Assembly (NCBI RefSeq): GCF_009911795.1
Contig: NZ_CP047898.1
Location: 62,001-126,000, forward strand
Length of the DNA: 64,000 nt
DNA from: Pseudarthrobacter psychrotolerans
GTDB taxonomy: Bacteria > Actinomycetota > Actinomycetes > Actinomycetales > Micrococcaceae
Direction of reading: 5' to 3'
Part shown: piece by piece, positions 1 to 64,000 of the stretch
Numbering within the stretch: the stretch's first letter is position 1
How the letters are laid out: every line of letters begins with the position of its first letter
Program-made: the position numbers and the translations under genes
Notes under the pieces: model-generated
Seen by the model: only the letters and a program-made list of their open reading frames with translations
What the model was told of the DNA's origin: nothing
Database searches by the model: none

Positions 1-1
1 G

Positions 2-1501
2 GCCGGGGTAGCCATGGCCACAGTTGCAGCACTTTCATTGACAGGGTGCGGCGCAACAGGAAATGAACCCGCGGGCCCCAAGACCGGTGGCACACTGACC
101 ATCGGTGCCCGCCAGGACCTGGCGTCATTTGACCCCGGGGCATTCGATACCGGCGCACAGGTGCAGTACTGGCAGCCGGTTTACGACACCCTGCTGAACT
201 ACACACCGGAGGGAAAGGTTGAACCGAACCTTGCCACGGAGTTCAAGTACAACGAAACCAATACGGTACTCACGCTCAAGCTGCGCGAGGGCGTCAAGTT
301 CTCCGATGGCACACCGTTCAACGCCGATGCGGTCAAGGCGAACATCGAGCACTTGAAAAAGGCCACCGGCGTCAGCGTCTACATGGTGGGCAAAGTCAAG
401 GTAGTCACCGTAGTGGATCCCACCACTGTTCAAATCGAACTGAGCGCACCTGATCCCGCCTTCACTTACTACCTTTGCTTGGTTGCCGGCGCCATGGGTT
501 CGCCGGCGGCACTGGAGACCGAAGGTATCAAGACTGTTCCGGTGGGCAGTGGCCCCTACACCCTGGACACCGCGGCTACCATCCGCGGCAGCCAGTACAC
601 CTACGTTCGGAACCCGGACTACTGGAACGCTACGGCCTTCCCTTACGACTCCGTGGTCGTCAAGCCGATGGAGGACCTGACCGCCCGTCTCAACGCCATC
701 AAATCCGGTCAGGTTAATTCCGCCGAGGTGGACTCCACGGTGCTTTCAGAAGCGAGGGCGAGCAACGTCAAGGTCAATGAGCACATGATCGGCTGGCAGG
801 GAATCATGTTGTTTGACCGCGAAGGAACGACAGTTCCCGCGTTGAAGGACAAGCGCGTCCGTCAGGCCTTGAACTATGCGATTGACGGCGAGTCAATCAA
901 CAAAAACATCTACGGCGGTGAAGGAAAGGCCACACAGCAGATTTTCAACCCCGCGAGCCCTGCCTTCGACGAAAAGCTCAATGCCGCGTACCCGTACGAT
1001 CTGAAAAAGGCCAAGTCCCTGATGGCCGACGCCGGCTATGCCGGCGGTTTCGAGCTGACCATGCCTACAGTTCCCGGTGATCTCACGGGCCCGTACATCA
1101 CCCAACAGCTGGCTGAAATCGGTGTGAAGGTTACATGGGAAAAGGTGCCCAACGAGGCCCTCGTGCCCGATGTTCTCAAGGGAAAGTTTGCCGCTGCATC
1201 CTTTGGTTCCAGTTCCGGTCACCCGTGGCGTGATATCTCCAAGATGATCTCCGGGACCGCTGCATGGAACCCGTTCAAGACCAAGACCGCTGAACTTGAC
1301 GGGCTGTTGGCCAAAGTCCAGAGCAGTACCGGCGATGAACAGATTGCCGCCTACAAGGCGGTGAATAACTACATCACCGACAACGCCTGGTTCTGTGCGT
1401 GGGCCTACACGAAGAGCATCCAGCTCACCGACCATGGCACGCAGGTTGCCATGCAGGCCGGCAGCGGGGTTCCCTACCTTAGAAACTACTCCCGAGCCTA
1501 G
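2..1501 (+). CDS. ABC transporter substrate-binding lipoprotein, family 5 (5' partial)
   Basis: Extracytoplasmic solute-binding protein of the peptide/nickel/oligosaccharide class (SBP family 5), which hands substrate to the permeases encoded just downstream. The reading frame is open to the window edge. The visible N-terminus is only the end of a lipoprotein signal, with a hydrophobic stretch and lipobox L-S-L-T-G-C, so the true start lies upstream. The mature part follows the family layout (GGTLTIGARQDLASFDPG near the start, then the two lobes), and about 495 residues are visible, which is normal. The permease starts 79 bases after the stop. In this class the same fold binds peptides, nickel or oligosaccharides. 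The adjoining GH3 and sulfatase genes favour a glycan-derived ligand, but that is inference. Confidence 0.9.
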   Translation, partial: AGVAMATVAALSLTGCGATGNEPAGPKTGGTLTIGARQDLASFDPGAFDTGAQVQYWQPVYDTLLNYTPEGKVEPNLATEFKYNETNTVLTLKLREGVKFSDGTPFNADAVKANIEHLKKATGVSVYMVGKVKVVTVVDPTTVQIELSAPDPAFTYYLCLVAGAMGSPAALETEGIKTVPVGSGPYTLDTAATIRGSQYTYVRNPDYWNATAFPYDSVVVKPMEDLTARLNAIKSGQVNSAEVDSTVLSEARASNVKVNEHMIGWQGIMLFDREGTTVPALKDKRVRQALNYAIDGESINKNIYGGEGKATQQIFNPASPAFDEKLNAAYPYDLKKAKSLMADAGYAGGFELTMPTVPGDLTGPYITQQLAEIGVKVTWEKVPNEALVPDVLKGKFAAASFGSSSGHPWRDISKMISGTAAWNPFKTKTAELDGLLAKVQSSTGDEQIAAYKAVNNYITDNAWFCAWAYTKSIQLTDHGTQVAMQAGSGVPYLRNYSRA

Positions 1502-1580
1502 ACGCTGATGCCTGAGCGGTGCGGGGGGATGGTTCCCTCGCGCCGCACGGGCACCGTTACTGCTGGCTCCTGAGAGGACC

Positions 1581-2525
1581 ATGGTGCTTACTTTTCTTTT
1601 TCGGCGCGCAGTCACTGGCGTGATTCTCATTGTTGCGATTTCAATCGTTACCTTCGTCCTGATCTACGCCAGCGGCGGTGATATAGCTCGTCACATTCTG
1701 GGCGGCGATGCTGATCAGGCGCAGGTCGATGCCAAAGCTAGGGAACTCGGGCTGGACCAGCCCATCATGAATCAGTACTTCGCCTGGTTCGGGAAGATGG
1801 CTAGCGGAGATTTTGGACGCTCCTGGTTCACATCAGAGTCCGTAACCGCAGCGGTTAGTTCCCGGCTGTCCGTGACGCTTTCGATAGTTGTGGTGGCCCT
1901 GATCGTGGTGGCGATCATGAGTGTGATTCTGGGTGTAACGGCCGCCGTCCGCCGTGGCTGGGTCGATAGAGTCGTCCAGATCGTTTCAGTTCTTGGTGTC
2001 GCGTTGCCCAACTTTTGGCTCGCGCTGATGCTTGTGGTCATTCTTGCGATAAACATCCCGGTCTTCCCAGCTACGGGGTATGTGGCTCCGGCTACGAGTG
2101 TGACCGGTTGGATGTTGTCCATCACACTGCCAGTGATTGCGATCACGGTCGGTGGAGTTGCGGGTGCGGCCCAACAGATCCGCGGATCCGTAATAGACGT
2201 GATGCGTCAGGACTACGTTCGCACGCTGCGCTCGCGCGGGCTTTCCCGCAGCTCCGTGTTGTTCAAGCACGTGCTGCGTAACGCTGCCCCCGCAGCACTC
2301 ACCGTCCTGAGCCTGCAGTTCATCGGCATGATCGGCGGAGCAGTGGTCATTGAAAAGGTCTTCGCCCTGCCAGGACTTGGTCTCCTTGCATTGAATGCCA
2401 CTCTCCGTGGCGATATCCCCATTGTGATGGCGGTGGTCATGACGATGGCAGCCGTTGTTGTGATTGTGAACCTAACCATCGACCTGGTCAACGGCTGGGC
2501 CAGCCCGAAGGCGCGTGTGAAATGA
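1581..2525 (+). CDS. ABC transporter permease, DppB/OppB type
   Basis: Integral membrane permease of 314 residues (BPD_transp_1 family) that forms half of the translocation pore for the importer. The N-terminal membrane segment (FLFRRAVTGVILIVAISIVTF without its end residues) and the later hydrophobic helices are typical. The EAA-type cytoplasmic loop that contacts the ATPase is visible as DYVRTLRSRGLSRSSVLFKH. An AGAG-type ribosome site (GAGAGGACC) precedes the ATG. The stop overlaps the next start by four bases (ATGA), which indicates translational coupling. Confidence 0.92.
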   Translation: MVLTFLFRRAVTGVILIVAISIVTFVLIYASGGDIARHILGGDADQAQVDAKARELGLDQPIMNQYFAWFGKMASGDFGRSWFTSESVTAAVSSRLSVTLSIVVVALIVVAIMSVILGVTAAVRRGWVDRVVQIVSVLGVALPNFWLALMLVVILAINIPVFPATGYVAPATSVTGWMLSITLPVIAITVGGVAGAAQQIRGSVIDVMRQDYVRTLRSRGLSRSSVLFKHVLRNAAPAALTVLSLQFIGMIGGAVVIEKVFALPGLGLLALNATLRGDIPIVMAVVMTMAAVVVIVNLTIDLVNGWASPKARVK

Positions 2526-4399
2526 AACAACCCAAGTCTCGTCTCCAAGCCTCCTCCGAGGCCCCTTTGCCAACCAAGGGCAGCGGTGAAAAACAGCCGA
2601 AATCCGCATCAGCGAGAGCCAAGCAGGGGCTGGTCCGAAGGGTACTTAGCGACCCGCTTGGTGCTATCGCCGTCACAATAATTTCCCTGATTGTGGTCGC
2701 CAGCATATTTGCGCAGGCGATCGCCCCCTTCGCTGCTGATTTCGTGAACATCAGCGTGGCCAACGTTCCACCACTGACGCCGGGCCATCTTCTCGGCGCG
2801 GATTCATCCGGACGGGATGTTCTCAGCAGGCTCCTGGTAGCTGGCCAATTGACCCTGATCGGGGCCGCACTCACTGTCGTCATCGCAGTCAGCCTCGGAG
2901 TCATCGTAGGGCTGATCGCCGGATACTTCGGCGGAATCTTCGATACCGTCAGCAACTGGATCGCGGAGCTGCTGATGGTGCTCCCCAGCAAGATCGTCCT
3001 CGTGGCGCTATTCGCCGTCGTCGGCCCCAACACCATCATGACCATGGCTGTCTTGGGCGTCATGGTTGCCCCAGGCTTCTTCCGCCTGGTTCGCAGCCTG
3101 GTCATCAGCGTCAAGAACGAGCTCTATGTTGATGCCGCCAGGGTATCCGGGCTTTCCGATGCCGCCATCATCGGCCGTCACGTGCTGATGACGGTCCGTG
3201 CCCCGATTGTGATCCAGGCAAGCTTTGTGGCAGGCATCGCAGTGGTCATTCAGGCAGGGCTCGAGTTCATCGGTCTTGGCGATCCATCAACGCCCACCTG
3301 GGGCGGGATGCTCCAAGAAGCATTTCTGGCCCTGTACAAGGCGCCGACGCTTATTATCTGGCCTGGCGTGATCATCGGATTGTTCGTTGGGTCATTTATC
3401 CTGCTGGGCAATGTTGTCCGGGACACGCTGGAAGGCGGCAGTTCGGCGAAAGTTTCTGGCAAAGCAGTACGTGCAGCAAAGGCAGCCCAGCGCTCCTTGA
3501 AGAAAACGATAACGTTGGAAGGCACTGCTAAGCCCGTCGACTCACCTGCCCTCTTGAACGTCAGCGATCTTCAGGTTGTCTACCCCAATGCTGATGGAAC
3601 CACCAAGACTGTAGTGCACGATGTGTCGTTGTCCGTAGCAAAGGGCGAAGTCCTTGGCCTGGTTGGCGAGTCCGGTTCCGGAAAGACCCAGACGGCATTC
3701 GCCATACTGGGCCTATTGCCGCAAGAAGCAATGATCAGTCAAGGTCACATGCTCGTGCACGGCCAAAATCTCGCGGCACTGACGGTCAAAGAGCGCAATG
3801 CATTACTGGGACGCAAGATTGCTTATATCCCGCAGGAACCAATGAGCAACCTTGACCCGGCCTTTAGGGTCGGCTACCAGCTGGTGGAGCCCATGCGCAG
3901 CCTTCTGGGTCTGAGCCGTTCTGCCGCTCGAGCGGAGGCCTTGGCACTACTGAAGCGGGTGGGCATCAATGATCCCGAGCGAACCTTCAATTCCTATCCG
4001 CACCAAATCTCCGGCGGCATGGCCCAGCGCGTGCTGATTGCAGGTGCCATCTCATGCAATCCCGAATTATTGATTGCCGATGAGCCCACAACTGCACTTG
4101 ACGTGACGGTCCAGGCCGAGATCCTGGATATTCTGCGTGGTCTGCAGAAGGAACGCGGCATGGCCATGATTCTTGTTACTCACAATTTTGGCGTAGTTGC
4201 AGACCTTTGCGACCGCGTTGCTGTGATGCAGCTGGGGCGAATTGTGGAACAGAACACCAGCCAAGAGCTTTTCTCGGCGCCGCAGCACTCCTACACCAAA
4301 ATGCTCCTGGGCTCGACGCTGGAAGGCGGACCGGCACGTCCGGCCTGGCAGCACAAGCAAGACGCCGTACGACAGATGGAAGAGGTATCCAATGTCTAA
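2522..4399 (+). CDS. Fused ABC permease-ATPase (DppC-DppD type)
   Basis: A 625-residue fusion of a DppC-type permease (about residues 1-310, hydrophobic helices and an EAA loop near [17 protein letters not shown]) with a DppD-type ATPase (about 335-610). The ATPase half carries Walker [10 protein letters not shown], signature ISGGMAQRV and Walker [13 protein letters not shown]. In most bacteria these are two polypeptides; fused forms are known in actinobacteria. The linker is rich in Ala, Lys and Ser (about residues 305-335). The gene is coupled to the upstream permease through ATGA and overlaps the next ATPase by eight bases. No stop or internal ribosome site separates the halves, so one polypeptide is expected. 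Confidence 0.9.
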
Positions 4400-5264
4400 A
4401 TCACCGCGGAAATCTGCGGAAAATCCACGCGTCATTCTGGACGCACGGGACGTCGTCGTGGAATACCCATCCAAGGGATTCAGACGGCCACCATTCCGGG
4501 CTCTTAAAAGTGTCTCACTCGACATCCGGCCGGGGGAAACCGTTGGCCTGGTTGGCGAATCCGGATCCGGCAAGACCACCTTTGGACGCGCCATTCTGGG
4601 CCTGGCTCCCGTGGCTTCAGGGAGCATTAAGTATGACAACCAGGAGCTGGTAGGTATGGCCAAGGCCGACCGCCGGCGGTTGGCCGGAGAGATTCAGGTG
4701 GTCTTTCAGGACCCCTACACCTCCTTGAACCCTGCCATGGCGATCGCTGAGATCCTGACGGAACCCCTCATTGCGCAGGGAACCTCGAATGCCCAGGCAT
4801 CGGTGGAAGTTGCCCGTCTCCTTGACCAGGTCGGCCTGCCCTCTGATTCCGGCGAACGGCTGCCCAGGGAGTTTTCCGGGGGCCAGCGCCAGCGCGTGGC
4901 CATAGCGCGTGCGTTGGCTCTTAAGCCCCGGCTCATCGTGTGTGATGAGCCGGTGTCCGCCCTGGACCTCTCAACCCAGGCCAGGGTGCTGGATTTGCTC
5001 GTGGAGATCCAGGAGCGCACAGGTGTGGCGTACCTCTTTGTGTCTCACGACCTTGCAGTGGTGCGCCACATCAGCCACCGGGTAGCCGTGATGTACCACG
5101 GAGAGATCGTGGAATACGGTGACTGCGCACCCATCACAGAGAATCCGGAGCATCCTTACACCCGACGATTGTTGATGGCTGCGCCGGTGCCCGATCCGGC
5201 CGCGCAACGAAAACGAAGACTGGAACGCCAGCTACTCGTTGAGGCTGGAGCCCTGTCTGCCTAG
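4392..5264 (+). CDS. ABC transporter ATP-binding protein, OppF/DppF type
   Basis: Second ATPase of the importer, 290 residues, working as a heterodimer with the ATPase half of the upstream fusion. It has Walker [12 protein letters not shown], signature FSGGQRQRV, Walker B LIVCDEPVSALD and H-loop FVSHD. The frame is open further upstream, but the ATG at 4392 is preferred: it has a purine-rich site (GATGGAAGAGG) a few bases before it, overlaps the previous stop by eight bases, and begins right where homology to the family begins. The C-terminal oligopeptide-transport extension (HPYTRRLLMAAP) is present. Confidence 0.9.
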   Translation: MSKSPRKSAENPRVILDARDVVVEYPSKGFRRPPFRALKSVSLDIRPGETVGLVGESGSGKTTFGRAILGLAPVASGSIKYDNQELVGMAKADRRRLAGEIQVVFQDPYTSLNPAMAIAEILTEPLIAQGTSNAQASVEVARLLDQVGLPSDSGERLPREFSGGQRQRVAIARALALKPRLIVCDEPVSALDLSTQARVLDLLVEIQERTGVAYLFVSHDLAVVRHISHRVAVMYHGEIVEYGDCAPITENPEHPYTRRLLMAAPVPDPAAQRKRRLERQLLVEAGALSA

Positions 5265-5354
5265 CCAAGGCCAGCCAGCGACCTTAACCAACTCCATATG
5301 GATTTACCGCAACCGCGTCAGGGCCAAGAGGCCTGAAGCAAAAGGAGTACCAAG

Positions 5355-7253
5355 ATGACAAAACCATTGCGCACCCTCACGTCCCCGGATGGCACCGTGT
5401 TCCGGGATCTGAACAACAACGGCACCATGGAGCCGTACGAGAACCCGAAGCTGGCTGTCGCCAAGCGGGTTGCGGACCTCGTTTCCAGGCTCAGTGTGGA
5501 GGAAAAAGCGGGACTCATGTTCCAGCCGATGGTGGAGGTTGGCCCCCACGGCGAATTGATTGAAGACGCCGGGATGTTCGGCGGGAAGCCAACAAGCCAC
5601 CTTCTCCAGGAACGGTTTGTCAACCACTTCAATGTGCTCTCCATACCGGGTCCAGGCGAGCTGGCCGGCTGGCACAACCAAGTACAGCAGCGGGCCGAGC
5701 AGACCCCGCACGGTATTCCGGTAACCATTTCAACGGACCCGCGGCACTCGTTCACGGACAACATGGGGGCCTCGTTTGCGGCCGGTGCGTTTTCGCAATG
5801 GCCCGAACCGCTTGGTTTCGGTGCGCTGGACGACGCCGAAACGACCGAGCATTTTGCCGATATCTGCCGTAAGGAATACCGTGCGGTGGGAATCCGGGCG
5901 GCTCTGCACCCTACGGCGGATCTGGCAACCGAACCGCGCTGGGCGCGTCAATCAGGTACCTTCGGCGCCGATGCGGCAGTGGCCGGACGTCAGCTGGCGG
6001 CCATGCTGCGGGGCTTCCAGGGAAGCGGGCTGTCCGCGGAATCGGTGGCCTGCACCACCAAGCACTTCCCCGGCGGCGGGCCGCAGAAGGACGGTGAAGA
6101 CCCGCACTTTGACTACGGCCGCGAGCAGGTCTACCCCGGGAGCAACGAGGCCTACCACCGGGGCCCGTTTGAGGCTGCCTTTGCCGCTGGCACCAGTGCT
6201 GTGATGCCTTACTACGGCATGCCGGTGGGGCTGGAAGTCAACGGCAAGAAGGTGGAGGAGGTGGGTTTCGGCTTCAACAAGGACGTCATTACCGGGATTC
6301 TCCGCGGCCACTACGGCTATGACGGTGTGGTGTGCACCGACTGGGGCCTGGTCTCCGACGGCAACCTGGCCGGCATCCCGTTCCCCGCACGGGCGTGGGG
6401 CGTTGAGCATCTCACCGCCAGTGAGCGCGCCGCGAAGATCATCGACGCCGGGTGCGACCAGTTCGGCGGGGAAAACGACACCGGGCTGGTGCTCGGGCTG
6501 GTCCGTGCCGGCATTGTGAGCGAAGCCCGGCTGGATGAGTCGGTTGCCCGCCTGCTGAAGGTCAAGTTTGAACTGGGCCTTTTCGAAGACCCCTTTGTTA
6601 ACGAAGCGGAGGCCGCAGGCAACGTTGGCCGCGCTGAATACATCGAGGCCGGTTTTCGGGTCCAGCAGCGGAGCATCACCCTGTTGAAGAACGCCCCGGC
6701 AGCAGCCGGCAGCGCTTCCGACAACGACGGCGGTCGCGGGCAGTCGCTTCCCCTAGCCACCGGAATTAAGGTCTTCCTCGACGGCGTCGCGGCCGCCGAG
6801 GCCAGCCGATATGCCACCGTCGTCGAAACGGTGGAGGAGGCCGATGTGGCCATCGTCCGGCTGCGGACCCCTTTTGAGCCCCGCACAGGGAACTTCCTGG
6901 AACAGCTCTTCCACGCCGGCTCCCTCGAGTTCGACGCCGCCACTATTTCCAAGGTGTCAAAGCTGGCGGACGCGGTGCCCACCGTCGTCGACGTGTATCT
7001 GGAGCGTCCGGCCGTAATGCCGGAGATCGCGGCAGCGGCGTCGGTCCTGACCGCCAATTACGGTTCCTCGGACCGTGCGCTGCTGTCGGTTCTCTTTGGC
7101 GAGGCCCAGCCGGAAGGAAGTCTTCCCTTCGAACTGCCATCCAGCACGGCCGCGATCGAGGCGGCAAGCCCCGACGTTCCCAACGACACCGCCGCCCCGC
7201 TCTTCGAATGCGGATTCGGCCTCCGCTACGCTGCCGTTCCGCAGGAGCTATGA
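5355..7253 (+). CDS. Glycoside hydrolase family 3 (beta-glucosidase/beta-xylosidase-like)
   Basis: A 632-residue exo-acting glycosidase of family GH3, cytoplasmic (no signal peptide), which removes terminal beta-linked sugars. The N-terminal TIM-barrel domain includes TKHFPGGG and the nucleophile region VVCTDWG, with the likely catalytic Asp at residue 329. The C-terminal alpha/beta sandwich follows from about residue 430. The start has a strong AAAAGGAG site. It is 90 bases downstream of the ABC genes, consistent with cleaving the imported substrate. The TDW rather than SDW form and the length fit the shorter two-domain GH3 branch, and exact sugar specificity cannot be read from sequence. 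Its stop overlaps the next start. Confidence 0.88.
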   Translation: MTKPLRTLTSPDGTVFRDLNNNGTMEPYENPKLAVAKRVADLVSRLSVEEKAGLMFQPMVEVGPHGELIEDAGMFGGKPTSHLLQERFVNHFNVLSIPGPGELAGWHNQVQQRAEQTPHGIPVTISTDPRHSFTDNMGASFAAGAFSQWPEPLGFGALDDAETTEHFADICRKEYRAVGIRAALHPTADLATEPRWARQSGTFGADAAVAGRQLAAMLRGFQGSGLSAESVACTTKHFPGGGPQKDGEDPHFDYGREQVYPGSNEAYHRGPFEAAFAAGTSAVMPYYGMPVGLEVNGKKVEEVGFGFNKDVITGILRGHYGYDGVVCTDWGLVSDGNLAGIPFPARAWGVEHLTASERAAKIIDAGCDQFGGENDTGLVLGLVRAGIVSEARLDESVARLLKVKFELGLFEDPFVNEAEAAGNVGRAEYIEAGFRVQQRSITLLKNAPAAAGSASDNDGGRGQSLPLATGIKVFLDGVAAAEASRYATVVETVEEADVAIVRLRTPFEPRTGNFLEQLFHAGSLEFDAATISKVSKLADAVPTVVDVYLERPAVMPEIAAAASVLTANYGSSDRALLSVLFGEAQPEGSLPFELPSSTAAIEAASPDVPNDTAAPLFECGFGLRYAAVPQEL

Positions 7254-7981
7254 CCTTCGGTGCGGAGCTCGTTGACCTCTCGCTGAGGGTCATCACCAGC
7301 CTGCTTTTGGGCGCCACCATAGGTTTGGAACGGCAATGGCGATCCCGGATGGCTGGAATCCGCACCAACGCGCTGGTTGCCGGAGGCTCCGCGCTCTTCG
7401 TAGTGATGGGTGCTTACTCCTTCGACGGCATTGGCGCAGATCCCACCCGGGTGGCCGCCCAGATCGTATCCGGCATCGGCTTCCTTGGCGCCGGTGTGAT
7501 CATGCGGGAGGGACTGAACGTCCGCGGACTGAATACCGCCGCAACGCTATGGTGCGCCGCAGCCGTCGGCTCATTGGCCGGATCAGGTCTCTACCTGATC
7601 GCAATCCTCGGGGCGCTGTGCATTGTTGGAGTAAACACACTCCTGCGCCCGGTGGGACGGATGATCAACCGGCATCCGCGGCGGGCAGCCGGAGACGTTC
7701 AGTCGACGGCCGACGTCGGCTATCTGCTCGAGGCAACAACCGACGGCGAGAGTGAAGGCATGGTGCGCTCCATGCTTGTACAGGCGATCAGCCGCCCGGG
7801 CTTCAGCTTGCAGTCGATGTCTGCCCGGGGCACCAAAAACGCGTTGGTCAAGGTACGGGCCGAGCTCTCCGCGAGCGTGGAGGCGGACATCGGCTCCTTG
7901 GAGAGAACCGTGCAACGCATGAGCCTGGATCCCAAAATTTACGCCGTACGTTGGCGTGCCGAAGACATTGAAGAGGAGTAA
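7250..7981 (+). CDS. MgtC/SapB family membrane protein
   Basis: A 243-residue inner-membrane protein. The N-terminal half has four or five hydrophobic helices with the family motifs (LLLGATIGLERQWR, GIRTNALVAGGSALFV, VSGIGFLGAGVIMREG, TAATLWCAAAVGSLAG). The C-terminal half (about 150-243) is a soluble ACT-like domain. The chosen ATG sits in ATGA with the GH3 stop, and GGAG lies six bases before it; a more upstream ATG would leave a non-homologous Arg-rich leader. MgtC proteins influence magnesium homeostasis and F1Fo-ATPase activity in other bacteria. Why one sits inside a glycan operon is unclear. Confidence 0.88.
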   Translation: MTFGAELVDLSLRVITSLLLGATIGLERQWRSRMAGIRTNALVAGGSALFVVMGAYSFDGIGADPTRVAAQIVSGIGFLGAGVIMREGLNVRGLNTAATLWCAAAVGSLAGSGLYLIAILGALCIVGVNTLLRPVGRMINRHPRRAAGDVQSTADVGYLLEATTDGESEGMVRSMLVQAISRPGFSLQSMSARGTKNALVKVRAELSASVEADIGSLERTVQRMSLDPKIYAVRWRAEDIEEE

Positions 7982-7985
7982 CACC

Positions 7986-9763
7986 GTGAAAGCCATTATG
8001 GTGATGTTCGATACGCTCAACCGCAAAATGCTGCCGCCCTATGGGTCAAGCAGAACGATTGCCCCCAATTTCGCGCGGCTGGCGGACCGGAGCGTTACGT
8101 TTGACAACTGCTACGGCGGCTCGATGCCCTGCGTGCCTGCCAGGCGTGAGATGCATACGGGCCGCTACAACTTCCTGCATCGGTCCTGGGGCCCATTGAA
8201 CCGTTCGACGACTCCGTACCTGAGATGCTCAAAAAGAGCGGTGTCTACACCCACCTGGTAACGGACAACAAGCACTACTGGGGCGATGGCGGCGCCACCT
8301 ACCATGGGCGGTTTAACACCTTCGAGTTTTTCCGCGGGCAGGAAGGGGATGCCTGGAAGGGGCAGCTGGCGGACCCTGAGATTCCCGAGACGGTGAACAA
8401 ACGCAGCGACCCCTTGTGGCGTCAGGACTGGATTAACCGTGGACATATGCAGGACGAGAAACAGCACCCGCAGACCCTGACCTTTGACGCGGGGCTTGAC
8501 TTCATTGGCACCAATAAGGACCAGGACAACTGGTTCCTGCAGATTGAAGCGTTCGACCCCCATGAGCCCTTTTTCAGCTACGACGTGTACCGCGAGCTTT
8601 ACGAAGAAGGGTACACCGGCCGGCACTTTGATTGGCCGATGTACAGGAAGGTCATTGAAAACGATCAGGAGTCTGCTCACCTGAAAAACGAGTACAACGC
8701 ACTCCTGACCATGTGCGACCGTTCCCTGGGGCGGGTCCTGGACGCGATGGACGAGAACGGGCTCTGGGAGGACACCATGCTGATGGTGTGCACCGATCAC
8801 GGGCTGCTGCTTGGCGAGCACAATTGGTGGGGCAAGAATGTTCAGCCGTGGTACGACGAAAACATCCACACACCATTGTTCCTGTGGGACCCCAGAAGCG
8901 CCGAAACTGCCGGACAGCGAAGGGCCTCGCTGGTGCAGACCATCGACTTCGGCCCCACTCTGCTGGAGTACTTCTCTGTGCCGGTTACGGCGGACATGCA
9001 GGGTGTGCCCCTGGCCAATACCGTGGCCAATGACCAGCCGGTGCGTGCTGCAGGGCTATTCGGCAACACCGGCGGCCACGTCAATGTCACTGACGGACGG
9101 TACGTCTATATGCGGGCCTGCGGAGACGAGTCCAATTCTCCGCTCTTCGATTACACACTGATGCCGATGCATATGCACGCGCTCTTCAGCCCGGCGGAGC
9201 TGCGCAACGCGGAGTTGGTGGAGCCCTTCACCTTCACCAAGGGGGCTCCGGTGCTGAAGGTTCCTGCGTTCAGCTTCGGAAACCCTTATGTCTATGGCAC
9301 CTTGCTGTTTGATTTGCAGACCGATCCGGCGCAGGACAACCCGTTGCGCGACAAGGACCTTGAGTTGAAGATGGCGACTTTGCTCCGTGATTGCCTCAAG
9401 GATTCCGATGCTCCAGTGGAGCAGTACGAGCGGCTGGCCTTGCCCGTCGAAGGGCCCCTGGGGGAGGAACACCTGCTGATCGACAAGCAATGGGAGCAGG
9501 TCCAGAAGTCCATGCGTCCGGCTCCGCTGAGCGGGCAACTGCCGGTGAATTCGCCGTTGGCGCAGCAGAATTTGTCAGATCTCTTCGAGGATGGGCGTAC
9601 CAAGGAGATTGTCTTGGCGTCCATTCCGTTCCTGGCGAATCCGTTCATCCTGATGATGGCAGGGTCAATGACCCTGGTAGAAATAGCCGCGATGAAGGCA
9701 GACATCACGCTGGAAGACCTGCTGGCTCTGGACGAGCTGATCGCAGTTCCGGCCGGGAGCTGA
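7986..9763 (+). pseudogene. Class I sulfatase, single-base frameshift near codon 70
   Basis: Arylsulfatase-family enzyme (alkaline phosphatase superfamily) hydrolysing sulfate esters. The N-terminal frame begins at GTG 7986 (VKAIMVMFDTLNR) and holds the sulfatase signature C-V-P-A-R, with Cys49 the residue converted to formylglycine. After the GGGGCCC run at 8188-8194 the protein continues in the next frame (IEPFDDSVPEMLKKSG, then metal-site HADs such as CTDHGLLLGEHNWWGKN). Adding one base in that run gives a continuous 592-residue protein of family length. The defect may therefore be a sequencing error, not a dead gene. The maturase gene lies 10 bases downstream. There is no obvious signal peptide, so a cytoplasmic sulfatase is likely. 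Confidence 0.85.
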
Positions 9764-9773
9764 CGGGGCAGGC

Positions 9774-10763
9774 ATGTCGGAGCAGAATTCGATGTGTTGC
9801 GGTGCCCGGTCCGCCACGCTGCAGCCAGTCTCTTCCGCCCTGCAATCGCGCTCACCTTCGAGGCGTTCCCCGACGGCGGCCCTACGGCCGAGGCTGCTGC
9901 CGCAAGTGTGGGTTCAAGGCGGGTCTTTCCTGATGGGGGACGCCTGGGGTGAGGGCTATGGGACCGACGGTGAACTTCCCTTGCACCGGGTCCGGGTGGA
10001 CAGTTTCCAGATGGACCAGACCCCCGTGACGGTCCAGGAGTTTGCCCGGTTTGTCGCAGACGCGGACTACCTTACGGTGGCGGAGCATCTGGGTAGTTCG
10101 GCCGTTTTCCATATGGCCTGCGCCGCAGAGCCGGAGGACATCCTGGGTTTCTCCAGGGAGACGCCGTGGTGGCTGACTGTCCGTGGCGCGAACTGGCGTC
10201 AGCCCTTTGGTGCCGCAGGCGCCCGCGCCGGGGACCCGTCGTCGGAGCTCAGCGAGCATCCGGTGACTCATGTTTCATACCGGGACGCGGTGGCCTACTG
10301 CCTTTGGGCGGGGCGTCGCCTGGCCACGGAGGCCGAGTGGGAGTTCGCGGCCCGCGGCGGTTTGGAAGGTGCCCGCTATCCATGGGGCAATGAGCTGATG
10401 CCGCATGGCGAAACGCAGTGCAAGATCTGGCAGGGGACGTTTCCCTGGAACAGCACACACCCGCATGGGTCCATGGCTACCGCGAAAGTCAGCAGCTACC
10501 CGCCCAACGACTATGGCTTTCATGACATGGCCGGGAACGTCTGGGAATGGTGCCAAGACTGGTTTTCACCGACGTTTTATGGCGAACCGGCAGCCTCCCG
10601 GGCCAACCCGCTGGGCCCTGGCCGCGGCGAAAAGAAAGTGATGCGAGGGGGGTCTTATCTCTGTCACGAGTCCTACTGCAACCGCTACCGGGTAGCCGCG
10701 CGCAGTTCAAGCCTGCCAGACTCCTCCAGCGGGAATCTTGGCTTTAGAACGGTTGCCCTGTAG
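9774..10763 (+). CDS. Formylglycine-generating enzyme (sulfatase maturase, SUMF1 family)
   Basis: A 329-residue copper-dependent oxidase that converts the sulfatase active-site Cys to formylglycine using O2. FGE-sulfatase domain spans about residues 45-329: MDQTPVTVQEFARFV, RLATEAEWEFAARGG, GNVWEWCQDWF and the C-terminal redox pair Cys297 and Cys302 in LCHESYCNRYR. The first 45 residues are low-complexity and may not be translated from this ATG; an internal start is possible. Its position directly after the only sulfatase in the window identifies the likely client. Confidence 0.9.
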   Translation: MSEQNSMCCGARSATLQPVSSALQSRSPSRRSPTAALRPRLLPQVWVQGGSFLMGDAWGEGYGTDGELPLHRVRVDSFQMDQTPVTVQEFARFVADADYLTVAEHLGSSAVFHMACAAEPEDILGFSRETPWWLTVRGANWRQPFGAAGARAGDPSSELSEHPVTHVSYRDAVAYCLWAGRRLATEAEWEFAARGGLEGARYPWGNELMPHGETQCKIWQGTFPWNSTHPHGSMATAKVSSYPPNDYGFHDMAGNVWEWCQDWFSPTFYGEPAASRANPLGPGRGEKKVMRGGSYLCHESYCNRYRVAARSSSLPDSSSGNLGFRTVAL

Positions 10764-10780
10764 CCGGTATGCGAATTTCA

Positions 10781-10823
10781 GGCGGGAGCAGCACATCGCC
10801 ATGCGCTGTTCCCGCCTCCTTTT
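10781..10823. terminator. Intrinsic terminator between convergent genes
   Basis: A 12-bp stem (GGCGGGAGCAGC pairing with GCTGTTCCCGCC, one G-U) encloses a 12-base loop and is followed by TCCTTTT. It lies between the stop of the maturase gene and the stop of the opposing GH3 gene, so it can serve the plus strand well and the minus strand in part. Confidence 0.75.
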
Positions 10824-10827
10824 AAGT

Positions 10828-13329
10828 TTAAGCTACGCCCGCAACAACATGGACGGAGGCATCGGCGCCCCCCGCATCCAGCGAAACCGTTGTGCTGAGC
10901 GGAAGCTGCGTAACGCTCGACCCAACCGAGAGCGTGTACTCGCCCGGCTCATACTGCCACCCGTCCTGCCAGTATGCAAAGGACCTTGCTGCCAGCTTGA
11001 CGGTGGCGGTGGCTGTAGCTCCGGCCTCAGCCCAGACCGGGGCGAACCCGACAAGCCAGCGCACCGGACGGTCCACCGCGGACTGCGCGCGTTCTGCGTA
11101 GATCTGGACTACCTGTTTGCCTGCACGCGATCCTGTGTTCTTCACTGTGACCTGGACTCCGAACACAGTATCGGCGGCGGACGGTCCATCAACGAGCGTC
11201 TGAACGGCGAGGTCCTCGAAGGACCAGGTGGTGTAGCCCAGGCCGAATCCGAACTCGTAGGCCGGTACCGTCCCGTTCTTGAGCCATGCCCGGTAACCGA
11301 TATGGATACCTTCGTCATAGCGGACCACCCCGGAAGCAGGCGTGACGTTCAGGACGGGAACATCCAGCTCCTCCTTGGGCCAGGTGGTGGGCAGCCGTCC
11401 GCCGGGTTCCACCTTGCCGAACAGGATGTCCGCGACGGCATGTCCATACTCCTGTCCACCGAAGTAGGTCAGCAGGACGGCGGCCACGTCGTCGCGCCAT
11501 GGCATAAGAACTGGCGAGCCGGCGTTGACCACCACGATGGTTCGGGGATTCGCTGCAGCCACTGCTCGGACCAGTTCATCCTGGCGGCCCGGCAGGGCCA
11601 GTGAATCCCTGTCATACCCTTCGGATTCCACTCGAGAATTCGTCCCGACAACAACGACTGCCACATCCGCTGCCTTGGCGGCCTCAACCGCCTCTGCAAT
11701 CAGGGCGTTGGGGTTGGAATCATCAGCCGCCAGACCGAAGGTGAAGGAAAGGGCTTCCGCCAAGGGGCCGGTCCGGTCGCCAATTTCGTATTCGACCCGG
11801 ACATTGATCGGCCTTCCTGCGGATACGGTCAGCTTCCCCGTGAGCGAGTCAGGAGACAGGAAGGATGCGCCAAGATCGTTCCCCACCGGCGTGACGGTGC
11901 CCTCCACCACCAGAACGCCGTCGGCAAAGATTCGTGCCGTCCCGACGGCGGCGAAGCCCAAGAGGATCTCGCCGGTCTGCTCAGGGACGTAGCGGGTTGA
12001 CAGCTCGACGACGGATGACGCAGCAATCGGGACCCCACCTCCGAGCCACACCAGTGCGGTGGAACGGCGATCCTGCGCTGCGAGCTCAACGCCTTGGGCA
12101 TCCAGGAACCTGACGCGCACTCCGGCTCCGCCGGAAACCGGGTTGGACATCCGCTCGATGGGGAGTTCGGCTACACCCTCCTGAACGACGGCGCCGATCG
12201 AGTACGAAACTTCACCGCTCGGCATGGCGAGGCAGATTCCCAGGAGCGGCGAGATGACGCGCTCCGGGAGGACGGTGGCACTTCCGCCACCCTGGGTTCT
12301 GGCGAATCTGGCGTTGTGGCCAATGACGGCGATCCGTGTAGGTTCTGCCGGCAACGGCAGTATCCCGTCATTCTTGACCAACACTGATCCCGCAGCGGCT
12401 GCTTCGCGGGCAAACGCTACGCCGTCTTCCACATTGGGGGGTTCGGCCTGCACAGGTTCGAACCCTTCCAGCGCGCCTACCCGTGCGGCCAGCCGCAGCA
12501 GTCGGCGTACCTTGCGGTCGACGACGCTGACGTCGACGTCGCCTCTCTGCACTGCCGCGACGAGCGAACGCCCCCAGGGGCCCTCAGGGCCAGGCATAAC
12601 GAGGTCCTGGGAAGCCTTGGCGCTCTCCAACGAGCGCACGGCCGTCCAGTCGCTGATGACGACGCCGTCGAAACCCCATTCGGAGTTCAAAGGCGTCTCA
12701 AGCAGGTCATGCTCCGTGGCCGTTGTCCCGTTGATGGCATTGTAAGAGCTCATCACAAGCCAGGCGTGCGATTCGACGATGGCCTTTTCAAAGGCCGCCA
12801 GGTAGAGCTCCCGGAGAGCGCGGTCATCAACCTGCACGTCAACGGTGAAACGATCGGTTTCGAAGTCGTTCGCAATATAGTGTTTCGGTGTTGCTCCGAC
12901 TCCATTTTCCTGGACTCCGGCCACGTAGGCGGCGGCGAGATCGGCGGTTAGCACCGGGTCTTCGCTGAAGGCCTCAAAGTGCCGTCCGCCCAGCGGGGAC
13001 CTGTGCAGATTGATCGTCGGCCCAAGCACAACATCGACGTTCTTGCGACGTGCTTCCACTGCGGATGCGGCACCATACCGCCGGGCCATAGCCAGGTCCC
13101 AGGAAGATGACAGGGCGGTCGCGCTGGGGAGGTTGAGCGAAGGGTCACGTTCGTCCCAGGTCTCACCGCGCACGCCACTGGGGCCGTCCGAGACGAGGAT
13201 GCGCCGCAGGCCGATCTTTTCAACAGGCCAGGTGGTCCAGAAATCACGGCCTGTGAGCAGCATTACTTTTTCTTCGAGCGTCATTCTGGCGAGCAACTCG
13301 TCAAATCGGCGATCATCGGGGTTTGTCAC
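10828..13329 (-). CDS. Glycoside hydrolase family 3 with PA14 and fibronectin III-like domains
   Basis: An 833-residue beta-glucosidase-type enzyme without a signal peptide. Layout: GH3 N-terminal barrel (about 1-290, nucleophile Asp227 in VVISDWTAVRS), first part of the GH3 C-terminal domain, an inserted PA14 carbohydrate-binding domain (about 385-520), the rest of the C-terminal domain (VVVGTNSRVESEGYDRDSL), then a fibronectin III-like tail (about 690-800). GTG at 13329 is chosen because GGAGGA stands six bases upstream. An ATG at 13377 would add a non-homologous leader. Divergent from the TetR gene, with a palindrome in between. The PA14 insertion is typical of enzymes acting on longer or branched oligosaccharides. 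Confidence 0.9.
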   Translation of the reverse strand: MTNPDDRRFDELLARMTLEEKVMLLTGRDFWTTWPVEKIGLRRILVSDGPSGVRGETWDERDPSLNLPSATALSSSWDLAMARRYGAASAVEARRKNVDVVLGPTINLHRSPLGGRHFEAFSEDPVLTADLAAAYVAGVQENGVGATPKHYIANDFETDRFTVDVQVDDRALRELYLAAFEKAIVESHAWLVMSSYNAINGTTATEHDLLETPLNSEWGFDGVVISDWTAVRSLESAKASQDLVMPGPEGPWGRSLVAAVQRGDVDVSVVDRKVRRLLRLAARVGALEGFEPVQAEPPNVEDGVAFAREAAAAGSVLVKNDGILPLPAEPTRIAVIGHNARFARTQGGGSATVLPERVISPLLGICLAMPSGEVSYSIGAVVQEGVAELPIERMSNPVSGGAGVRVRFLDAQGVELAAQDRRSTALVWLGGGVPIAASSVVELSTRYVPEQTGEILLGFAAVGTARIFADGVLVVEGTVTPVGNDLGASFLSPDSLTGKLTVSAGRPINVRVEYEIGDRTGPLAEALSFTFGLAADDSNPNALIAEAVEAAKAADVAVVVVGTNSRVESEGYDRDSLALPGRQDELVRAVAAANPRTIVVVNAGSPVLMPWRDDVAAVLLTYFGGQEYGHAVADILFGKVEPGGRLPTTWPKEELDVPVLNVTPASGVVRYDEGIHIGYRAWLKNGTVPAYEFGFGLGYTTWSFEDLAVQTLVDGPSAADTVFGVQVTVKNTGSRAGKQVVQIYAERAQSAVDRPVRWLVGFAPVWAEAGATATATVKLAARSFAYWQDGWQYEPGEYTLSVGSSVTQLPLSTTVSLDAGGADASVHVVAGVA

Positions 13330-13400
13330 GGAATCCTCCACATCGTTGGGGCCGCCTGCACAGCCGGTCACGTTCATGCTAACAACCAAAACTGAACAAC

Positions 13401-13437
13401 GCTAGGTTTTCGTGGGGTTCAGCTCAGGTGACCTAGC
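13401..13437. promoter_or_regulatory. Candidate TetR operator, inverted repeat
   Basis: Perfect 7-bp arms GCTAGGT and ACCTAGC separated by 23 bases, centred between the divergent GH3 and TetR genes. TetR-family repressors usually bind such a palindrome in the shared promoter region. The spacer is longer than usual, so two dimers or looping are possible. This is inference from position and symmetry only. Confidence 0.45.
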
Positions 13438-13446
13438 ATTGACGTC

Positions 13447-14037
13447 ATGGCAGGCAGAGGAAAATACGCAAAAGGCGTTGCAAAGCGTGAGGAGATTCTG
13501 CGTACGGCATTGGACGTCTTCGCAATTCAGGGGTACCGCGGCACATCGCTTCGGGAGCTCGCAGAAGCCGTTAATCTAAGCCAAGCGGGTGTCCTGCACT
13601 ACTTCGATTCCAAGGAGGAGCTTTTTGCCGAGATCCTCCGCAAACGTGATGAGCGCGACAACGCGGAGTACTCGGAGGGCGAGGACGTCATCGATACCTT
13701 CGTGGAGGTGATGAGGCACAACGCCGACCGACCCGGTTTCGTCAGCCTCTATGCCAACATCTCGGCAGCGGCAACAGAACCCGAGCACGCTGCACATGAA
13801 TTCTTTGCCCAACGATACGAAAACATGCGCCTGAATCTGGCAGACGGTGTCCGCACCCGGCAAGCCGAAGGCCGCATGGCAACAGACCTGGATCCGGAAA
13901 TGGTGGCATCCGTGATGCTGGCCGCCGCTGATGGCCTTCAGGTGCAGTGGTTACTCAAGCCCGAGCTGGACATGGCGGAACATCTTGACTACATGTGGTC
14001 GATCCTGTCGAGTGCTCCAATCCGGACAGAAGAGTAG
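13447..14037 (+). CDS. TetR/AcrR family transcriptional regulator
   Basis: A 196-residue regulator. The N-terminal HTH (about residues 12-60) shows the family pattern REEILRTALDVFAIQGYRG, SLRELAEAVNLSQAGVLHYF. The C-terminal domain is a ligand-binding helical bundle resembling TetR_C_6 types. The start has AGAGG only weakly placed, but the ATG fits the homology start. It is divergent from the PA14-containing GH3 gene, which it probably controls. The ligand would be a sugar or glycoside if so; nothing in the sequence identifies it. Confidence 0.9.
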   Translation: MAGRGKYAKGVAKREEILRTALDVFAIQGYRGTSLRELAEAVNLSQAGVLHYFDSKEELFAEILRKRDERDNAEYSEGEDVIDTFVEVMRHNADRPGFVSLYANISAAATEPEHAAHEFFAQRYENMRLNLADGVRTRQAEGRMATDLDPEMVASVMLAAADGLQVQWLLKPELDMAEHLDYMWSILSSAPIRTEE

Positions 14038-14083
14038 CCAAGGCAACGAGCGGATGGGCTCGCTGCTTTGGCTCCTACTTTTC
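14036..14083. terminator. Terminator hairpin after the TetR gene
   Basis: AGCCAA pairs with TTGGCT, GCA with TGC and CGAGC with GCTCG around a six-base loop, followed by CCTACTTTT. It overlaps the TetR stop codon and faces the end of the convergent esterase gene. Confidence 0.65.
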
Positions 14084-14107
14084 GCGACACTTTCTGCCCT
14101 GCCAACG

Positions 14108-15678
14108 CTAACGGTGGCGCATCTTGCGGCCCGCTGTGGCGTGTAGCTGACGCCACAGGCTCAGCGGGTCCCTCACGGATTCAATCTGGGTGCCATAGAC
14201 CTGGCTGGTCCGATCCTCGCCGTGCGGCTGCCACACCGGAAGCTCGGTTCCTGACGGGCCACTTTCACCCGCACCGTTGGGGTTTCCAGTGCGGATGAAG
14301 GAGATCCAGGCGGCGTGCATTGCGCCGCTGAGCGCATTGAATTCGTCGACGTCGATCCCCTCCACGAAGGGTGCATGCTGCCACGACGCAAGATTATTGA
14401 AGGTAAACGGCAACTCCAGACAATGCGTCGCACCCAAACGACCGCCGTGCGCTGGTGATTTGAATGAGAACTGGTAAGACCAGGCTGGATTGGACGCCGC
14501 TCGGGCGTCCGCCAGCTCGAGAGCCGGTTGACGGAACAGCTCATCACTGATGACGTCCACCAGGACGCCAAGGGGTTCTTTGCGATTCGCTCCTCACCCG
14601 CATAGGCCTCGTACGCAGTAGGCAGCAGCGTCGCATCAAATCGTTCTGCGAGACGTTCTTCAACACGTTCTTTGCTGACATCCTGCAGCTCGGGGTTCAG
14701 AGCGAACGAAAAACTCGCCTCGTCGACGTTCCATCCGATCAGAACATCTATGTCTGATGCCCCGCCGTTGATCAGTGTGTCCAAGGGATGTTCCAGGAGG
14801 GAAACGCCGTCGATGATCGGCAGGAACGGTGTTGTCCAATGGCCGAATCTGGTGGCCACCGCGAAACGCTGAAAGGACAAACCCAGGACGCTTTCCCAGG
14901 GCATGTTACGAAGCGAGGAAACGTCGTCGTCATCGAGTCCGGCGGCCTTGACAAGCTGAGCTGTGCCCCTCCGGGCATCATCGATCGAGTCCAGCTTCAA
15001 TCCCAGAGGGGGACTCTGCAGTATGACTCGTTTAATGAGCGGCGAGGTGTCTGCCTGAATGGCCAGAGTCGCCGCTGAGAATGCCCCGCCGGATTCGCCG
15101 GCGACAGTAATGTTGTCCGGGTCGCCACCGAACAGGGCGATGTTTTCATGGACCCACTTCAACGCGATGCTCTGATCACTGAGCCAGAGGTTGCCGTTGT
15201 CACCCGACTCGGCAAGGAAGAAGCCGAAGACACCGATCCGATAGTTGATGCTGACTACAACGGTATCGCCGTTGCGTGCGAAGGTGTCACCGTGATAGAC
15301 GGGCAGGCTCCCGGATCCGCTGACAAATCCGCCGCCATGAATCCAGACAAGGACCGGCCGCCGCTCCGAATCGGTTGCCGGTGTCCACACATTCAGCGTG
15401 AGGCAGTCTTCATCGAACGGAGGAGTGCCATGGTTGCCGAGCACCCGGTCGTAGCTTCCAGTCGGATCGAAAGGCTGCGGCGCGCTGGCTCCGAACGACT
15501 CTGCCGCGAACACGCCGGTCCAGCCTGGATGCGGTACGGCAGGCTTCCACCTCAGATCTCCAACCGGCGGCGCCGCGTAGGGAATCCCCTTGAAGACGAG
15601 CAAACCGTCCTCGAGGCTGCCTTGAACCGGCCCCGCTGTGGTTCGCACAATGCCGGCGGTGATAGTTTGTCGTGTCAT
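14108..15678 (-). pseudogene. Type B carboxylesterase, single-base frameshift in 3' third
   Basis: Carboxylesterase/lipase family B (alpha/beta hydrolase). The start at 15678 (MTRQTITAGIVRTT) has CCAGGAG before it. Hallmarks: GIPYAAPPVGDLRW, oxyanion region PVLVWIHGGGFVSGSG, nucleophile elbow GESGGAFSAA. After the four-base homopolymer at 14572-14575 the homologous protein (DVISDELFRQPALELA to the catalytic-His part THCLELPF) continues in another frame. One added base restores a 523-residue enzyme. A true frameshift would delete the catalytic His. The gene is 52 bases downstream of the PAP2 gene and probably co-transcribed with it. Confidence 0.85.
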
Positions 15679-15730
15679 TGGAGCTCCTGGTTTTTTGGAG
15701 GGTAGTGGCTGAGCAGCCGGTGGTTCTTCG

Positions 15731-16393
15731 CTATTTCGCTGCCGCAGAAAGCTGGGCATTTTGACGGGCAATCCTGCCGCTGAGAGCGGCCCAAAGCAAT
15801 AGCGCCGTCGCGCTGCCCAACAGTGCCCCGGCGATGGTGTCGCTGAACCAGTGCGCCGAGAGATAGGTCCGGTTAGTGATCTCGAAGACCACCACGAGGG
15901 AGGCGAGAATCCATGTCCAGGCCCGCACGACTATCAAGGACAGGGCAACAACGAGGAACGCGACGCCTGTGACGTGTCCGGACGGAAACGAACCAACGTC
16001 CACCGTCACGAGCGGATTCTCAGGGCGCTGCCGGCCAACTAAATTCTTGATGACCTGAACTACGGTGTTGGCGAGGACTCCACCGGCGGTAAAATACAGG
16101 GCAAGCCACCAGCGGCGCTTGAAGAGCGCGACAACCACGGGAACGAGCAGGATTGCGGATCCTCCGATGGGCCCTCCGGTCAGGGCCGACGCGAAACTGT
16201 GGACGGCGGTCAGTGCATCATTCCGGTTGTCCAGGCTGAACTTGTTCCAGCCCTGATCGACGGCTCCGATCCAGGATGCGTTGAGGTTGAGCCAGATCAA
16301 GGTAAAACTCACAAGGCAAAGCAATGCTGCGGAGCTGCAAGCCCGGCGCATGGCCGCCGGGTGCTGTGTTCGAACCAAAGGCGACGTTGCCAT
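15731..16393 (-). CDS. PAP2-family phosphatase (membrane)
   Basis: A 220-residue integral membrane phosphatase of the phosphatidic acid phosphatase 2 superfamily, with about six hydrophobic helices. The three catalytic motifs are present: KNLVGRQRP (motif 1), PSGH (motif 2) and RTYLSAHWFSD (motif 3, with the nucleophilic His). It removes phosphate from lipid phosphates such as phosphatidate or undecaprenyl pyrophosphate. AAGGAGCTGAC precedes the ATG. It is first in an apparent two-gene operon with the esterase, and the ROK palindrome lies 59 bases upstream. Confidence 0.88.
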   Translation of the reverse strand: MATSPLVRTQHPAAMRRACSSAALLCLVSFTLIWLNLNASWIGAVDQGWNKFSLDNRNDALTAVHSFASALTGGPIGGSAILLVPVVVALFKRRWWLALYFTAGGVLANTVVQVIKNLVGRQRPENPLVTVDVGSFPSGHVTGVAFLVVALSLIVVRAWTWILASLVVVFEITNRTYLSAHWFSDTIAGALLGSATALLLWAALSGRIARQNAQLSAAAK

Positions 16394-16451
16394 GTCAGCT
16401 CCTTACTTTTCGGGGAATCCTGCGATTGAGTAGAATCTAGCCCGGCGATCC

Positions 16452-16476
16452 AGATAATTCAAGGTTTGAATTATCT
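16452..16476. promoter_or_regulatory. ROK operator 1 (perfect palindrome)
   Basis: Arms AGATAATTCAA and TTGAATTATCT, 11 bp each and perfectly complementary, with a 3-base centre (GGT). AT-rich in a GC-rich region, it lies between the PAP2 gene and the ROK gene. The same core recurs after the ROK gene, so this is a strong candidate operator that could control both directions. Confidence 0.75.
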
Positions 16477-16513
16477 AGTTGGCCATCACCCCTTTGTGTG
16501 ACAAGCTGGTGGT

Positions 16514-17755
16514 ATGAGTCTGGACGTGCGCGGGGGGAAACGACGGGCTCCTGGATCGGCGTCGAGCCTGGTGAGTGCGGATGTCCGGGCGCACAACCTC
16601 GGCATAGTTGCCCGCTATCTCGCGGAAAACGGACCGAGTTCGCGCAGCCAGATTGCGGAAGGCTCCGGACTGACGCGCGGTGCCGTAACGGTGCTGGCCA
16701 GCTCCTTGATTGAGGCCGCCGTGGTACGCGAAGCCCAGCCGAAATACAAGGCCGGCAAGGGGCGTCCGATTGTCCCGCTCGAGCTGGCCTCTGACGACGT
16801 CGCGCTCCTGGTTCTGCAGCTGGATGCGGACAAGGCGACGGCGCTGCTGTCAAGCGTTGCCGGGGACGTATTGCTGCGGATTGCGGAGCCTCACGGGAGG
16901 CCGATGGGGCGCCCCGAGCTGATCCTTGATGTTCTGGCCGCAACCCTGGACAGGGCCCTTGAGGCGAGCCGGGAAATGGGGCGCCGCGTTGCCGAGCTCA
17001 CTATTGTTGCTTTTGCTCCGGTGGGGGGTGACCCGGTCCAGGTTATTGCCGACACCGACCTCGGCTGGGGCCATGTGGATGTTATCGGTGGCCTGCGTGC
17101 CAGGGTGCAAGGTTTCCCTGAAGCGGTGCGGCTCGTCGGAGACGTACACGTGGCCGCGGTTGCGGAGCAGGGATTCAACCCGGGCATCAAGGATCTCTGT
17201 TACGTGAAAAGCAATTCCGGAATCGGCGGAGCCCTCATAGTCGACGGCAAGCTGGTCCGTGGCGGCTTTGGGCTGGCCGGCGCCCTGGGTCATTTGCCCG
17301 TCCGGCCGGGTGGGATCGTGTGCGAGTGCGGGCAGATTGGCTGCCTGGTCACTGTCGCCGGACCTGATGCTGTCCTGATTGCTGCTGGAATGGGTGAAGA
17401 GCTCCACCGGGACGGCCTGACCTCAGCCCTGGCCGAGTTCAGCCGTCGCGTCCTCGTAGGTGAACCTGCTGCGACAGCGGTCTGGGATGAGGCCAGGGTG
17501 TGGATTGCGCGTAGCTTGCAACTTGTCGCGGTCACCCTGGACCCGCAGCTGATCGTGCTGGGCGGGTATTGGTCGCTACTGAGCGAATCGATTGGCCAGA
17601 GTTTCGCGGAGCAGCGCAAGGGCTTCTTCGCCACAGGCGCCGGCTCGGCGGTGAGGGTAGTTCCGGGGCGCCTGGGTGACGACGCCGCGTTGTTGGGTGC
17701 GCTGTGGCAGGCCAGGGATCGCTATTTTTCCGGACCGCTCGAGATAAAGACATAA
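16514..17755 (+). CDS. ROK-family transcriptional regulator (XylR/NagC type)
   Basis: A 413-residue repressor. The N-terminal winged HTH is at about residues 20-80 (NLGIVARYLAENGPSSRSQ, EGSGLTRGAVTVL). The ROK sugar-kinase-like domain follows, with the signature Cys-rich zinc site near VRPGGIVCECGQIGCLV. Such proteins sense a sugar or sugar phosphate. Its start is the ATG at 16514, where the family begins. Flanked on both sides by the same palindrome, so autoregulation and control of the downstream esterase (and perhaps the PAP2-esterase operon) are likely. Confidence 0.9.
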   Translation: MSLDVRGGKRRAPGSASSLVSADVRAHNLGIVARYLAENGPSSRSQIAEGSGLTRGAVTVLASSLIEAAVVREAQPKYKAGKGRPIVPLELASDDVALLVLQLDADKATALLSSVAGDVLLRIAEPHGRPMGRPELILDVLAATLDRALEASREMGRRVAELTIVAFAPVGGDPVQVIADTDLGWGHVDVIGGLRARVQGFPEAVRLVGDVHVAAVAEQGFNPGIKDLCYVKSNSGIGGALIVDGKLVRGGFGLAGALGHLPVRPGGIVCECGQIGCLVTVAGPDAVLIAAGMGEELHRDGLTSALAEFSRRVLVGEPAATAVWDEARVWIARSLQLVAVTLDPQLIVLGGYWSLLSESIGQSFAEQRKGFFATGAGSAVRVVPGRLGDDAALLGALWQARDRYFSGPLEIKT

Positions 17756-17773
17756 TTCAACTCTTGAATTATG
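17751..17773. promoter_or_regulatory. ROK operator 2 (perfect palindrome)
   Basis: Arms CATAATTCAA and TTGAATTATG with a 3-base centre (CTC), overlapping the ROK stop codon and 90 bases upstream of the next esterase. It shares ATAATTCAA-N3-TTGAATTAT with the copy at 16452. Two copies of so exact an AT-rich palindrome around one regulator gene make an operator role likely. Confidence 0.75.
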
Positions 17774-17863
17774 TCGCGGAGTGAACCATACTGATCTCGA
17801 GTCACCGTGAAATGCCCTTGGCGATCGCGGCCTTGACCATCAGTTCACTCAAGGAGTCCAGCA

Positions 17864-19354
17864 ATGACCAGTCAAACCATCGAGATCCCCACCGCACTCG
17901 GCACAGTCCGGGGCAATCTCCGCGGAGAGTCCGCCAGTTTCCTCGGAATTCCCTTTGCGCAGCCTCCGGTGGGAGAGCTCCGGTTCGCGGCCCCCGTCCC
18001 GTTCGGGCACTGGGAAGGTGTCCTGGACGCAACAGAGCATGGAGCAACACCGCAGCGGACCGCTCTGGCTGAGGTGACCCTCATCCCGGAGCCAACCGTT
18101 CCTGGGCCCTCAACCCTGAACCTCAACGTATTCGCCCCGGTTGACGCGGCATTCGGATCGAAGCTCCCTGTGCTGGTGTGGATTCACGGAGGCGGGTTCG
18201 TGGCCGGATCCCCGGCAAGTCCCTGGTACGACGGTGCGGGGTTCAACCGGGACGGCGTTGTGACGGTAAGTATTTCCTACCGCCTCGGCTTCGACGGCTT
18301 CGGCTGGATCGAGGACGCCCCTCACAACCGCGGAATCCTCGACTGGATGCTGGCGTTGCAGTGGATCCAGGACCACATTGCTTCATTCGGAGGAGATCCC
18401 TCGCGGGTCACAATCGCGGGCCAATCTGCCGGGGGTGGTGCTGTTTTGACGTTGCTGGCGGCCAAGGGGGCTGAGAAACTCTTCGCACGCGGCTACTCGA
18501 TTTCCGGCGCGGCGGCGGACATCCCGCTGGAAAAGGCAGAGGCCGCTGGCCGCGAACTTGCTGGCAAGGCCGGTGTGGAACCCAACATCGCCGGGTTCTC
18601 TTCACTGAGGGAAGAGCAGATACTTTCACTTCAGGGCGGCGTGGGTCTGGAAGCAGGCCCGGACGCCAACGATCCGATGGCGCCCATGGTGGCGCTGGTG
18701 ACCGGCGGACTCACTTTCGGGCCGGTCATCGATGGTCAGCTGTTGACCGATACGGTGGAAAACTCCCTGCGAAACGGGGCAGGTGCGGACAAGCCGCTTG
18801 TGCTCGGATCGACAGACCACGAGTTCAACATGGCGATGGCTCAGCATGAGGCGCCACTGGCCGGAGTGGACCCCGTACCGCTGTTGAGCAGCTTCGGTGC
18901 ATCACCGGAGCTGATCGAGGAATACAGGGCACAGCACGCTGGCCTCTCGACCGCAGGATTGCTGGGACAGTTCATCACGGACAGTATGTTCAGGGTCAAG
19001 ACACTTCAGTACGCCCAGGCGCGTGACGAGGCAGGGGCCCCGGCCTTCCTGTATCGGTTTTCCTGGCAATCGCCAACCATTGGTGGGGCATGCCACTGCC
19101 TCGATGTTCCCTTCTTCTTTGATTGCCTCGCCGATTCACACGTCGCGCACATCGCCGGACCCAATCCGCCCCAGGAACTGGCGGACGAGCTGCACAGCGA
19201 AGCCGTGGGTCTGATCGTCAACGGAGCCCCGGGCTGGGGCGCCTACACGGCGGACTCACCCCTGGTCCGGGTCTACAACACACCGTCCACCACCGCGGAC
19301 AACGGTTACTCCGAGGTGACTCTTTTGCAGCCGGCGGCAACGCCAGTAAACTAA
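17864..19354 (+). CDS. Type B carboxylesterase
   Basis: A 496-residue alpha/beta hydrolase, intact. It has FLGIPFAQPPVGELRF, oxyanion loop LVWIHGGGFVAGSPAS, nucleophile elbow GQSAGGGAV, and the C-terminal His region HCLDVPFFFD. AGGAG stands nine bases before the ATG. Hydrolyses carboxylic esters; the substrate is unknown. The window carries two such enzymes around one ROK regulator, so both may act on the same ester-linked (for example acylated or feruloylated) carbohydrate. That link is inference. Confidence 0.9.
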   Translation: MTSQTIEIPTALGTVRGNLRGESASFLGIPFAQPPVGELRFAAPVPFGHWEGVLDATEHGATPQRTALAEVTLIPEPTVPGPSTLNLNVFAPVDAAFGSKLPVLVWIHGGGFVAGSPASPWYDGAGFNRDGVVTVSISYRLGFDGFGWIEDAPHNRGILDWMLALQWIQDHIASFGGDPSRVTIAGQSAGGGAVLTLLAAKGAEKLFARGYSISGAAADIPLEKAEAAGRELAGKAGVEPNIAGFSSLREEQILSLQGGVGLEAGPDANDPMAPMVALVTGGLTFGPVIDGQLLTDTVENSLRNGAGADKPLVLGSTDHEFNMAMAQHEAPLAGVDPVPLLSSFGASPELIEEYRAQHAGLSTAGLLGQFITDSMFRVKTLQYAQARDEAGAPAFLYRFSWQSPTIGGACHCLDVPFFFDCLADSHVAHIAGPNPPQELADELHSEAVGLIVNGAPGWGAYTADSPLVRVYNTPSTTADNGYSEVTLLQPAATPVN

Positions 19355-19374
19355 GTCGGCCCGAGCGCGGGAAT

Positions 19375-19404
19375 CTCAGCCCCTGGGCAACGCCCGGGGC
19401 TGAG
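19375..19404 (+). terminator. Hairpin after the esterase
   Basis: Perfect 9-bp stem CTCAGCCCC with GGGGCTGAG and a 12-base loop, 20 bases after the esterase stop. No T-tract follows, so termination strength is uncertain. Confidence 0.55.
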
Positions 19405-19610
19405 TACGTTCAGCGGAATCCGAGCAAAGTTGTCGCAAACGTGGCATCGCCCCCGCCCCGCGTAGCTCTTCGGTAAAGGCGAGGACGTTTTCTATGCCCC
19501 GGCGCGATCCGCGCCACTGCCTATGCCTGGCGCATGAACCTCGTACCCGAGAATTAGGACCATTCACCCCCCAGGCCGCTTCCCCCATCATCCGGCTCGG
19601 CACCGCACTC

Positions 19611-20114
19611 CTAAAAAGCGACTCTGTTGTGGAGGCTGTAGAAGAGAGGGGCGCTTAGAGATTGCGCCAATAGGTCAGGGGCGGCCGTTGGGCGGCTGTC
19701 CCAACGGTGCGTGGTCCAGGCTTCTCGTAGGAGTCGCCGCGTGATGATGACGGCGTTGGCTAGTGCAACTTCCGTATGGAGCGGGATGCCTTTCCCATCA
19801 AGGAGCAGGGAGCGTTTGGTGCCCGGTTTGCCGCGGTCCACCGGGGATCTGCCAGCAACTTCGCCACCGCACGGGGCCTTGACGATGCACCCGGCCACGG
19901 CGAGGTCTTCGAAGTCGATGCCGACCAACCGGTCATAGGAGTCCAGACATATCTGTTCGAGCTGTTTAAAGATGCCGGCCTGCGTCCATTCATCCCTGCG
20001 CCGGCGGATCGTGGTCGCCGATAAGCTGGTGTCGGCGACTTTCTGGTAGGCGGCCCCGAGGACGAGGACATGGACGATCTTGTCGAAGACGATCCGGTCC
20101 GGCACCACAGACAT
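19611..20114 (-). pseudogene. IS5-family transposase remnant with internal deletion
   Basis: The frame from ATG 20114 (MSVVPDRIVFDK) encodes the N-terminal third of an IS5-type DDE transposase (YQKVADTSLSATTIRRRRDEW, IDFEDLAVAGCIVKAPCGG, GTKRSLLLDGKGIPL). It then jumps directly to what looks like the family C-terminus (ALANAVIITRRLLREAWTTHRWD). The middle of the catalytic domain, with at least one acidic residue, is missing, so the protein cannot be active. It sits between the esterase and the IS256 insertion, inside the region where the integrase gene has lost its 3' end. Confidence 0.7.
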
Positions 20115-20235
20115 GGGGCACAATCCTTTCAAACTGTGTCTCACATCAGTATTACACCTCACACATAGGTGACCAGCCGACCTTCGCACCCGCGACATGA
20201 GGGGTTGAGCGCCATACCGTTGTCGGTCAGCAAAG

Positions 20236-20285
20236 GGGTCCGGCAGCGCGATGTGGATTGTCCCGAGCTGGATGGTGACCAGTTC
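20236..20285 (-). pseudogene. Detached fragment of the split integrase gene
   Basis: Reading leftward from the IS256 target duplication, the codons ELVTIQLGTIHIALPDPL continue the integrase frame that ends at 21665 on the other side of the element. Homology then stops at about 20236, where IS5-derived DNA begins. The two pieces show that the IS256 element landed inside an already intact coding stretch. Confidence 0.65.
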
Positions 20286-21664
20286 GGGACTGTAATTTAA
20301 ACGGTGTAACTCCAGAGAATTAGGAGGTTCCCGTGACTGATGTGATTAGTGAGGCGACCGCGGAGAGGGTTGTTGGACCGGATCCGGCGGACGTGCTGGA
20401 CGAGCAGCTGGTGCGGCAGCTGAGCGAGCGGGCCCGGGCGGAGGGCCTGCGGCTGACCGGTGAGGGCGGGCTGCTGTCGCGTCTGACGAAGATGGTCGTG
20501 GAATCCGCCCTGGAAGGGGAAATGGAGGACCATCTGGGCTACGCCCGGCATGATCCGGCCGGCAGGGACGGCGGGAACTCGCGAAACGGCACCCGGTCCA
20601 AGGAGCTGTTGACCGAGGCCGGGCCCGTGCAGATTGCGGTGCCGCGGGACCGGGACGGCTCGTTTGCCCCGCAGCTGGTCGGGAAGCGGCAGCGCCGCCT
20701 GTCCGGGCTCGATGATCTGGTTATCTCGCTGTCCGCGAAGGGGCTCACGCACGGGGAGATCTGCGCCCACCTGGCCGAGGTCTACGGCGCGGAGGTCTCC
20801 AAGCAGACCATCTCCACCATCACGGAGAAGGTCCTGGAGGGTATGTCGGCCTGGCAGAGCCGGCCGCTGGATCCGGTGTATCCGGTGATCTTTATCGACG
20901 CGATCAACGTGAAGATCCGCGACGGGCAGGTCGCTAACCGGCCGATCTACGTGGCGCTGGCGGTCACCTGCGAGGGCACCCGTGACATCCTTGGGCTGTG
21001 GGCCGGCGAGCACGGTGACGGGGAGGGTGCGAAGTACTGGCTGCGGGTCCTGTCCGAGATCAAGAACCGGGGCACCCAGGACTGCCTGATCGTGGTCTGT
21101 GACGGGCTCAAGGGCCTGCCCGAGGCCATCGCCACCGTCTGGCCGCAGACGATCACCCAGACCTGCATTGTTCACCTTTTGCGCAACTCGTTCCGCTACG
21201 CGTCGAAGAGGGACTGGTCCGCGATCGCGAAAGACCTCAAGCCCGTCTACACGGCGGCGTCGGAGTCCGACGCGCTGGACCGGTTCGTCGAGTTCAGCGA
21301 GAAGTGGGAGAAGCGCTACCCGGCGATCATCCGGCTGTGGACCAACGCCTGGGCTGAGTTCGTGCCCTTCCTGCAGTTCGACCGCGAGATCCGCACGATC
21401 ATCTGCACGACCAATGCCATTGAGAGCATCAACGCGCACATCCGGAGGGCCGTGAACGCCCGCGGACACTTCCCCACGGAACAGGCCGCGCTCAAATGCG
21501 TCTATCTGGCGGTCATGAGTCTGGACCCCACCGGGACGGGCCGACAACGCTGGTCCAACCGCTGGAAGGCTGCGCTCAATGCCTTCGACGTTACCTTCGA
21601 CGGACGCCTGTCCGCCGGCAAGAAATAAAATCAAAACCAGTTACACCGAAAACTTGACAGACCC
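20286..21664 (+). mobile_element. IS256-family insertion sequence with 8-bp target duplication
   Basis: A 1379-bp element. The left end (GGGACTGTAATTTAAACGGT, then GTAACTCC) and the inverted right end (GGGTCTGTCAAGTTTTCGGT, then GTAACTG) form an imperfect terminal repeat of about 27 bp, with 13 identical bases at the inner side (CGGTGTAACT and neighbours). Both sides are flanked by ACCAGTTC (20278-20285 and 21665-21672), an 8-bp duplication as expected for this family. The element looks intact and potentially active. Confidence 0.9.
20333..21628 (+). CDS. IS256-family transposase (mutator type)
   Basis: A 431-residue DDE transposase. Catalytic residues are visible in context: first Asp in VIFIDAINVKIRDG, second Asp in LIVVCDGLKGLPEA, Glu in TTNAIESINAHIRR. 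The GTG start has a perfect TAGGAGG site. Length is normal for the family. The large open frame on the opposite strand is a by-product of GC-rich codon use. Confidence 0.93.
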   Translation: MTDVISEATAERVVGPDPADVLDEQLVRQLSERARAEGLRLTGEGGLLSRLTKMVVESALEGEMEDHLGYARHDPAGRDGGNSRNGTRSKELLTEAGPVQIAVPRDRDGSFAPQLVGKRQRRLSGLDDLVISLSAKGLTHGEICAHLAEVYGAEVSKQTISTITEKVLEGMSAWQSRPLDPVYPVIFIDAINVKIRDGQVANRPIYVALAVTCEGTRDILGLWAGEHGDGEGAKYWLRVLSEIKNRGTQDCLIVVCDGLKGLPEAIATVWPQTITQTCIVHLLRNSFRYASKRDWSAIAKDLKPVYTAASESDALDRFVEFSEKWEKRYPAIIRLWTNAWAEFVPFLQFDREIRTIICTTNAIESINAHIRRAVNARGHFPTEQAALKCVYLAVMSLDPTGTGRQRWSNRWKAALNAFDVTFDGRLSAGKK

Positions 21665-22767
21665 ACCAGTTCTTCAGTGATGGTCACGTCGTTCCAGGTT
21701 AGTCGTGCGATGTTTTCGGCCTGTTGTCCGAAGACGAGGATGAGGATCGCGGCGGCCCGGTCACGTGTCTCTAATCCGTCGGCGTCGATGACTCTTTTGA
21801 GTGCTTCGTCCTGTCCGGGCTTGGCGAGTCTTGGGCTGGTGCCGCGGCGGTGCGGAACGATGGTGAGCCCGGATGGGGCGACTTTGGCCTTAATGGCCCA
21901 TTTGAGGAAGCGCTCCGCGATGCGTCGGGTTGTGGGCCCTTCGGCTTGCCATACGTCGAGGTGAGATTGCTGCAGGTCAGGGAGTTTGATGTCATGTCCG
22001 GTGAGCCAGTTGAGGAGGTCGATGGCCACGGTGACTTCCTGTTTGGCGCGTAGGAAGGTGCCTCGGGCGACTTCGTCCATGTGGTTCATTCGTCGTTGGT
22101 GGTGCCAGCGGATGTAGCGGCGGATCACCTCGAGGTTCTGCGGGTCACTCACTCGTTCGAGGGCTTGTGCGGCCCAGCTGTCGTAGCGGATCCGGAGTTC
22201 GTCGCGTTGGGGGAGGACACCGTGTTCCGTGAGGAGTCCGCGGACGTATTCGCGGGTGCGTGAGTCGGGCAGTTCGTCGAAAGTTTCGTGGGTGATCTTT
22301 GGTGCGACCGCGAGGTTGCGGAGGAACGCCGTGGCGTGCTTTTGGCGGATCCAGGTCAGGCCGCTGTTGGCCCGTTTCATGGACTTCAGCGCGACCGCCA
22401 GCGGGATCAGATCGTTGGCGATGGCTCCCGTGCCCGGGTCGGTGAGCAGGTCATCTACGACAGTGGCGAGGACGCAGGTCCAGCATCGCCCGGCGCTGTG
22501 AAGTTCGTCCTCGGCTCCGCAGGTCTCGCAGTCCATGTTGATTCGGATGCCTGAGCATCGACGGCAGGCGGGTTGGTTATCGATGAGGCCGGGCAGGACG
22601 CCTTCGTGGCCGCAGGCGCAGATTCCTCGGGTGCGTTTGGCTTGCTGGTAGCAGTAGCCGCAGACGCCGCCGTCAGGCCATCGTGCGACGGTTTGGTGGT
22701 GCTGGCCACAGCGGTTGCAGGGGACCGGCCAGCGGATGGGGTCCTCTGCTTTGCGTGGCTTACTCAC
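21665..22767 (-). pseudogene. Tyrosine integrase-like gene interrupted by IS256
   Basis: The N-terminal part carries two Cys-rich zinc-ribbon segments (CNRCGQHHQT, CACGHEG, CRRCSG, CETCGAEDELH), followed by an alpha-helical middle and the start of the phage-integrase catalytic fold (RDRAAAILILVFGQQAENIA, LTWNDV, with the first catalytic-type Arg region). The frame is cut at 21665 by the IS256 element and only a few codons survive beyond it. It starts inside the XRE gene (8-base overlap), the usual pairing of this actinobacterial integrase type with a small HTH protein. The catalytic Tyr region is lost. Confidence 0.75.
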
Positions 22768-23113
22768 CGTCCTCAGGCGTGACTAGGCGGATGCGCTTGG
22801 CTATCGGGTTACCTGGTTGGATTCCGAGGTCTTCGCTGCGCTGCGGGGCATTTGCCGTTGCTGCGGCCCGCATCTCTACGAATGGTTCGAACAGGTCATT
22901 CGGGGTGCAGTCCAGGATGTCGCAGAGCGCCGCGAACGTCCTGGCAGGGATACGTTCGGGTGTGGCCGTGACCAGCCGGTAGACCTGGCTCTCGGAGAGA
23001 TTGATTCCGCGGGATCTCAGAAGTGGCATCAGTTCGATGGTCTTCCAGAGGTTGCGCTTGGCCATGAGGGCACGCAAATTCCAGCGGTAGCCGATCCGGC
23101 GCTGTTCAGGCAT
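22760..23113 (-). CDS. XRE-type HTH protein paired with integrase
   Basis: A 117-residue protein. After a basic N-terminus (RIGYRWNLRALMAKR) comes a Cro/C1-type HTH (LRSRGINLSESQVYRLVTAT) and ALCDILDCTPNDLFEPFVE, the end of an XRE domain. GGAGG precedes the ATG. The stop overlaps the downstream integrase start by eight bases. Genes of this type accompany the same integrase in other actinobacterial mobile regions and probably regulate or assist it. Confidence 0.85.
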   Translation of the reverse strand: MPEQRRIGYRWNLRALMAKRNLWKTIELMPLLRSRGINLSESQVYRLVTATPERIPARTFAALCDILDCTPNDLFEPFVEMRAAATANAPQRSEDLGIQPGNPIAKRIRLVTPEDGE

Positions 23114-23389
23114 CTGGTTCCTCCAAGGTCGTGATGCGGCGTGCGATCATCTGCTGCACCGTTTTCTGCTTGAAGTCCGACGATACCGATGTGTAGAGCC
23201 CGGGGGTCGAGGACCATTCCGCGGAAAGTAGCGCTAAGGAAACCGACCGCAACGATTGCCATATTTCACGACGGTCAGGGGCTTAATGCGACCGTTCACT
23301 GTAGTTGGGAAGGCCCTGAGAGCCCTGTTCCTACTGGGCGCGCTGCTTCGCGCGTAATTCCATACGGCCCGTTCGGACTTAGCGCAACA

Positions 23390-23928
23390 ATGAAGAGGTT
23401 GTGGCCCTGCCCCGTTATCAGTATTCCCGCATCCGGGCACGCCGGCTACGGCTACTGTCCCTTCCACTCCCGCTACTTTTTGGGGCTTCCGGCTATATCT
23501 GATCAGCACACCGGAAGGCATGCCCGTCATCTGGGGCCTGGCCATCCCCAAATTCGGTGAACGTGAAGTCACCCGGGCCCTTCGAGCGCGACCACCACCT
23601 CGTCATGACCGGTCAGGTTATCCTCGGCGACCAAGGCTTCGCGGGCCGCGACTTCGAGGCATTCATCACCGAAGACCTCGGCGCCGCCCTGATCCGCCCG
23701 ATCGCAAAGATGAGAAACCACGCTTGGGCAGCTTCGGCGGCATCAGACAATGGATCGAGTCGGTCTTTGACACCCTCAAAGGCCAGCTCACCCTCGAACA
23801 ACACAGCGGACGCACCCTCGCCGGCGTCTACGCCAGAGTCACAAGAAGCTCGCCGGCATGCCGGAAGACGAGCTGTACGTTGCCGCCAAGGATCTGCAGA
23901 GATGACGGGCACCGTCGACCGGATTTAG
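23390..23928 (+). pseudogene. Decayed IS982-like transposase
   Basis: Pieces of one transposase occur in all three frames: HAGYGYCPFHSRYF, then GLPAISDQHTGRHARHLGPG in one frame but EGMPVIWGLAIPKFGEREV in the next, VILGDQGFAGRDFEAFI, and RQWIESVFDTLKGQLTLEQH with GRTLAGVYARV. Order and motifs resemble the C-terminal half of IS982-type transposases as I recall them. At least three frameshifts are needed. The N-terminal half is not recognisable. Family assignment is moderate. Confidence 0.55.
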
Positions 23929-24018
23929 GGTCAACGGTGGCCGATGCTGCTTGCGTTAGCTCGGTGCGTCCTCTGAATCACATCTTGTCGAAGCCTTCGA
24001 TGCGGAGGGGTGCATTGA

Positions 24019-24915
24019 TCAGCTTGCGCTCAGCGATTCCGCCAGTGCCTGGGAAAACGCAGTGAGAATTGCTGGCTTTCTCCGACCGGCCAGCGTCTGG
24101 ATCTGACCTTGGCGCTGATGGAAAACCGGGTGTTCCACAGTCATGAACTTCAGGTCCGTCTCCCTCTTCGGGTGCACGACCAGTTGGCTGAGGAGTGTTG
24201 CGCCTGCCCCGGAGCGTGCGAACTCCAACGCTGGACTGGCGTGATCGGTGGACAGGGCGATTCTTGGGTGCAGGTTTTCCATCTGCACGGCGATGTCGAA
24301 CAGTTCCCGCTGGGTGATCCCCGGTGAAGGAAGAGCCAACGGATAGCGGCACAGTTCGGTGAGAGTGACAGTCTCACCTACCGTCAGAGGGTGGCCCTTG
24401 GCTGCCACGGCACATGCCGGTGCCGGGACCGAAAACTCCACGGCCACATCCCGCTGGGGTCCCAAAGCATAGACAGCGGCGATGTCGGCCTGGCCTTCGA
24501 TGACCATGCGGGTGGCATTCTCGGACGAGACCACATCCAGATGAAAATTGACGTCCTGATGATCCATGGTGAATCGGGCTATGGCCTCCGGTACCCGGCA
24601 TCTTGCAAGTCCTTCCGAACTGGCCACGGTGATGACCCGCTGGTGCCGCTTCTCGGAGTCCCGGAGCTCCTGAACCAGTGATTCCCCTTCAGCTTCTGCC
24701 CGCCGGGCATGCGCCAGCAGCAATCGACCGGCATCCGTCAACGTCATCCCCCGTGGATGCCGGACGAACAAGGGCACGCCGGCCGAGCGCTCCAGACTAC
24801 CGATCTGGCGGCTGATGGCGGAGGCCGACACATGCTGCACGGCCGCTGCCTCAGTGATGGAACCGGTCCGGGCAACATCATGGAAATAGATCAAGGCAGT
24901 TGGAAGCATCTTCAT
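24019..24915 (-). CDS. LysR-family transcriptional regulator
   Basis: A 298-residue regulator. The HTH is at residues 5-60 (YFHDVARTGSITEAAAVQ, SASAISRQIGSLER). The effector domain follows. The ATG at 24915 is preferred over the TTG one codon earlier. It is divergent from the M20-MHS-CoA-transferase-carboxyltransferase operon with 131 bases between starts, so it probably activates that operon in response to its substrate and represses itself. Confidence 0.92.
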   Translation of the reverse strand: MKMLPTALIYFHDVARTGSITEAAAVQHVSASAISRQIGSLERSAGVPLFVRHPRGMTLTDAGRLLLAHARRAEAEGESLVQELRDSEKRHQRVITVASSEGLARCRVPEAIARFTMDHQDVNFHLDVVSSENATRMVIEGQADIAAVYALGPQRDVAVEFSVPAPACAVAAKGHPLTVGETVTLTELCRYPLALPSPGITQRELFDIAVQMENLHPRIALSTDHASPALEFARSGAGATLLSQLVVHPKRETDLKFMTVEHPVFHQRQGQIQTLAGRRKPAILTAFSQALAESLSAS

Positions 24916-25046
24916 CAACCCACCCCAACACGCGGTTTGCCTTCAAGTCAATGGTCGTTGCAGAAACGATGCTGGTGCGTGACCTATACCACATGTAGCC
25001 TCGTTGGTAAGCAGATCCAGTTAGGCAATTTCAGGAGTACCGGAGC

Positions 25047-26459
25047 ATGAATTTTCCCGCATCAACACTGGAAAGTCTCGAAGAGTACGTTTCCACCGGC
25101 CAGCTCTTCGCGGACCTGAGTCGCCGCGTCGCCTATCGCACCGAGAGCGCGACGTCCGAAGGCCGAGTTGCGTTAGACGCATACCTGACCGAGGTGCTGA
25201 TCCCGGACCTCAGTGCTCTGGGTTGCGAAACGGAGCTCTTCCGCGGATGGGAGGGCGGGGCTAACTCTTTCCTGATCGGCACCCGGATTGAATCTGAGGA
25301 TGTGCCGACCGTGCTGTGCTACGGGCACGCAGATGTTGTTCCGGGCCAGGACGGTGAGTGGGATGAGGGACGCAGCCCCTGGGTTCTGGAAGCTGACGGA
25401 GACCGCTGGTATGGCCGCGGAACGGCCGACAACAAGGGGCAGCATCTGATCAATCTTGTAGCGTTGCGCATCCTATTGGAAACCAACGGCCGTCTGGGCT
25501 TCAATCTGAAGTTCCTTTTTGAATGTGGCGAGGAGATCGGCTCTCCCTCTCTGGCCGAATTTGCCTCGGCTAACAAAGACAAATTGGCAGCAGACGTCTT
25601 CATTGCATCCGATGGCCCGAGGCTGAGCGCGGACACGCCGACTATCTTCCTCGGATCAAGGGGGGGAATCACCTTTGAACTAGACGTCAACCTGCGTTCC
25701 GGTAGCTACCACTCCGGCAACTGGGGCGGACTGCTGCGCAATCCGGGGACGACGCTTGCGGCCGCGATCGGCACCTTAGTCGACGGAAACGGGAGGATTC
25801 TCTTGCCGGACCTCCTTCCAGCGAACGTGCCCGAGTCGGTTCGCACGGCGCTCAGTGAAATAGTCATTCCTCACACGCCCGGTGACCCGGATATTGACGT
25901 TGACTGGGCCGACACCAGCCTCACACCGGCCGAAAAACTTTACGGCTGGAACACCCTGGAGGTTCTGGCTCTAGGCTCCGGCGACGTCCGGGCCCCGATC
26001 AGCGCGATTCCGGGATCGGCACGTGCCGTACTTCAACTCCGATTCGTCGCGGGGACGCCGACGGACGGAATGGAAGACGCCGTCCAGGCCCACCTCGATG
26101 ACAGAGGGTTTGGGATGGTGCGGGTCCGCAAGACCACGTTCTTCCCCGCGAGCCGTCTCGACCCCGCCAACCCTTGGGTTGAATGGGCAAGCCGCTCCAT
26201 CCACAGCACCACGGGCATACAGCCGACAGTGCTGCCGAACATCGGCGGATCCCTGCCGAATAACGTCTTTGAGGACATCCTGGGTCTTCCGACACTTTGG
26301 ATTCCGCACTCCTATCCCGGCTGCCAGCAGCACGCCCCCAACGAACACATGCTGACATCCATCGCCCGCCAGGGTCTGCATATCGCGTGCGGCCTCTTCC
26401 ACGATCTGGGCCACACCTCCGCCGACATCGAACTTCCGCTCGCCGCGACCACAGCCTGA
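25047..26459 (+). CDS. M20-family metallopeptidase/amidohydrolase
   Basis: A 470-residue zinc hydrolase of peptidase family M20. Metal ligands and catalytic residues are visible: His94 and Asp96 in CYGHADVVPG, Asp in WYGRGTADNKGQH, the Glu pair in FECGEEIGSPS, and a C-terminal His in NEHMLT. The lid domain lies at about 200-330. CAGGAG precedes the ATG. The family includes dipeptidases, N-acyl-amino-acid hydrolases and deacylases. As first gene of the operon it probably makes the first hydrolytic cut on the transported compound. Confidence 0.9.
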   Translation: MNFPASTLESLEEYVSTGQLFADLSRRVAYRTESATSEGRVALDAYLTEVLIPDLSALGCETELFRGWEGGANSFLIGTRIESEDVPTVLCYGHADVVPGQDGEWDEGRSPWVLEADGDRWYGRGTADNKGQHLINLVALRILLETNGRLGFNLKFLFECGEEIGSPSLAEFASANKDKLAADVFIASDGPRLSADTPTIFLGSRGGITFELDVNLRSGSYHSGNWGGLLRNPGTTLAAAIGTLVDGNGRILLPDLLPANVPESVRTALSEIVIPHTPGDPDIDVDWADTSLTPAEKLYGWNTLEVLALGSGDVRAPISAIPGSARAVLQLRFVAGTPTDGMEDAVQAHLDDRGFGMVRVRKTTFFPASRLDPANPWVEWASRSIHSTTGIQPTVLPNIGGSLPNNVFEDILGLPTLWIPHSYPGCQQHAPNEHMLTSIARQGLHIACGLFHDLGHTSADIELPLAATTA

Positions 26460-26493
26460 TCCCCAGCCAACCACCTATTCTGGAGCAACCCCC

Positions 26494-27837
26494 ATGAACC
26501 CTTCACCAGAGGCAAACCCGACGAGAACCGTCGTCGCGGACCCGGAACAATCAGCCACCGACCCATCCCAAGGCCGGACGACACCACGGAAAAAAACGTC
26601 GGCCGTCCGCGGGGTCGCGGCAGCGACGATCGGCAATGCTCTCGAGTGGTTCGACATGTCGATCTACGCGCTGCTGGCCATCTATATCGGACGGAACTTC
26701 TTCCCATCCGATAACCCGGCCATCGAGGTCATCCAGGCCTTCGCCGTTTTCGGCGCTTCCTACCTGATCCGGCCTTTGGGCGGCCTGATCCTTGGCTCAT
26801 TTGCCGACCGCAAGGGCCTCAAGAAAGGCCTGATGCTGACCATCCGCCTCATGGTGCTTGGGACCGCGCTGATCGCGTTCATGCCAAACTATGACTCCAT
26901 CGGCGTGCTGGCCCCTATCGGGATCATCCTTGCCCGTCTCATTCAAGGATTCTCCGCCGGCGGCGAGTTTGGTGCGGCCACGTCATACCTCATCGCGCAG
27001 AACTCGGAACGACGCGGATTCCTGGGAAGCTTCCAGTTCGCCAGCCAGGGCCTGGGATCACTGACGGCGGCCATCTTTGTTGCCGTGCTGACGACAATGC
27101 TGTCAAACGAAGACATGATGTCCTGGGGCTGGCGGATTCCCTTCGTCTTCGGCCTGCTGGTCGGCCCTGCCGGCTACTTCATCCGCAAATTCGTCGACGA
27201 AGCACCCATAGACCACGGCCCGGACCCGGAGCGCCACGAGCCGATCCGGGACCTCTTCAGGAGCCAGAAAGTGGGCGTCCTTATCGCCGGCGGCGCCCTG
27301 GTGGTATCCACTGCGTTGAACTTCATCATTCAGTACATGCCCACATTCGGTATCCAGCAACTCGGACTTCCTAAGTCGTCGTCATTTTTCTGCCTCGTCC
27401 TTACCGGCATCATTCTGACTTTCGGAACACCAGTGGTGGGGCTCTTGTCGGACAAGTACGGCAGGATGAAGATAATGATCCCGGCCGCCGTCGTCATCGG
27501 AATCTCGGTGATTCCGCTGTTCCTGTGGCTCAATGCCGGACGTACCTTCTTCGTTCTGGCCTCGGTGATGGTCATACTTGGACTTCTCAAGGCAATCTAT
27601 TTCGGTGCACTGCCGTCCGTCATGTCCGATGCCTTCCCGGCCCGGGCCCGCGCCACAGGACTTTCATTCAGCTATAACACTGCCGTCGCTGTCTTTGGAG
27701 GATTCACCCCCATGATCGCCGCGTTCCTCATTGAAGCAACCGGGCAGAACATGGCTCCCGGCTACTACATTGCCGTACTTTCCTGCCTCAGTATCGTTGC
27801 CCTGAGCTGCGGCCTGAAATACAGGGGCATCCGATGA
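26494..27837 (+). CDS. MFS transporter, metabolite:H+ symporter (MHS) type
   Basis: A 447-residue, 12-helix carrier with the MHS hallmark near the N-terminus (IGNALEWFDMSIYALLA), the loop 2-3 motif (GSFADRKGLKKG) and ARLIQGFSAGGEFGAAT in helix 4-5. Relatives take up alpha-ketoglutarate, citrate, proline/betaine or aromatic acids with protons. It follows the M20 gene by 34 bases and overlaps the CoA-transferase start by ATGA. The exact substrate cannot be read. Confidence 0.92.
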   Translation: MNPSPEANPTRTVVADPEQSATDPSQGRTTPRKKTSAVRGVAAATIGNALEWFDMSIYALLAIYIGRNFFPSDNPAIEVIQAFAVFGASYLIRPLGGLILGSFADRKGLKKGLMLTIRLMVLGTALIAFMPNYDSIGVLAPIGIILARLIQGFSAGGEFGAATSYLIAQNSERRGFLGSFQFASQGLGSLTAAIFVAVLTTMLSNEDMMSWGWRIPFVFGLLVGPAGYFIRKFVDEAPIDHGPDPERHEPIRDLFRSQKVGVLIAGGALVVSTALNFIIQYMPTFGIQQLGLPKSSSFFCLVLTGIILTFGTPVVGLLSDKYGRMKIMIPAAVVIGISVIPLFLWLNAGRTFFVLASVMVILGLLKAIYFGALPSVMSDAFPARARATGLSFSYNTAVAVFGGFTPMIAAFLIEATGQNMAPGYYIAVLSCLSIVALSCGLKYRGIR

Positions 27838-29054
27838 CAGCGCCCACGATCCAGCGGGCCGGCACCGGCGTCGGCACTCCTCCCACCGTCAGCGGCCCTT
27901 TCCAGGACATCACTGTTCTGGATCTCTCCCGGGCCCTCGCCGGGCCGCACGCGACCATGATGATGGCCGATCTTGGTGCGCGGGTCATCAAGGTCGAGTC
28001 ACCGGGCACCGGAGACGACACCCGCGGGTGGGGGCCGCCCTTCGCCGGCCCGGAGGACCAGCGCGAATCGACGTACTTCCTTGCCGCCAACCGTGGCAAA
28101 GAGTCCATCGTCCTGGATCTGAAAAACGCCGCCGACCTTGACGTCCTTAAACGCCTCATCACCGAATCCGATGTCCTCGTCGAAAACTTCCGGCCAGGGG
28201 TCATGGACAGGCTGGGACTGGGCACGGACAGCCTCTGGGAAATCAACAGGTCTCTGGTGGTCCTCTCCATCTCAGGCTTCGGACATGATGGGCCGGAGGG
28301 CGGCAGGGCCGGCTACGACCAGATCATCCAGGGCGAAGCGGGCCTGATGTCGATCACCGGCGCCGACGCAGATAACCCGACCAAAATGGGTGTCCCGATC
28401 GCGGACCTGCTGGCGGGAATGTACGGCGCCTACGGCGTCGCGGGGGCGCTCGTCGAGCGGACCAAGACCGGCAGGGGGCGCCATGTGCGCACCTCCCTGC
28501 TCGCCTCGGTTGTGGGCGTCCACGCATTCCAGGGAACACGCTGGACGGTCGCCGGGGAAGTGCCGCGCCCCACAGGGAACCAGCACGCGGCGATATGCCC
28601 CTACGGACTCTTTAGCTGCGCAGATGGCAGCATCCAGCTCGCCGTCGGTTCAGAAAAGCAGTGGCGCACGTTGGCTGTAGCCTTCGGCCTCGACCCGGAG
28701 CTGCCTGAGTGGTCCTCCAACGAAGCCCGGATCGCGAACCGCGACCATGTCATTGCGGTACTGGAAAACGAATTCTCATCCCGGATGGCCGACGAGATCC
28801 TCCAGGTTCTGGACGGGATCGGCATCCCCTCCGGAAAGCTGCGCAGCATCGATGAGGTATACAGCTGGGAACAGACCCGTTCACAGGGACTGCTGCTGGA
28901 AGTCGAACACCCGACGCTGGGAAACATTACGTTGCCCGGCCCGGCAATCCGGTTCGAAGACGGCGTACTGCGTCCGAGGCTGGCACCGCCCACCCTGAAC
29001 CAGCACGGCGACGGCATCAGGGCCTGGCTCGCATCGAAGGAGATCACGGCATGA
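27834..29054 (+). CDS. CaiB/BaiF family (class III) CoA-transferase
   Basis: A 406-residue CoA-transferase. The N-terminal signature is present (VLDLSRALAGPHATMMMADLGARVIKVE without its ends), as is the catalytic Asp region RGKESIVLDLKNAADLD and GYDQIIQGEAGLMSITG. These enzymes form intertwined dimers and move CoA between carboxylic acids through an aspartyl-CoA intermediate. Coupled at both ends by ATGA overlaps. Context suggests it activates an organic acid that the next enzyme then (trans/de)carboxylates. Confidence 0.92.
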   Translation: MTAPTIQRAGTGVGTPPTVSGPFQDITVLDLSRALAGPHATMMMADLGARVIKVESPGTGDDTRGWGPPFAGPEDQRESTYFLAANRGKESIVLDLKNAADLDVLKRLITESDVLVENFRPGVMDRLGLGTDSLWEINRSLVVLSISGFGHDGPEGGRAGYDQIIQGEAGLMSITGADADNPTKMGVPIADLLAGMYGAYGVAGALVERTKTGRGRHVRTSLLASVVGVHAFQGTRWTVAGEVPRPTGNQHAAICPYGLFSCADGSIQLAVGSEKQWRTLAVAFGLDPELPEWSSNEARIANRDHVIAVLENEFSSRMADEILQVLDGIGIPSGKLRSIDEVYSWEQTRSQGLLLEVEHPTLGNITLPGPAIRFEDGVLRPRLAPPTLNQHGDGIRAWLASKEITA

Positions 29055-30569
29055 CCACCCTCGCCGTCTCCGGCATTCGCCCCGATTCCCGCGCGATCCT
29101 CGATGTGGTCCTCGACTCTGGGACGTTCAACAGTTGGGACGAGGATCCGGGGCCGAGCAAATCGCTGTTGGAAGGCTATGCCCAAACCCTCGAACGTACA
29201 CGCGAAAAGACGGGTCATACGGAAGCCGTCATCACCGGGAGGGGAGACATCCATGGCCTGCCGGTGGCGGTGATCGTCTCGGAATTCGCGTTCCTCGCCG
29301 GATCGATGGGCGTTCATGCCTCAAAGAGGGTCCACGACGCAATCAGCAGGGCCACCTCCGAGGGCCTTCCCGTGATTGCATGTCCCGCGTCTGGCGGAAC
29401 CCGCATGCAGGAGGGTACAAGCGCTTTCGTCCAGATGCTGAAAATCACCGCCGCGATCGAAACCCACAAAGCGCAGGGACTGCCCTACCTCGTATACCTC
29501 CGCCACCCCACCACCGGGGGGTCATGGCGTCCTGGGGATCGCTGGGACATCTCACTGCCGCAGAACCCGAAGCCCTGCTCGGATTCCTCGGACCCAAAGT
29601 CTATAAAGCGCTCAACGGGACTTCATTCCCGTCGGGGATCCAGACATCAGAGAATCTCCATCGATGCGGCATCGTTGACGCCGTTGTAGCCGCAGACGGG
29701 CTAAAAACCTACCTGTGGGACATCCTGGCGGTGCTCTCCGGGGACCGGAGCGCCCGGAATTCTTCCGTCGCCACCGGCCCGGATAAGTCTCCTTTTGAAA
29801 CCATCGGTAGCGGGTGGGAGTCGGTGCAGCTCAGCCGAGATCCGGCACGGCCCGGACCACGCGAGATCCTCGCCTCGGCAGAACACGTCACCTATCTCAA
29901 CGGGACGGGGCAGGGCGAGACCGGCCGGGGGTATTCGTCGCGCTGGCGGAATTCGCCCGCCAGCCGTGTGTGGTCATAGGCCACACCCGGGACACGGCCG
30001 TTGATCCTGCGGGTCTGCGCCTAGCACAGAGGGGAATGGAACTCGCGGAGCAACTCCGGCTGCCTCTGCTGAGCCTGATCGATACTGTAGGAGCCGAGCT
30101 TTCTGTTGCGGCCGAAGAGAGTTCAATGGCCGGCGAAATAGCCCGCAGTATTGCCCGGCTCATCAGTCTGCGAACATCGACGATCAGCCTGATCCTCGGC
30201 CAGGGGACAGGCGGCGGCGCGCTGGCCCTGCTCCCGGCAGATCGGATGATAGCCGCGCAGCACGCCTGGCTGGCGCCCCTGGCGCCCGAAGGCGCTTCGG
30301 CCATCCTTTACAAAAGGACGTCTGAGGCAAACCGGACCGCTCAGGACCAGGGCATAACCGCCGCGGATCTTCATGCCGGGGGAATAATCGACCGCGTCCT
30401 CCCCGACCCCGTGGACGCCGCACCCGACGCCTTAATCCGGCAGGTATCCGCAGCCATCGTCGAGGAACTCAACGCCCTCACCCGATCCAAGGCAGCAAAT
30501 CGGCCCGGGCCGGAAATCGGCAGACGAGAAAGGCTTAGCAGGCTCGGAAATGCTGTCGTACCGGTGTAA
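29051..30569 (+). pseudogene. Fused beta-alpha carboxyltransferase (AccD-AccA-like), two single-base frameshifts
   Basis: Crotonase-fold carboxyltransferase. The first frame (29051 on) has VIACPASGGTRMQEGTSAF, the beta-type oxyanion site. At the six-G run 29516-29521 homology moves frame (VMASWGSLGHLTAAEPEALL). At the five-G run 29927-29931 it moves again (GVFVALAEFARQPCVVIGHT, then the alpha-type LILGQGTGGGALALLPADR). Adding one G to each run gives exactly one 506-residue protein. Both lesions are in homopolymers and both are one-base losses, so sequencing error is the simplest explanation. No biotin carboxylase or biotin carrier is in the window, so a malonate-decarboxylase-like or CoA-ester decarboxylase role is possible. 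Confidence 0.8.
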
Positions 30570-30587
30570 CCACCAGCTAAGGGAACT

Positions 30588-30887
30588 GTGTCGTTTCAGA
30601 AGAGAGCATCCGACTCCGAAATGCGCAGCGACGCGACGCCACGGAGAATCGTGATCCTGCCACATCAGCTGCTCCGTCGCTGCGTGCAACGGCAATGGAG
30701 CAACCTCACGAAAGGCCAGCATGTGGAACTTCGGCGCCATGGCAAGGCGGTCGACGCCGGACGCATCGACGATGTTGCCGCCAGTGCTGACGTCATCTGG
30801 TTGTTCTCCGACCACCAGACCCGCCGTTACATGATTCATCGCAGCGACGGGCTCGATGTGTGGGTGTGGAGCGTCAGGGCACGATGA
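30588..30887 (+). CDS. Small conserved-looking hypothetical protein
   Basis: A 99-residue frame from GTG 30588. The C-terminal half (KGQHVELRRHGKAVDAGRID, then ADVIWLF) has an alternating beta-strand pattern resembling small SH3-like or PilZ-like folds. No catalytic motif and no membrane segment. It fills the gap between the carboxyltransferase and the second MHS transporter. I do not recognise a named family; the coding call rests on length, position and the well-formed hydrophobic pattern. Confidence 0.5.
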   Translation: MSFQKRASDSEMRSDATPRRIVILPHQLLRRCVQRQWSNLTKGQHVELRRHGKAVDAGRIDDVAASADVIWLFSDHQTRRYMIHRSDGLDVWVWSVRAR

Positions 30888-30939
30888 GCCCATGCCTGAA
30901 GATATACCCGCCGAAATTAAATGAACATTTGGAGTCCTC

Positions 30940-32313
30940 ATGGCCATCACCACAAACAGCGGGAACGCACCGACGTCGCTGCCGCCCTCGGCAAAAAAGG
31001 CGATCGCCGCGGCAACAATCGGCAACGCGCTTGAATGGTACGACATCATCGTCTACGGCATTTTTGCCGCCACCATCGCCAAGGTGTTCTTTCCGACGGA
31101 CGACCCGGCCGTCGGGTTGATGATCACCCTGGGCACCTTCGGCGTTTCCTTCCTCATCCGCCCCCTCGGCGCGATCGTCCTTGGCGCCTACGCGGACCGC
31201 GCCGGTCGCAAAAAGTCGCTCATGGTGTCCATCTGGCTCATGATGGGCGCCACCGCCGTGATCGCGTTCATGCCGAATTTCGCCACCATTGGCCTGGCAG
31301 CGCCGATCCTGGTGATCCTTGCGAGGCTCGTTCAGGGCTTTGCGGCCGGCGGCGAATTCGGCTCAGCCACCGCATATCTCGTGGAACAATCTCCGAACCG
31401 CCGCGGATTCATGGGCAGCTGGCAATTCGCCTCGCAGGGCGTGTCCACGCTGCTGGCAGCAGGCTTCGGCGCCATACTCTTTGCCACCTTGAACAACGTC
31501 CAGATGGAAGACTGGGGTTGGCGCCTACCCTTCATCTTCGGCCTGCTGATCGGCCCGGTCGGCATCTGGATCCGGCGCACGCTCGACGAGTCCCCGGAGT
31601 TCGAGGCGCGCCGCAAGGAAGTCGAGTCGGCCTCGGCGGACGTGAACACGCCCGCCGCAAGCCCGGTATCCGGAACCCGCCCCGGCATGACAACTGCTCA
31701 CGCGCCCGGTGGCTCCGTGATCCTGCAATTACTGCGCAGTCAAAAGGTGATGGTGCTGCTGGCGATGGGTTCGCTCGCGCTGTCGACCGCGCTCAACTAC
31801 ATGATCCTTTATATGCCGACCTACGCGATTACGGAATTGAAGCTGCCAGCCGCGATGAGCTTTGCGGCCACCGCCATCACGGGTGTCGTGCTCGTTGTGC
31901 TTACGCCGCTGGTCGGCATTCTCTCCGACCGGATCGGGCACGTGAAGATGACATCGATTGCTGGGGTGGTCATTCTGCTCGCGATCATCCCACTGTTCCA
32001 CTGGCTGAGCAGCGCCCCAAGCGTGATCGTGCTGCTGACTGTCATGTTCATTCTCGGTGTGCTCAAATCCTGCTACTATGGGGCGCTGCCGGCCCTGATG
32101 GCGGGTTGCTTCCCCACCGAGACACGCAGCACCGGCCTGGCGCTTAGCTACAACCTCGGCGTGATGGCGTTTGGCGGGTTTACCCCGGCCATCATTGCCT
32201 GGCTGATCGCACTGACCGGCAACGAGCTGTCGCCAGCCTTCTACATCGTGCTCATCGCGGTATTTTCCCTCGCGATCCTGTTCGCGCTCCGCCGCAAGAC
32301 AGGAATGAAGTAA
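30940..32313 (+). CDS. MFS transporter, MHS type (second copy)
   Basis: A 457-residue proton symporter, clearly paralogous to the carrier at 26494. The same segments recur (IGNALEWYDIIVYGIFAAT, GAYADRAGRKKSLMV, ARLVQGFAAGGEFGSATAYL). It has an extra Ala/Ser/Pro-rich cytoplasmic loop near residue 235. It is followed at once by a decayed M20 gene, so the M20 + MHS pairing of the first operon is repeated here. Its wording differs enough that it is not a recent tandem copy. Confidence 0.9.
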   Translation: MAITTNSGNAPTSLPPSAKKAIAAATIGNALEWYDIIVYGIFAATIAKVFFPTDDPAVGLMITLGTFGVSFLIRPLGAIVLGAYADRAGRKKSLMVSIWLMMGATAVIAFMPNFATIGLAAPILVILARLVQGFAAGGEFGSATAYLVEQSPNRRGFMGSWQFASQGVSTLLAAGFGAILFATLNNVQMEDWGWRLPFIFGLLIGPVGIWIRRTLDESPEFEARRKEVESASADVNTPAASPVSGTRPGMTTAHAPGGSVILQLLRSQKVMVLLAMGSLALSTALNYMILYMPTYAITELKLPAAMSFAATAITGVVLVVLTPLVGILSDRIGHVKMTSIAGVVILLAIIPLFHWLSSAPSVIVLLTVMFILGVLKSCYYGALPALMAGCFPTETRSTGLALSYNLGVMAFGGFTPAIIAWLIALTGNELSPAFYIVLIAVFSLAILFALRRKTGMK

Positions 32314-32316
32314 CGG

Positions 32317-33030
32317 CCGAAGCTGCAGCCACACCTACCGCCAAGGCACTCGTCAAAGATAGCGCGGACGTCCTCGTCGACCGGCTGGTCGACTACCTGC
32401 GGCAGCCAAGCCGCAGCCGGCGAGGGATTTCCGCAAGCCACCGAGCGCACGATCCGCGAAGTCGAGGCGACCGGACTGCGGGCGTCGATATCTATTGCGG
32501 GCGGACGCCCGCTGGTAGTTGGCCGACGGCAGGGCACGGCAGGCAGCAGACACGTTCTGATCTACGGGCACTACGACGTGCAACCCGTCGGCGACCCAAG
32601 CGACTGGACATCGCCTGTGTTTGAGCCGGAGATCCGGGAGGGCAGGATCTGGGCCCGGGGCAGCGGCGATAACAAGGGCCAGCACTTCGCGCCCCTGCAC
32701 GCCCGCGTCTGTTCGAGGAGCACTTCGACAGTCCGCCGGTCACCGTCACCCTGATTCTGGACGGTGAGGAGGAAATCGACAGCCCCACGCTCGCCGAGAT
32801 TCTGCGAAGCCATGGTGACGATTTCGATTTCGACCTGGTGATTTGGAGCGACCGTTCGGCGCATGAATCGGGCCCAATGAGAGGTGTTGCACGGGGTGCG
32901 GGGCATACTCCGCGTTCGTGTCGAGGCGACCGGGGCGAGCAGGGCGTTGCACTCGCGTAATTTCGGCAATGTCGCGCGGCGCTGTCCCAGACGAGGGGCG
33001 GGGACCCTCCGAAATCGTCGAAGCCAGCCA
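32317..33030 (+). pseudogene. Decayed M20-family peptidase
   Basis: Pieces in changing frames: ALVKDSADVLVDRLVDYLRQ, AAGEGFPQATERTIREVEAT, VLIYGHYDVQPVGDPSDW (metal His and Asp), IWARGSGDNKGQH, VTLILDGEEEIDSPTLAEIL, LVIWSDRSAHESGPMR. At least three frameshifts are needed and the sequence ends about halfway through the usual protein. Unlike the single homopolymer lesions elsewhere, this is a truncated, dead gene. A functional version would have been co-transcribed with the upstream transporter. Confidence 0.75.
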
Positions 33031-33121
33031 TGTTGTCACTTTACCCGTCATCTAATCTATGTGCCGTAGACGTCTTTATGATCAGATTGTGTGACGCACA
33101 CGAACCCGACCCTTATACGGT

Positions 33122-34465
33122 CTAGCTGTCGTCGGCCAGCGGGAGGGTGAGTCTGAGGTGCGCCCCGCTCGGGCAGGGATGCGCCGTCGCCGTGCCGTTG
33201 TGTGCGATGGCTACGTTGTGCACCACGGCGAGTCCCAGCCCGGATCCGGCCACGCTTCGCGCGGTGGTCGAACGGTAGAACCTGTCAAAGACATGGGGCA
33301 GGTCCTGGGACGGGATTCCCGGTCCCGTGTCCCGCACGTCAAGGGTGACGCTGCGCTGTGCCACGCGAAGCGTTACCCGGACCTGGCCCGGCTCCGGCGT
33401 AAATTTGCCGGCGTTGTCCAGTAGATTCGCGATGGCCCGGGCTAACCTGCCGCGTTCTCCGGTCACTAGGAGCCGGTGCCCAGTTCCTTCCAGGGACCAT
33501 GCCACTCCGGGGTAACGCCGTTCGGCGTTGTCCATGCAATAGAGAACAAGTTCGTTGATGTCCATTTCCTCGATGAAGGATGGGACCTCTTCGTGGCGGG
33601 CCAGATCGATCAGGTCCTCGATGAGGGACTGCATCCCTACCAGCTCATGCTCCAGAGCCCCGGTTATGCGTTCCTTGCTGCTTTGCTCAAGGCCGGGATT
33701 CTTGAGCATGGCGGCGTTGGTCCGCAGCGACGTCAGGGGTGTGCGCAGCTCATGGGACGCATCGGCAATGAGTTGTTCCTGCTGGCGGCGGGATTGCTCC
33801 AGTTCGCTTAGCATCGTGTTGAAGGCGATGCCGAGCCTGTTGATCTCGCTTGTGGTGCTTCCAGGGATCCTGATCTCGGTGTTGCCGGTCTGGGCGATAC
33901 TCTCGGCTGCAGCCGTCAGCCGGTCTACCGGCCGGAGTCCACGTCTGGCGGCTAGGTAGGCAGTACCTGCAGCCACCACAAGGGCGCCGAGCACTGTCGC
34001 TGCCAGCAGCCAACCGAGACGCTCAAAGGACGCCAACACCCTGTCGTCCCTGACTCCCACCACCAAAGCTCTCTGGTTTGGCAGCTGCCTGACATAAACA
34101 CGGATTGGATCGTCGCCGATGGCCGCTTCCGTGAAGAACGCCGCCCTCTCCCCGGAGGCCACCTCGCGCATCTGCCCGGTGATGGGCAACGCCGGCCCGG
34201 TGCCAGGGTCCAGGTCTCCACCGGGCGTTGGCGCCACCAGCTGGGCGCAAGCCGGCGAACGGACCCAAGTGCACTGGGAATAGTCCTGCCAGTTCGGATC
34301 GGTCTGGATCAGCTGAATGATGCGATCCGATTCACGTCGCAAGGACAAATCGTCGTTTGTGCGCAGTTCGTGCCCCGCCAGGGCATACACCAGTGCGGCG
34401 AACACCATAACGGTGAGGGTGATGGCCGCCGCGATCACCAGCGTCATCCGCAGCCGCAGTGTCAC
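33122..34465 (-). CDS. Sensor histidine kinase (HAMP, HisKA, HATPase)
   Basis: A 447-residue membrane kinase. TM1 is at about 8-30, an extracytoplasmic sensor region at 31-150 (with two Cys that could pair), and TM2 at about 151-172. HAMP follows (RRGLRPVDRLTAAAESIAQT), then HisKA with phospho-acceptor His238 in ADASHELRTPLTSLR, and HATPase with DNAGKFTP, DTGPGI and GSGLGLAVV. Its start overlaps the stop of the response-regulator gene by four bases. Signal unknown. Confidence 0.93.
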   Translation of the reverse strand: MTLRLRMTLVIAAAITLTVMVFAALVYALAGHELRTNDDLSLRRESDRIIQLIQTDPNWQDYSQCTWVRSPACAQLVAPTPGGDLDPGTGPALPITGQMREVASGERAAFFTEAAIGDDPIRVYVRQLPNQRALVVGVRDDRVLASFERLGWLLAATVLGALVVAAGTAYLAARRGLRPVDRLTAAAESIAQTGNTEIRIPGSTTSEINRLGIAFNTMLSELEQSRRQQEQLIADASHELRTPLTSLRTNAAMLKNPGLEQSSKERITGALEHELVGMQSLIEDLIDLARHEEVPSFIEEMDINELVLYCMDNAERRYPGVAWSLEGTGHRLLVTGERGRLARAIANLLDNAGKFTPEPGQVRVTLRVAQRSVTLDVRDTGPGIPSQDLPHVFDRFYRSTTARSVAGSGLGLAVVHNVAIAHNGTATAHPCPSGAHLRLTLPLADDS

Positions 34466-35145
34466 GATGCGGCCAGCCGGTAGCCGACCCCCCGCACGGT
34501 CTGGATGAGCCGGGGTTCACCGTCAGCTTCGAGTTTGCGGCGCAGGTAACTGACGTAGACCTCCAGTGCGTTGGAGGCCGGAGCCATTGCATATCCCCAC
34601 ACCGCGTCACTGATCTGGCCTCGGCTGAGTGCTTGCTCCGGGTTTTCAGCGAGCACGCAAAGGATGGCGTATTCGGTGCTGCTTAAGTCAATCCAACGTC
34701 CCTTTTGCCTCACGGCATGGGCGTCGGGGACCAGTACCAAATCCCGGTACCCGTTGGGACCGGGCGGAAGGCGGGCTGTCCGTCGTGCCATGGCCCGCAA
34801 CCGGGCCAGCAGCTCATCAGGTTCAAACGGTTTAGAAAGGTAGTCATCCGCTCCTGCGTCCAAACCTGCAACGCAGTCAGCCACATCGCTGCGGGCCGTC
34901 AGCAGCAGGACCGGGACGGTATTGCCAGCGGACCGGAGCATGCGGCACAGGGCGAGTCCGTCCATGATCGGCATCAAAACGTCCACCACCAGCAGATCCG
35001 GGGACGTCGCAGCGACCCTTTCGAGCGCCGCCCGGCCGTCAGCGGCGGTTTCCAGCAGGTAGCCGGCAGCTTCAAGCAATGACTGCAGGGAGCTCCTGAT
35101 TCCCGGATCGTCATCGACGACCAGGACTGTTATCGGCTCCGTCAT
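34462..35145 (-). CDS. Response regulator, OmpR/PhoB family
   Basis: A 227-residue regulator. The receiver domain (1-115) has the acidic pocket VVDDD, phospho-acceptor Asp55 in LLVVDVLMPIMDG, and Lys in YLSKPFEP. The C-terminal winged helix (135-227) includes the DNA-recognition region ASNALEVYVSYLRRKLE. The ATG at 35145 is chosen because the receiver domain starts there; seven extra upstream codons are possible. Partner of the overlapping histidine kinase. Confidence 0.93.
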   Translation of the reverse strand: MTEPITVLVVDDDPGIRSSLQSLLEAAGYLLETAADGRAALERVAATSPDLLVVDVLMPIMDGLALCRMLRSAGNTVPVLLLTARSDVADCVAGLDAGADDYLSKPFEPDELLARLRAMARRTARLPPGPNGYRDLVLVPDAHAVRQKGRWIDLSSTEYAILCVLAENPEQALSRGQISDAVWGYAMAPASNALEVYVSYLRRKLEADGEPRLIQTVRGVGYRLAAS

Positions 35146-35207
35146 GCCCACCAGCATAGTTTGCATCGCTTCAGAATCCTTTAAGCTCCCTTCTGCAGGA
35201 TGGGGCT

Positions 35208-36359
35208 ATGGAAATGGACGCCGGAACTACCTACGCAACCGCCGCGCAGCGCGGGCCACTTGAGGCTCGGCGACGCCGTCCACGAGTGCGCGACTGGATC
35301 ATTGGCATCTTTGCGGGGGCAATCATGGCACTGCTCTTCGGCCATGGACTGGCACCGGAGGCTGCCGGTATTGCGCTCGTAATCGAGAGCTTCCTGCCGT
35401 GGGTAGGGGCCGCCATCGCCGCGTTGCTCATGGTGGCGTTGCTTTCGAAAGCCTGGGTCGGCGCCATCCCGGTGGTGGTCGCACTAGTTTCCTGGGGCCT
35501 GGTATTTCTGCCAGTCCTGATGACGGGAGCCGTCCCGGCCTCGGCTGCCGGCACATCGGAGGCGGCGGCCGGGGGACTGACCGTTGTCACGCAAAACCTC
35601 CGCGCAGGAAATCCTGACGCCGAAGCGGCAGTGGAAAAACTGATCGAATCAGATGCCGACGTTGTGGTCTTACAGGAGCTGACCGGGCCGGCGCTGGCCC
35701 GGATATCTCCGCTGATGGACGGAACGTTCGGGCACCGACAGCTGGCAGGAACCGTTGGGGTATGGAGCCGGTTTCCGCTGGGCCAGGGTGAGCCCCTCAC
35801 CCTGGGGCTCGGCTGGTCGCGCGCAGTCAGCGTGCAGCTGGAATCGCCCGCCGGTCCCGTCCAGCTCTATGCCGTGCACCTGCCCTCTGTCCGGCCCGGC
35901 GAAGTGAGCAGCCGGAACAACGGGCTTGCGAAACTCACCGAAATTGTAGAGGCGGATCCCTCGCCCAGAATCCTGGTGGTCGGCGATTTCAATACGGCCA
36001 ACACCGACCGCGCCTTCGCCCCTTTGCTGGCCACACTTGACGACGCCCGGGCCGGCTTCGGATTCACATGGCCGGCACGCTATCCCGCAACGAGACCAGA
36101 TCACATCCTGTTCTGCGGTTTCACCCTAACCGGAGCCTCCGTGATCGCCTCGCCGGGCACGGACCATCTCGCCGCGCTGGCACGGTTGCAGCCCGGGACA
36201 GTCCCCCGGCCGCCACTCTACCACCTGCTGAACCGCGGAATCCCGTATAACCTGACCCTCCAGAAGCTGTTCCACGTCCGGGATAGGACCGCCCACCAGC
36301 CCAGCGCGCCCTGGCGATCTCGGGGTCCGAGGAGGATCGGTACGGGAAATTCACTTTAG
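35208..36359 (+). CDS. Endonuclease/exonuclease/phosphatase-family protein with membrane anchor
   Basis: About 383 residues. Three hydrophobic helices at about 28-110 are followed by an EEP catalytic domain (TVVTQNLRAGNPD; VVVLQELT with the metal Glu; AVHLPS; VVGDFN, the conserved Asp-Asn; then ATRPDHILF and TDHLA). Related membrane-anchored proteins hydrolyse phosphodiesters or lipids. The C-terminal 60 residues (after LAALARLQPG) do not resemble the family and run through the repeat at 36316-36371, so the native end was probably replaced by foreign DNA. Divergent from the two-component genes. Confidence 0.82.
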   Translation: MEMDAGTTYATAAQRGPLEARRRRPRVRDWIIGIFAGAIMALLFGHGLAPEAAGIALVIESFLPWVGAAIAALLMVALLSKAWVGAIPVVVALVSWGLVFLPVLMTGAVPASAAGTSEAAAGGLTVVTQNLRAGNPDAEAAVEKLIESDADVVVLQELTGPALARISPLMDGTFGHRQLAGTVGVWSRFPLGQGEPLTLGLGWSRAVSVQLESPAGPVQLYAVHLPSVRPGEVSSRNNGLAKLTEIVEADPSPRILVVGDFNTANTDRAFAPLLATLDDARAGFGFTWPARYPATRPDHILFCGFTLTGASVIASPGTDHLAALARLQPGTVPRPPLYHLLNRGIPYNLTLQKLFHVRDRTAHQPSAPWRSRGPRRIGTGNSL

Positions 36360-36371
36360 GCGTCAGGTGGC
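36316..36371 (+). repeat. Repeat copy A, probable mobile-element terminus
   Basis: 56 bases that align, with a few gaps, to 45305-45356 in the same orientation. Shared blocks are TCGGGGTC, GAGG, TCGGTACGG, AAATTCAC and GTGGC. It covers the abnormal C-terminus of the upstream gene. Two diverged copies, each abutting a truncated coding sequence, suggest an insertion-sequence end, family not identified. Confidence 0.55.
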
Positions 36372-36491
36372 TAGGTTGCGCGTGCCGTATGGGGAACCCT
36401 CAACCGGACGTTCTGTTCGGCTAGATCATCCTCTAGTGGAATCTCACGAACCGTGCTTTCGTTGACCTATGCAGCTTCATCTGGGGAGTCC

Positions 36492-37010
36492 ATGAAACGC
36501 CGTCCGGATTCGAGGAACGTTCGCCAGGCCCTTGCTGCCTCACTCGCGATAGTTACTTCCTTGGTTCTCCTACTGGTTCCCATGTACACCGAGGTAAAAT
36601 AAACGGCTGGTGGGCCAGAGCAGGTTAGCCATCCGACCCTGCTTGAGACAGTAGGGCCACTCATCTTTGTCCCGTTGCTCATCCCCGTGGCCCTGACCGC
36701 GCTACCTCTCCTGATACGAGGACGTGCAGGGGTACAAGTGTCTGTTGCGACTACTGCTGCTCTTGCCGTCTTCGTAGTCATCGGCTCTGCAAGCATTGGC
36801 TGGTTCTACGTTCCAGCCCTGGCCGCCGCCGTAGCCGCCGTTGTTGCCTCGATGGGCAGCCGCGCAAGACTCCAAGCCCTCGTCGGCGAGCCGAACCGCG
36901 CCCAGACGATGGCAATAAACGGAACAATCATTTCGAGAACACAGCCACGGTGGGGATCAGAACGGTTTGGTGGGCAGGTATTTTCCGTCGAGGGTGATCA
37001 CGGCACGTGA
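36492..37010 (+). pseudogene. Small membrane protein with in-frame stop
   Basis: From ATG 36492 the codons give MKRRPDSRNVRQALAAS and a hydrophobic helix ending MYTEVK, then TAA (36600-36602). The same frame then continues open through TAGGPEQVSHPTLLETVGPL and two or three further hydrophobic helices (LLIPVALTALPLL, FVVIGSASIGWFYVPA) to 37010. One nonsense codon splits an otherwise continuous small integral membrane protein of about 170 residues. The 3' end overlaps the opposing cynS stop region, so the last 15-20 residues may not be native. Confidence 0.6.
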
Positions 37011-37427
37011 ACCGCCGTCGGGGTCTTCAACTTTCTTGATGTCCAGCTTGAAGTTGATGGCACTGATGATGCCGTCACCGAACTGTTCGTGCACCAGGGC
37101 TTTCAGGGTGGAACCGTAGACCTGGAGCATTTCGTAGAAACGGTAGATGGTGGGGTCGGTTGGGATACCGCCGAGGATGCTGCCGCGCAGCGGAATGGTC
37201 TGCAGCAGCATGGAGGCGTCCTCGCCCAGATCCAGCCGCTCGGCGACGATTTCCGCAGCGGTTTCAGGCAACGGATGCTGGCCGAGCAGGGCGGCGGTGA
37301 CGAAGGCAAGGCTCAGACCAGTGCCATCGGTCAGTTCCTGCCAAGAGAGGCCCTTGCGCATCTTGGCATCGATGATGGCGGCGGTCAGTTCCTCGCGCGG
37401 AGCCTGGGCGTTCTGGGAATGAATCAT
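36957..37427 (-). CDS. cynS: Cyanate hydratase (cyanase)
   Basis: A 156-residue decameric enzyme that turns cyanate plus bicarbonate into carbamate and CO2, which decompose to ammonia and CO2. Length equals the E. coli enzyme, and the catalytic triad falls at identical positions: Arg96, Glu99 (IYRFYEM) and Ser122 (IISAINF). The N-terminal HTH-like domain and C-terminal cyanase domain are complete. It is 33 bases downstream of the carbonic anhydrase gene in one operon, which replenishes bicarbonate. Confidence 0.96.
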
Positions 37428-37460
37428 GGTGTTTCCTTTTCCTTGGGTGATATCAGGTGG

Positions 37461-38120
37461 TTAGGCGGCCAGGCCGGCTGTGGCCGGCGTGGCACTGGTC
37501 TGCGGGTTGTCCGCAAGTGGGACAAAGAGGCCTGTGGCGCCGTCGAGGGTCTCGATGGAGCCCGTTTCGATGTCGTAGACCCAGCCGTGGAGGTTCAGCC
37601 GGTTCTGGTCCAGGGCCAGGGAGACGGAGGGATGGGTCCTGATGTTGGTCAGCTGGGCGATGACGTTCCCGCGGACCATGGCCTCCAGTCGCTCCTGGGC
37701 CGATCCGTGGGTGCGGGCGGCGTTGACGACCTTCGCCGCGTCGGCATGGGCAAGCCAGCTGGCCACGGCCGGCAGGTGGTCCAGGTTCGTGTCGGAGGAG
37801 ATGGCAGTCATCGCTCCGCAGTCGGAATGGCCACAGATGATGATGTCCGTGACGCCCAGGACGGCGACCGCGTACTCGACTGTCGCGGAGACACCGCCGG
37901 GCTCCGGGCCGTAGGCCGGCACGATGTTGCCGGCGTTGCGGATCACGAACAGGTCGCCCGGTTCCCGCTGGGTCAGCAACTCCGGCACGACCCGGCTGTC
38001 CGAGCAGGCAATGAACAGAGCCCCGGGGTTCTGGGCGGTGGCCAGCTCCTTGAAGAGTCCAGAGCGCTTCGGAAAGGCTTCCCGTTGAAATTTCAGAAAG
38101 CCTTCGATGATGTCTTGCAT
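37461..38120 (-). CDS. cynT: Beta-class carbonic anhydrase of the cyanate operon
   Basis: A 219-residue zinc enzyme interconverting CO2 and bicarbonate. Zinc ligands and the Asp-Arg dyad are Cys39, Asp41 and Arg43 (ACSDSR), His98 and Cys101 (CGHSDCG). The ATG at 38120 is chosen because AAGGAGA lies just upstream and the homology starts there. First gene of cynTS, transcribed away from cynR. It keeps bicarbonate available for cyanase. No cyanate transporter gene (cynX/cynABD) lies beside it. Confidence 0.93.
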
Positions 38121-38235
38121 GGGCCGTCTCCTTGATGTTTTGGCGGATAACTCAAGGATGACGGAAACCATCTATAGTGTCCAAGACTTGTTTACAATGA
38201 AGTCAATAAGTATTTTCTATAGTTGAAGAGTCGTG
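38121..38235. promoter_or_regulatory. cynTS-cynR divergent control region
   Basis: A 115-base AT-rich gap between the two divergent starts. It has two CTATAG hexamers (38172-38177 and 38217-38222), 45 bases apart, and TTTACAATG between them. A LysR-type regulator is expected to bind here, but no clear T-N11-A site can be singled out. Confidence 0.5.
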
Positions 38236-39107
38236 ATGCTACGCCACCTTCGTTACCTGACCGCGGTCGCGGAACACCAGAACTTCACCCGCGCTGCCGA
38301 GGCGCTGCATGTCTCCCAACCCACGCTGTCCCAACAGATCAAGCAACTGGAGATCTCGCTGCACGTCCAACTCCTGGACAGGTCCGGGCGGACCGTGCGG
38401 CTGACAGACGCTGGCGAGACCTACCTGCGCTATGCCCGCCGCGCCCTGCGGGAGCTTGACGCCGGAACCCGGGCCATCCACGACGTGCAGGATCTAAGCC
38501 GTGGATCGCTCCGGCTGGCGATGACGCCCACGTTCACCGCCTACCTGATCGGTCCGCTGGTCGAACGCTTCAGCACCCGCTTTTCCGGCATCACCTTGAG
38601 CGTGCGGGAGATGACCCAGGACCGCATCGAGGCGGCACTGGCCGCGGACACCCTCGATCTAGGCATCGCTTTCGCCGAGGCACGTTCGTCCGAGATCGAG
38701 ACCCAGGCATTGTTCGTCGAAACCCTTGGCCTGGTCGTCGGCAACAACCACCCCCGCGCCGGTACGCAGGCACCCATGGACCTGCGGGAGATGGAACAAG
38801 AGGGCCTTGTACTTCTCAGTAGCGACTTTGCAACCCGGCGTCACATAGACCTGCACTTCCGGGACCACGGCATTGCCCCCGCATCGCGATTGAAGCCGAC
38901 TCCATCAGCGCGATCGTGGAAATCATCCGCCGCGGCCAACTCGCCACCGTGCTGCCCGAAGCCATTACCCGCGAACAGCCAAGGCTCCACCTAGTGGACC
39001 TGTCGCCGGCCATTCCACACCGCACGGCAGCCCTGCTCAGAAGGAAAGGCGCTTACGTGAGCGCTGCCAGCCAGGCCTTCAGCGAGCTGTCATCGACGTG
39101 GAGCTAG
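38236..39107 (+). pseudogene. cynR: CynR-like LysR regulator, single-base frameshift
   Basis: LysR-type activator of the cyanate genes. HTH at residues 1-60 (YLTAVAEHQNFTRAAEAL, VSQPTLSQQIKQLE). The effector domain runs in frame to the five-C run at 38876-38880, after which homology (IEADSISAIVEIIRRGQLA, TVLPEAITREQPRL) continues in the next frame to 39107. Adding one C restores a 290-residue protein, normal for the family. If real, the lesion removes the last quarter of the effector domain. Divergent from cynTS, as in E. coli. The last residues abut the transposon-end-like repeat at 39120. Confidence 0.85.
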
Positions 39108-39119
39108 TCGCCTGACCTA

Positions 39120-39139
39120 TGTCAGAAGCCGTCTGCACA
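39120..39139 (+). repeat. Tn402-type inner terminal repeat (right-pointing)
   Basis: TGTCAGAAGCCGTCTGCACA. It matches 18 of 20 bases of the inverted copy at 56902-56921, and closely resembles the inner repeat of class 1 integron/Tn402 ends (GTCAGAAGCCGACTGCAC, recalled). It points inward (rightward), opposite to the three ends at 47.6, 53.6 and 56.9 kb. The expected outer 25-bp repeat to its left is at best poorly preserved and overlaps the cynR end. Confidence 0.6.
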
Positions 39140-39624
39140 ACTGAGGCCGCTGCAATCCGGTGCGCCCTCGGACTCTCGATCTTTCCTGTTTGGCCTCTGC
39201 GTCTTCAGGGAGGTCAACGGCGCCGCAACAGGCTGTTCCCGCATGTACAAAGAGAGGAAGGAAATATCGGCGGAGGGCTTCACCTTCGCTGACGTTCCGG
39301 CGATAGAGTTCTTGGGCTTCATGTACATGTGCATGGGAGTCCTGGCCGTTGTCGCCATGACAGTTGAGGCTTTCACGTAGCCAAATCCCCGGCGCACTGG
39401 ATGCGATCCAAAGGACGCTTGTCTAGCGGAACATCTCAGCAAAGGATCCCTTGCTGAGACGGATGGAAGCCGCGCTGGGCCAAGTTTGAACTTGGGGCCC
39501 ATTTAGCGGCTTTCTGCGATCGATGGGCGACGTTGATCGGTGTTGCTTTGTCCTAACAACGTGTCTCACTTTGATATTCTCAGGATCAGAGATTTTTGTC
39601 CTTTGATAAGACTGGGGGAGTGCG
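39140..39624. other. Region without a clear gene; possible short peptide and res site
   Basis: The only coding hint is a 45-codon frame at 39242-39379 (plus) with a hydrophobic helix (LGFMYMCMGVLAVVAMT), possibly a remnant. The stretch 39541-39620 before the resolvase is AT-rich, with TGTCTCACTTTGATA and TTTGTCCTTTGATAAGA, and may hold the resolvase's res site. No terminator or RNA seen. Confidence 0.35.
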
Positions 39625-40203
39625 ATGGCGCGTCTTGGTTATGCGCGGGTCAGCTTGGCGGATCAGAACACCGATCTGCAGCGTCGCGAACTCGACGCGG
39701 CCGGGTGCGACCGCATCTATACAGACCATGGGGTGAGTGGGACCAGGATAAATCGTCCGGAGCTGGACCGGCTGTTGGACCGCCTCGGCCGCGGTGATGA
39801 GGTCGTGGTGTGGAAGCTGGACCGGCTCGGGCGCAACACCCGCCACGTGCTGGAGCTGCTCGATGACTTCAAGTCCCGCGGCATCAAGTTCCGCTCGTTG
39901 CGGGACGGCATCGCCACTGACCCTGACAGTGAAGTCGGGGGAGCGATCGCCCAGGCCATGGTCACCATCATTTCCGCTTTTGCCCAGCTTGAACGAGACC
40001 AGCTCTCCGAACGCACCACGGCCGGCATGGCCGCAGCAGCTGCCGCCGGCCGAAAGGCAGGACGTCGGGAGGTCACCGCTGACCATGAAAACGTACAGCG
40101 CGCGCATGAGCTGAAAGCGCGGGGGCTCAAGCCGGCCGACATCGGAAAAATCATCGGGGCCAGCCGCGCCACCGTGTACCGGTACCTGAGCATGGGATCC
40201 TGA
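39625..40203 (+). CDS. Serine recombinase (Tn3-type resolvase/invertase)
   Basis: A 192-residue small serine recombinase. The N-terminal catalytic domain has nucleophile Ser10 in YARVSLADQ, the Arg-rich WKLDRLGRNTRHVLELL, and FAQLERDQLSERT. The C-terminal HTH (KPADIGKIIGASRATVYRYL) binds res half-sites. GGGGGAG precedes the ATG. It lies 0.5 kb inside the right-pointing Tn402-type repeat. It is the first of four serine recombinase genes or fragments in the mobile half. Confidence 0.93.
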   Translation: MARLGYARVSLADQNTDLQRRELDAAGCDRIYTDHGVSGTRINRPELDRLLDRLGRGDEVVVWKLDRLGRNTRHVLELLDDFKSRGIKFRSLRDGIATDPDSEVGGAIAQAMVTIISAFAQLERDQLSERTTAGMAAAAAAGRKAGRREVTADHENVQRAHELKARGLKPADIGKIIGASRATVYRYLSMGS

Positions 40204-40734
40204 AGGCGAACGAGGTATCGGTCTCGAAGGTTGCCTCTGTGACCGTCTTTATGGCGCGGATTGCGTGACAACATCCGGGACAGTCGGATTACGGTTCAAA
40301 ACGCATGCGATGCAAGACAACTCAAAGCCCGGGCGAGCGACATCAAGCGTGGTGGAGCTGTGGGGAATGGCCTACGCGGCATGCTCATCCGGGGTTCTGT
40401 ATTCTCGGAACTCGATTCAGGCCCCCAGATCGACTGGCTCTGGTTGAGAACTATTTCTGAGAAGCACAGTTCAGGCGTCGATCCGGTGCAGCGGGCATTT
40501 CCACCGCCGCCCTCGTCTCGCCGAAGCGAACGGCACGAGAAGTGATTCTCGATTCGAAGCCTTCTCGGAATCCTTCGTTTTTGAGAATGACAGCCGCTCT
40601 CATTCGTGACGCATAGAGAACAAGTGAGGCAGGAAAACGAAACGCAACGCGTCCCCCACGGGTCTGCGAAACCAGTCGAAGGTTCCTGCATCGGCTCCGG
40701 AACCCCGGGGTCACCAACTAACGAAGGAACCGAC
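40204..40734. other. 531-base region with no supported gene
   Basis: Open frames here are short, overlap each other on both strands, and lack ribosome sites or recognisable folds. The last 20 bases carry the ribosome site of the peptide gene at 40735. The region could hold a promoter or untranslated RNA for that peptide, but nothing definite is visible. Confidence 0.3.
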
Positions 40735-40866
40735 ATGGATCTTCTTCCCTTGCTCGTGAACGTCCCTGCTCACATCCTGCTGGCCTTGCTCGTGCTCCTG
40801 CATGAGCCATCGAACCGCCGTGCCGTGCGCCTGGTTCGCGCTTGGAAGGCTCCGCGCGGGAAGTAG
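40735..40866 (+). CDS. Small hydrophobic peptide (43 aa), unknown
   Basis: ATG 40735 is preceded by ACGAAGGAACCGAC, a good ribosome site. The peptide has one hydrophobic helix (LLPLLVNVPAHILLALLVLL) and a basic tail (RRAVRLVRAWKAPRGK). It ends two bases before a perfect 19-bp hairpin. The layout (short amphipathic membrane peptide, strong terminator, mobile setting) resembles type I toxins, but no antisense RNA can be identified by eye. It could equally be a small membrane regulator. Confidence 0.5.
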   Translation: MDLLPLLVNVPAHILLALLVLLHEPSNRRAVRLVRAWKAPRGK

Positions 40867-40868
40867 GG

Positions 40869-40915
40869 GGTGTTCCTCCTGCCCCTTTGGAAGGGGCAGG
40901 AGGAACACCTTTAAG
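40869..40915 (+). terminator. Perfect 19-bp hairpin terminator
   Basis: GGTGTTCCTCCTGCCCCTT pairs without mismatch with the second arm (40891-40909) across a 3-base loop TGG, followed by TTTAAG. An unusually long, perfect stem immediately after the small peptide gene. The T-tract is short. Confidence 0.75.
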
Positions 40916-40995
40916 TTGCTCTGATGGCGGGAACGTCGGGGGCAGGCGATACATTGATCCCCAGGTATCAGCAGCAATGAAATGGGGGAGCTTCT

Positions 40996-42519
40996 GTGCA
41001 ACTGGTGGCATACCTGAAGGGTGAACGCGTCGATGCCACGCAGATGGCGCACGAACCGTGGCGGGCCTTGGTGAATCACCCTGACTACCCAAGCCTGACG
41101 CTGATTGAGTGCGGCCTACGTGCCAGCCGGGTAACACGACGGGGCAGACAGTTTTTCAAGCACTATCCAGACATTGAGTGCCCCATCCAGCACAAGTCTG
41201 AGTCAGCTCAGCACCTGGCCATGAAGCAGGCACTGAAAAACAGAATCAATGCGATGCCCGAGTGGCGCGCTGAGGTGGAGCATGCGCACCCAGGACGGGT
41301 TTGGATCGCTGACGTCATGGCTACCCATGCCAGCGGCAAGCGCCTCGCGTTCGAGGTACAGCTGTCGCCGCAGAGTGAAGACGAGTACATTCGCCGGTCC
41401 CAGCGTTATGCAGACGATCGCATCAGGGCGGTGTGGGTCGTCCCCGACAACCTCGACTGGTTCCGGGTTCAGATGCCGATGATCGTTACGGGCTTCGGCA
41501 AAACCAGCGACCTGCCCGGGACGCCCGGATCACTTATGGACTTGGCCCACCACCAGCCGCTAGTCGGCAAGAGGGCATCCGTGGGGGCAGCAGTGGACGC
41601 TGTCCTGGATCTGGCTTTCCAGTGGCCGCACGGAACGCCAAAACATCAGCTGGACGAGATCGCCAGACTGGAGCAAATGAAGGCAGAAGCGGCCGCTGAC
41701 AAACAGGCACGGGCAGGCGAGGCTGCGGAACTGAGGCGTCTGGCAGAGGCTGAGACAGCGGCCCGGTTCATCGCGGCCGCAGCAGCTCCGGGGGCCTCTG
41801 CGGCGCGGCCGGTCCTCGCTGCCAAGCGCACCTGGGCCAGTGAAGTTCACTGCTTGACTGGCGGTCATCCCATGCTGATCTGGCGGCTGACGAAGCCGGC
41901 CCCGGAGCGGGCGTCCAGTGACCCCATGTGGCGACCTACGATGGAGAACTTCGACAACGTGCGTGCTCACGTGGATGCATGGTTAGCCGCGGCCGGTAGC
42001 AGCTTGGCAAAAGCGATGGTCTATAAGGTGAAGGGCTGGCCTGTACGCCGGACGTTCGTGTGCCCCGAATGCAAGCAGATCATTCAGGGCCGATGGGTGT
42101 CCGCGCTACCACCCGAAAAGTGGACGCTCATCGCAGAAGCAAGCGCTGCCAGTGCTGAGGCCCGCGACATGCTGCACCGAAAGCCGCCCACTCAACCATC
42201 CCACTTTTCAGAGGAGCCACGACCGGCACGGCTGCCCGTGCAGGTCGAAGAGAGCGACTGGAGGTTCATCGGCCCACGTCGCAAACCGTACTGGATGACC
42301 GAATCGGGTAGCGAGGAACTGCCTTATCGCTTGGCCGCCAAGAAGGCCCATGCTGAACGAATGGAGCAGCTCAGAGCAAACCCCCGGTACCGCGTCAGCC
42401 CTAACGGATTCCGCTTTGAGTGCACAGATTGCGGAGGAGAGTTCGAGGACGACAAGGAGGGCATCCATGCTGACAGGGGTTGCGTCACCCCTGGCACCCG
42501 CAGCTTCGGCTGGCGGTAA
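40996..42519 (+). CDS. CoiA-like competence/nuclease-domain protein
   Basis: A 507-residue protein from GTG 40996 with GGGGGAG upstream. Residues 85-150 form a restriction-endonuclease-like CoiA domain (VWIADVMATHASGKRLAFEV followed by QLS, then RRSQRYADDRIRAVWVV), giving an Asp and Glu-X-Gln core. The middle (215-270) is an Ala/Glu-rich probable coiled coil. Two later zinc-ribbon pairs appear (CPECKQ near 355 and CTDCGG near 475). CoiA is needed for DNA processing in natural transformation; CoiA-like proteins are also frequent in actinobacterial accessory regions, where their role is unknown. Followed 52 bases on by the putative OGG-fold gene. Confidence 0.75.
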   Translation: MQLVAYLKGERVDATQMAHEPWRALVNHPDYPSLTLIECGLRASRVTRRGRQFFKHYPDIECPIQHKSESAQHLAMKQALKNRINAMPEWRAEVEHAHPGRVWIADVMATHASGKRLAFEVQLSPQSEDEYIRRSQRYADDRIRAVWVVPDNLDWFRVQMPMIVTGFGKTSDLPGTPGSLMDLAHHQPLVGKRASVGAAVDAVLDLAFQWPHGTPKHQLDEIARLEQMKAEAAADKQARAGEAAELRRLAEAETAARFIAAAAAPGASAARPVLAAKRTWASEVHCLTGGHPMLIWRLTKPAPERASSDPMWRPTMENFDNVRAHVDAWLAAAGSSLAKAMVYKVKGWPVRRTFVCPECKQIIQGRWVSALPPEKWTLIAEASAASAEARDMLHRKPPTQPSHFSEEPRPARLPVQVEESDWRFIGPRRKPYWMTESGSEELPYRLAAKKAHAERMEQLRANPRYRVSPNGFRFECTDCGGEFEDDKEGIHADRGCVTPGTRSFGWR

Positions 42520-42571
42520 CTATGACAGCCGCCTGCCTGTCAATGTCAGCCAGCCCACGTAGAGTCATCCC

Positions 42572-43282
42572 ATGATCAACGAAAATGCACCGTTGCCCGA
42601 TGACATTTTCGCGAAACTCCCCGGCGCTACTGCTGTGATGAGCCACGCGGTATCCGTGGATAGTGATCGATGGCAGCGCGCCTTTACTATTCGTGGCTTA
42701 CCGCCAGCCGATGGGAAGCTCGGCAGCGCGCAGCATATATCGGTGACCCGCAAAGAAGTATTCGACCTTGGGGATCAGGCTCCGACAGTCGCGAACGCCT
42801 TCCAGTTGCTCTATTACTCTCTGGCTTGGGGCTTGGGCACCCGTGCGCCACGGCTCCACCAGCGGCTGGACAGCTTAGCTGCCCAGGAAGAAAACGCGGG
42901 CCAGCTTCTCCTGGACGCATGGACCTTGGTTAGGGACGGAGCGCCTACTGGTGAGGCATACTGCACCCTCACCAGTAATCGAGGCGCTGGACGAATCCCT
43001 TGGTTTGGGCCGGCGTTCTCAACTAAATTCCTGTACTTCGCACAAGGCAGCGCTGCGCGACCACGACACGTAATCCTGGATCAGGTAGTCGCCAAGAATC
43101 TGCGTCCGGACGCATGGCCACAAGCGCCAACGGCAGGTTGGTGGCCAGAGACATACGAACGGTACGGCCGGTTGCTTGACCGTTGGGCGGACCAAGCAAC
43201 CGAACGGCTCGGTACGGCACGACGGGTCCGAGCGGACGAGATAGAGCTAACTCTCTTCAGACGTCACCGGTCGAACGGATAA
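42572..43282 (+). CDS. Putative OGG-fold (8-oxoguanine glycosylase-like) protein
   Basis: A 236-residue soluble protein. The segments FQLLYYSLAWGLGTRAPRLH, LTSNRGAGRIPWFGPAFSTK followed by FLYFAQG, then VILDQVV and DEIELTLFRR resemble, from memory, bacterial proteins annotated as having an OGG glycosylase fold. The GRIPWFGPAFSTKF stretch would be the helix-hairpin-helix-like region with a conserved Lys. No iron-sulfur cluster Cys. Assignment is tentative. It follows the CoiA-like gene closely and may be co-transcribed with it. Confidence 0.5.
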   Translation: MINENAPLPDDIFAKLPGATAVMSHAVSVDSDRWQRAFTIRGLPPADGKLGSAQHISVTRKEVFDLGDQAPTVANAFQLLYYSLAWGLGTRAPRLHQRLDSLAAQEENAGQLLLDAWTLVRDGAPTGEAYCTLTSNRGAGRIPWFGPAFSTKFLYFAQGSAARPRHVILDQVVAKNLRPDAWPQAPTAGWWPETYERYGRLLDRWADQATERLGTARRVRADEIELTLFRRHRSNG

Positions 43283-43362
43283 GGGTCGCGGGCAGTAGCG
43301 ACGTGTTCCGCGACTACTACAGGAACTCTAGACAGGGCGGCCCGCGCGAGCCTGGAACAAAG

Positions 43363-43420
43363 AAAAAGTTGCCCTCCTTTCCAGCACTGCACTGTCCAGC
43401 ACAACACTCCGGAGGGCAAC
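43363..43420 (-). terminator. Minus-strand terminator-like inverted repeat
   Basis: Perfect 10-bp arms (GTTGCCCTCC at 43368-43377, GGAGGGCAAC at 43411-43420) with a 33-base loop. Read on the minus strand it is followed by TTTTT (43363-43367). It could end transcripts of the SHOCT gene that stops at 43747. The remaining bases 43421-43746 show no gene. Confidence 0.5.
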
Positions 43421-43746
43421 CTCGCGTTCAGCCTATCGTCCCGGCCCGCAGTACAAAGAACTCGCGCATATGGTCGATGCATGGATAGAAGCATTGGTGG
43501 CGAGCTGGAAGGGCAGACCTCCATTAACGAATGGCTTGACGAACCAGTCGGCGTTGCGTTCATCCAGCTTGTGCTGCCCCTCCATATCCCGCTCCCGGAG
43601 GGGAAGATCCGGCGTTTATGAGCTCGCGGCCTGCTTTAGCGGTGGCTGGTTCCGTTCAAGTCGAGTGCTCCTTATGATGGCAGCTTCGAAATAAGACGCT
43701 CGACCTCGTGGCTGGCCGCCCCGTCCTCGAAACCGAGGCTTGGGGG

Positions 43747-44388
43747 TCAAAGCCGCTCCAGCAGCTCAGCCTTCTTCGCGCTGAACTCATCGTCGGTGAG
43801 CATGCCCGCCTCACGCAGCGCGGCGAGCTTGGAGATCAGCTCCGTGACATCGGGTGTGGTGACCGGCGCTTGGTCCGCCGGCGGAGTCTTGGTTGGTGTG
43901 GGGAGTCGATCCTTGATGATTCCCGAAACGAGCGAAAACGCCTGTTCCGTCACTGTGGGCTTCTCCACGGGAGCCGGAACAACCTGATCCAGTGATGGTT
44001 CGGTGGGGAGCGCACGATGATTCTCAAGCACGAGTTCTAAGTGCTTGAACATTCCGTCCGGCAACTTGATCAGTGACCGCTTACCGTCGGCCCAGTCGAT
44101 GCGCACGACATGAGACGACCCCATGGCATCGAACGTCGCGCCGATCGCCACTGAAGCTGCCTTTCCGATCTGCCCTGGAAGGACGGCTCCGGCTACTGCC
44201 TTGCTTACGGCGCCCACCGGGTTGCCCTTCCCGTCGGTGACAACTTCGTGCCACTCGGCGACGTTTTGAGGGGTCAACTTTCGGAACTTGAGCCCCGCCT
44301 GCACAACGAGTGTGCTGCCCACTGGAGTCGACACAGTCGCACCCTTGTAATCTCCGCCGACGACACGCCCGTAACCCGCCATGGCCAC
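43747..44388 (-). CDS. SHOCT-domain protein
   Basis: A 213-residue protein. An N-terminal domain (about 1-120) is of unknown fold, with a repeated beta pattern (ATVSTPVGSTLVV, SHVVRIDWADGKRSLIKLP). A Pro/Thr-rich linker follows, and a C-terminal SHOCT motif (ISKLAALREAGMLTDDEFSA then KKAELLERL). SHOCT modules occur in stress and phage-shock-like proteins and probably mediate oligomerisation. It faces away from the HTH gene at 44528; the gap between them is 139 bases. Confidence 0.8.
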   Translation of the reverse strand: MAMAGYGRVVGGDYKGATVSTPVGSTLVVQAGLKFRKLTPQNVAEWHEVVTDGKGNPVGAVSKAVAGAVLPGQIGKAASVAIGATFDAMGSSHVVRIDWADGKRSLIKLPDGMFKHLELVLENHRALPTEPSLDQVVPAPVEKPTVTEQAFSLVSGIIKDRLPTPTKTPPADQAPVTTPDVTELISKLAALREAGMLTDDEFSAKKAELLERL

Positions 44389-44471
44389 AGTCTAACTGCG
44401 ACCTGAGACGGATCATGACGCATTCGATGCACGAGCGCGCGGCGCTGGTTGGCCCAGCACTGCCTGAAGTT

Positions 44472-44512
44472 CTTATAACTTTGGTTATAACGGTGATAAC
44501 ATTGGTTATATA
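44472..44512 (+). promoter_or_regulatory. Repeat-rich promoter/operator before HTH gene
   Basis: An AT-rich block containing TTATAAC, GGTTATAAC, GTGATAAC and GGTTATATAG. The unit (G)GTTATAAC is itself a palindrome, and TTGGTT recurs at 44481 and 44502. It directly overlaps the expected promoter of the HTH gene (16 bases to the start), so autoregulation by that protein is likely. Confidence 0.6.
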
Positions 44513-44527
44513 GAGGGAGGTTTGGAC

Positions 44528-45007
44528 ATGACAATCACCAGCCCCGAGAACGCCATTGCCAATGCACGCCGTGCTCGTGCGCGCCGCGAGCTGGGCGGCC
44601 TGGACTACATCAGGAACGTCCGCGCCGCCGTCGAGACGGCGGACCAGCGGGTGGTTGCCCGCGCCCTGGGTGTCAGCCAGCCGGCCATTAGCCGGCTGCT
44701 TTCGCAGGCCGAGGCCAGGGGAGTGATGCCCGTTCCCGAGGGTTTCAGCGGTGCCAGCCCCTACGAGATTGCAGAGCGCTACGCGGCCGGAGATATCGAC
44801 CGTGACACCATGATCCGCGAGCTGTCTACTTGGCCCTACGCGAAGAACGAGGGCGCGGCCGCAGCGGCTGCAGAGTGGGAGTCCACGCCGTACCTGGACA
44901 CCCCGGGATCGTTCGCGGAAGTCGGCCGGGCCTTTGATGAAGGCCTTATCGACGATGATGCCTACGACCAGATTCTGGATGCTTCCGACGAGGCTCCCGA
45001 AGCCTGA
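44528..45007 (+). CDS. HTH protein, antitoxin-like
   Basis: About 159 residues from ATG 44528 (a TTG two codons earlier is possible), with AGAGGGAGG upstream. The N-terminal part has an HTH (RVVARALGVSQPAISRLLSQ). The C-terminal half is acidic (YEIAERYAAGDIDRDTMIRE, DDDAYDQILDASDEAPEA). DNA-binding head plus acidic tail, a repeat-rich operator, and a toxin-like gene 17 bases downstream all fit an antitoxin. No close family name is recognised. Confidence 0.65.
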   Translation: MTITSPENAIANARRARARRELGGLDYIRNVRAAVETADQRVVARALGVSQPAISRLLSQAEARGVMPVPEGFSGASPYEIAERYAAGDIDRDTMIRELSTWPYAKNEGAAAAAAEWESTPYLDTPGSFAEVGRAFDEGLIDDDAYDQILDASDEAPEA

Positions 45008-45024
45008 TGACTACGCTGTAAAGC

Positions 45025-45306
45025 GTGACTACCGAAGACCAGGCAGCAGCCCACCGCGCCACCTTGGAGCGCCTGGGCGCAGACGGGGGACCGCTGACCG
45101 CCCAGAGCAAGACCGCGACCGCGCAGAACCCCGAGTGGTTCAACGTCCGACGCGGTGAGCCGCGCCCCGACCGCCGGCAGCTCCACACGGAGATCCTTGC
45201 ACGCTTCATTGAGTCACACCCCGAAGTACGCAAGGATACTGGTAGTCACATGTATCACAACATGCCGAATCCCAATGGAGCTCTACAGACCAATCTCCCG
45301 GCATGA
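45025..45306 (+). pseudogene. Truncated toxin-like gene (zeta/kinase type suspected)
   Basis: A 93-codon frame from GTG 45025, immediately after the antitoxin-like gene. PDRRQLHTEILARFIESHPE resembles the helix just before the P-loop of zeta-toxin-like kinases as I recall them. The sequence breaks at about 45240, before any GxxGxGKT motif, and runs into repeat copy B. If the assignment is right, the toxin has lost its catalytic domain and the antitoxin gene is an orphan. Confidence 0.35.
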
Positions 45307-45356
45307 TGTCGGGGTCTGAGGCTCGGTACGGAAATTCACGCTAAGGGTCAAGTGGC
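45305..45356 (+). repeat. Repeat copy B, probable mobile-element terminus
   Basis: 52 bases aligning with 36316-36371 (GATGTCGGGGTCTGAGG, CTCGGTACGG, AAATTCACGCTAAGGGTCAA, GTGGC). It sits exactly where the toxin-like gene loses homology, as expected for an element end that cut the gene. Confidence 0.55.
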
Positions 45357-45919
45357 GGTTGAATGTAGCGTTTGTCCTCCACGGGCATTTTCGCGGGCGG
45401 GTCCTTACGGGAATTGATCGGCCGCGAAAGAACGGGGATCGAGATCGGAAGACTCTGAGTGGCGCCTGCGCCGTTGCTGGACCGGCTAACGGACGCCTCC
45501 AGGCAAGCCTCCGGGACGGCCGCCTTCAGCCGGCTACGTCGGCAAGGCGCGCCGCGGGTATGGCTAGCTAGCGCGCAGTTCTCGCAGCTCTGAACGCGGG
45601 CGACAACTTGACACCCGGAAACGATGACGTGGGTGTTGGCCTTCAGGTTTAACAGATGGAGAGCATCATTATGGGTGAGAGGTCGCGACGGAAAACCCTG
45701 GTCACAACAGAATCGACATGCTCAAGAACAAATTTGCCCGCCAAATCAAGGAAGACCAATCACTAACGTGACTTTCCCGAGCATTGGTCCTCAACCCCCG
45801 TAAAGAAGTCACCGCCCCGTCAAAAAACGAAGCTCGTGTTCACGGAGGTCAGTGAAGCCACCGCAACTGGCCCTGCTTGATCAGTTCATCTATGCCGTAG
45901 ACGTACACAGTGATGCGGA
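45357..45919. other. 563-base region with no supported gene
   Basis: Short overlapping frames only, none with both a ribosome site and a recognisable pattern. The stretch 45640-45790 is less GC-rich and has fragments (NRIDMLKNKFARQIKEDQ in one frame) that may be decayed coding DNA. It probably represents insertion-sequence debris continuing from repeat copy B. Confidence 0.3.
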
Positions 45920-46504
45920 TCAGTTCAGCTTGAACCATGCCCCGACGACTAGTACAGCCAGGCCAGTGACGAGGGTAATCACAGCGGAGGCTGTGTGGTC
46001 GCGCCACGTCCGCTTGATCCAATTTTCCCTAGGTTCAACAACAACGGTTGTGGCTGAAGATGGCGCGACCGTATTTGTCGCGGGAGCCTCCAGTGTGGCC
46101 CGAACGCGTTCTGCTATCCGTTCAAAGGTGGCGCCAATACCGTCGACGATCAAGCGGTTCGGGCCTTCAACTTCCAGGCTAATTCTGTGGCTCATACGAT
46201 AATGGCACGCCACTGAATATCGGCCATCCGACCTATCGTTGCCAGACCATGCCAGGTGGACGAGCTGGAGGCGGTTCGGGACCAAGCCGTGGGAAGCAAA
46301 CTCTTCGAAGAGAAAAGTGGGGTCCGGGCCTTCGGCCAGATTGTCCTTTTCATCCAACATGCGCCACTCAACAGGACCAAAGGGGCGGCTATTCAACTCT
46401 GGTGTGTTTCGGATTAGCTCCGACAAGCCGCTGTCCAGAATCGATGCAATCTCCTTGTGACGGGGACTCTTGACATCCAATGAGGTCCCATTTTTGAAGA
46501 TCAT
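45920..46504 (-). CDS. Tail-anchored hypothetical protein
   Basis: About 194 residues from ATG 46504 (a TTG 16 codons upstream is possible). The body is soluble with no recognised motif (RPFGPVEWRMLDEKDNLAEG, SHRISLEVEGPNRLIVDGIG). The C-terminus ends in one hydrophobic helix (ASAVITLVTGLAVLVVGAWF) preceded by a basic patch (WIKRTWRDH), so it is likely anchored in the membrane facing the cytoplasm. Codon use is less GC-rich than the neighbouring resolvase, which suggests transfer. Function unknown. Confidence 0.6.
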   Translation of the reverse strand: MIFKNGTSLDVKSPRHKEIASILDSGLSELIRNTPELNSRPFGPVEWRMLDEKDNLAEGPDPTFLFEEFASHGLVPNRLQLVHLAWSGNDRSDGRYSVACHYRMSHRISLEVEGPNRLIVDGIGATFERIAERVRATLEAPATNTVAPSSATTVVVEPRENWIKRTWRDHTASAVITLVTGLAVLVVGAWFKLN

Positions 46505-46877
46505 GCCCGCCCTATTCTCAGCTTTCCAATACGTAGAACCCAATCTACACAAGGCCGCTATGTTCGACTGGACGTGATCTGAGGTAGTGACGAACTGCTT
46601 GACTCGTCCAGCCTCCCGGGAGCCTAATAATTACGTCTGGGCTTTGGCGCCTCGGTCGCGGTATCTCTTCCGCCAAACGCCAATAACAGCGCATATGACA
46701 GCCTGCACTGTCGCCGTGACCTGTGAACCGCAACAGTAAATGGCCGGATTTGGGGTGTTGGTAACGGTGCTGTCACGAGCCGCAATCAGCGTGTCCGCTC
46801 TTCGCTGCCCCGAAGCCCGCTGGCATCCCACAGGTCTGGTTCATGCCGTTTGGGAATCACGCCTCGTGCCAAACATA
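46505..46877. other. 373-base intergenic region
   Basis: No supported gene. It holds the upstream region of the tail-anchored protein gene and leads into the res-like site. Small frames on the minus strand lack ribosome sites. Confidence 0.3.
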
Positions 46878-46964
46878 TGTCAATTTGGGGTATACCCCAG
46901 ACTGACGTCAGGATAGGGACAGACTTCCATGTCAGGGTAGGGTGGGTTACATAATTTCTTGACA
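46878..46964. promoter_or_regulatory. Candidate res site of the adjacent resolvase
   Basis: Two TGTCA...TGAC(G/A) bounded segments. 46878-46907 (30 bases) is centred on the perfect palindrome GGGGTATACCCC, with TA at the crossover point. 46930-46964 (35 bases) runs from TGTCAGGG to TTGACA. A third TGACA follows near 47000. Subsite I then II spacing and its position just upstream of a tnpR/tniR gene match res organisation of Tn3/Tn5053-type elements. Confidence 0.6.
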
Positions 46965-47019
46965 CATGGGGTTCCAAGGTCTTAGGGTTCAACCTGACAC
47001 TCTTCGTTAGGAATGCATC

Positions 47020-47580
47020 ATGGCCGGGCAGCGCATCGGATACATCAGGGTCAGCAGCCTGGATCAGAACACTCAGCGCCAGCTCGAGGGCATCCAGTTG
47101 GACAGGATCTTCACCGACAAGGCCTCAGGCAAGGACATCAAACGCCCCGAGCTCGATGAGCTCCTGCGCTTCATCCGCGACGGCGACACCCTCGTCGTGC
47201 ACAGCATGGACCGCCTCGCCCGCAACCTGGACGATCTCCGGTCCCTGGTGCAGAAGCTCACCAAGAAAGGTGTCCGGATCGAGTTCCTCAAGGAAAACCT
47301 GACCTTCACGGGCGAGGACTCACCCTTGGCAAACCTGATGCTCTCGGTCATGGGCGCCTTCGCCGAGTTTGAACGGGCCCTGATCGGTGAACGCCAACGG
47401 GAGGGAATCACCTTGGCCAAGGCACGCGGAGCATACCGCGGACGCAGGAAAGCGCTCTCGCCCGAGAAGGCCAGCGAGTTGCGGAAGCGGGCCGGCGCGG
47501 GGGAGCAGAAGACGGGTCTGGCCCGCGAATTCGGCATCAGCCGCGAAACCCTCTACCAGTACCTCAAAACAGCGAGCTGA
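47020..47580 (+). CDS. Serine resolvase, TnpR/TniR type
   Basis: A 186-residue resolvase very like the Tn21/Tn402 resolvases as recalled: IGYIRVSSLDQNTQRQLEG (nucleophile Ser12 or Ser13), DKASGKDIKRPELDELL, VVHSMDRLARNLDDLRSLVQ, FTGEDSPLANLMLSVMGAFA, FERALIGERQREGI, and C-terminal HTH GLAREFGISRETLYQYLK. It resolves cointegrates at res, a good candidate for which lies just upstream. The Tn402-type terminal repeats begin 15 bases after its stop, so it is the terminal gene of a transposon remnant. Confidence 0.93.
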   Translation: MAGQRIGYIRVSSLDQNTQRQLEGIQLDRIFTDKASGKDIKRPELDELLRFIRDGDTLVVHSMDRLARNLDDLRSLVQKLTKKGVRIEFLKENLTFTGEDSPLANLMLSVMGAFAEFERALIGERQREGITLAKARGAYRGRRKALSPEKASELRKRAGAGEQKTGLAREFGISRETLYQYLKTAS

Positions 47581-47594
47581 AGGCGGGTGCGATT

Positions 47595-47643
47595 GGTGCA
47601 GGCGACTTCGGACATTCTGTGCAGACGACTTCGGAAAATGACA
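47595..47643 (-). repeat. Tn402-type transposon end 1 (inner + outer repeat)
   Basis: Read leftward from 47643: an outer 26-bp repeat beginning TGTCATTTTCCGAAG and ending TCGTCTGCACA, then GAA, then an inner 20-bp repeat TGTCCGAAGTCGCCTGCACC. This matches the arrangement and most bases of class 1 integron/Tn402 ends (outer TGTC-TTTTCAGAAGAC-type repeat, short TGAA spacer, inner repeat). The outer boundary is at 47643, so the element lies to the left, with the resolvase as its last gene. Confidence 0.8.
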
Positions 47644-47735
47644 GAGCTGGCAGATTGTTGGCAAAAGGCGGGCACAACTCTGGCATGACGCAGTCGCTCG
47701 GAGTATACTGGGTGTTCGAGAGGAAGGAGGCGGAG

Positions 47736-48116
47736 ATGACCATTGCACCAGGAGGTCCCCGGCACAGGGCACGGTCGGTCTTCATGGAGACCTCTGAGGT
47801 CGTCCAAGAACTCTGCGATGTCCTGACGTCCAAGCTCGTTGCCGGTCTTTCCGGGGTCAAGGACCCGGGGCAGGTTCGCAAGTGGGCCCGGGGTGACCTG
47901 CAGCCGACCCAGCCGGCTCAGCAGCGTCTCCGGTTCGCCCACGACGTGATCCAGGAAATCGAGAGCGCCCAGGGCCGGCGTGTTGCCCAGGCCTGGGCCA
48001 TGTCAATCAACCCCCGTCTGGGCTACGAGTCGCCCATCAAAGCAATCCGGGAAGACCGATTCCAGGAGACAGCAGCTGCAGCCAGGGCGCTGCTGGAAGA
48101 TGCGTACGACGGGTGA
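47736..48116 (+). CDS. Xre/ParS-type antitoxin of RES toxin
   Basis: A 126-residue protein. The ATG at 47736 has AGGAAGGAGG upstream, and a TATACT box lies at 47704-47709 with a -35-like CTGGCA 18 bases before it. The central part (LSGVKDPGQVRKWARGDLQP, AQQRLRFAHDVIQEIE) and the end (WAMSINPRLGYESPIKAIRE, then LLEDAYDG) match antitoxins paired with RES toxins (MbcA/Xre type). It overlaps the toxin start by GTGA. Confidence 0.8.
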   Translation: MTIAPGGPRHRARSVFMETSEVVQELCDVLTSKLVAGLSGVKDPGQVRKWARGDLQPTQPAQQRLRFAHDVIQEIESAQGRRVAQAWAMSINPRLGYESPIKAIREDRFQETAAAARALLEDAYDG

Positions 48117-48844
48117 GACGCCGACTTTGCACACAGACGGGCCTTTCCATCGTGGAGGGGCCCGTCACCATGTACCGCGTCTCCGTTGCCAAACCCGGAC
48201 GCGGTCCGCTGAACCCTATGGAGCGCCCGTCCGACCCGGTCGTTGACCGCCGGGACTGGAACCGGTTCGACACCCCGGGGCTGACCATCTACGGCGCCGA
48301 CCAAAGAGCCACTGCGTTCACGGAGTCCCTTGCCTACAAGGCACCCTCCGCGCAGGACTACGCAGCTCTGGCCGAAGAGGCCCGGTTCCTGGGCATCGGA
48401 CTCCGCGAGCTCCTGACGGACCTGCGCAGCGCTGGCATGCCGGTTGACGGCATGGATCCGGATTGGCGGCTTGACCGCGAAATCTACCGCCTCGAGTTTC
48501 CCGACCGGCCCTGGGTCGACCTGATCCACCCGGACACCGTTATCGCCATCAAGGCATCCGGCATCGCCGCCGCCGACAGGATGTCCGTGGCCGACCTCAC
48601 TGGTGATGACAGGGCGCTCACGACCGCTGTGGCACAGTGGATCCGTGCGCAGCGGCTGGACGACGGCACGCAGCCGGCCGGTCTAAGGTACCCGTCAAAA
48701 TTTGGCTTCTCTGACGGCGACTACTGCTGGGCCGGCTTCGTGGCGGAGCCGAACAACGGCTGCGCGTGCGCTGGCTCCGAATTCTTAGCGACCGATCCCG
48801 ACCTGACCGAAGCTGTCCGACGCACCGGAGTCCACGTCAGCTGA
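48113..48844 (+). CDS. RES-domain toxin
   Basis: A 243-residue RES-family toxin, which in characterised members (MbcT, Xre-RES) degrades NAD+. Conserved Arg in TMYRVSV, the FDTPGLTIYGADQRATAF stretch followed by the catalytic-type Glu in TESLAY, and Ser further on. Start GTG overlaps the antitoxin stop. It lies just outside Tn402-type end 1, between ends 1 and 2. Confidence 0.82.
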   Translation: MRRRLCTQTGLSIVEGPVTMYRVSVAKPGRGPLNPMERPSDPVVDRRDWNRFDTPGLTIYGADQRATAFTESLAYKAPSAQDYAALAEEARFLGIGLRELLTDLRSAGMPVDGMDPDWRLDREIYRLEFPDRPWVDLIHPDTVIAIKASGIAAADRMSVADLTGDDRALTTAVAQWIRAQRLDDGTQPAGLRYPSKFGFSDGDYCWAGFVAEPNNGCACAGSEFLATDPDLTEAVRRTGVHVS

Positions 48845-48917
48845 GCGTCTATCGTCATAGGCGCTGTTATCGGCGTCCTCGCGGTCGCACCATGGAACAA
48901 CTTCAGCTTCAGCCCTC

Positions 48918-50897
48918 CTAGGTTCCTGGATCCGAGACAAACCACAGATCACTTATGTTTGCGTCATCACTGTGTGGCCGCGGATTTGCGTCTCGTACAC
49001 GGAACGTAGTGGGCACGTTGACGGAGCTCCCGAAGATCAGGGCATGCTGCTTGGGCAGCGAGGGCAGACGTTTCAGGACATTTTCGGAGATGAACGGCGT
49101 CATCTGCCGAATATGAGACAAGTCTTCGGGGTTCTGGATTCGGTGGACTACGAAGTTCGAACACTGGGAAAGGACCGTCTTGGAGAGCTCGCTCGGTCTT
49201 TGAGAGGCAAGAGTGATGAACAACCCGTACTTGCGTCCTTCTTTGGCGATTCTCTCGAACACGGGGGTCGCGTCGACAGCAAATAGGGAGGGTGTACTGC
49301 CGATGTAGCGGTGTGCTTCCTCGAGGATTATGTTCACAGGCGTAGTGTTGCGGCGCTTGGTGCGACGGAGCTTTTCAAAAATCAGACGACCTACGATGGC
49401 GGATGCAATTTGGACGATCTCATCTTCGACTTCGTTCATGTCGATAATGGTGATTTGCGATCGAGGGCTTGCAGTTTCGCTGGAAAAGGATCCTAGCAGT
49501 CGCTCCACGAAGGCTTCTGTAGACAGCTCGTGTGGGTCGAGGCCGGCGGGGGCGGGTCGCATGAAATGGAAATCTGGGCGATCACGCACGGAGTTGAATC
49601 GAGTGATCAGGGACGAGCAATAGTCTCGGATTTGTTTGTTCCCATGTGACTCTTCGTAGAGGATCGCCAGGCTCAGCGCCTCGCCGAGGTGGGTAAAATC
49701 AAACGGGCTGTTGTCATACTCAGGGAAAACAACCTCATCGAGGACCTTAGATTTTGCAAAGGCTGCCAGTGCGTCCTGCTTGGACATCTGGCCATAAGAG
49801 ACGGCGAGAAAGCTGTCAACCGAATCCCTGGAAAAGTGCGAGCTCGAATAATTCGCGAGCATTCCACGGATTCGAGTTACAGCTGACGGCGCTCCGTCGG
49901 CCTGCTGCAAAACTGTGAGGACGGCTGTGCCCAGAAGATGAGATTTGAGCTCGTCGACTTCCGGATTCTGCTTTTCGCCCTTGTGCTTGGAGAACAGACT
50001 GGTCAGCCCGAGAGCCATGCGCAGAACGGGAAGTTGGGTGCGATCGCTGGCCCGTAATAGCATGGCCCATTCGTCTATGGTCATGAACCAGTGTGGGAGC
50101 CTGAGCTGCAGGCGACCTTCGCCCGCAGCCTCGTGGCCGAGGTCCACGCTGGTCGAAACGTCACCGCTGATAGGGGCATAAAGCCGGCGAATCGGTTCAG
50201 GGAGCTCCGTAAAGGCGCGTCTATACTCACCGTTTGTGTCAAGGATGATGAAGCTGGCACCGCGCGCCGGGTGCGCATCGGACTTCTCGAAAACGGACTG
50301 AAGTATGGCCGCTACGGTGCATGACTTGCCACTCCCAGTGTTTCCGAGAACGGCAGAATGGCCACCGAAGAACTCATTCACTCGTACCTTGACCTGGTAG
50401 TCATCGAAGACCACCGAAGTCCCGATGGAGAAGGCTTGCATCTTCGTCGCACCGGTGGGATCCCCATCGATCTGGGCGTTATTTGTTACATCCAGAATCC
50501 TGTCTAGGTCCTCCATCTGGGTATAGAGAACGTCTGAGAACAAAGCCGGATACACAGATAGACCGAATCTGAAGGGCGCAGAATCTTCGAAAGGCAGTGT
50601 GCCAAGTGGGACTACGTCCAAGAACTTGGTCGACGCCAAGAGATGGCCGTCGTCGAACTTGAGATCGCTACTTCCTGCATGCGGTCTTTCGCTGTCACGA
50701 AGGCCAATGATTTCTGCGACCGCATATTCGTCTTGCAAGGGGATGAGGACGAATGAGCCGATCCTGGCTACATAGTGTTGGCCGTCGAAGCCGACCAGAG
50801 TGAAGCCATCAGCATTCGAGTTCAGTTCGACGGTAAAGCGGTCGGCGGTGACGAACGTGATGCGCCCGAGTGAGCGACGACGGTCCAGCCGGCTCAC
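48918..50897 (-). CDS. HerA-like ATPase of SIR2-HerA defence
   Basis: A 659-residue FtsK/HerA-family ATPase. An N-terminal HAS barrel (about 1-110) precedes the RecA-like core: Walker A at 184-193 in LGNTGSGKSCTVA, Walker B with acidic pair in NIILEEAHRYIG, then ITLASQRPSELSKTVLSQC and HIRQMTPFISENVLKRLPSL. It forms hexameric rings in homologues. Its GTG start overlaps the SIR2 stop (GTGA). Together they form the known two-gene SIR2-HerA antiphage system, where HerA controls the NADase. Confidence 0.88.
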   Translation of the reverse strand: MSRLDRRRSLGRITFVTADRFTVELNSNADGFTLVGFDGQHYVARIGSFVLIPLQDEYAVAEIIGLRDSERPHAGSSDLKFDDGHLLASTKFLDVVPLGTLPFEDSAPFRFGLSVYPALFSDVLYTQMEDLDRILDVTNNAQIDGDPTGATKMQAFSIGTSVVFDDYQVKVRVNEFFGGHSAVLGNTGSGKSCTVAAILQSVFEKSDAHPARGASFIILDTNGEYRRAFTELPEPIRRLYAPISGDVSTSVDLGHEAAGEGRLQLRLPHWFMTIDEWAMLLRASDRTQLPVLRMALGLTSLFSKHKGEKQNPEVDELKSHLLGTAVLTVLQQADGAPSAVTRIRGMLANYSSSHFSRDSVDSFLAVSYGQMSKQDALAAFAKSKVLDEVVFPEYDNSPFDFTHLGEALSLAILYEESHGNKQIRDYCSSLITRFNSVRDRPDFHFMRPAPAGLDPHELSTEAFVERLLGSFSSETASPRSQITIIDMNEVEDEIVQIASAIVGRLIFEKLRRTKRRNTTPVNIILEEAHRYIGSTPSLFAVDATPVFERIAKEGRKYGLFITLASQRPSELSKTVLSQCSNFVVHRIQNPEDLSHIRQMTPFISENVLKRLPSLPKQHALIFGSSVNVPTTFRVRDANPRPHSDDANISDLWFVSDPGT

Positions 50898-52180
50898 GAC
50901 TCTTTCCGATTTGGGTCGGAAAGGTCATGGCGGACGAGATTCTCCAGGATGTTTTCGATTGCAGTCTGTGCTTCGTCCGGCGCCTCCGCGGGCATCAGGT
51001 CATCAACGATGTTGTTGAAGTAGTGAGCCTTCCACTCGGCTTGTGGTTCCTGTGTCCCTATGATCCAGATCCGTGGATCGTTCAGACGGCGGAGTCTTGC
51101 GATGCCCTCGTTCGCACTGGGATCTACGAATGCAATGAGGCGGAAGGTCGGAATAGTTAGCGCCTGGAAAATGATGTTGTTAACGTGTTCGTCGCTGAAG
51201 CTATACCCGGCTGTGATGAGAGCGCTCTGCTCCCGCACGACTCGCGTCTGGAATTCTCTGAACATGTCTGAGTACGGAGAAGCGAAGCTTGCGTTCTGCT
51301 TAGCCGGAGTTGGGTAAATGAGCAGACTCTCGGTCTTGAGCAGCTCTGGATGTGTCTCGATGACCGGAAACAATCCGCTCGGGCGTGATTCCCAGCTAAC
51401 TGATCCGTGGAGCTTGGCAAAGTAGACGAGACTGTCCACGGAACTCCATCTGCGGCCGGCTAGGTCAAGCTCCTCGGCAATAGTCTGTCGGAACACCGCT
51501 GGGTTGAATCGTCGCTCGACTGACCCCTGAAACCCGTTAATGTACGGAATCCCCAGCCGGTCCATGGCAGTCTCGTTGAACAGGTCGTAATTCGTGGTGA
51601 AGACCCAGGGGCGAGGAAGGGTTCGGTCGCGTTGGATCAGCTTCCGATAGAACGATTGGTATGTGTCCACGACAGTAGTGTCTGGAGTGCCTTCACCGGT
51701 CGTGCTGAAAGCTCCGTTAGTGCAGGACATTCGAACGTGTTCGGCGATCGATCGTATTAGGTCCTCGACAAGCCTCAGGCCCTCCTGAAACTCTGATTTT
51801 GAGCTGGAGCTAAGTGCAAACCGAAAACCGAACAGAACTTCCATAAGCGCTTCGAGATTTGAGACGAACCGCTCTTCTGTCAGGTCCAGTCCCAGTATCT
51901 CCTTGGCCTGCTGCCGCTGAGATTCCGATATTGCAGACTCACCGTCAATCGGGGAAAATAACGCCTTTGCCATTGGCCCCATAGTCGGGATGCCTACCTC
52001 TTTCCCGCCACTCCAAGCAGATGAACATCCCGACCCAAAGAGAAAAGCCAGATTCTTGGACTTGAGAACGTCCCCGAGGTCCTTTTTGACTCGGGAAATA
52101 GGGGAGCGCTCTGGCGACGTCCCATCGAGGCCTGCGGCGACGTCGGTCGACCCTTTGTAGAAGGCGAGCTGCTGGTTCAT
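50894..52180 (-). CDS. SIR2-domain NADase effector of SIR2-HerA defence
   Basis: A 428-residue protein from ATG 52180; further upstream codons belong to other DNA. The SIR2 fold is visible: LAFLFGSGCSSAW (NAD-binding Gly49-Ser-Gly), FTTNYDLFNE (195-204, conserved Thr-Asn-Tyr-Asp) and KLHGSVSW with catalytic His258. In characterised defence systems this domain destroys NAD+ after phage sensing and aborts infection. It lacks the zinc-binding Cys of deacetylase sirtuins. First gene of the two-gene operon. Confidence 0.85.
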   Translation of the reverse strand: MNQQLAFYKGSTDVAAGLDGTSPERSPISRVKKDLGDVLKSKNLAFLFGSGCSSAWSGGKEVGIPTMGPMAKALFSPIDGESAISESQRQQAKEILGLDLTEERFVSNLEALMEVLFGFRFALSSSSKSEFQEGLRLVEDLIRSIAEHVRMSCTNGAFSTTGEGTPDTTVVDTYQSFYRKLIQRDRTLPRPWVFTTNYDLFNETAMDRLGIPYINGFQGSVERRFNPAVFRQTIAEELDLAGRRWSSVDSLVYFAKLHGSVSWESRPSGLFPVIETHPELLKTESLLIYPTPAKQNASFASPYSDMFREFQTRVVREQSALITAGYSFSDEHVNNIIFQALTIPTFRLIAFVDPSANEGIARLRRLNDPRIWIIGTQEPQAEWKAHYFNNIVDDLMPAEAPDEAQTAIENILENLVRHDLSDPNRKES

Positions 52181-52251
52181 ATGCGTATTATGCCTTGCAT
52201 GTGACGTCACGCCGGGATTGCCGACCCAAGGCTGTCGAACTCTTAGCATTC

Positions 52252-52834
52252 TCAGGTATTCGTTACGCGCGCGGAGTCCGTTGGACAATGCGGTACAGTG
52301 CTGCGGGCCACCTTGAACAGCTCGGCGATTTCTGCGGTGGTGTGTTGTCCTCCTTTATATAGGGAGACGAGGCGGGCTTCCTGGCTCTTGGAAAGCTTTG
52401 GCTGCTTCCCCGCGAAGCCGGCCTTTGACTTTGGCAACCTGCATGTCCTCGCGGGCACAGATGATGTCGGACTCGAATTCGGCGACCATGGCCAGGACGT
52501 TGAAGAGCAACCGGCCGACGGGGTCGGTCACGTCGTGGACGGATCCGCCGATGCTTAGCTTCACTTCCCGTTTAGTGAGATCTTCGATGATGTCCCTCGC
52601 ATCCGGCAGCGATCTCGCGAGCCGGTCGAGCTTGGTGACGACCAGGGTGTCGCCGGCCGGGACGGCGGCAAGGGCCTCGCGCAGGCCCGGGCGCTCCTTG
52701 TTCCTGCCGGCCAGCCCGTGGTCGACGTAGACCCGGTCATCCGGGTCGCCGAGGGCGACGAGTCCGTTCCGCTGCGCTGTGAGGTCCTGGTCGTTCGCCG
52801 AGACACGGGCGGAGCCGATGATGTGCGCTTTCAT
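52252..52834 (-). pseudogene. Serine resolvase, frameshifted
   Basis: The catalytic domain runs from 52834 (GSARVSANDQDLTAQRNGL, nucleophile Ser12; VVTKLDRLARSLPDARDIIE; VLAMVAEFESDIICAREDMQ). At the four-base run 52408-52411 the homologous continuation (GKQPKLSKSQEARLVSLYKG, then TTAEIAELFKVARSTV) moves to the next frame, which one base less would restore. The very C-terminus after ARSTV is also abnormal. The catalytic part is intact, but without the HTH it would not act. It lies just before the SIR2 gene. Confidence 0.75.
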
Positions 52835-53094
52835 TGGTGCAGCTGTAGTGTTTATGCGACCTTCACCGGGCCTTTATGCGGGCGGGGTATGCGCGAATCG
52901 ATGAGACCAGCATCCATATGGGATTTTTGGAGCCGGGGGAGTGCCCGAAAGGTGCCCCGGTGGGGGACCGGCTTACGGGCGCCCTATGGAGGGAGAGATT
53001 CATCTTGAGTTGATCTGGAATCTGCAGGCGTTGGACACCTCAATCGTGCGTGTCGGGAGCGCGGCGGGTGCTCTGCCTGGTTAGCCTGTGGCGC

Positions 53095-53652
53095 ATGGCA
53101 CATCTCGGACCAGTCGCCTGGCCACCCTGCCCGATCAAGACCGAGCGCCTCGTGCTCCGTGAGTCCGAGGCCAGAGACCGTGCAGGTCTCATCGTGCTGT
53201 TCAGTTCCCCGGACGTGGGCACCTACGTCGGCGGAGCTCAGCCGCGCGAGGAACTCGAAAGCACGGTGCCGGGAACGCCCGGACGACGTCCCGGGTTCTT
53301 CGTGGTCGAATTGGACGGAACAATGATCGGCATGGTCACGTTCGACCGGCGCGACGAGGAGCGCCCGGGCCACGTCCGTCAAGATGCCGGCGAGGCCGAG
53401 CTTGGCTATATGTTCCTGCCGCAAGCCTGGGGACTCGGATATGCCACCGAAGCGTGTGCCGCGGCACTCCAATGGTTCGCCAGAGCGCTGCCGGGCGAGC
53501 CGGTGGTCCTCTGTTCTCAGACCGCCAACAATCAGTCAACGCGCGTCGCCGCGAAGCTGGGTTTCATCGAGGTGGACCGTTTCGAGGAGTATGGCGCCGA
53601 ACAGTGGTTCGGCGTGTGGTCGTCGACCACTGCAGACGACTTCGGAAAATGA
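53095..53652 (+). CDS. GNAT acetyltransferase, RimJ-like; 3' end in transposon repeat
   Basis: About 185 residues from ATG 53095. RimJ/RimL-type GNAT: TERLVLRESEARDRAGL, ELGYMFLPQAWGLGYATEAC (acetyl-CoA-binding loop), NNQSTRVAAKLGFIEVDRFE. The last codons (ADDFGK and the TGA stop) are inside the Tn402-type outer repeat at 53629-53654, so the native C-terminus has been replaced or trimmed by the element. The acetyl-CoA fold itself seems complete. Confidence 0.82.
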   Translation: MAHLGPVAWPPCPIKTERLVLRESEARDRAGLIVLFSSPDVGTYVGGAQPREELESTVPGTPGRRPGFFVVELDGTMIGMVTFDRRDEERPGHVRQDAGEAELGYMFLPQAWGLGYATEACAAALQWFARALPGEPVVLCSQTANNQSTRVAAKLGFIEVDRFEEYGAEQWFGVWSSTTADDFGK

Positions 53653-53654
53653 CA
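53629..53654 (-). repeat. Tn402-type transposon end 2 (outer repeat only)
   Basis: Read leftward from 53654: TGTCATTTTCCGAAGTCGTC then TGCAGT, identical over 24 bases to the outer repeat of end 1. The inner repeat is absent; GNAT coding sequence abuts instead. It looks like a hybrid or truncated end. Orientation is the same as ends 1 and 3. Confidence 0.75.
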
Positions 53655-53762
53655 GCAGCGGCGGAGTGTCTCCCCGAGAGGGGCCCGGTTCCAAGGAAAA
53701 CAGGATGGCTGGGCTGCGGAAGGATCCGATGGCATCTGGCCGTGAGCTTTCGGGTTAGCCTC

Positions 53763-54290
53763 ATGAGCATGGGACCTGAGGCAATGATCATCCGGGAGGC
53801 GACGGCGGCGGACCTGGGCGTACTCAGCGCTGCAGGTTTGGAAGCGATGAACTGGACTGGGGAGGCCCGCTTCACCTACGAGCAGTTCATGAGCACGCCC
53901 GAGCTCTCGCACTACCTCGACGGATGGCCCCGGGCCGGAGATTTTGGCGTTGTAGCCGAGACGGCAGAAGGGACGCCTGTGGGCGCGGCCTGGTGCCGCA
54001 CCTTTGCTGTCGACGATGCCGGGTACGGGTTCGTGGCCACGGACATACCGGAGCTCACCATCGGCGTGCTGGCCGGCAACCGCGGCACGGGAGTTGGCAC
54101 GGCGCTTATGGAAGGACTGATCGGCCAAGGATCAACCCGGGGCCTGCGGGGGATCAGCCTCAGTGTTGAAGACGGGAACAGGGCGCGGTTGCTCTATGAG
54201 CGCTTAGGGTTCCGCAAGGTTGGCCGCAACGGCGGCTCAGATACCTTGTTGCTCGAGCTCCTCACGTCGCCCATCCTGGCCGTGGAATGA
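53763..54290 (+). CDS. GNAT acetyltransferase
   Basis: About 175 residues from ATG 53763 (an ATG at 53784 is also possible). MIIREATAADLGVLSAAGLE at the N-terminus, the acetyl-CoA loop GVLAGNRGTGVGTALMEGLI, and SVEDGNRARLLYERLGFRKV near the end are typical. Acceptor unknown. Convergent with the peptidase gene. Confidence 0.85.
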   Translation: MSMGPEAMIIREATAADLGVLSAAGLEAMNWTGEARFTYEQFMSTPELSHYLDGWPRAGDFGVVAETAEGTPVGAAWCRTFAVDDAGYGFVATDIPELTIGVLAGNRGTGVGTALMEGLIGQGSTRGLRGISLSVEDGNRARLLYERLGFRKVGRNGGSDTLLLELLTSPILAVE

Positions 54291-54301
54291 CGAGCTCCAG
54301 G

Positions 54302-54973
54302 CTACATAGCGGGCAAAAGCTCCCCTGGGCGGACGATTGTCGTACCGGCTGCGCCAATCACATGGATCGGTTCTCGACCTAACACGCGGGCTTGTCCGCC
54401 AGAGATTTTCAGGCCCGACCGTTCAGGTATACCGAGCACTGTGATGCCTTGTTTCTGGGACCATCGGCGACCTGTGGCTTCTTCGTCCGGACCGTAGTGT
54501 GGGAGTACGGTTGCCCCAGGGGTCAGACCGAGTCCTTCAAGAATTGTCAGCCCGGTCTTATTGTCGTCGTAGGCCTCGGCGATTCCGATGTCGTCGGAGG
54601 CCAGGATGGCTCCGGCGCTTCCGCCGTAGAAGCTGCCTCCGCTGGCTATAAACCGGCGCACAGGCTCCGCGAACCCATGCAGCATGACGTGCTCGAGCAG
54701 ATCAAAGGTATTGCCCCCTCCGATAAACAGGATGTCGAAATCGGCGAGCTCCTCTGTCGAGTGGCCATTGAGAGTCGTCCAGGTCGAAACATGGGCTGAT
54801 GGCCACCTTCCAGTCAGGTTTCCTCGTAGCCAGGCGTCCGCACCCTCCAGCATGTCGCCGCTGAGCGCGAACGGCCAGTAGAGAATCCGTCGGGCTCCTT
54901 GCAGCATGTCGGTCCAAACGGGCAATTCGTCATCAGGCGAACCGCCGCCCCCGAGATAGATGGTTCCAAGCAT
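54302..54973 (-). CDS. Peptidase E-like protein (family S51)
   Basis: A 223-residue S51-family serine peptidase (class I glutamine amidotransferase-like fold). It shows the N-terminal strand TIYLGGGGSPDDEL, FIGGGNTFDLLEHV, and the nucleophile elbow FYGGSAGAI with catalytic Ser. His in TVLPHYGPDEEA completes the site. Family members cleave Asp-X dipeptides or cyanophycin fragments. Confidence 0.85.
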   Translation of the reverse strand: MLGTIYLGGGGSPDDELPVWTDMLQGARRILYWPFALSGDMLEGADAWLRGNLTGRWPSAHVSTWTTLNGHSTEELADFDILFIGGGNTFDLLEHVMLHGFAEPVRRFIASGGSFYGGSAGAILASDDIGIAEAYDDNKTGLTILEGLGLTPGATVLPHYGPDEEATGRRWSQKQGITVLGIPERSGLKISGGQARVLGREPIHVIGAAGTTIVRPGELLPAM

Positions 54974-55283
54974 GGCTCATTGTTTCGGGCGGCATGTCCA
55001 AGGGCAAGTCACAGAGCCCCTCGGAAGGTCCCGCCCTGGGTGTCCCAGTTCCAAGGAATTGAGAGAGGCGTGGCCGAGCCTGGGGCCCTTTCCCCCAATG
55101 CCTATGGAGTGCCCGCTAGAGGATCGATGCTTACGGGGCTGCTTCGCCGTGTGAGAGTTAGGGGCCGTAGGCACTCACGCTGAATCCTGCGACCGGCCTC
55201 TTCGATAGCGTTAACAACCCTGCCCTCCCTTCGTTTCAGGAGTGTTCCGGTGACGGGATGGTTTACGAGACCGTCGGTGTGCT
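54974..55283. other. 310-base intergenic region
   Basis: Between the divergent ends of the peptidase (start) and the GNAT (stop). No supported gene, RNA or clear hairpin. It presumably holds the promoter of the peptidase gene. Confidence 0.3.
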
Positions 55284-55790
55284 TTACGGCGCCACATCTC
55301 CTGGGCGTTGAATAGACCAGTAGCTCACCGTGGCATCAGAGGTCGGCGTTTCAGTCATTCCAAGTTTGGTTGCTACCTGTTTTGACCGCTCGTTGTCGGG
55401 ATCGATCGTTGCGGAGATTGAGTCGAGGGGAGAGATGCTGAACACGTACGTGAGCATCGCTTGGCCGATCTCGGTAGCGTAACCGTTCCCCCAAGATTCT
55501 CGGCGGAAGACGTATATCAGTTCATCGAAGGACCGATCGGGGGCTCTAACGACACCGCAGTAACCGATGAAGCTGCCGCTGATCCTTTCGAAAATCGCCG
55601 ACGTACCGTAGCCGCGGTTCGCATATTTGTCCTGGCACACCTCGATCCAGTGAGCAACTTCTGCCCGCGTCAGCGTCGGGCCGTCTCCAACGAACCGCAT
55701 GACTTCCGGATCTGCGCAGAGCATGGCAAATTCTTCGAGGTCGTCCTCTTTGAAATGTCGCGCATAGAGCCTGCTGGTTTCGAACATCAT
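55284..55790 (-). CDS. GNAT acetyltransferase, RimJ/RimL-like
   Basis: About 168 residues from ATG 55790 (next codon is also ATG). MMFETSRLYARHFKEDDLEE, CGVVRAPDRSFDELIYVFRR, SWGNGYATEIGQAMLTYVF (acetyl-CoA loop) and NERSKQVATKLGMTETPTS mark the family. Upstream codons would overlap the next GNAT gene and lack homology. It may follow the gene at 55861 in one transcript. Confidence 0.85.
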   Translation of the reverse strand: MMFETSRLYARHFKEDDLEEFAMLCADPEVMRFVGDGPTLTRAEVAHWIEVCQDKYANRGYGTSAIFERISGSFIGYCGVVRAPDRSFDELIYVFRRESWGNGYATEIGQAMLTYVFSISPLDSISATIDPDNERSKQVATKLGMTETPTSDATVSYWSIQRPGDVAP

Positions 55791-55860
55791 GGTGAAACCA
55801 TAACGTGGGTCATTTGTGCCCGTCCGGAGACGATCCTCCAGCGGACAGACTTGGACGTGT

Positions 55861-56364
55861 CTACAGCTGCATGCTGAGGACTGTTCGGACGGGGATGTTC
55901 CCGCCTCGATCATCAGCGACGCGATGCATTCCGATTTTCTCAGCTACCCGCTCTGAAGCTCGGTTATCCGGATGGATGATAGCTATCAGTTCGGTGGCTT
56001 CAATATGTTCTCGGGCGTAGTCGCGACAAGCAGTGGCTGCTTCTGTCGCGAACCCCAGGCCCTGTAAGTCGGAGCGCACGTGGTACCCGACCTCAAGCTT
56101 CTGCGCGGCGTTCACCTGCTGCCAGGTCAGCCCGCAGTCGCCTATGAACTCTCCGTCATGCGTCTCGACAATCCACAGGCCGTACCCGTGCTCCGCGTAG
56201 TTCTCCTGGTTCCAACGAATCCAGCTTGCTGCTTCCTCCTGCGACCTGGGTGCAGGGTAGAAGCGCATCACCTCGGGGTCTCCGAGCAACGCGGTCATGT
56301 TGTCGAGGTCGGCATCAGTCATCTCACGGAACTGCAAACGATCAGTCGGTTGTGGCGTTAGCAT
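55861..56364 (-). CDS. GNAT acetyltransferase, RimJ/RimL-like
   Basis: A 167-residue GNAT. TDRLQFREMTDADLDNMTAL, ALLGDPEVMRFYPAPRSQEE, acetyl-CoA loop SDLQGLGFATEAATACRDYA, and HPDNRASERVAEKIGMHRVA. It is paralogous to the gene just downstream (shared opening and closing motifs), suggesting an old duplication or joint capture. Confidence 0.88.
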   Translation of the reverse strand: MLTPQPTDRLQFREMTDADLDNMTALLGDPEVMRFYPAPRSQEEAASWIRWNQENYAEHGYGLWIVETHDGEFIGDCGLTWQQVNAAQKLEVGYHVRSDLQGLGFATEAATACRDYAREHIEATELIAIIHPDNRASERVAEKIGMHRVADDRGGNIPVRTVLSMQL

Positions 56365-56451
56365 CCAATGACTCTATTTAGAGTGCGCGGCTCAGGCCCG
56401 CAAGCCGATCGTGTAGCGGGTGACGACTGCGCGCATGAAAGACTCACATCC

Positions 56452-56856
56452 GTGAACAACGATTCCAAGGGAACCCTGCACCATATCGAGCTGTGGGTCC
56501 CTGACATCGATCGCGCCAAGCAAGAATGGGGCTGGGTTCTGGCCCGACTGGGATACTCGACCTACCAGAGCTGGGCCTCAGGAATCAGCTGGCGACTCGG
56601 ACCAACCTACATAGTTGCTGAACAATCACCGGCCATGAGCAGCCGAGAACATGAGCGCACACTGCCAGGTCTAAATCACCTGGCGTTCCACGCCGGGAGC
56701 CAAGAAGACCTAGATGTCTTTGTCGAAGAGAGCCGCCGGCACGGATGGGTTCAGCTGTTCGAGGACAAGTACCCGCACGCTGGCGGGCCCGATCACTACG
56801 CTGCATACCTCGTAAACTCTGATGGATTCGAACTAGAGCTTGTAGCAACCGCCTAA
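56452..56856 (+). CDS. VOC/glyoxalase-family protein
   Basis: About 134 residues from GTG 56452; an ATG at 56368 would add a non-homologous leader. Vicinal oxygen chelate fold: first metal His in LHHIELWVPDIDRAKQEW, second in GLNHLAFHAGS, and Glu in GFELELVATA. This group includes dioxygenases and antibiotic-binding or -modifying proteins. Its stop is 45 bases before transposon end 3. Confidence 0.82.
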   Translation: MNNDSKGTLHHIELWVPDIDRAKQEWGWVLARLGYSTYQSWASGISWRLGPTYIVAEQSPAMSSREHERTLPGLNHLAFHAGSQEDLDVFVEESRRHGWVQLFEDKYPHAGGPDHYAAYLVNSDGFELELVATA

Positions 56857-56901
56857 GCGAACGTGGCAGGGCGCCCGGTAAGGGATCCCCAACGGGCGGG
56901 C

Positions 56902-56950
56902 TGTGCAGACGGCTTTGGACATTCTGTGCAGTCGACTTCGGAAACTGACA
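56902..56950 (-). repeat. Tn402-type transposon end 3 (inner + outer repeat)
   Basis: Read leftward from 56950: an outer 26-bp repeat beginning TGTCAGTTTCCGAAG and ending TCGACTGCACA, spacer GAA, then inner repeat TGTCCAAAGCCGTCTGCACA. Same layout and spacing as end 1 with about 10-15% divergence, so it is an independent, older or different element end. Its inner repeat matches the right-pointing copy at 39120 at 18 of 20 bases. Confidence 0.8.
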
Positions 56951-57290
56951 GTAACCGAGCAACCTCACGAACGTCATTGTGCCTTGTAAATCCCTAAAAC
57001 TGCTTGATGAGACGCTTTTGGAGTGAGATGACTTTCCGACACAATTGCCGCCGCGGAATCCAGCCGATCATGAAGGCCGAATTTGAGGCTCTGGTGGTGT
57101 CTTGTTTATCTATAGGTTTCTACGACGTCAAGGGTGCCTGGATTGACGCTTAGGCGTCGCCTCTCATGGCGAAACCGGAAGCATCCGGCGGGCATCGCGA
57201 TGCTCAGCAGTGACAAAGCCCCGCAGATCCCCTGGCGTTGGGCCTCACCGCGACACATTCCTAGATCCGCTCGGGGCCGAGCTAGACACC
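56951..57290. other. 340-base region outside transposon end 3
   Basis: No supported gene. The first 100 bases directly flank the transposon boundary and are a place to look for the 5-bp target duplication. Short frames on both strands have no recognised pattern. Confidence 0.3.
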
Positions 57291-57833
57291 CTATTCGTGC
57301 AGGACCACTTGGTAGAGGTTGTGGTCTTGCCATTTCCCGGCAATCTGCAGGTATCGGGGCGCCGTACCAATCTGCTGGAACCCGGCCTTCAGTAGCACCC
57401 GCTGCGAGCCAACATTGTGCAGCAAAGTGCTCGCCTCGATGCGGTGCAGTCCGAGTTCGTCGCGTGCCATTTCGACTATCAGCTGAACTGCCGCTGATGC
57501 CAGCCCGCGGCCTGCATACTTGCTATCCACCCAGTAACCCAGCCCCGCGCTCTGGAAGGGGCCGCGCACGATTCCAGCCACGTTGAATCGACCAACGAGT
57601 GTATCGCCAGCAAACAAGCCAAGGGGATACCCCTCCCCAGCTTCGTGCGCAACGAGGCGGTTGGCAATGTCGGCAGCCTGCCATGCCTCGGTGTAGTACT
57701 CCTCGGGGCGTACTGGTTCCCAGGGTGAAAGGTACGTACGGTTGCGCACGTATGCGGCGGCAAGCGCTGCCGCATCATTCACGCGCAGTAAACGCATGTT
57801 GACGTTTTCACTAAGTTGGCGCGATTCAAACAT
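57291..57833 (-). CDS. GNAT acetyltransferase, RimJ-like
   Basis: A 180-residue RimJ/RimL-type enzyme. MRLLRVNDAAALAAAYVRNR, LGLFAGDTLVGRFNVAGIVR, GLGYWVDSKYAGRGLASAAV (acetyl-CoA loop), NVGSQRVLLKAGFQQIGTAP, and the C-terminal YLQIAGKWQDHNLYQVV typical of ribosomal-protein N-acetyltransferases. An internal ATG 12 codons in is also possible as start. Confidence 0.88.
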   Translation of the reverse strand: MFESRQLSENVNMRLLRVNDAAALAAAYVRNRTYLSPWEPVRPEEYYTEAWQAADIANRLVAHEAGEGYPLGLFAGDTLVGRFNVAGIVRGPFQSAGLGYWVDSKYAGRGLASAAVQLIVEMARDELGLHRIEASTLLHNVGSQRVLLKAGFQQIGTAPRYLQIAGKWQDHNLYQVVLHE

Positions 57834-58459
57834 TGGTCAACATTAGTCCAGATCGCCGTTTACGATCATCCTGGCGACACCCCCCGCTTGTCGCCAACTA
57901 GCTCATCCGGTTGGCCGCCAAGCTTGCAGGCACTAGCCTGCTGGGATGTACGATGACGAGCGAGAATTGACGGGTGGCAACGCGTCAGGCCGCGTGGTGC
58001 GCGTAGGTGAGACAGTAAGGAAACCCTGGATCGATAACACGCCGGTCGTACAGAGTTATCTCGGCGCTCTCCGCGCGCGTGGAGTGGACGCCCCTAATCC
58101 GCTCGGTTGCGACCAGCGTGGGCGGCAGGTGGTTGAGTACGTCCACGGCGCTCTTGCGTTAGATCAATTGCCGTTGGGGCGCGAGGACCTGCTGCGGGTA
58201 GGGAGAATGATTCGCCGCATCCACGATGCCAGCGAATTCTTTCCAGTTCCCGACCCGGACGGCTGGAAAATGCTCCTGCCAGCGGAGAATCCGAACCTGA
58301 TGTGCCACAACGATCTCGCGCCTTGGAATCTCCTCACGGGAGATCGGTGGGTCTTCATCGATTGGGATGCTGCCGGGCCGAGCACCCGGTTGTGGGATCT
58401 GGCATACGCCGCGCAGTCATTCGGAATGCTCTTCGAAGGGCAGCCAGTGGACTCCGCTG

Positions 58460-59359
58460 CTAGGGCGTGTCTCCTAATAGGGTGCTCCAGATGACGACGG
58501 CGCGCAGAACGGTCGCTGACCGGTAGGTGAGGGCCAGTTTGTCGTAGCGGGTGGCCAGGGATCGCCATTGCTTTAGGGTGTTGAAGCTGCGCTCGACGAC
58601 GTTGCGCCGTTTGTAGGCGCCCTTGTCGTAGATGACGGGGCGTCCGCCGGAGGAGCCCTTGCGTTTGCGGTTGGCTTTCTGATCGTCCTTTTCGGGGATG
58701 ACGCATTCAATGCCACGCCCGCGCAGGTAGGCCCGGATTGCTTTGGATGAGTAGGCCTTGTCGGCCATGGCCCGGTCCGGTCGAGTGCGGGGCCTTCCGG
58801 GACCTTCCCGCTCGACCTTGAGGGCCTCCATGAGATTTTCAAACATGGGCGAGTCCCCGCCCTGGCCGGGGCCCAGGAGAAGGACCAAGGGGCGCATATT
58901 GCCGTCAACCAGAGCGTGGATCTTGGTGGTCAGCCCGCCGCGGGAGCGGCCGATGGCGTGGTCATCAGGCTCATCAAACAGATTCATGTAATTCGAGAGG
59001 TCCCCTGTGTGGCGGGGAAGGTTCGTGCCGTGTTGATGGGCGCGGTTGACCGTGGAGTCCACCGACACCTCCCAGTTGATCAGCCCTTGCGCATCGGCAC
59101 GGGTCAACAACGCAGCCAGAACCTTGTCCCAGGTCCCGCTGGCGCTGTTGCGGCGGTGGTGCTTCCACACGGTCTTCCATGACCCGAAATGGGCAGGGAG
59201 ATCACGCCATGGAATTCCCGTCCGGTAGCGATAGATGATGCCCTCGGTCATCAACCGGTGGTCATTGAAGGGCCGACCCGGCTTCCCCGAGGAATCAGGC
59301 ATCAACGGGGAAATAAACTCCCACTGGGCATCGGACAACAAAGCGGAACGCGAACTCAC
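58460..59359 (-). CDS. IS5-family transposase, stop codon supplied by target site
   Basis: A 299-residue DDE transposase as a single frame from GTG 59359. N-terminal DUF4096-like part (LLSDAQWEFISPLMPDSSGK, YRYRTGIPWRDLPAHFGSW). Catalytic Asp in VSVDSTVNRAHQHG, Asp in RAMADKAYSSKAIRAYL, Glu in RNVVERSFNTLKQWRSLATR. The last sense codons are inside the terminal repeat, and the TAG stop is completed by the CTAG target duplication (58460-58463). Unlike many relatives it needs no programmed frameshift. Confidence 0.92.
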   Translation of the reverse strand: MSSRSALLSDAQWEFISPLMPDSSGKPGRPFNDHRLMTEGIIYRYRTGIPWRDLPAHFGSWKTVWKHHRRNSASGTWDKVLAALLTRADAQGLINWEVSVDSTVNRAHQHGTNLPRHTGDLSNYMNLFDEPDDHAIGRSRGGLTTKIHALVDGNMRPLVLLLGPGQGGDSPMFENLMEALKVEREGPGRPRTRPDRAMADKAYSSKAIRAYLRGRGIECVIPEKDDQKANRKRKGSSGGRPVIYDKGAYKRRNVVERSFNTLKQWRSLATRYDKLALTYRSATVLRAVVIWSTLLGDTP

Positions 59360-59405
59360 CCCTAAATCTTGCCAAATGGCCTACCCAGCGATTAGGAGAC
59401 ACGCC
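58464..59405 (-). mobile_element. IS5-family (IS427-like) insertion sequence, CTAG target
   Basis: A 942-bp element with perfect ends GGCGTGTCTCCTAAT and ATTAGGAGACACGCC, flanked by CTAG at 58460-58463 and 59406-59409. One transposase gene fills it. Small size, 15-bp perfect terminal repeats and CTAG duplication fit the IS427 group of IS5. Intact and recent by appearance. Confidence 0.92.
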
Positions 59406-59732
59406 CTAGGAGACTGCGCGCTCTCATTGACGGGTATGAGGCCGACCTCGCGTTGCGTGAGGCGTTGCCAGCCACTATGGCACAACGAACCGCTGCAATG
59501 TTCGAACTTCTACGTTCCTCAAGCGAGACCGGATTCCAGCCGTGGGCAGATATGTATGTGAACGGGCATGGTGAGCATTGGCGTGCCGCCGCTGAATACG
59601 TTGCCCGAAACCAAACAGCCTGGGAACGAGCGCTCTCGCAATCGGAATAGAAGCCGCCGCTCAACGTTCCTCGAACGGACACTCCGCCATTTACCGCTGA
59701 CAGAACAACGCCATTTACCACTGCGATTCACA

Positions 59733-59867
59733 GGTCCGGGCGCCGCTGACTCCGTGGTCGGTATACAGGTCATCGCGCCGGACCCCGGCGGCCAGCAGGT
59801 CCGCTGTCTGCCGGTCGGTGGCCTGCACTTTGGTTGATACGCGGGCGTATCCGATCAGTTTGCCCAT
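59733..59867 (-). pseudogene. Serine resolvase N-terminal fragment
   Basis: From ATG 59867: MGKLIGYARVSTKVQATDRQ, TADLLAAGVRRDDLYTDHGV, SGAR, the first 44 residues of a Tn3-type resolvase including the nucleophile Ser. Homology then stops abruptly at about 59733. The region before it (59868-59950, with CTTATGCTACATAGTAGCGA) may be its res remnant. Fourth serine-recombinase trace in the mobile half. Confidence 0.75.
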
Positions 59868-60109
59868 ACCTGCCCTCGCTTATGTCTTGCAACAGTGTTT
59901 GCCTATGGTCCTTCCGGCCCGAGCTTATGCTACATAGTAGCGAGACAGGTCGGGCCCATGTGTTTGTTGGGTTGCTTTTTTGTCTCGTCGACTGTCTTGC
60001 ATCCCGCGGGATACGAGACGTCTTTCGACTGAGCGCGCTCCGCCTCTGCGGTTCCAAGCCGCAGCGGCGATTGCAAGGGCATGGAGAAGCTTTTGGTTTG
60101 GGCCCAGCC

Positions 60110-60874
60110 CTACCAAACGCGGATTTCCCATGCCTCCGTGACGGTGGCCAGCGCAGATTCCCTGGGAGAGATTTCCTCCCCGGAGGCTGCCTCGGCAACC
60201 TCCGTCAAACCAAGATCAGTTCGTCGCATCCAGTAGGCCCAGCAGATCCCGTTGCCTACCCTGGACTTAAATCTCACACCCGCCAGTTCACTGCCGTCAT
60301 CCAAAGTGACGCCACGCAGCCACTCAGCAATGCGCGTGGTGACATTGCGGTCGTTCGAGAATGCGGCTGCCCTGTCGACGGCCTCCAGTCCCGTGAAGGG
60401 CTTGATATCGGCCGCAGGACCCAGTGACAACGCGTCGAGAGTGGCCTGATCTTCCATATCCACCCACATTCCCGCATTCTCTGGGACGTCGATCACGTGT
60501 TTCAGGCGCTCGTCTCGCCAGGAAAAGGGAAGATGACCAGGCTGCATATGACCGAGACGGTCAAAGTCGGCCTGAATCTCCTTCATCACTTCCTCTGGGG
60601 TGATACCCCACAGTGCGGCCAGTTTTCCAAGCTTTTTCTTATGGCTCGGCTTCATCCGGGCCCAAGCCAGGCACTCCCTAAATGCGGTTTCAAGTGTGTC
60701 CGCGATGTAGATGGTGCGACCAGGGGTGTCCCAGCGGCTCCAATCATCCCGCGGCTCCCCGTCTTGGCGCTTCTCAGGATTGAGCGCCCCGTAGGTTACG
60801 GTAGCAATCCTGTGTCCGGAAACCGGGCCAGGGACCAATGCCAGGCCGGTTGTTCCGCAAATACGGGGGATCAA
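60110..60874 (-). CDS. RES-domain toxin (second system)
   Basis: A 254-residue RES-family protein. GHRIATVTYGALNPEKRQDG, SRWDTPGRTIYIADTLETAF with the following RECLAW Glu, and the late region GVRFKSRVGNGICWAYWM correspond to the Arg, Glu and Ser parts of the NADase site. TTG start overlaps the antitoxin stop (TTGA). It is distinctly different from the toxin at 48113 but follows the same order (GPVS, GALNP, D-W-R-W-DTPG-TIY), so the two are homologous systems gained separately. Confidence 0.82.
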   Translation of the reverse strand: MIPRICGTTGLALVPGPVSGHRIATVTYGALNPEKRQDGEPRDDWSRWDTPGRTIYIADTLETAFRECLAWARMKPSHKKKLGKLAALWGITPEEVMKEIQADFDRLGHMQPGHLPFSWRDERLKHVIDVPENAGMWVDMEDQATLDALSLGPAADIKPFTGLEAVDRAAAFSNDRNVTTRIAEWLRGVTLDDGSELAGVRFKSRVGNGICWAYWMRRTDLGLTEVAEAASGEEISPRESALATVTEAWEIRVW

Positions 60875-61254
60875 CCCGAAAAACCTCCGGTAAGCATGGC
60901 ATTAGCCGCAACACGAACATCTTTGAAGCGGCCTTCCATTATCGCCTCAACGGGTGAATCCTCATCTAGCCATGGGTTTGAACCGATGAACCACAGCCGG
61001 GCCACGTGCTCTCCGTGTGCATCGGAAAGCTCTGTCCACAGCCGGATTGCTGACATGAGCCGGCGAACGGCGGCCGCGTTGGGCTCAGGCCCTTCGTCCT
61101 TTGCCCACTTGTGAGAAATGCGGCGGTCCTTGCTGCCGGTTAGGCCTGCGACCAAGGTTGGCCCAAGGCCGTTGTTGAGTCGGCGAACAATCTCCCGTAT
61201 GCCCAGCTCATTTGTGCGAACGGCGGCGGTGCCCACGGTTGCGTCGATGGACAT
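60871..61254 (-). CDS. Xre/MbcA-type antitoxin (second system)
   Basis: A 127-residue antitoxin from ATG 61254, with AAGGGAG upstream. NNGLGPTLVAGLTGSKDRRI, SHKWAKDEGPEPNAAAVRRL, and FIGSNPWLDEDSPVEAIMEG match the antitoxin of the first system (GLSGVKDPGQVRKWARGD; SINPRLGYESPIKAIRED). It precedes and overlaps its toxin. The final Gly-rich tail should insert in the toxin active site, as in known complexes. Confidence 0.8.
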   Translation of the reverse strand: MSIDATVGTAAVRTNELGIREIVRRLNNGLGPTLVAGLTGSKDRRISHKWAKDEGPEPNAAAVRRLMSAIRLWTELSDAHGEHVARLWFIGSNPWLDEDSPVEAIMEGRFKDVRVAANAMLTGGFSG

Positions 61255-61519
61255 TTCAACTCCCTTGGTCGGTTGTGAATCCAACGATACCACCGCAAAG
61301 AGCTATACAAGCTACATGGAAGCTACAAAGAAGAGCCTTGCCATTAGTCGCCCCAGCCCTTTGGTGAGCGTGGTCGATGACGTGGGCCGCGGGATTACGC
61401 GTCCGACGAGGTGTGGGGTGAAGGCGCGAGTTCGCATATGCCGACTGCCGTCCGGGCCCGCAACGGGCCTCTATCCCTGACGCCGTTCCTCTGCGTGTGT
61501 TGCATCGCCCGGAAGGCCG

Positions 61520-62098
61520 TTAGTCACCGACTCGTGCCGCAGCGTACTTCTTTGCCGCGCGGGCCGCCATGACGCGCGGCCCTTTCATTTGCATCTGGGC
61601 AAACTGGGTGCTGACGTTGAAAACTTGGGCGACCTTTTCGTTGTCCCAGCCTTTGTACGCAGCTCGTCGTGCAGCAATTTCCGGAACGAGGAGCTCTCCG
61701 GAGAGGTAGGTGGCCTGTTTTTCCATCGCCGGATCGAACTGGCGTTTGTGATCCTCTCCCAGCAGCACCCCGCTAAATTCGTGCTCCAGGAGAAAATGGC
61801 CGAGTTCATGAGCGATGCTGGAGCGCCGTCGCGCAGGAACATGTGTTTCGTTTTCTATGATGATCCGGGCCGATCCGATCGGCACAAGGGCTGCGGACCA
61901 GGTTGCGGTGCTCACTGAGGTGAAATGCAGGACCGCCCGTGAGGATGCTCCAAACGACCGCAGGGACTCGACCGTATATACGTGAACCCCATGCTCTTCG
62001 CACAGCGCGTAAGGGTCGAGGGCTTCGTAATCGCCAACTCCCAAGCTGCCGCGTTCGTCCCTTGCCAGCTCCCGCATATAGTTCTGTGTCACTCGCAC
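61520..62098 (-). CDS. ImmA/IrrE-family metallopeptidase
   Basis: About 192 residues (start uncertain: GTG 62098 or 62092, or ATG 62077). The zinc motif HExxH is in SSIAHELGHFLLEHEFSG, and the third ligand Glu is probably in MEKQATYLSGELLVPEIAAR. Such proteases cleave partner XRE repressors to derepress mobile or defence genes (ImmA-ImmR, IrrE-DdrO). The upstream XRE gene ends five bases before the first GTG (62098). Confidence 0.85.
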   Translation of the reverse strand: MRVTQNYMRELARDERGSLGVGDYEALDPYALCEEHGVHVYTVESLRSFGASSRAVLHFTSVSTATWSAALVPIGSARIIIENETHVPARRRSSIAHELGHFLLEHEFSGVLLGEDHKRQFDPAMEKQATYLSGELLVPEIAARRAAYKGWDNEKVAQVFNVSTQFAQMQMKGPRVMAARAAKKYAAARVGD

Positions 62099-62102
62099 GT
62101 CA

Positions 62103-62477
62103 TTAGCCTCTAGCTGCAGCCTCAGTTCGGAATCGGTGCGCCGCCGCACCGATGAGTTGCTCGAGATAGACGACGTCTTCCTCTTTGAGATCACGTCTTG
62201 CTCTGAGGAGCGGGGCAAGGGCAGCTACAAGCTCGGGCTCTTCTGCGGTCTCTTGGTTGGTGCCAACATAAAAACTCTCCGCCGGCATCCTTAGCCACGT
62301 CGTCATCCTGGCAAAGGCAGACAGATCAGGTTTCAGCCCATTCGCAATACGGGACAGCGTCGATGGGCTTACTTCCAGTTCCTTGGCGAGTTGTCTCCAT
62401 GACAGCGACTGCTCGTTTCGAGCCGCATCGAGGGCGGCATATAAGACCTTGACGTCTACTCCAGGTGCATGGTCCAC
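62103..62477 (-). CDS. XRE-family repressor paired with ImmA/IrrE
   Basis: A 124-residue protein from GTG 62477 with AGGAG upstream. HTH at residues 17-60 (SWRQLAKELEVSPSTLSRIA, GLKPDLSAFARMTTWLRMP). The C-terminal part (EPELVAALAPLLRARRDLKE, DVVYLEQLIGAAAHRF) is helical and probably holds the dimer or cleavage region. Divergent from the ubiquitin-like gene with two palindromic sites in between; likely ImmA-cleaved repressor of that operon and its own. Confidence 0.87.
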   Translation of the reverse strand: MDHAPGVDVKVLYAALDAARNEQSLSWRQLAKELEVSPSTLSRIANGLKPDLSAFARMTTWLRMPAESFYVGTNQETAEEPELVAALAPLLRARRDLKEEDVVYLEQLIGAAAHRFRTEAAARG

Positions 62478-62498
62478 AGGTACTCCTAGGTCGGGTTG

Positions 62499-62554
62499 CT
62501 CGACATGTCGAACACTGTTAGTCTAACGCTAGAAGATGTTCGACATATCGAACA
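62499..62554. promoter_or_regulatory. Two palindromic operators between XRE-ImmA and Ubl-ThiF
   Basis: Site 2 (62537-62554) is TGTTCGACATATCGAACA, with 7-bp perfect arms TGTTCGA and TCGAACA. Site 1 (62499-62514) is CTCGACATGTCGAACA, the same motif with one weaker arm. Centres are 40 bases apart, close to four helical turns, so cooperative binding is plausible. They sit within the divergent promoters. Confidence 0.7.
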
Positions 62555-62601
62555 TCGTAATAGATTAGGAGCACCTACGTGGTGTTCGGAATGGAGAAGC
62601 A

Positions 62602-62865
62602 ATGGCTCAGGAGAAGCAGGACAACGGCCACGCAACGGAGATCTACGTCAATACCCGCCCGCACACCTGGAACGAGAACAAAATCTCGTACTCAGAGCTC
62701 TTGGCCCTCGCCTTCCCTGGCGAACAAGTAGGCGAGCAGGACACCGTCACCATCCGCTACAGCCGTGGAAACAATGGCAACGGAGCCGGTTCGCTCACCA
62801 ACGGCCACGATGTCAGCGTGAAGAAGGGAATGGTCTTCGATGTCGTCCGCACGTCTCGTTCGTGA
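62602..62865 (+). CDS. Single-domain ubiquitin-like protein (multiubiquitin family)
   Basis: An 87-residue protein. After a short polar leader comes a beta-grasp pattern like the bacterial multiubiquitin domain: TEIYVNTRPHTWNENKISYS, ELLALAFPG, VTIRYSRGNNGNG, VSVKKGMVFDVVRTSRS. Only one repeat is present and the C-terminus does not end in Gly-Gly, so processing or a different conjugation chemistry would be needed. The next gene, an E1-like enzyme, overlaps it by 26 bases. Prokaryotic Ubl operons with E1-like partners are linked to phage defence (Bil, CBASS type II and related). Confidence 0.7.
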   Translation: MAQEKQDNGHATEIYVNTRPHTWNENKISYSELLALAFPGEQVGEQDTVTIRYSRGNNGNGAGSLTNGHDVSVKKGMVFDVVRTSRS

Positions 62866-64000
62866 CCCTGACCTCAACCGCCTCCTCGACGACGGGTACG
62901 ACGTCGTTGTCGAGGAGGGGCACCTCATAATCCGGCAGCTGCCGTTCGTGAACGAGGCAAAAGAAATCAGCTACGGATTTCTGACGTACCCCGTCACCGT
63001 TACCGGGGACCGCGTCGTCTCAGGTACCGACCATAGGATCTGGTTTGGTGGCGGGACCCCGAGCGATGAACACGGAGACAGACTGCCGATGGCCACCCCG
63101 GAAATTCACGTCATTTCCGGCGGCCGCCAGGCGGGCTACATGCTCTCAAGCAAGCCCGGCCCCACGGGCTATCCGGACGAATACGCAAAGGTCACTTCCT
63201 ACGCCCAAATGGTCTCGCACCCGGCCCAGGCACTAAACCCTTCAGTAACTCTGACGCCAGGAGCAGCATGGCAAGAGGTAGGAAGTGACAACCCCTTCAA
63301 TTACTTGGACACTGCGTCATCAAGAGCTGGCCTAACGGCACTGAATTCATGTTTTGAAAACCAGGTCATCGCAATCGTGGGCCTGGGAGGAACCGGAAGC
63401 TACATTCTCGATCAGATAGCCAAAACCCCGGTGAAGAAAATCCTCCTCATCGACGGAGACACCTTCGAGAACCACAATGCCTTCCGCGCTCCCGGTGCAC
63501 CGACCCTCCAGACGCTACGAACAAGACCCATGAAGGTTCAGTACTTCGCCGACATCTATTCCCAGATGCACAGGGGCGTTACCCCTGTCCCACTGTTCCT
63601 GGACGCAGAAACAACCCATGTCCTGGACGAAGCCACGTTCGTGTTCGTAGCAACGGACGATGCTGTCACAAAGCAGGAAATCACTGCCTATCTGGAAAAA
63701 CGCGACACTCCCTTCATTGATGTTGGTATGGGCATCGAAGAAGTGGATGGAAGACTTACTGGGCTACTCCGCGTTACGACCAGCCTTCCCGGCCAGCGAG
63801 ATCACGTCCACCAGATGAACCGCATCCCAGGGCCGGCCCCAGAACGGGATGACTACGCGCGCAACATCCAGATCGCTGATCTGAACGCTCTCAACGCTCA
63901 GATGGCCATCATGCGCTGGAAGCGGCACCTGGGTTTCTACGCCGACCTCACCAATGAAGGCTTCACGACCTTCGCGGTCGCCGTCAACGAAATCACCAAC
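62840..64000 (+). CDS. ThiF/E1-like adenylyltransferase with N-terminal domain (3' partial)
   Basis: 387 codons from ATG 62840 to the window end, still open. N-terminal region (about 1-150: RLVRDPDLNRLLDDGYDVVV, LIIRQLPFVNEAKEISYGF, FGGGTPSDEHGDRLPMATPE) resembles the DUF6791-type domain found before ThiF. The E1 domain follows: nucleotide loop AIVGLGGTGSYILDQIAK (about 175), acidic motif LLIDGDTFENHNAFRAPG, and VFVATDDAVTK with IDVGMGIEEVDGRL. It should activate the C-terminus of the preceding ubiquitin-like protein with ATP. The catalytic Cys and any further operon genes (E2, protease) lie beyond the window. Confidence 0.8.
   Translation, partial: MSSARLVRDPDLNRLLDDGYDVVVEEGHLIIRQLPFVNEAKEISYGFLTYPVTVTGDRVVSGTDHRIWFGGGTPSDEHGDRLPMATPEIHVISGGRQAGYMLSSKPGPTGYPDEYAKVTSYAQMVSHPAQALNPSVTLTPGAAWQEVGSDNPFNYLDTASSRAGLTALNSCFENQVIAIVGLGGTGSYILDQIAKTPVKKILLIDGDTFENHNAFRAPGAPTLQTLRTRPMKVQYFADIYSQMHRGVTPVPLFLDAETTHVLDEATFVFVATDDAVTKQEITAYLEKRDTPFIDVGMGIEEVDGRLTGLLRVTTSLPGQRDHVHQMNRIPGPAPERDDYARNIQIADLNALNAQMAIMRWKRHLGFYADLTNEGFTTFAVAVNEITN

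Follow-up and report, generated by a model that had tools for sequence, protein, structure and literature searches.

In bacteria, ubiquitin-like proteins (Ubls) occur beside E1-like enzymes in several described systems. The N-terminus of BubCD from Bub operons is a JAB domain fused to an E1, the Bil operon (BilABCD) has E2 and JAB genes beside those for the Ubl and the E1, and CBASS with Cap2/Cap3 has a CD-NTase gene in the operon. Comparative work has also described E1s in which an uncharacterised N-terminal domain replaces JAB; beside them lie a Ubl protein with between one and three repeats, which in one species is a solo Ubl, and a small metal-binding protein with the pattern C-x3-C-x35-38-H-x2-C. 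The accessible text presents this operon type, 6e, as sporadic and mobile (Iyer 2006, PMC1779556). Regulators have received attention as well. The accessible part of Kopfmann 2016 (PMC4963859) gives 70% as the share of PF14452 proteins with a neighbouring locus that includes a COG2856/DUF955 protein, while that of PMC13373217 (2026 EMBO J) reports ssDNA to be the activator of CapP and CapH to be its cleavage target, and counts CapW, or CapH together with CapP, next to 219 of 544 Bub operons.

The window analysed here is a 64,000-nucleotide stretch of the 5.17 Mb genome of Pseudarthrobacter psychrotolerans (G000:C1:62001-126000), and its features are collected in the table below. Near its right end, a Ubl gene overlaps an E1-like gene by 26 nt, divergent from an XRE regulator and an ImmA/IrrE-type protease, as had been read from the sequence in a preliminary description. 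The domain searches bear out that description in its main points: a single stretch of the Ubl matches PF14452, its C-terminus reads RTSRS and thus has no terminal Gly-Gly, the N-terminus of the E1 is DUF6791-like, and both regulator genes are on the opposite strand. Following the DNA past position 64000 places the E1 stop at L002:4016 (full length 391 residues) and reveals a DUF6527 gene overlapping the E1 gene by 4 nt, with no E2-like or JAB gene matched. Further on, the first listed ORF to match a family encodes a GNAT acetyltransferase in convergent orientation, so that the operon consists of Ubl, E1 and DUF6527.

Table. Features of the window, its extension and the second Ubl operon of the same genome
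Feature	Position	Strand	Evidence or remark
CoiA-type nuclease-domain protein, then OGG-like glycosylase-family protein	40996-43282	+	Pfam
SIR2 and HerA pair	48918-52288	-	PADLOC E 5.3e-187 and 2.8e-266
RES-domain gene and small ORF	60110-61293	-	Small ORF against Xre/MbcA/ParS antitoxin C-terminus E 0.097, below cut-off
ImmA/IrrE-type M78 metallopeptidase, CapP-like	61520..62218	-	Peptidase_M78 E 1.8e-19; motif HELGH
XRE-family HTH, putative repressor (CapH-like role)	62103..62477	-	HTH_3 E 3.6e-8
Operator-like palindrome TGCTCGACATGTCGAACA	62497..62514	unstranded	Motif scan
Second operator-like palindrome, core of GATGTTCGACATATCGAACATC (62535-62556)	62537..62554	unstranded	Motif scan
Ubiquitin-like protein (Ubl), 87 aa	62602..62865	+	PF14452 Multi_ubiq E 2.9e-13, one stretch
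E1-like enzyme	62840..64000, open at window end, on to window-equivalent 64015	+	DUF6791 and ThiF
DUF6527 gene, 133 aa	L002:4013-4414 (window-equivalent 64012-64413)	same operon	PF20137 E 1.6e-21
Second Ubl operon, own genome	G000:C3 about 7689-9933 (L109 / L110)		Multi_ubiq, 126-aa gene, JAB-motif E1

Scanned with an alignment of five sequences, the GTDB representatives yielded at least 575 relatives among 596 pattern matches. The best-scoring 80 of these were taken as loci and, while not a random sample, span actinobacteria, proteobacteria, cyanobacteria, Bacteroidota, planctomycetes, acidobacteria, Chloroflexi and others. The pairing of Ubl and E1 holds among homologues, with a Ubl found beside the E1 in 87 of the 90 E1 loci examined; of the three exceptions, L006 is a broken copy, and L093 and L095 are truncated, either by the end of the contig or within the E1 itself. 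Counts given over 86 loci omit these three and L005, which is the same locus as L065, and a non-redundant set of 74 loci was obtained at E1 identities under 85%, removing repeats such as L087 and L091. The latter two are one contig stretch under two species names (Pontibacter and Amaricoccus), probably owing to contamination in a public genome. Four IMG/VR viral contigs (L092-L095) encode E1 relatives, L092 and L094 also having Ubl and DUF6527. Closer to home the operon is accessory, with matches in five of 199 related genomes including its own; among these, G068 contributes only a 49-residue ThiF stretch (1.2e-4) and G056 a broken copy. DUF6791 was detected in three of 396 genomes of a phylum sample, again including its own. 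The G056 copy (L006), from a same-genus relative, has lost the Ubl and the N-terminal part of the E1, while the E1 core and DUF6527 remain and the remnant has beside it, in divergent orientation, an HTH/ImmA-type gene recognised by eye; it looks like a decayed copy of the operon. The literature searched, which included few subscription journals and few preprints, contained no mention of DUF6791, DUF6527, PRK06153, PF20137 or PF20590.

The E1 comprises a DUF6791 domain (PF20590, E 4e-39, residues 10-158) and a ThiF domain (PF00899, E 4.7e-12, about residues 162-391), and exceeds the cut-off of NCBIfam NF004805, one of the PRK06153 models (392.8 bits against 352). Its nearest relative from a named genome among the matches listed is that of Arthrobacter sp. 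Soil762, at 94% identity. The adenylation motifs are intact, and within the ThiF domain no Cys is conserved in the family. In DUF6791, residue 65 is an invariant His, and residue 75 is Cys in 56 of 68 relatives and Ser in the E1 of the window. Adenylation of a C-terminus by MccB, ThiF and MoeB serves to form a small-molecule adduct or carrier, and the E1 could likewise only adenylate the Ubl, yielding such an adduct or carrier whose product DUF6527 processes, with no conjugation to proteins. This appears unlikely, considering that a profile of the E1 ranks BubCD first among solved structures (7e-11), ahead of MccB (2e-5) and MoeB (7e-4), and that many Ubls of the family have two or three beta-grasp repeats by eye, which would be odd for a carrier.

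The Ubl resembles PDB chain 9cd2, with E 3.2e-5 as a single sequence and 8.4e-15 as a five-sequence profile. Its C-terminal signature is strikingly uniform over the non-redundant loci: the terminal residue is Ser in 73 of 74 and Ala in one, position -2 is K, R or Q in all 74, position -4 is Thr in 69, and Gly-Gly is absent from the last six residues in every case. The E1 start codon lies exactly at the 26-nt overlap in 73 of 74 loci (68 ATG, 3 GTG and 2 TTG). Positions -8 and -7 of the Ubl show a preference for Asn/Asp and Val/Ala, which the overlap may explain in part, since the codons there contain the ATG of the E1 in another reading frame; we see no such reason in the gene overlap for the terminal Ser. 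Across the 86 loci with a Ubl, its open frame ranges from 84 to 456 aa, some being long only through over-extended starts and others having two or three beta-grasp repeats by eye. Another reading holds that the Ubl acts by assembly, as a polymer or signal, instead of conjugation, and that the E1 and DUF6527 add or remove a C-terminal group that controls it. Filaments of three-domain Ubls, said to have been described by Gong in 2025, and the presence of the related chain 9cd2 in the PDB lend it some appeal; nevertheless, the Ubl of the window has a single domain, and in 14 of the 17 closest loci among the matches listed (L012-L028) the Ubl frame is at most 133 aa, the other three having over-extended starts by eye, so that assembly is judged rather improbable.

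The third gene is a constant companion, with DUF6527 directly 3' of the E1 in 83 of the 86 loci with a Ubl, an association beyond chance. Four of its residues, Cys37, Cys41, Cys76 and His79, are invariant in 66 of 66 sequences and form a C-x3-C pair followed 34 residues on by C-x2-H, the expected ligands of a predicted metal site. His35, Cys39, Ser68 and Ser78 are also invariant, Cys39 thus being an extra Cys besides the four putative ligands.

Models of E2 and JAB proteins were built from six training sequences each, using sister proteins of Bub type, not Bil, chosen by position and by eye. Neither model has a match in the DNA around any of the 90 DUF6791-type loci, own included, some of these loci being short at contig ends, where an absence is weaker. 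Of 11 places with Multi_ubiq and no DUF6791, all but one were retrieved, the exception, G380, being a weak match that contains a stop. Held-out matches numbered four for the E2 model and two for the JAB model, and leave-one-out recovered five of six E2s. The sister E2 profile of six sequences finds BubB in the PDB at 3.8e-13; Pfam places three of the six sister E2s over its cut-off, and recognises JAB in three of four only below it.

The sixth E2, missed in leave-one-out, belongs to a second Ubl operon, which the same genome carries on contig C3. Its Ubl matches Multi_ubiq in two stretches and ends in VGGVA, the 126-aa gene between Ubl and E1 is E2-like by position and has no Pfam match, the ThiF-type E1 contains a JAB motif, and upstream, in divergent orientation, lies an HTH regulator with HExxH. 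With a DUF6791-type and a C3 Multi_ubiq operon in one genome, the strain offers a natural side-by-side comparison. It also means that an E2-like protein and a JAB-motif E1 are encoded in the same cell, and conjugation could use the E2-like protein of C3 in trans. This is considered very unlikely in view of the absence of E2 matches around the DUF6791-type loci, of the differing Ubl C-termini, of the failure of the C3 gene to match Pfam or to be recovered by the model, and of the lack of PF14462 in 19 further genomes searched whole, although PF14462 catches only the three of six sister E2s noted above.

The protease matches the PADLOC capP model (E 7.2e-13), and a 14-sequence ImmA profile finds CapP (7t5t) first in the PDB at 4.2e-8, with IrrE proteins at 3e-4 to 5e-4. 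The listed TTG start at 62218 gives a 116 nt overlap with the XRE gene; the true start is probably near 62095, because most of 13 aligned relatives begin near residues 37-45 of the window protein. The XRE protein has an HTH_3 domain, yet matches the PADLOC capH model only weakly (E 0.025). The palindrome TGYTCGANNNNTCGARCA occurs in two copies between the divergent genes, against 0.04 sites expected in the window at no more than one mismatch, and the paired sites thus exceed chance. The operator motif, composed after inspecting palindromes in 16 of the same loci, has nine occurrences in seven of 86 loci (own and six others), all upstream of the Ubl, and zero in the remaining 944,603 bases of these loci. 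Elsewhere in the genome, another pair of operator-like sites (L124, about 5133-5187; G000:C1:4623132-4623186) lies by a hipB/hipA-like gene pair named by eye.

Upstream sequence of 2 kb or more is available for 78 of the homologous loci, which were surveyed for upstream M78 proteins within 3.5 kb in either orientation. An HExxH-bearing M78 protein is found in 56 of them (four of the 56 being about 1,130 aa), M78 together with XRE in 37, and neither in 18. For PF14452 proteins the published figure is 70% in the accessible text (PMC4963859), with which the frequency of M78 found here is in agreement. That same text proposes a toxin-antitoxin pair, which in the present locus would only stabilise the cassette, a role that is very unlikely here, considering that operator-like palindromes occupy the space separating the divergent genes, where relatives have them as well, and that CapP is the nearest solved protease. 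Taking into account this nearness to CapP, the frequency of M78 and XRE upstream and what the accessible part of PMC13373217 reports of CapP and CapH, derepression of CapH/CapP type is proposed instead.

The surroundings had been described as mobile and rich in defence genes, and a scan of ten further window ORFs with Pfam and seven with PADLOC supports this in part, the confirmation extending to those ORFs. The SIR2 and HerA pair is the PADLOC finding, Pfam recognises two resolvases and an IS4/5-family transposase, and the RES gene with its small ORF is perhaps a toxin-antitoxin pair. The CoiA-type and OGG-like proteins have no PADLOC match at E 0.001.

Taken together, these data make it rather probable that the operon is a stress-inducible, E2-less Ubl modification system of the DUF6791-E1 class and a relative of Bub. 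In the model that we infer, including its chemical steps, its ssDNA trigger and any role in defence, XRE would keep the divergent promoters shut at the two TGYTCGA-N4-TCGARCA palindromes until DNA damage or replicating phage yields ssDNA that switches on the CapP-like protease, by which the repressor is cleaved. The Ubl and the E1 would then be made in a coupled manner through the 26-nt overlap, followed by DUF6527, and the E1 would adenylate the carboxylate of the C-terminal Ser of the Ubl, with no Gly-Gly involved. With neither an E2 nor a conserved ThiF Cys, the Ubl might pass from the acyl-adenylate directly to a protein nucleophile, with DUF6791 positioning it, and DUF6527, as a putative metal-binding protein, may complete or reverse the transfer. 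A broader proposal is put forward tentatively: the near-invariant Ser end, the single E1 lacking a catalytic Cys, the absence of E2 and JAB, and a DUF6527 that has no recognised fold and an extra Cys39, and could be a transferase or removing enzyme, may mark DUF6791-E1 operons as a separate, widespread form of tagging free of thioester and E2. If this chemistry were true, at least hundreds of bacterial species would carry a protein-tagging pathway of three small genes that works with no E2, no E1 Cys and no Gly terminus. The single-domain version (87, 391 and 133 aa) is small enough for in vitro rebuilding and for testing which parts of the ubiquitin cascade are dispensable, and the operator-like sites and protease constitute a ready reporter of the operon's trigger.

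When compared to known systems, the C3 operon shares a Multi_ubiq Ubl, a ThiF-type E1 and an upstream HTH regulator with the operon of the window, and differs from it in the additional E2-like-by-position gene, the JAB motif and the end of its Ubl. CapH and CapP of CBASS and other immune operons likewise combine an XRE repressor with an M78 protease (HELGH) beside a putative immune operon, although the XRE of the window barely matches the CapH model. Bil is unlike it, since its E2 and JAB genes are absent from the window operon, as judged from the ORFs and from models that are Bub-derived, not Bil. Bub of Citrobacter is closer, with the E1 half of BubCD as nearest solved structure, a Multi_ubiq-type Ubl and, in the accessible text of PMC13373217, DNA-damage regulators beside its operons. 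Nonetheless, the window operon has DUF6791 where sister operons have a JAB-like domain and no BubB/E2-like gene, and is therefore not assigned to Bub when that name is used narrowly. The preliminary description could match the arrangement to no named system, a view that has to be given up in favour of the 'domain X' branch of Iyer type 6e (PMC1779556), which likewise has a non-JAB N-terminal domain on the E1, a Ubl protein of one to three repeats and a small Cys/His protein. The equation of DUF6791 with 'domain X' and of DUF6527 with the 'Y' protein is our own identification, the second pair of DUF6527 (C-x2-H) standing in reverse order to that of the published metal-binding protein. The XRE-ImmA pair, the 26-nt overlap and the T-x-[KRQ]-S terminus are seen here and are not mentioned for type 6e in the accessible text, which reveals no difference in gene content. 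As Iyer 2006 lists the same components, the operon of the window constitutes a further case of a known class and belongs to the published type 6e.
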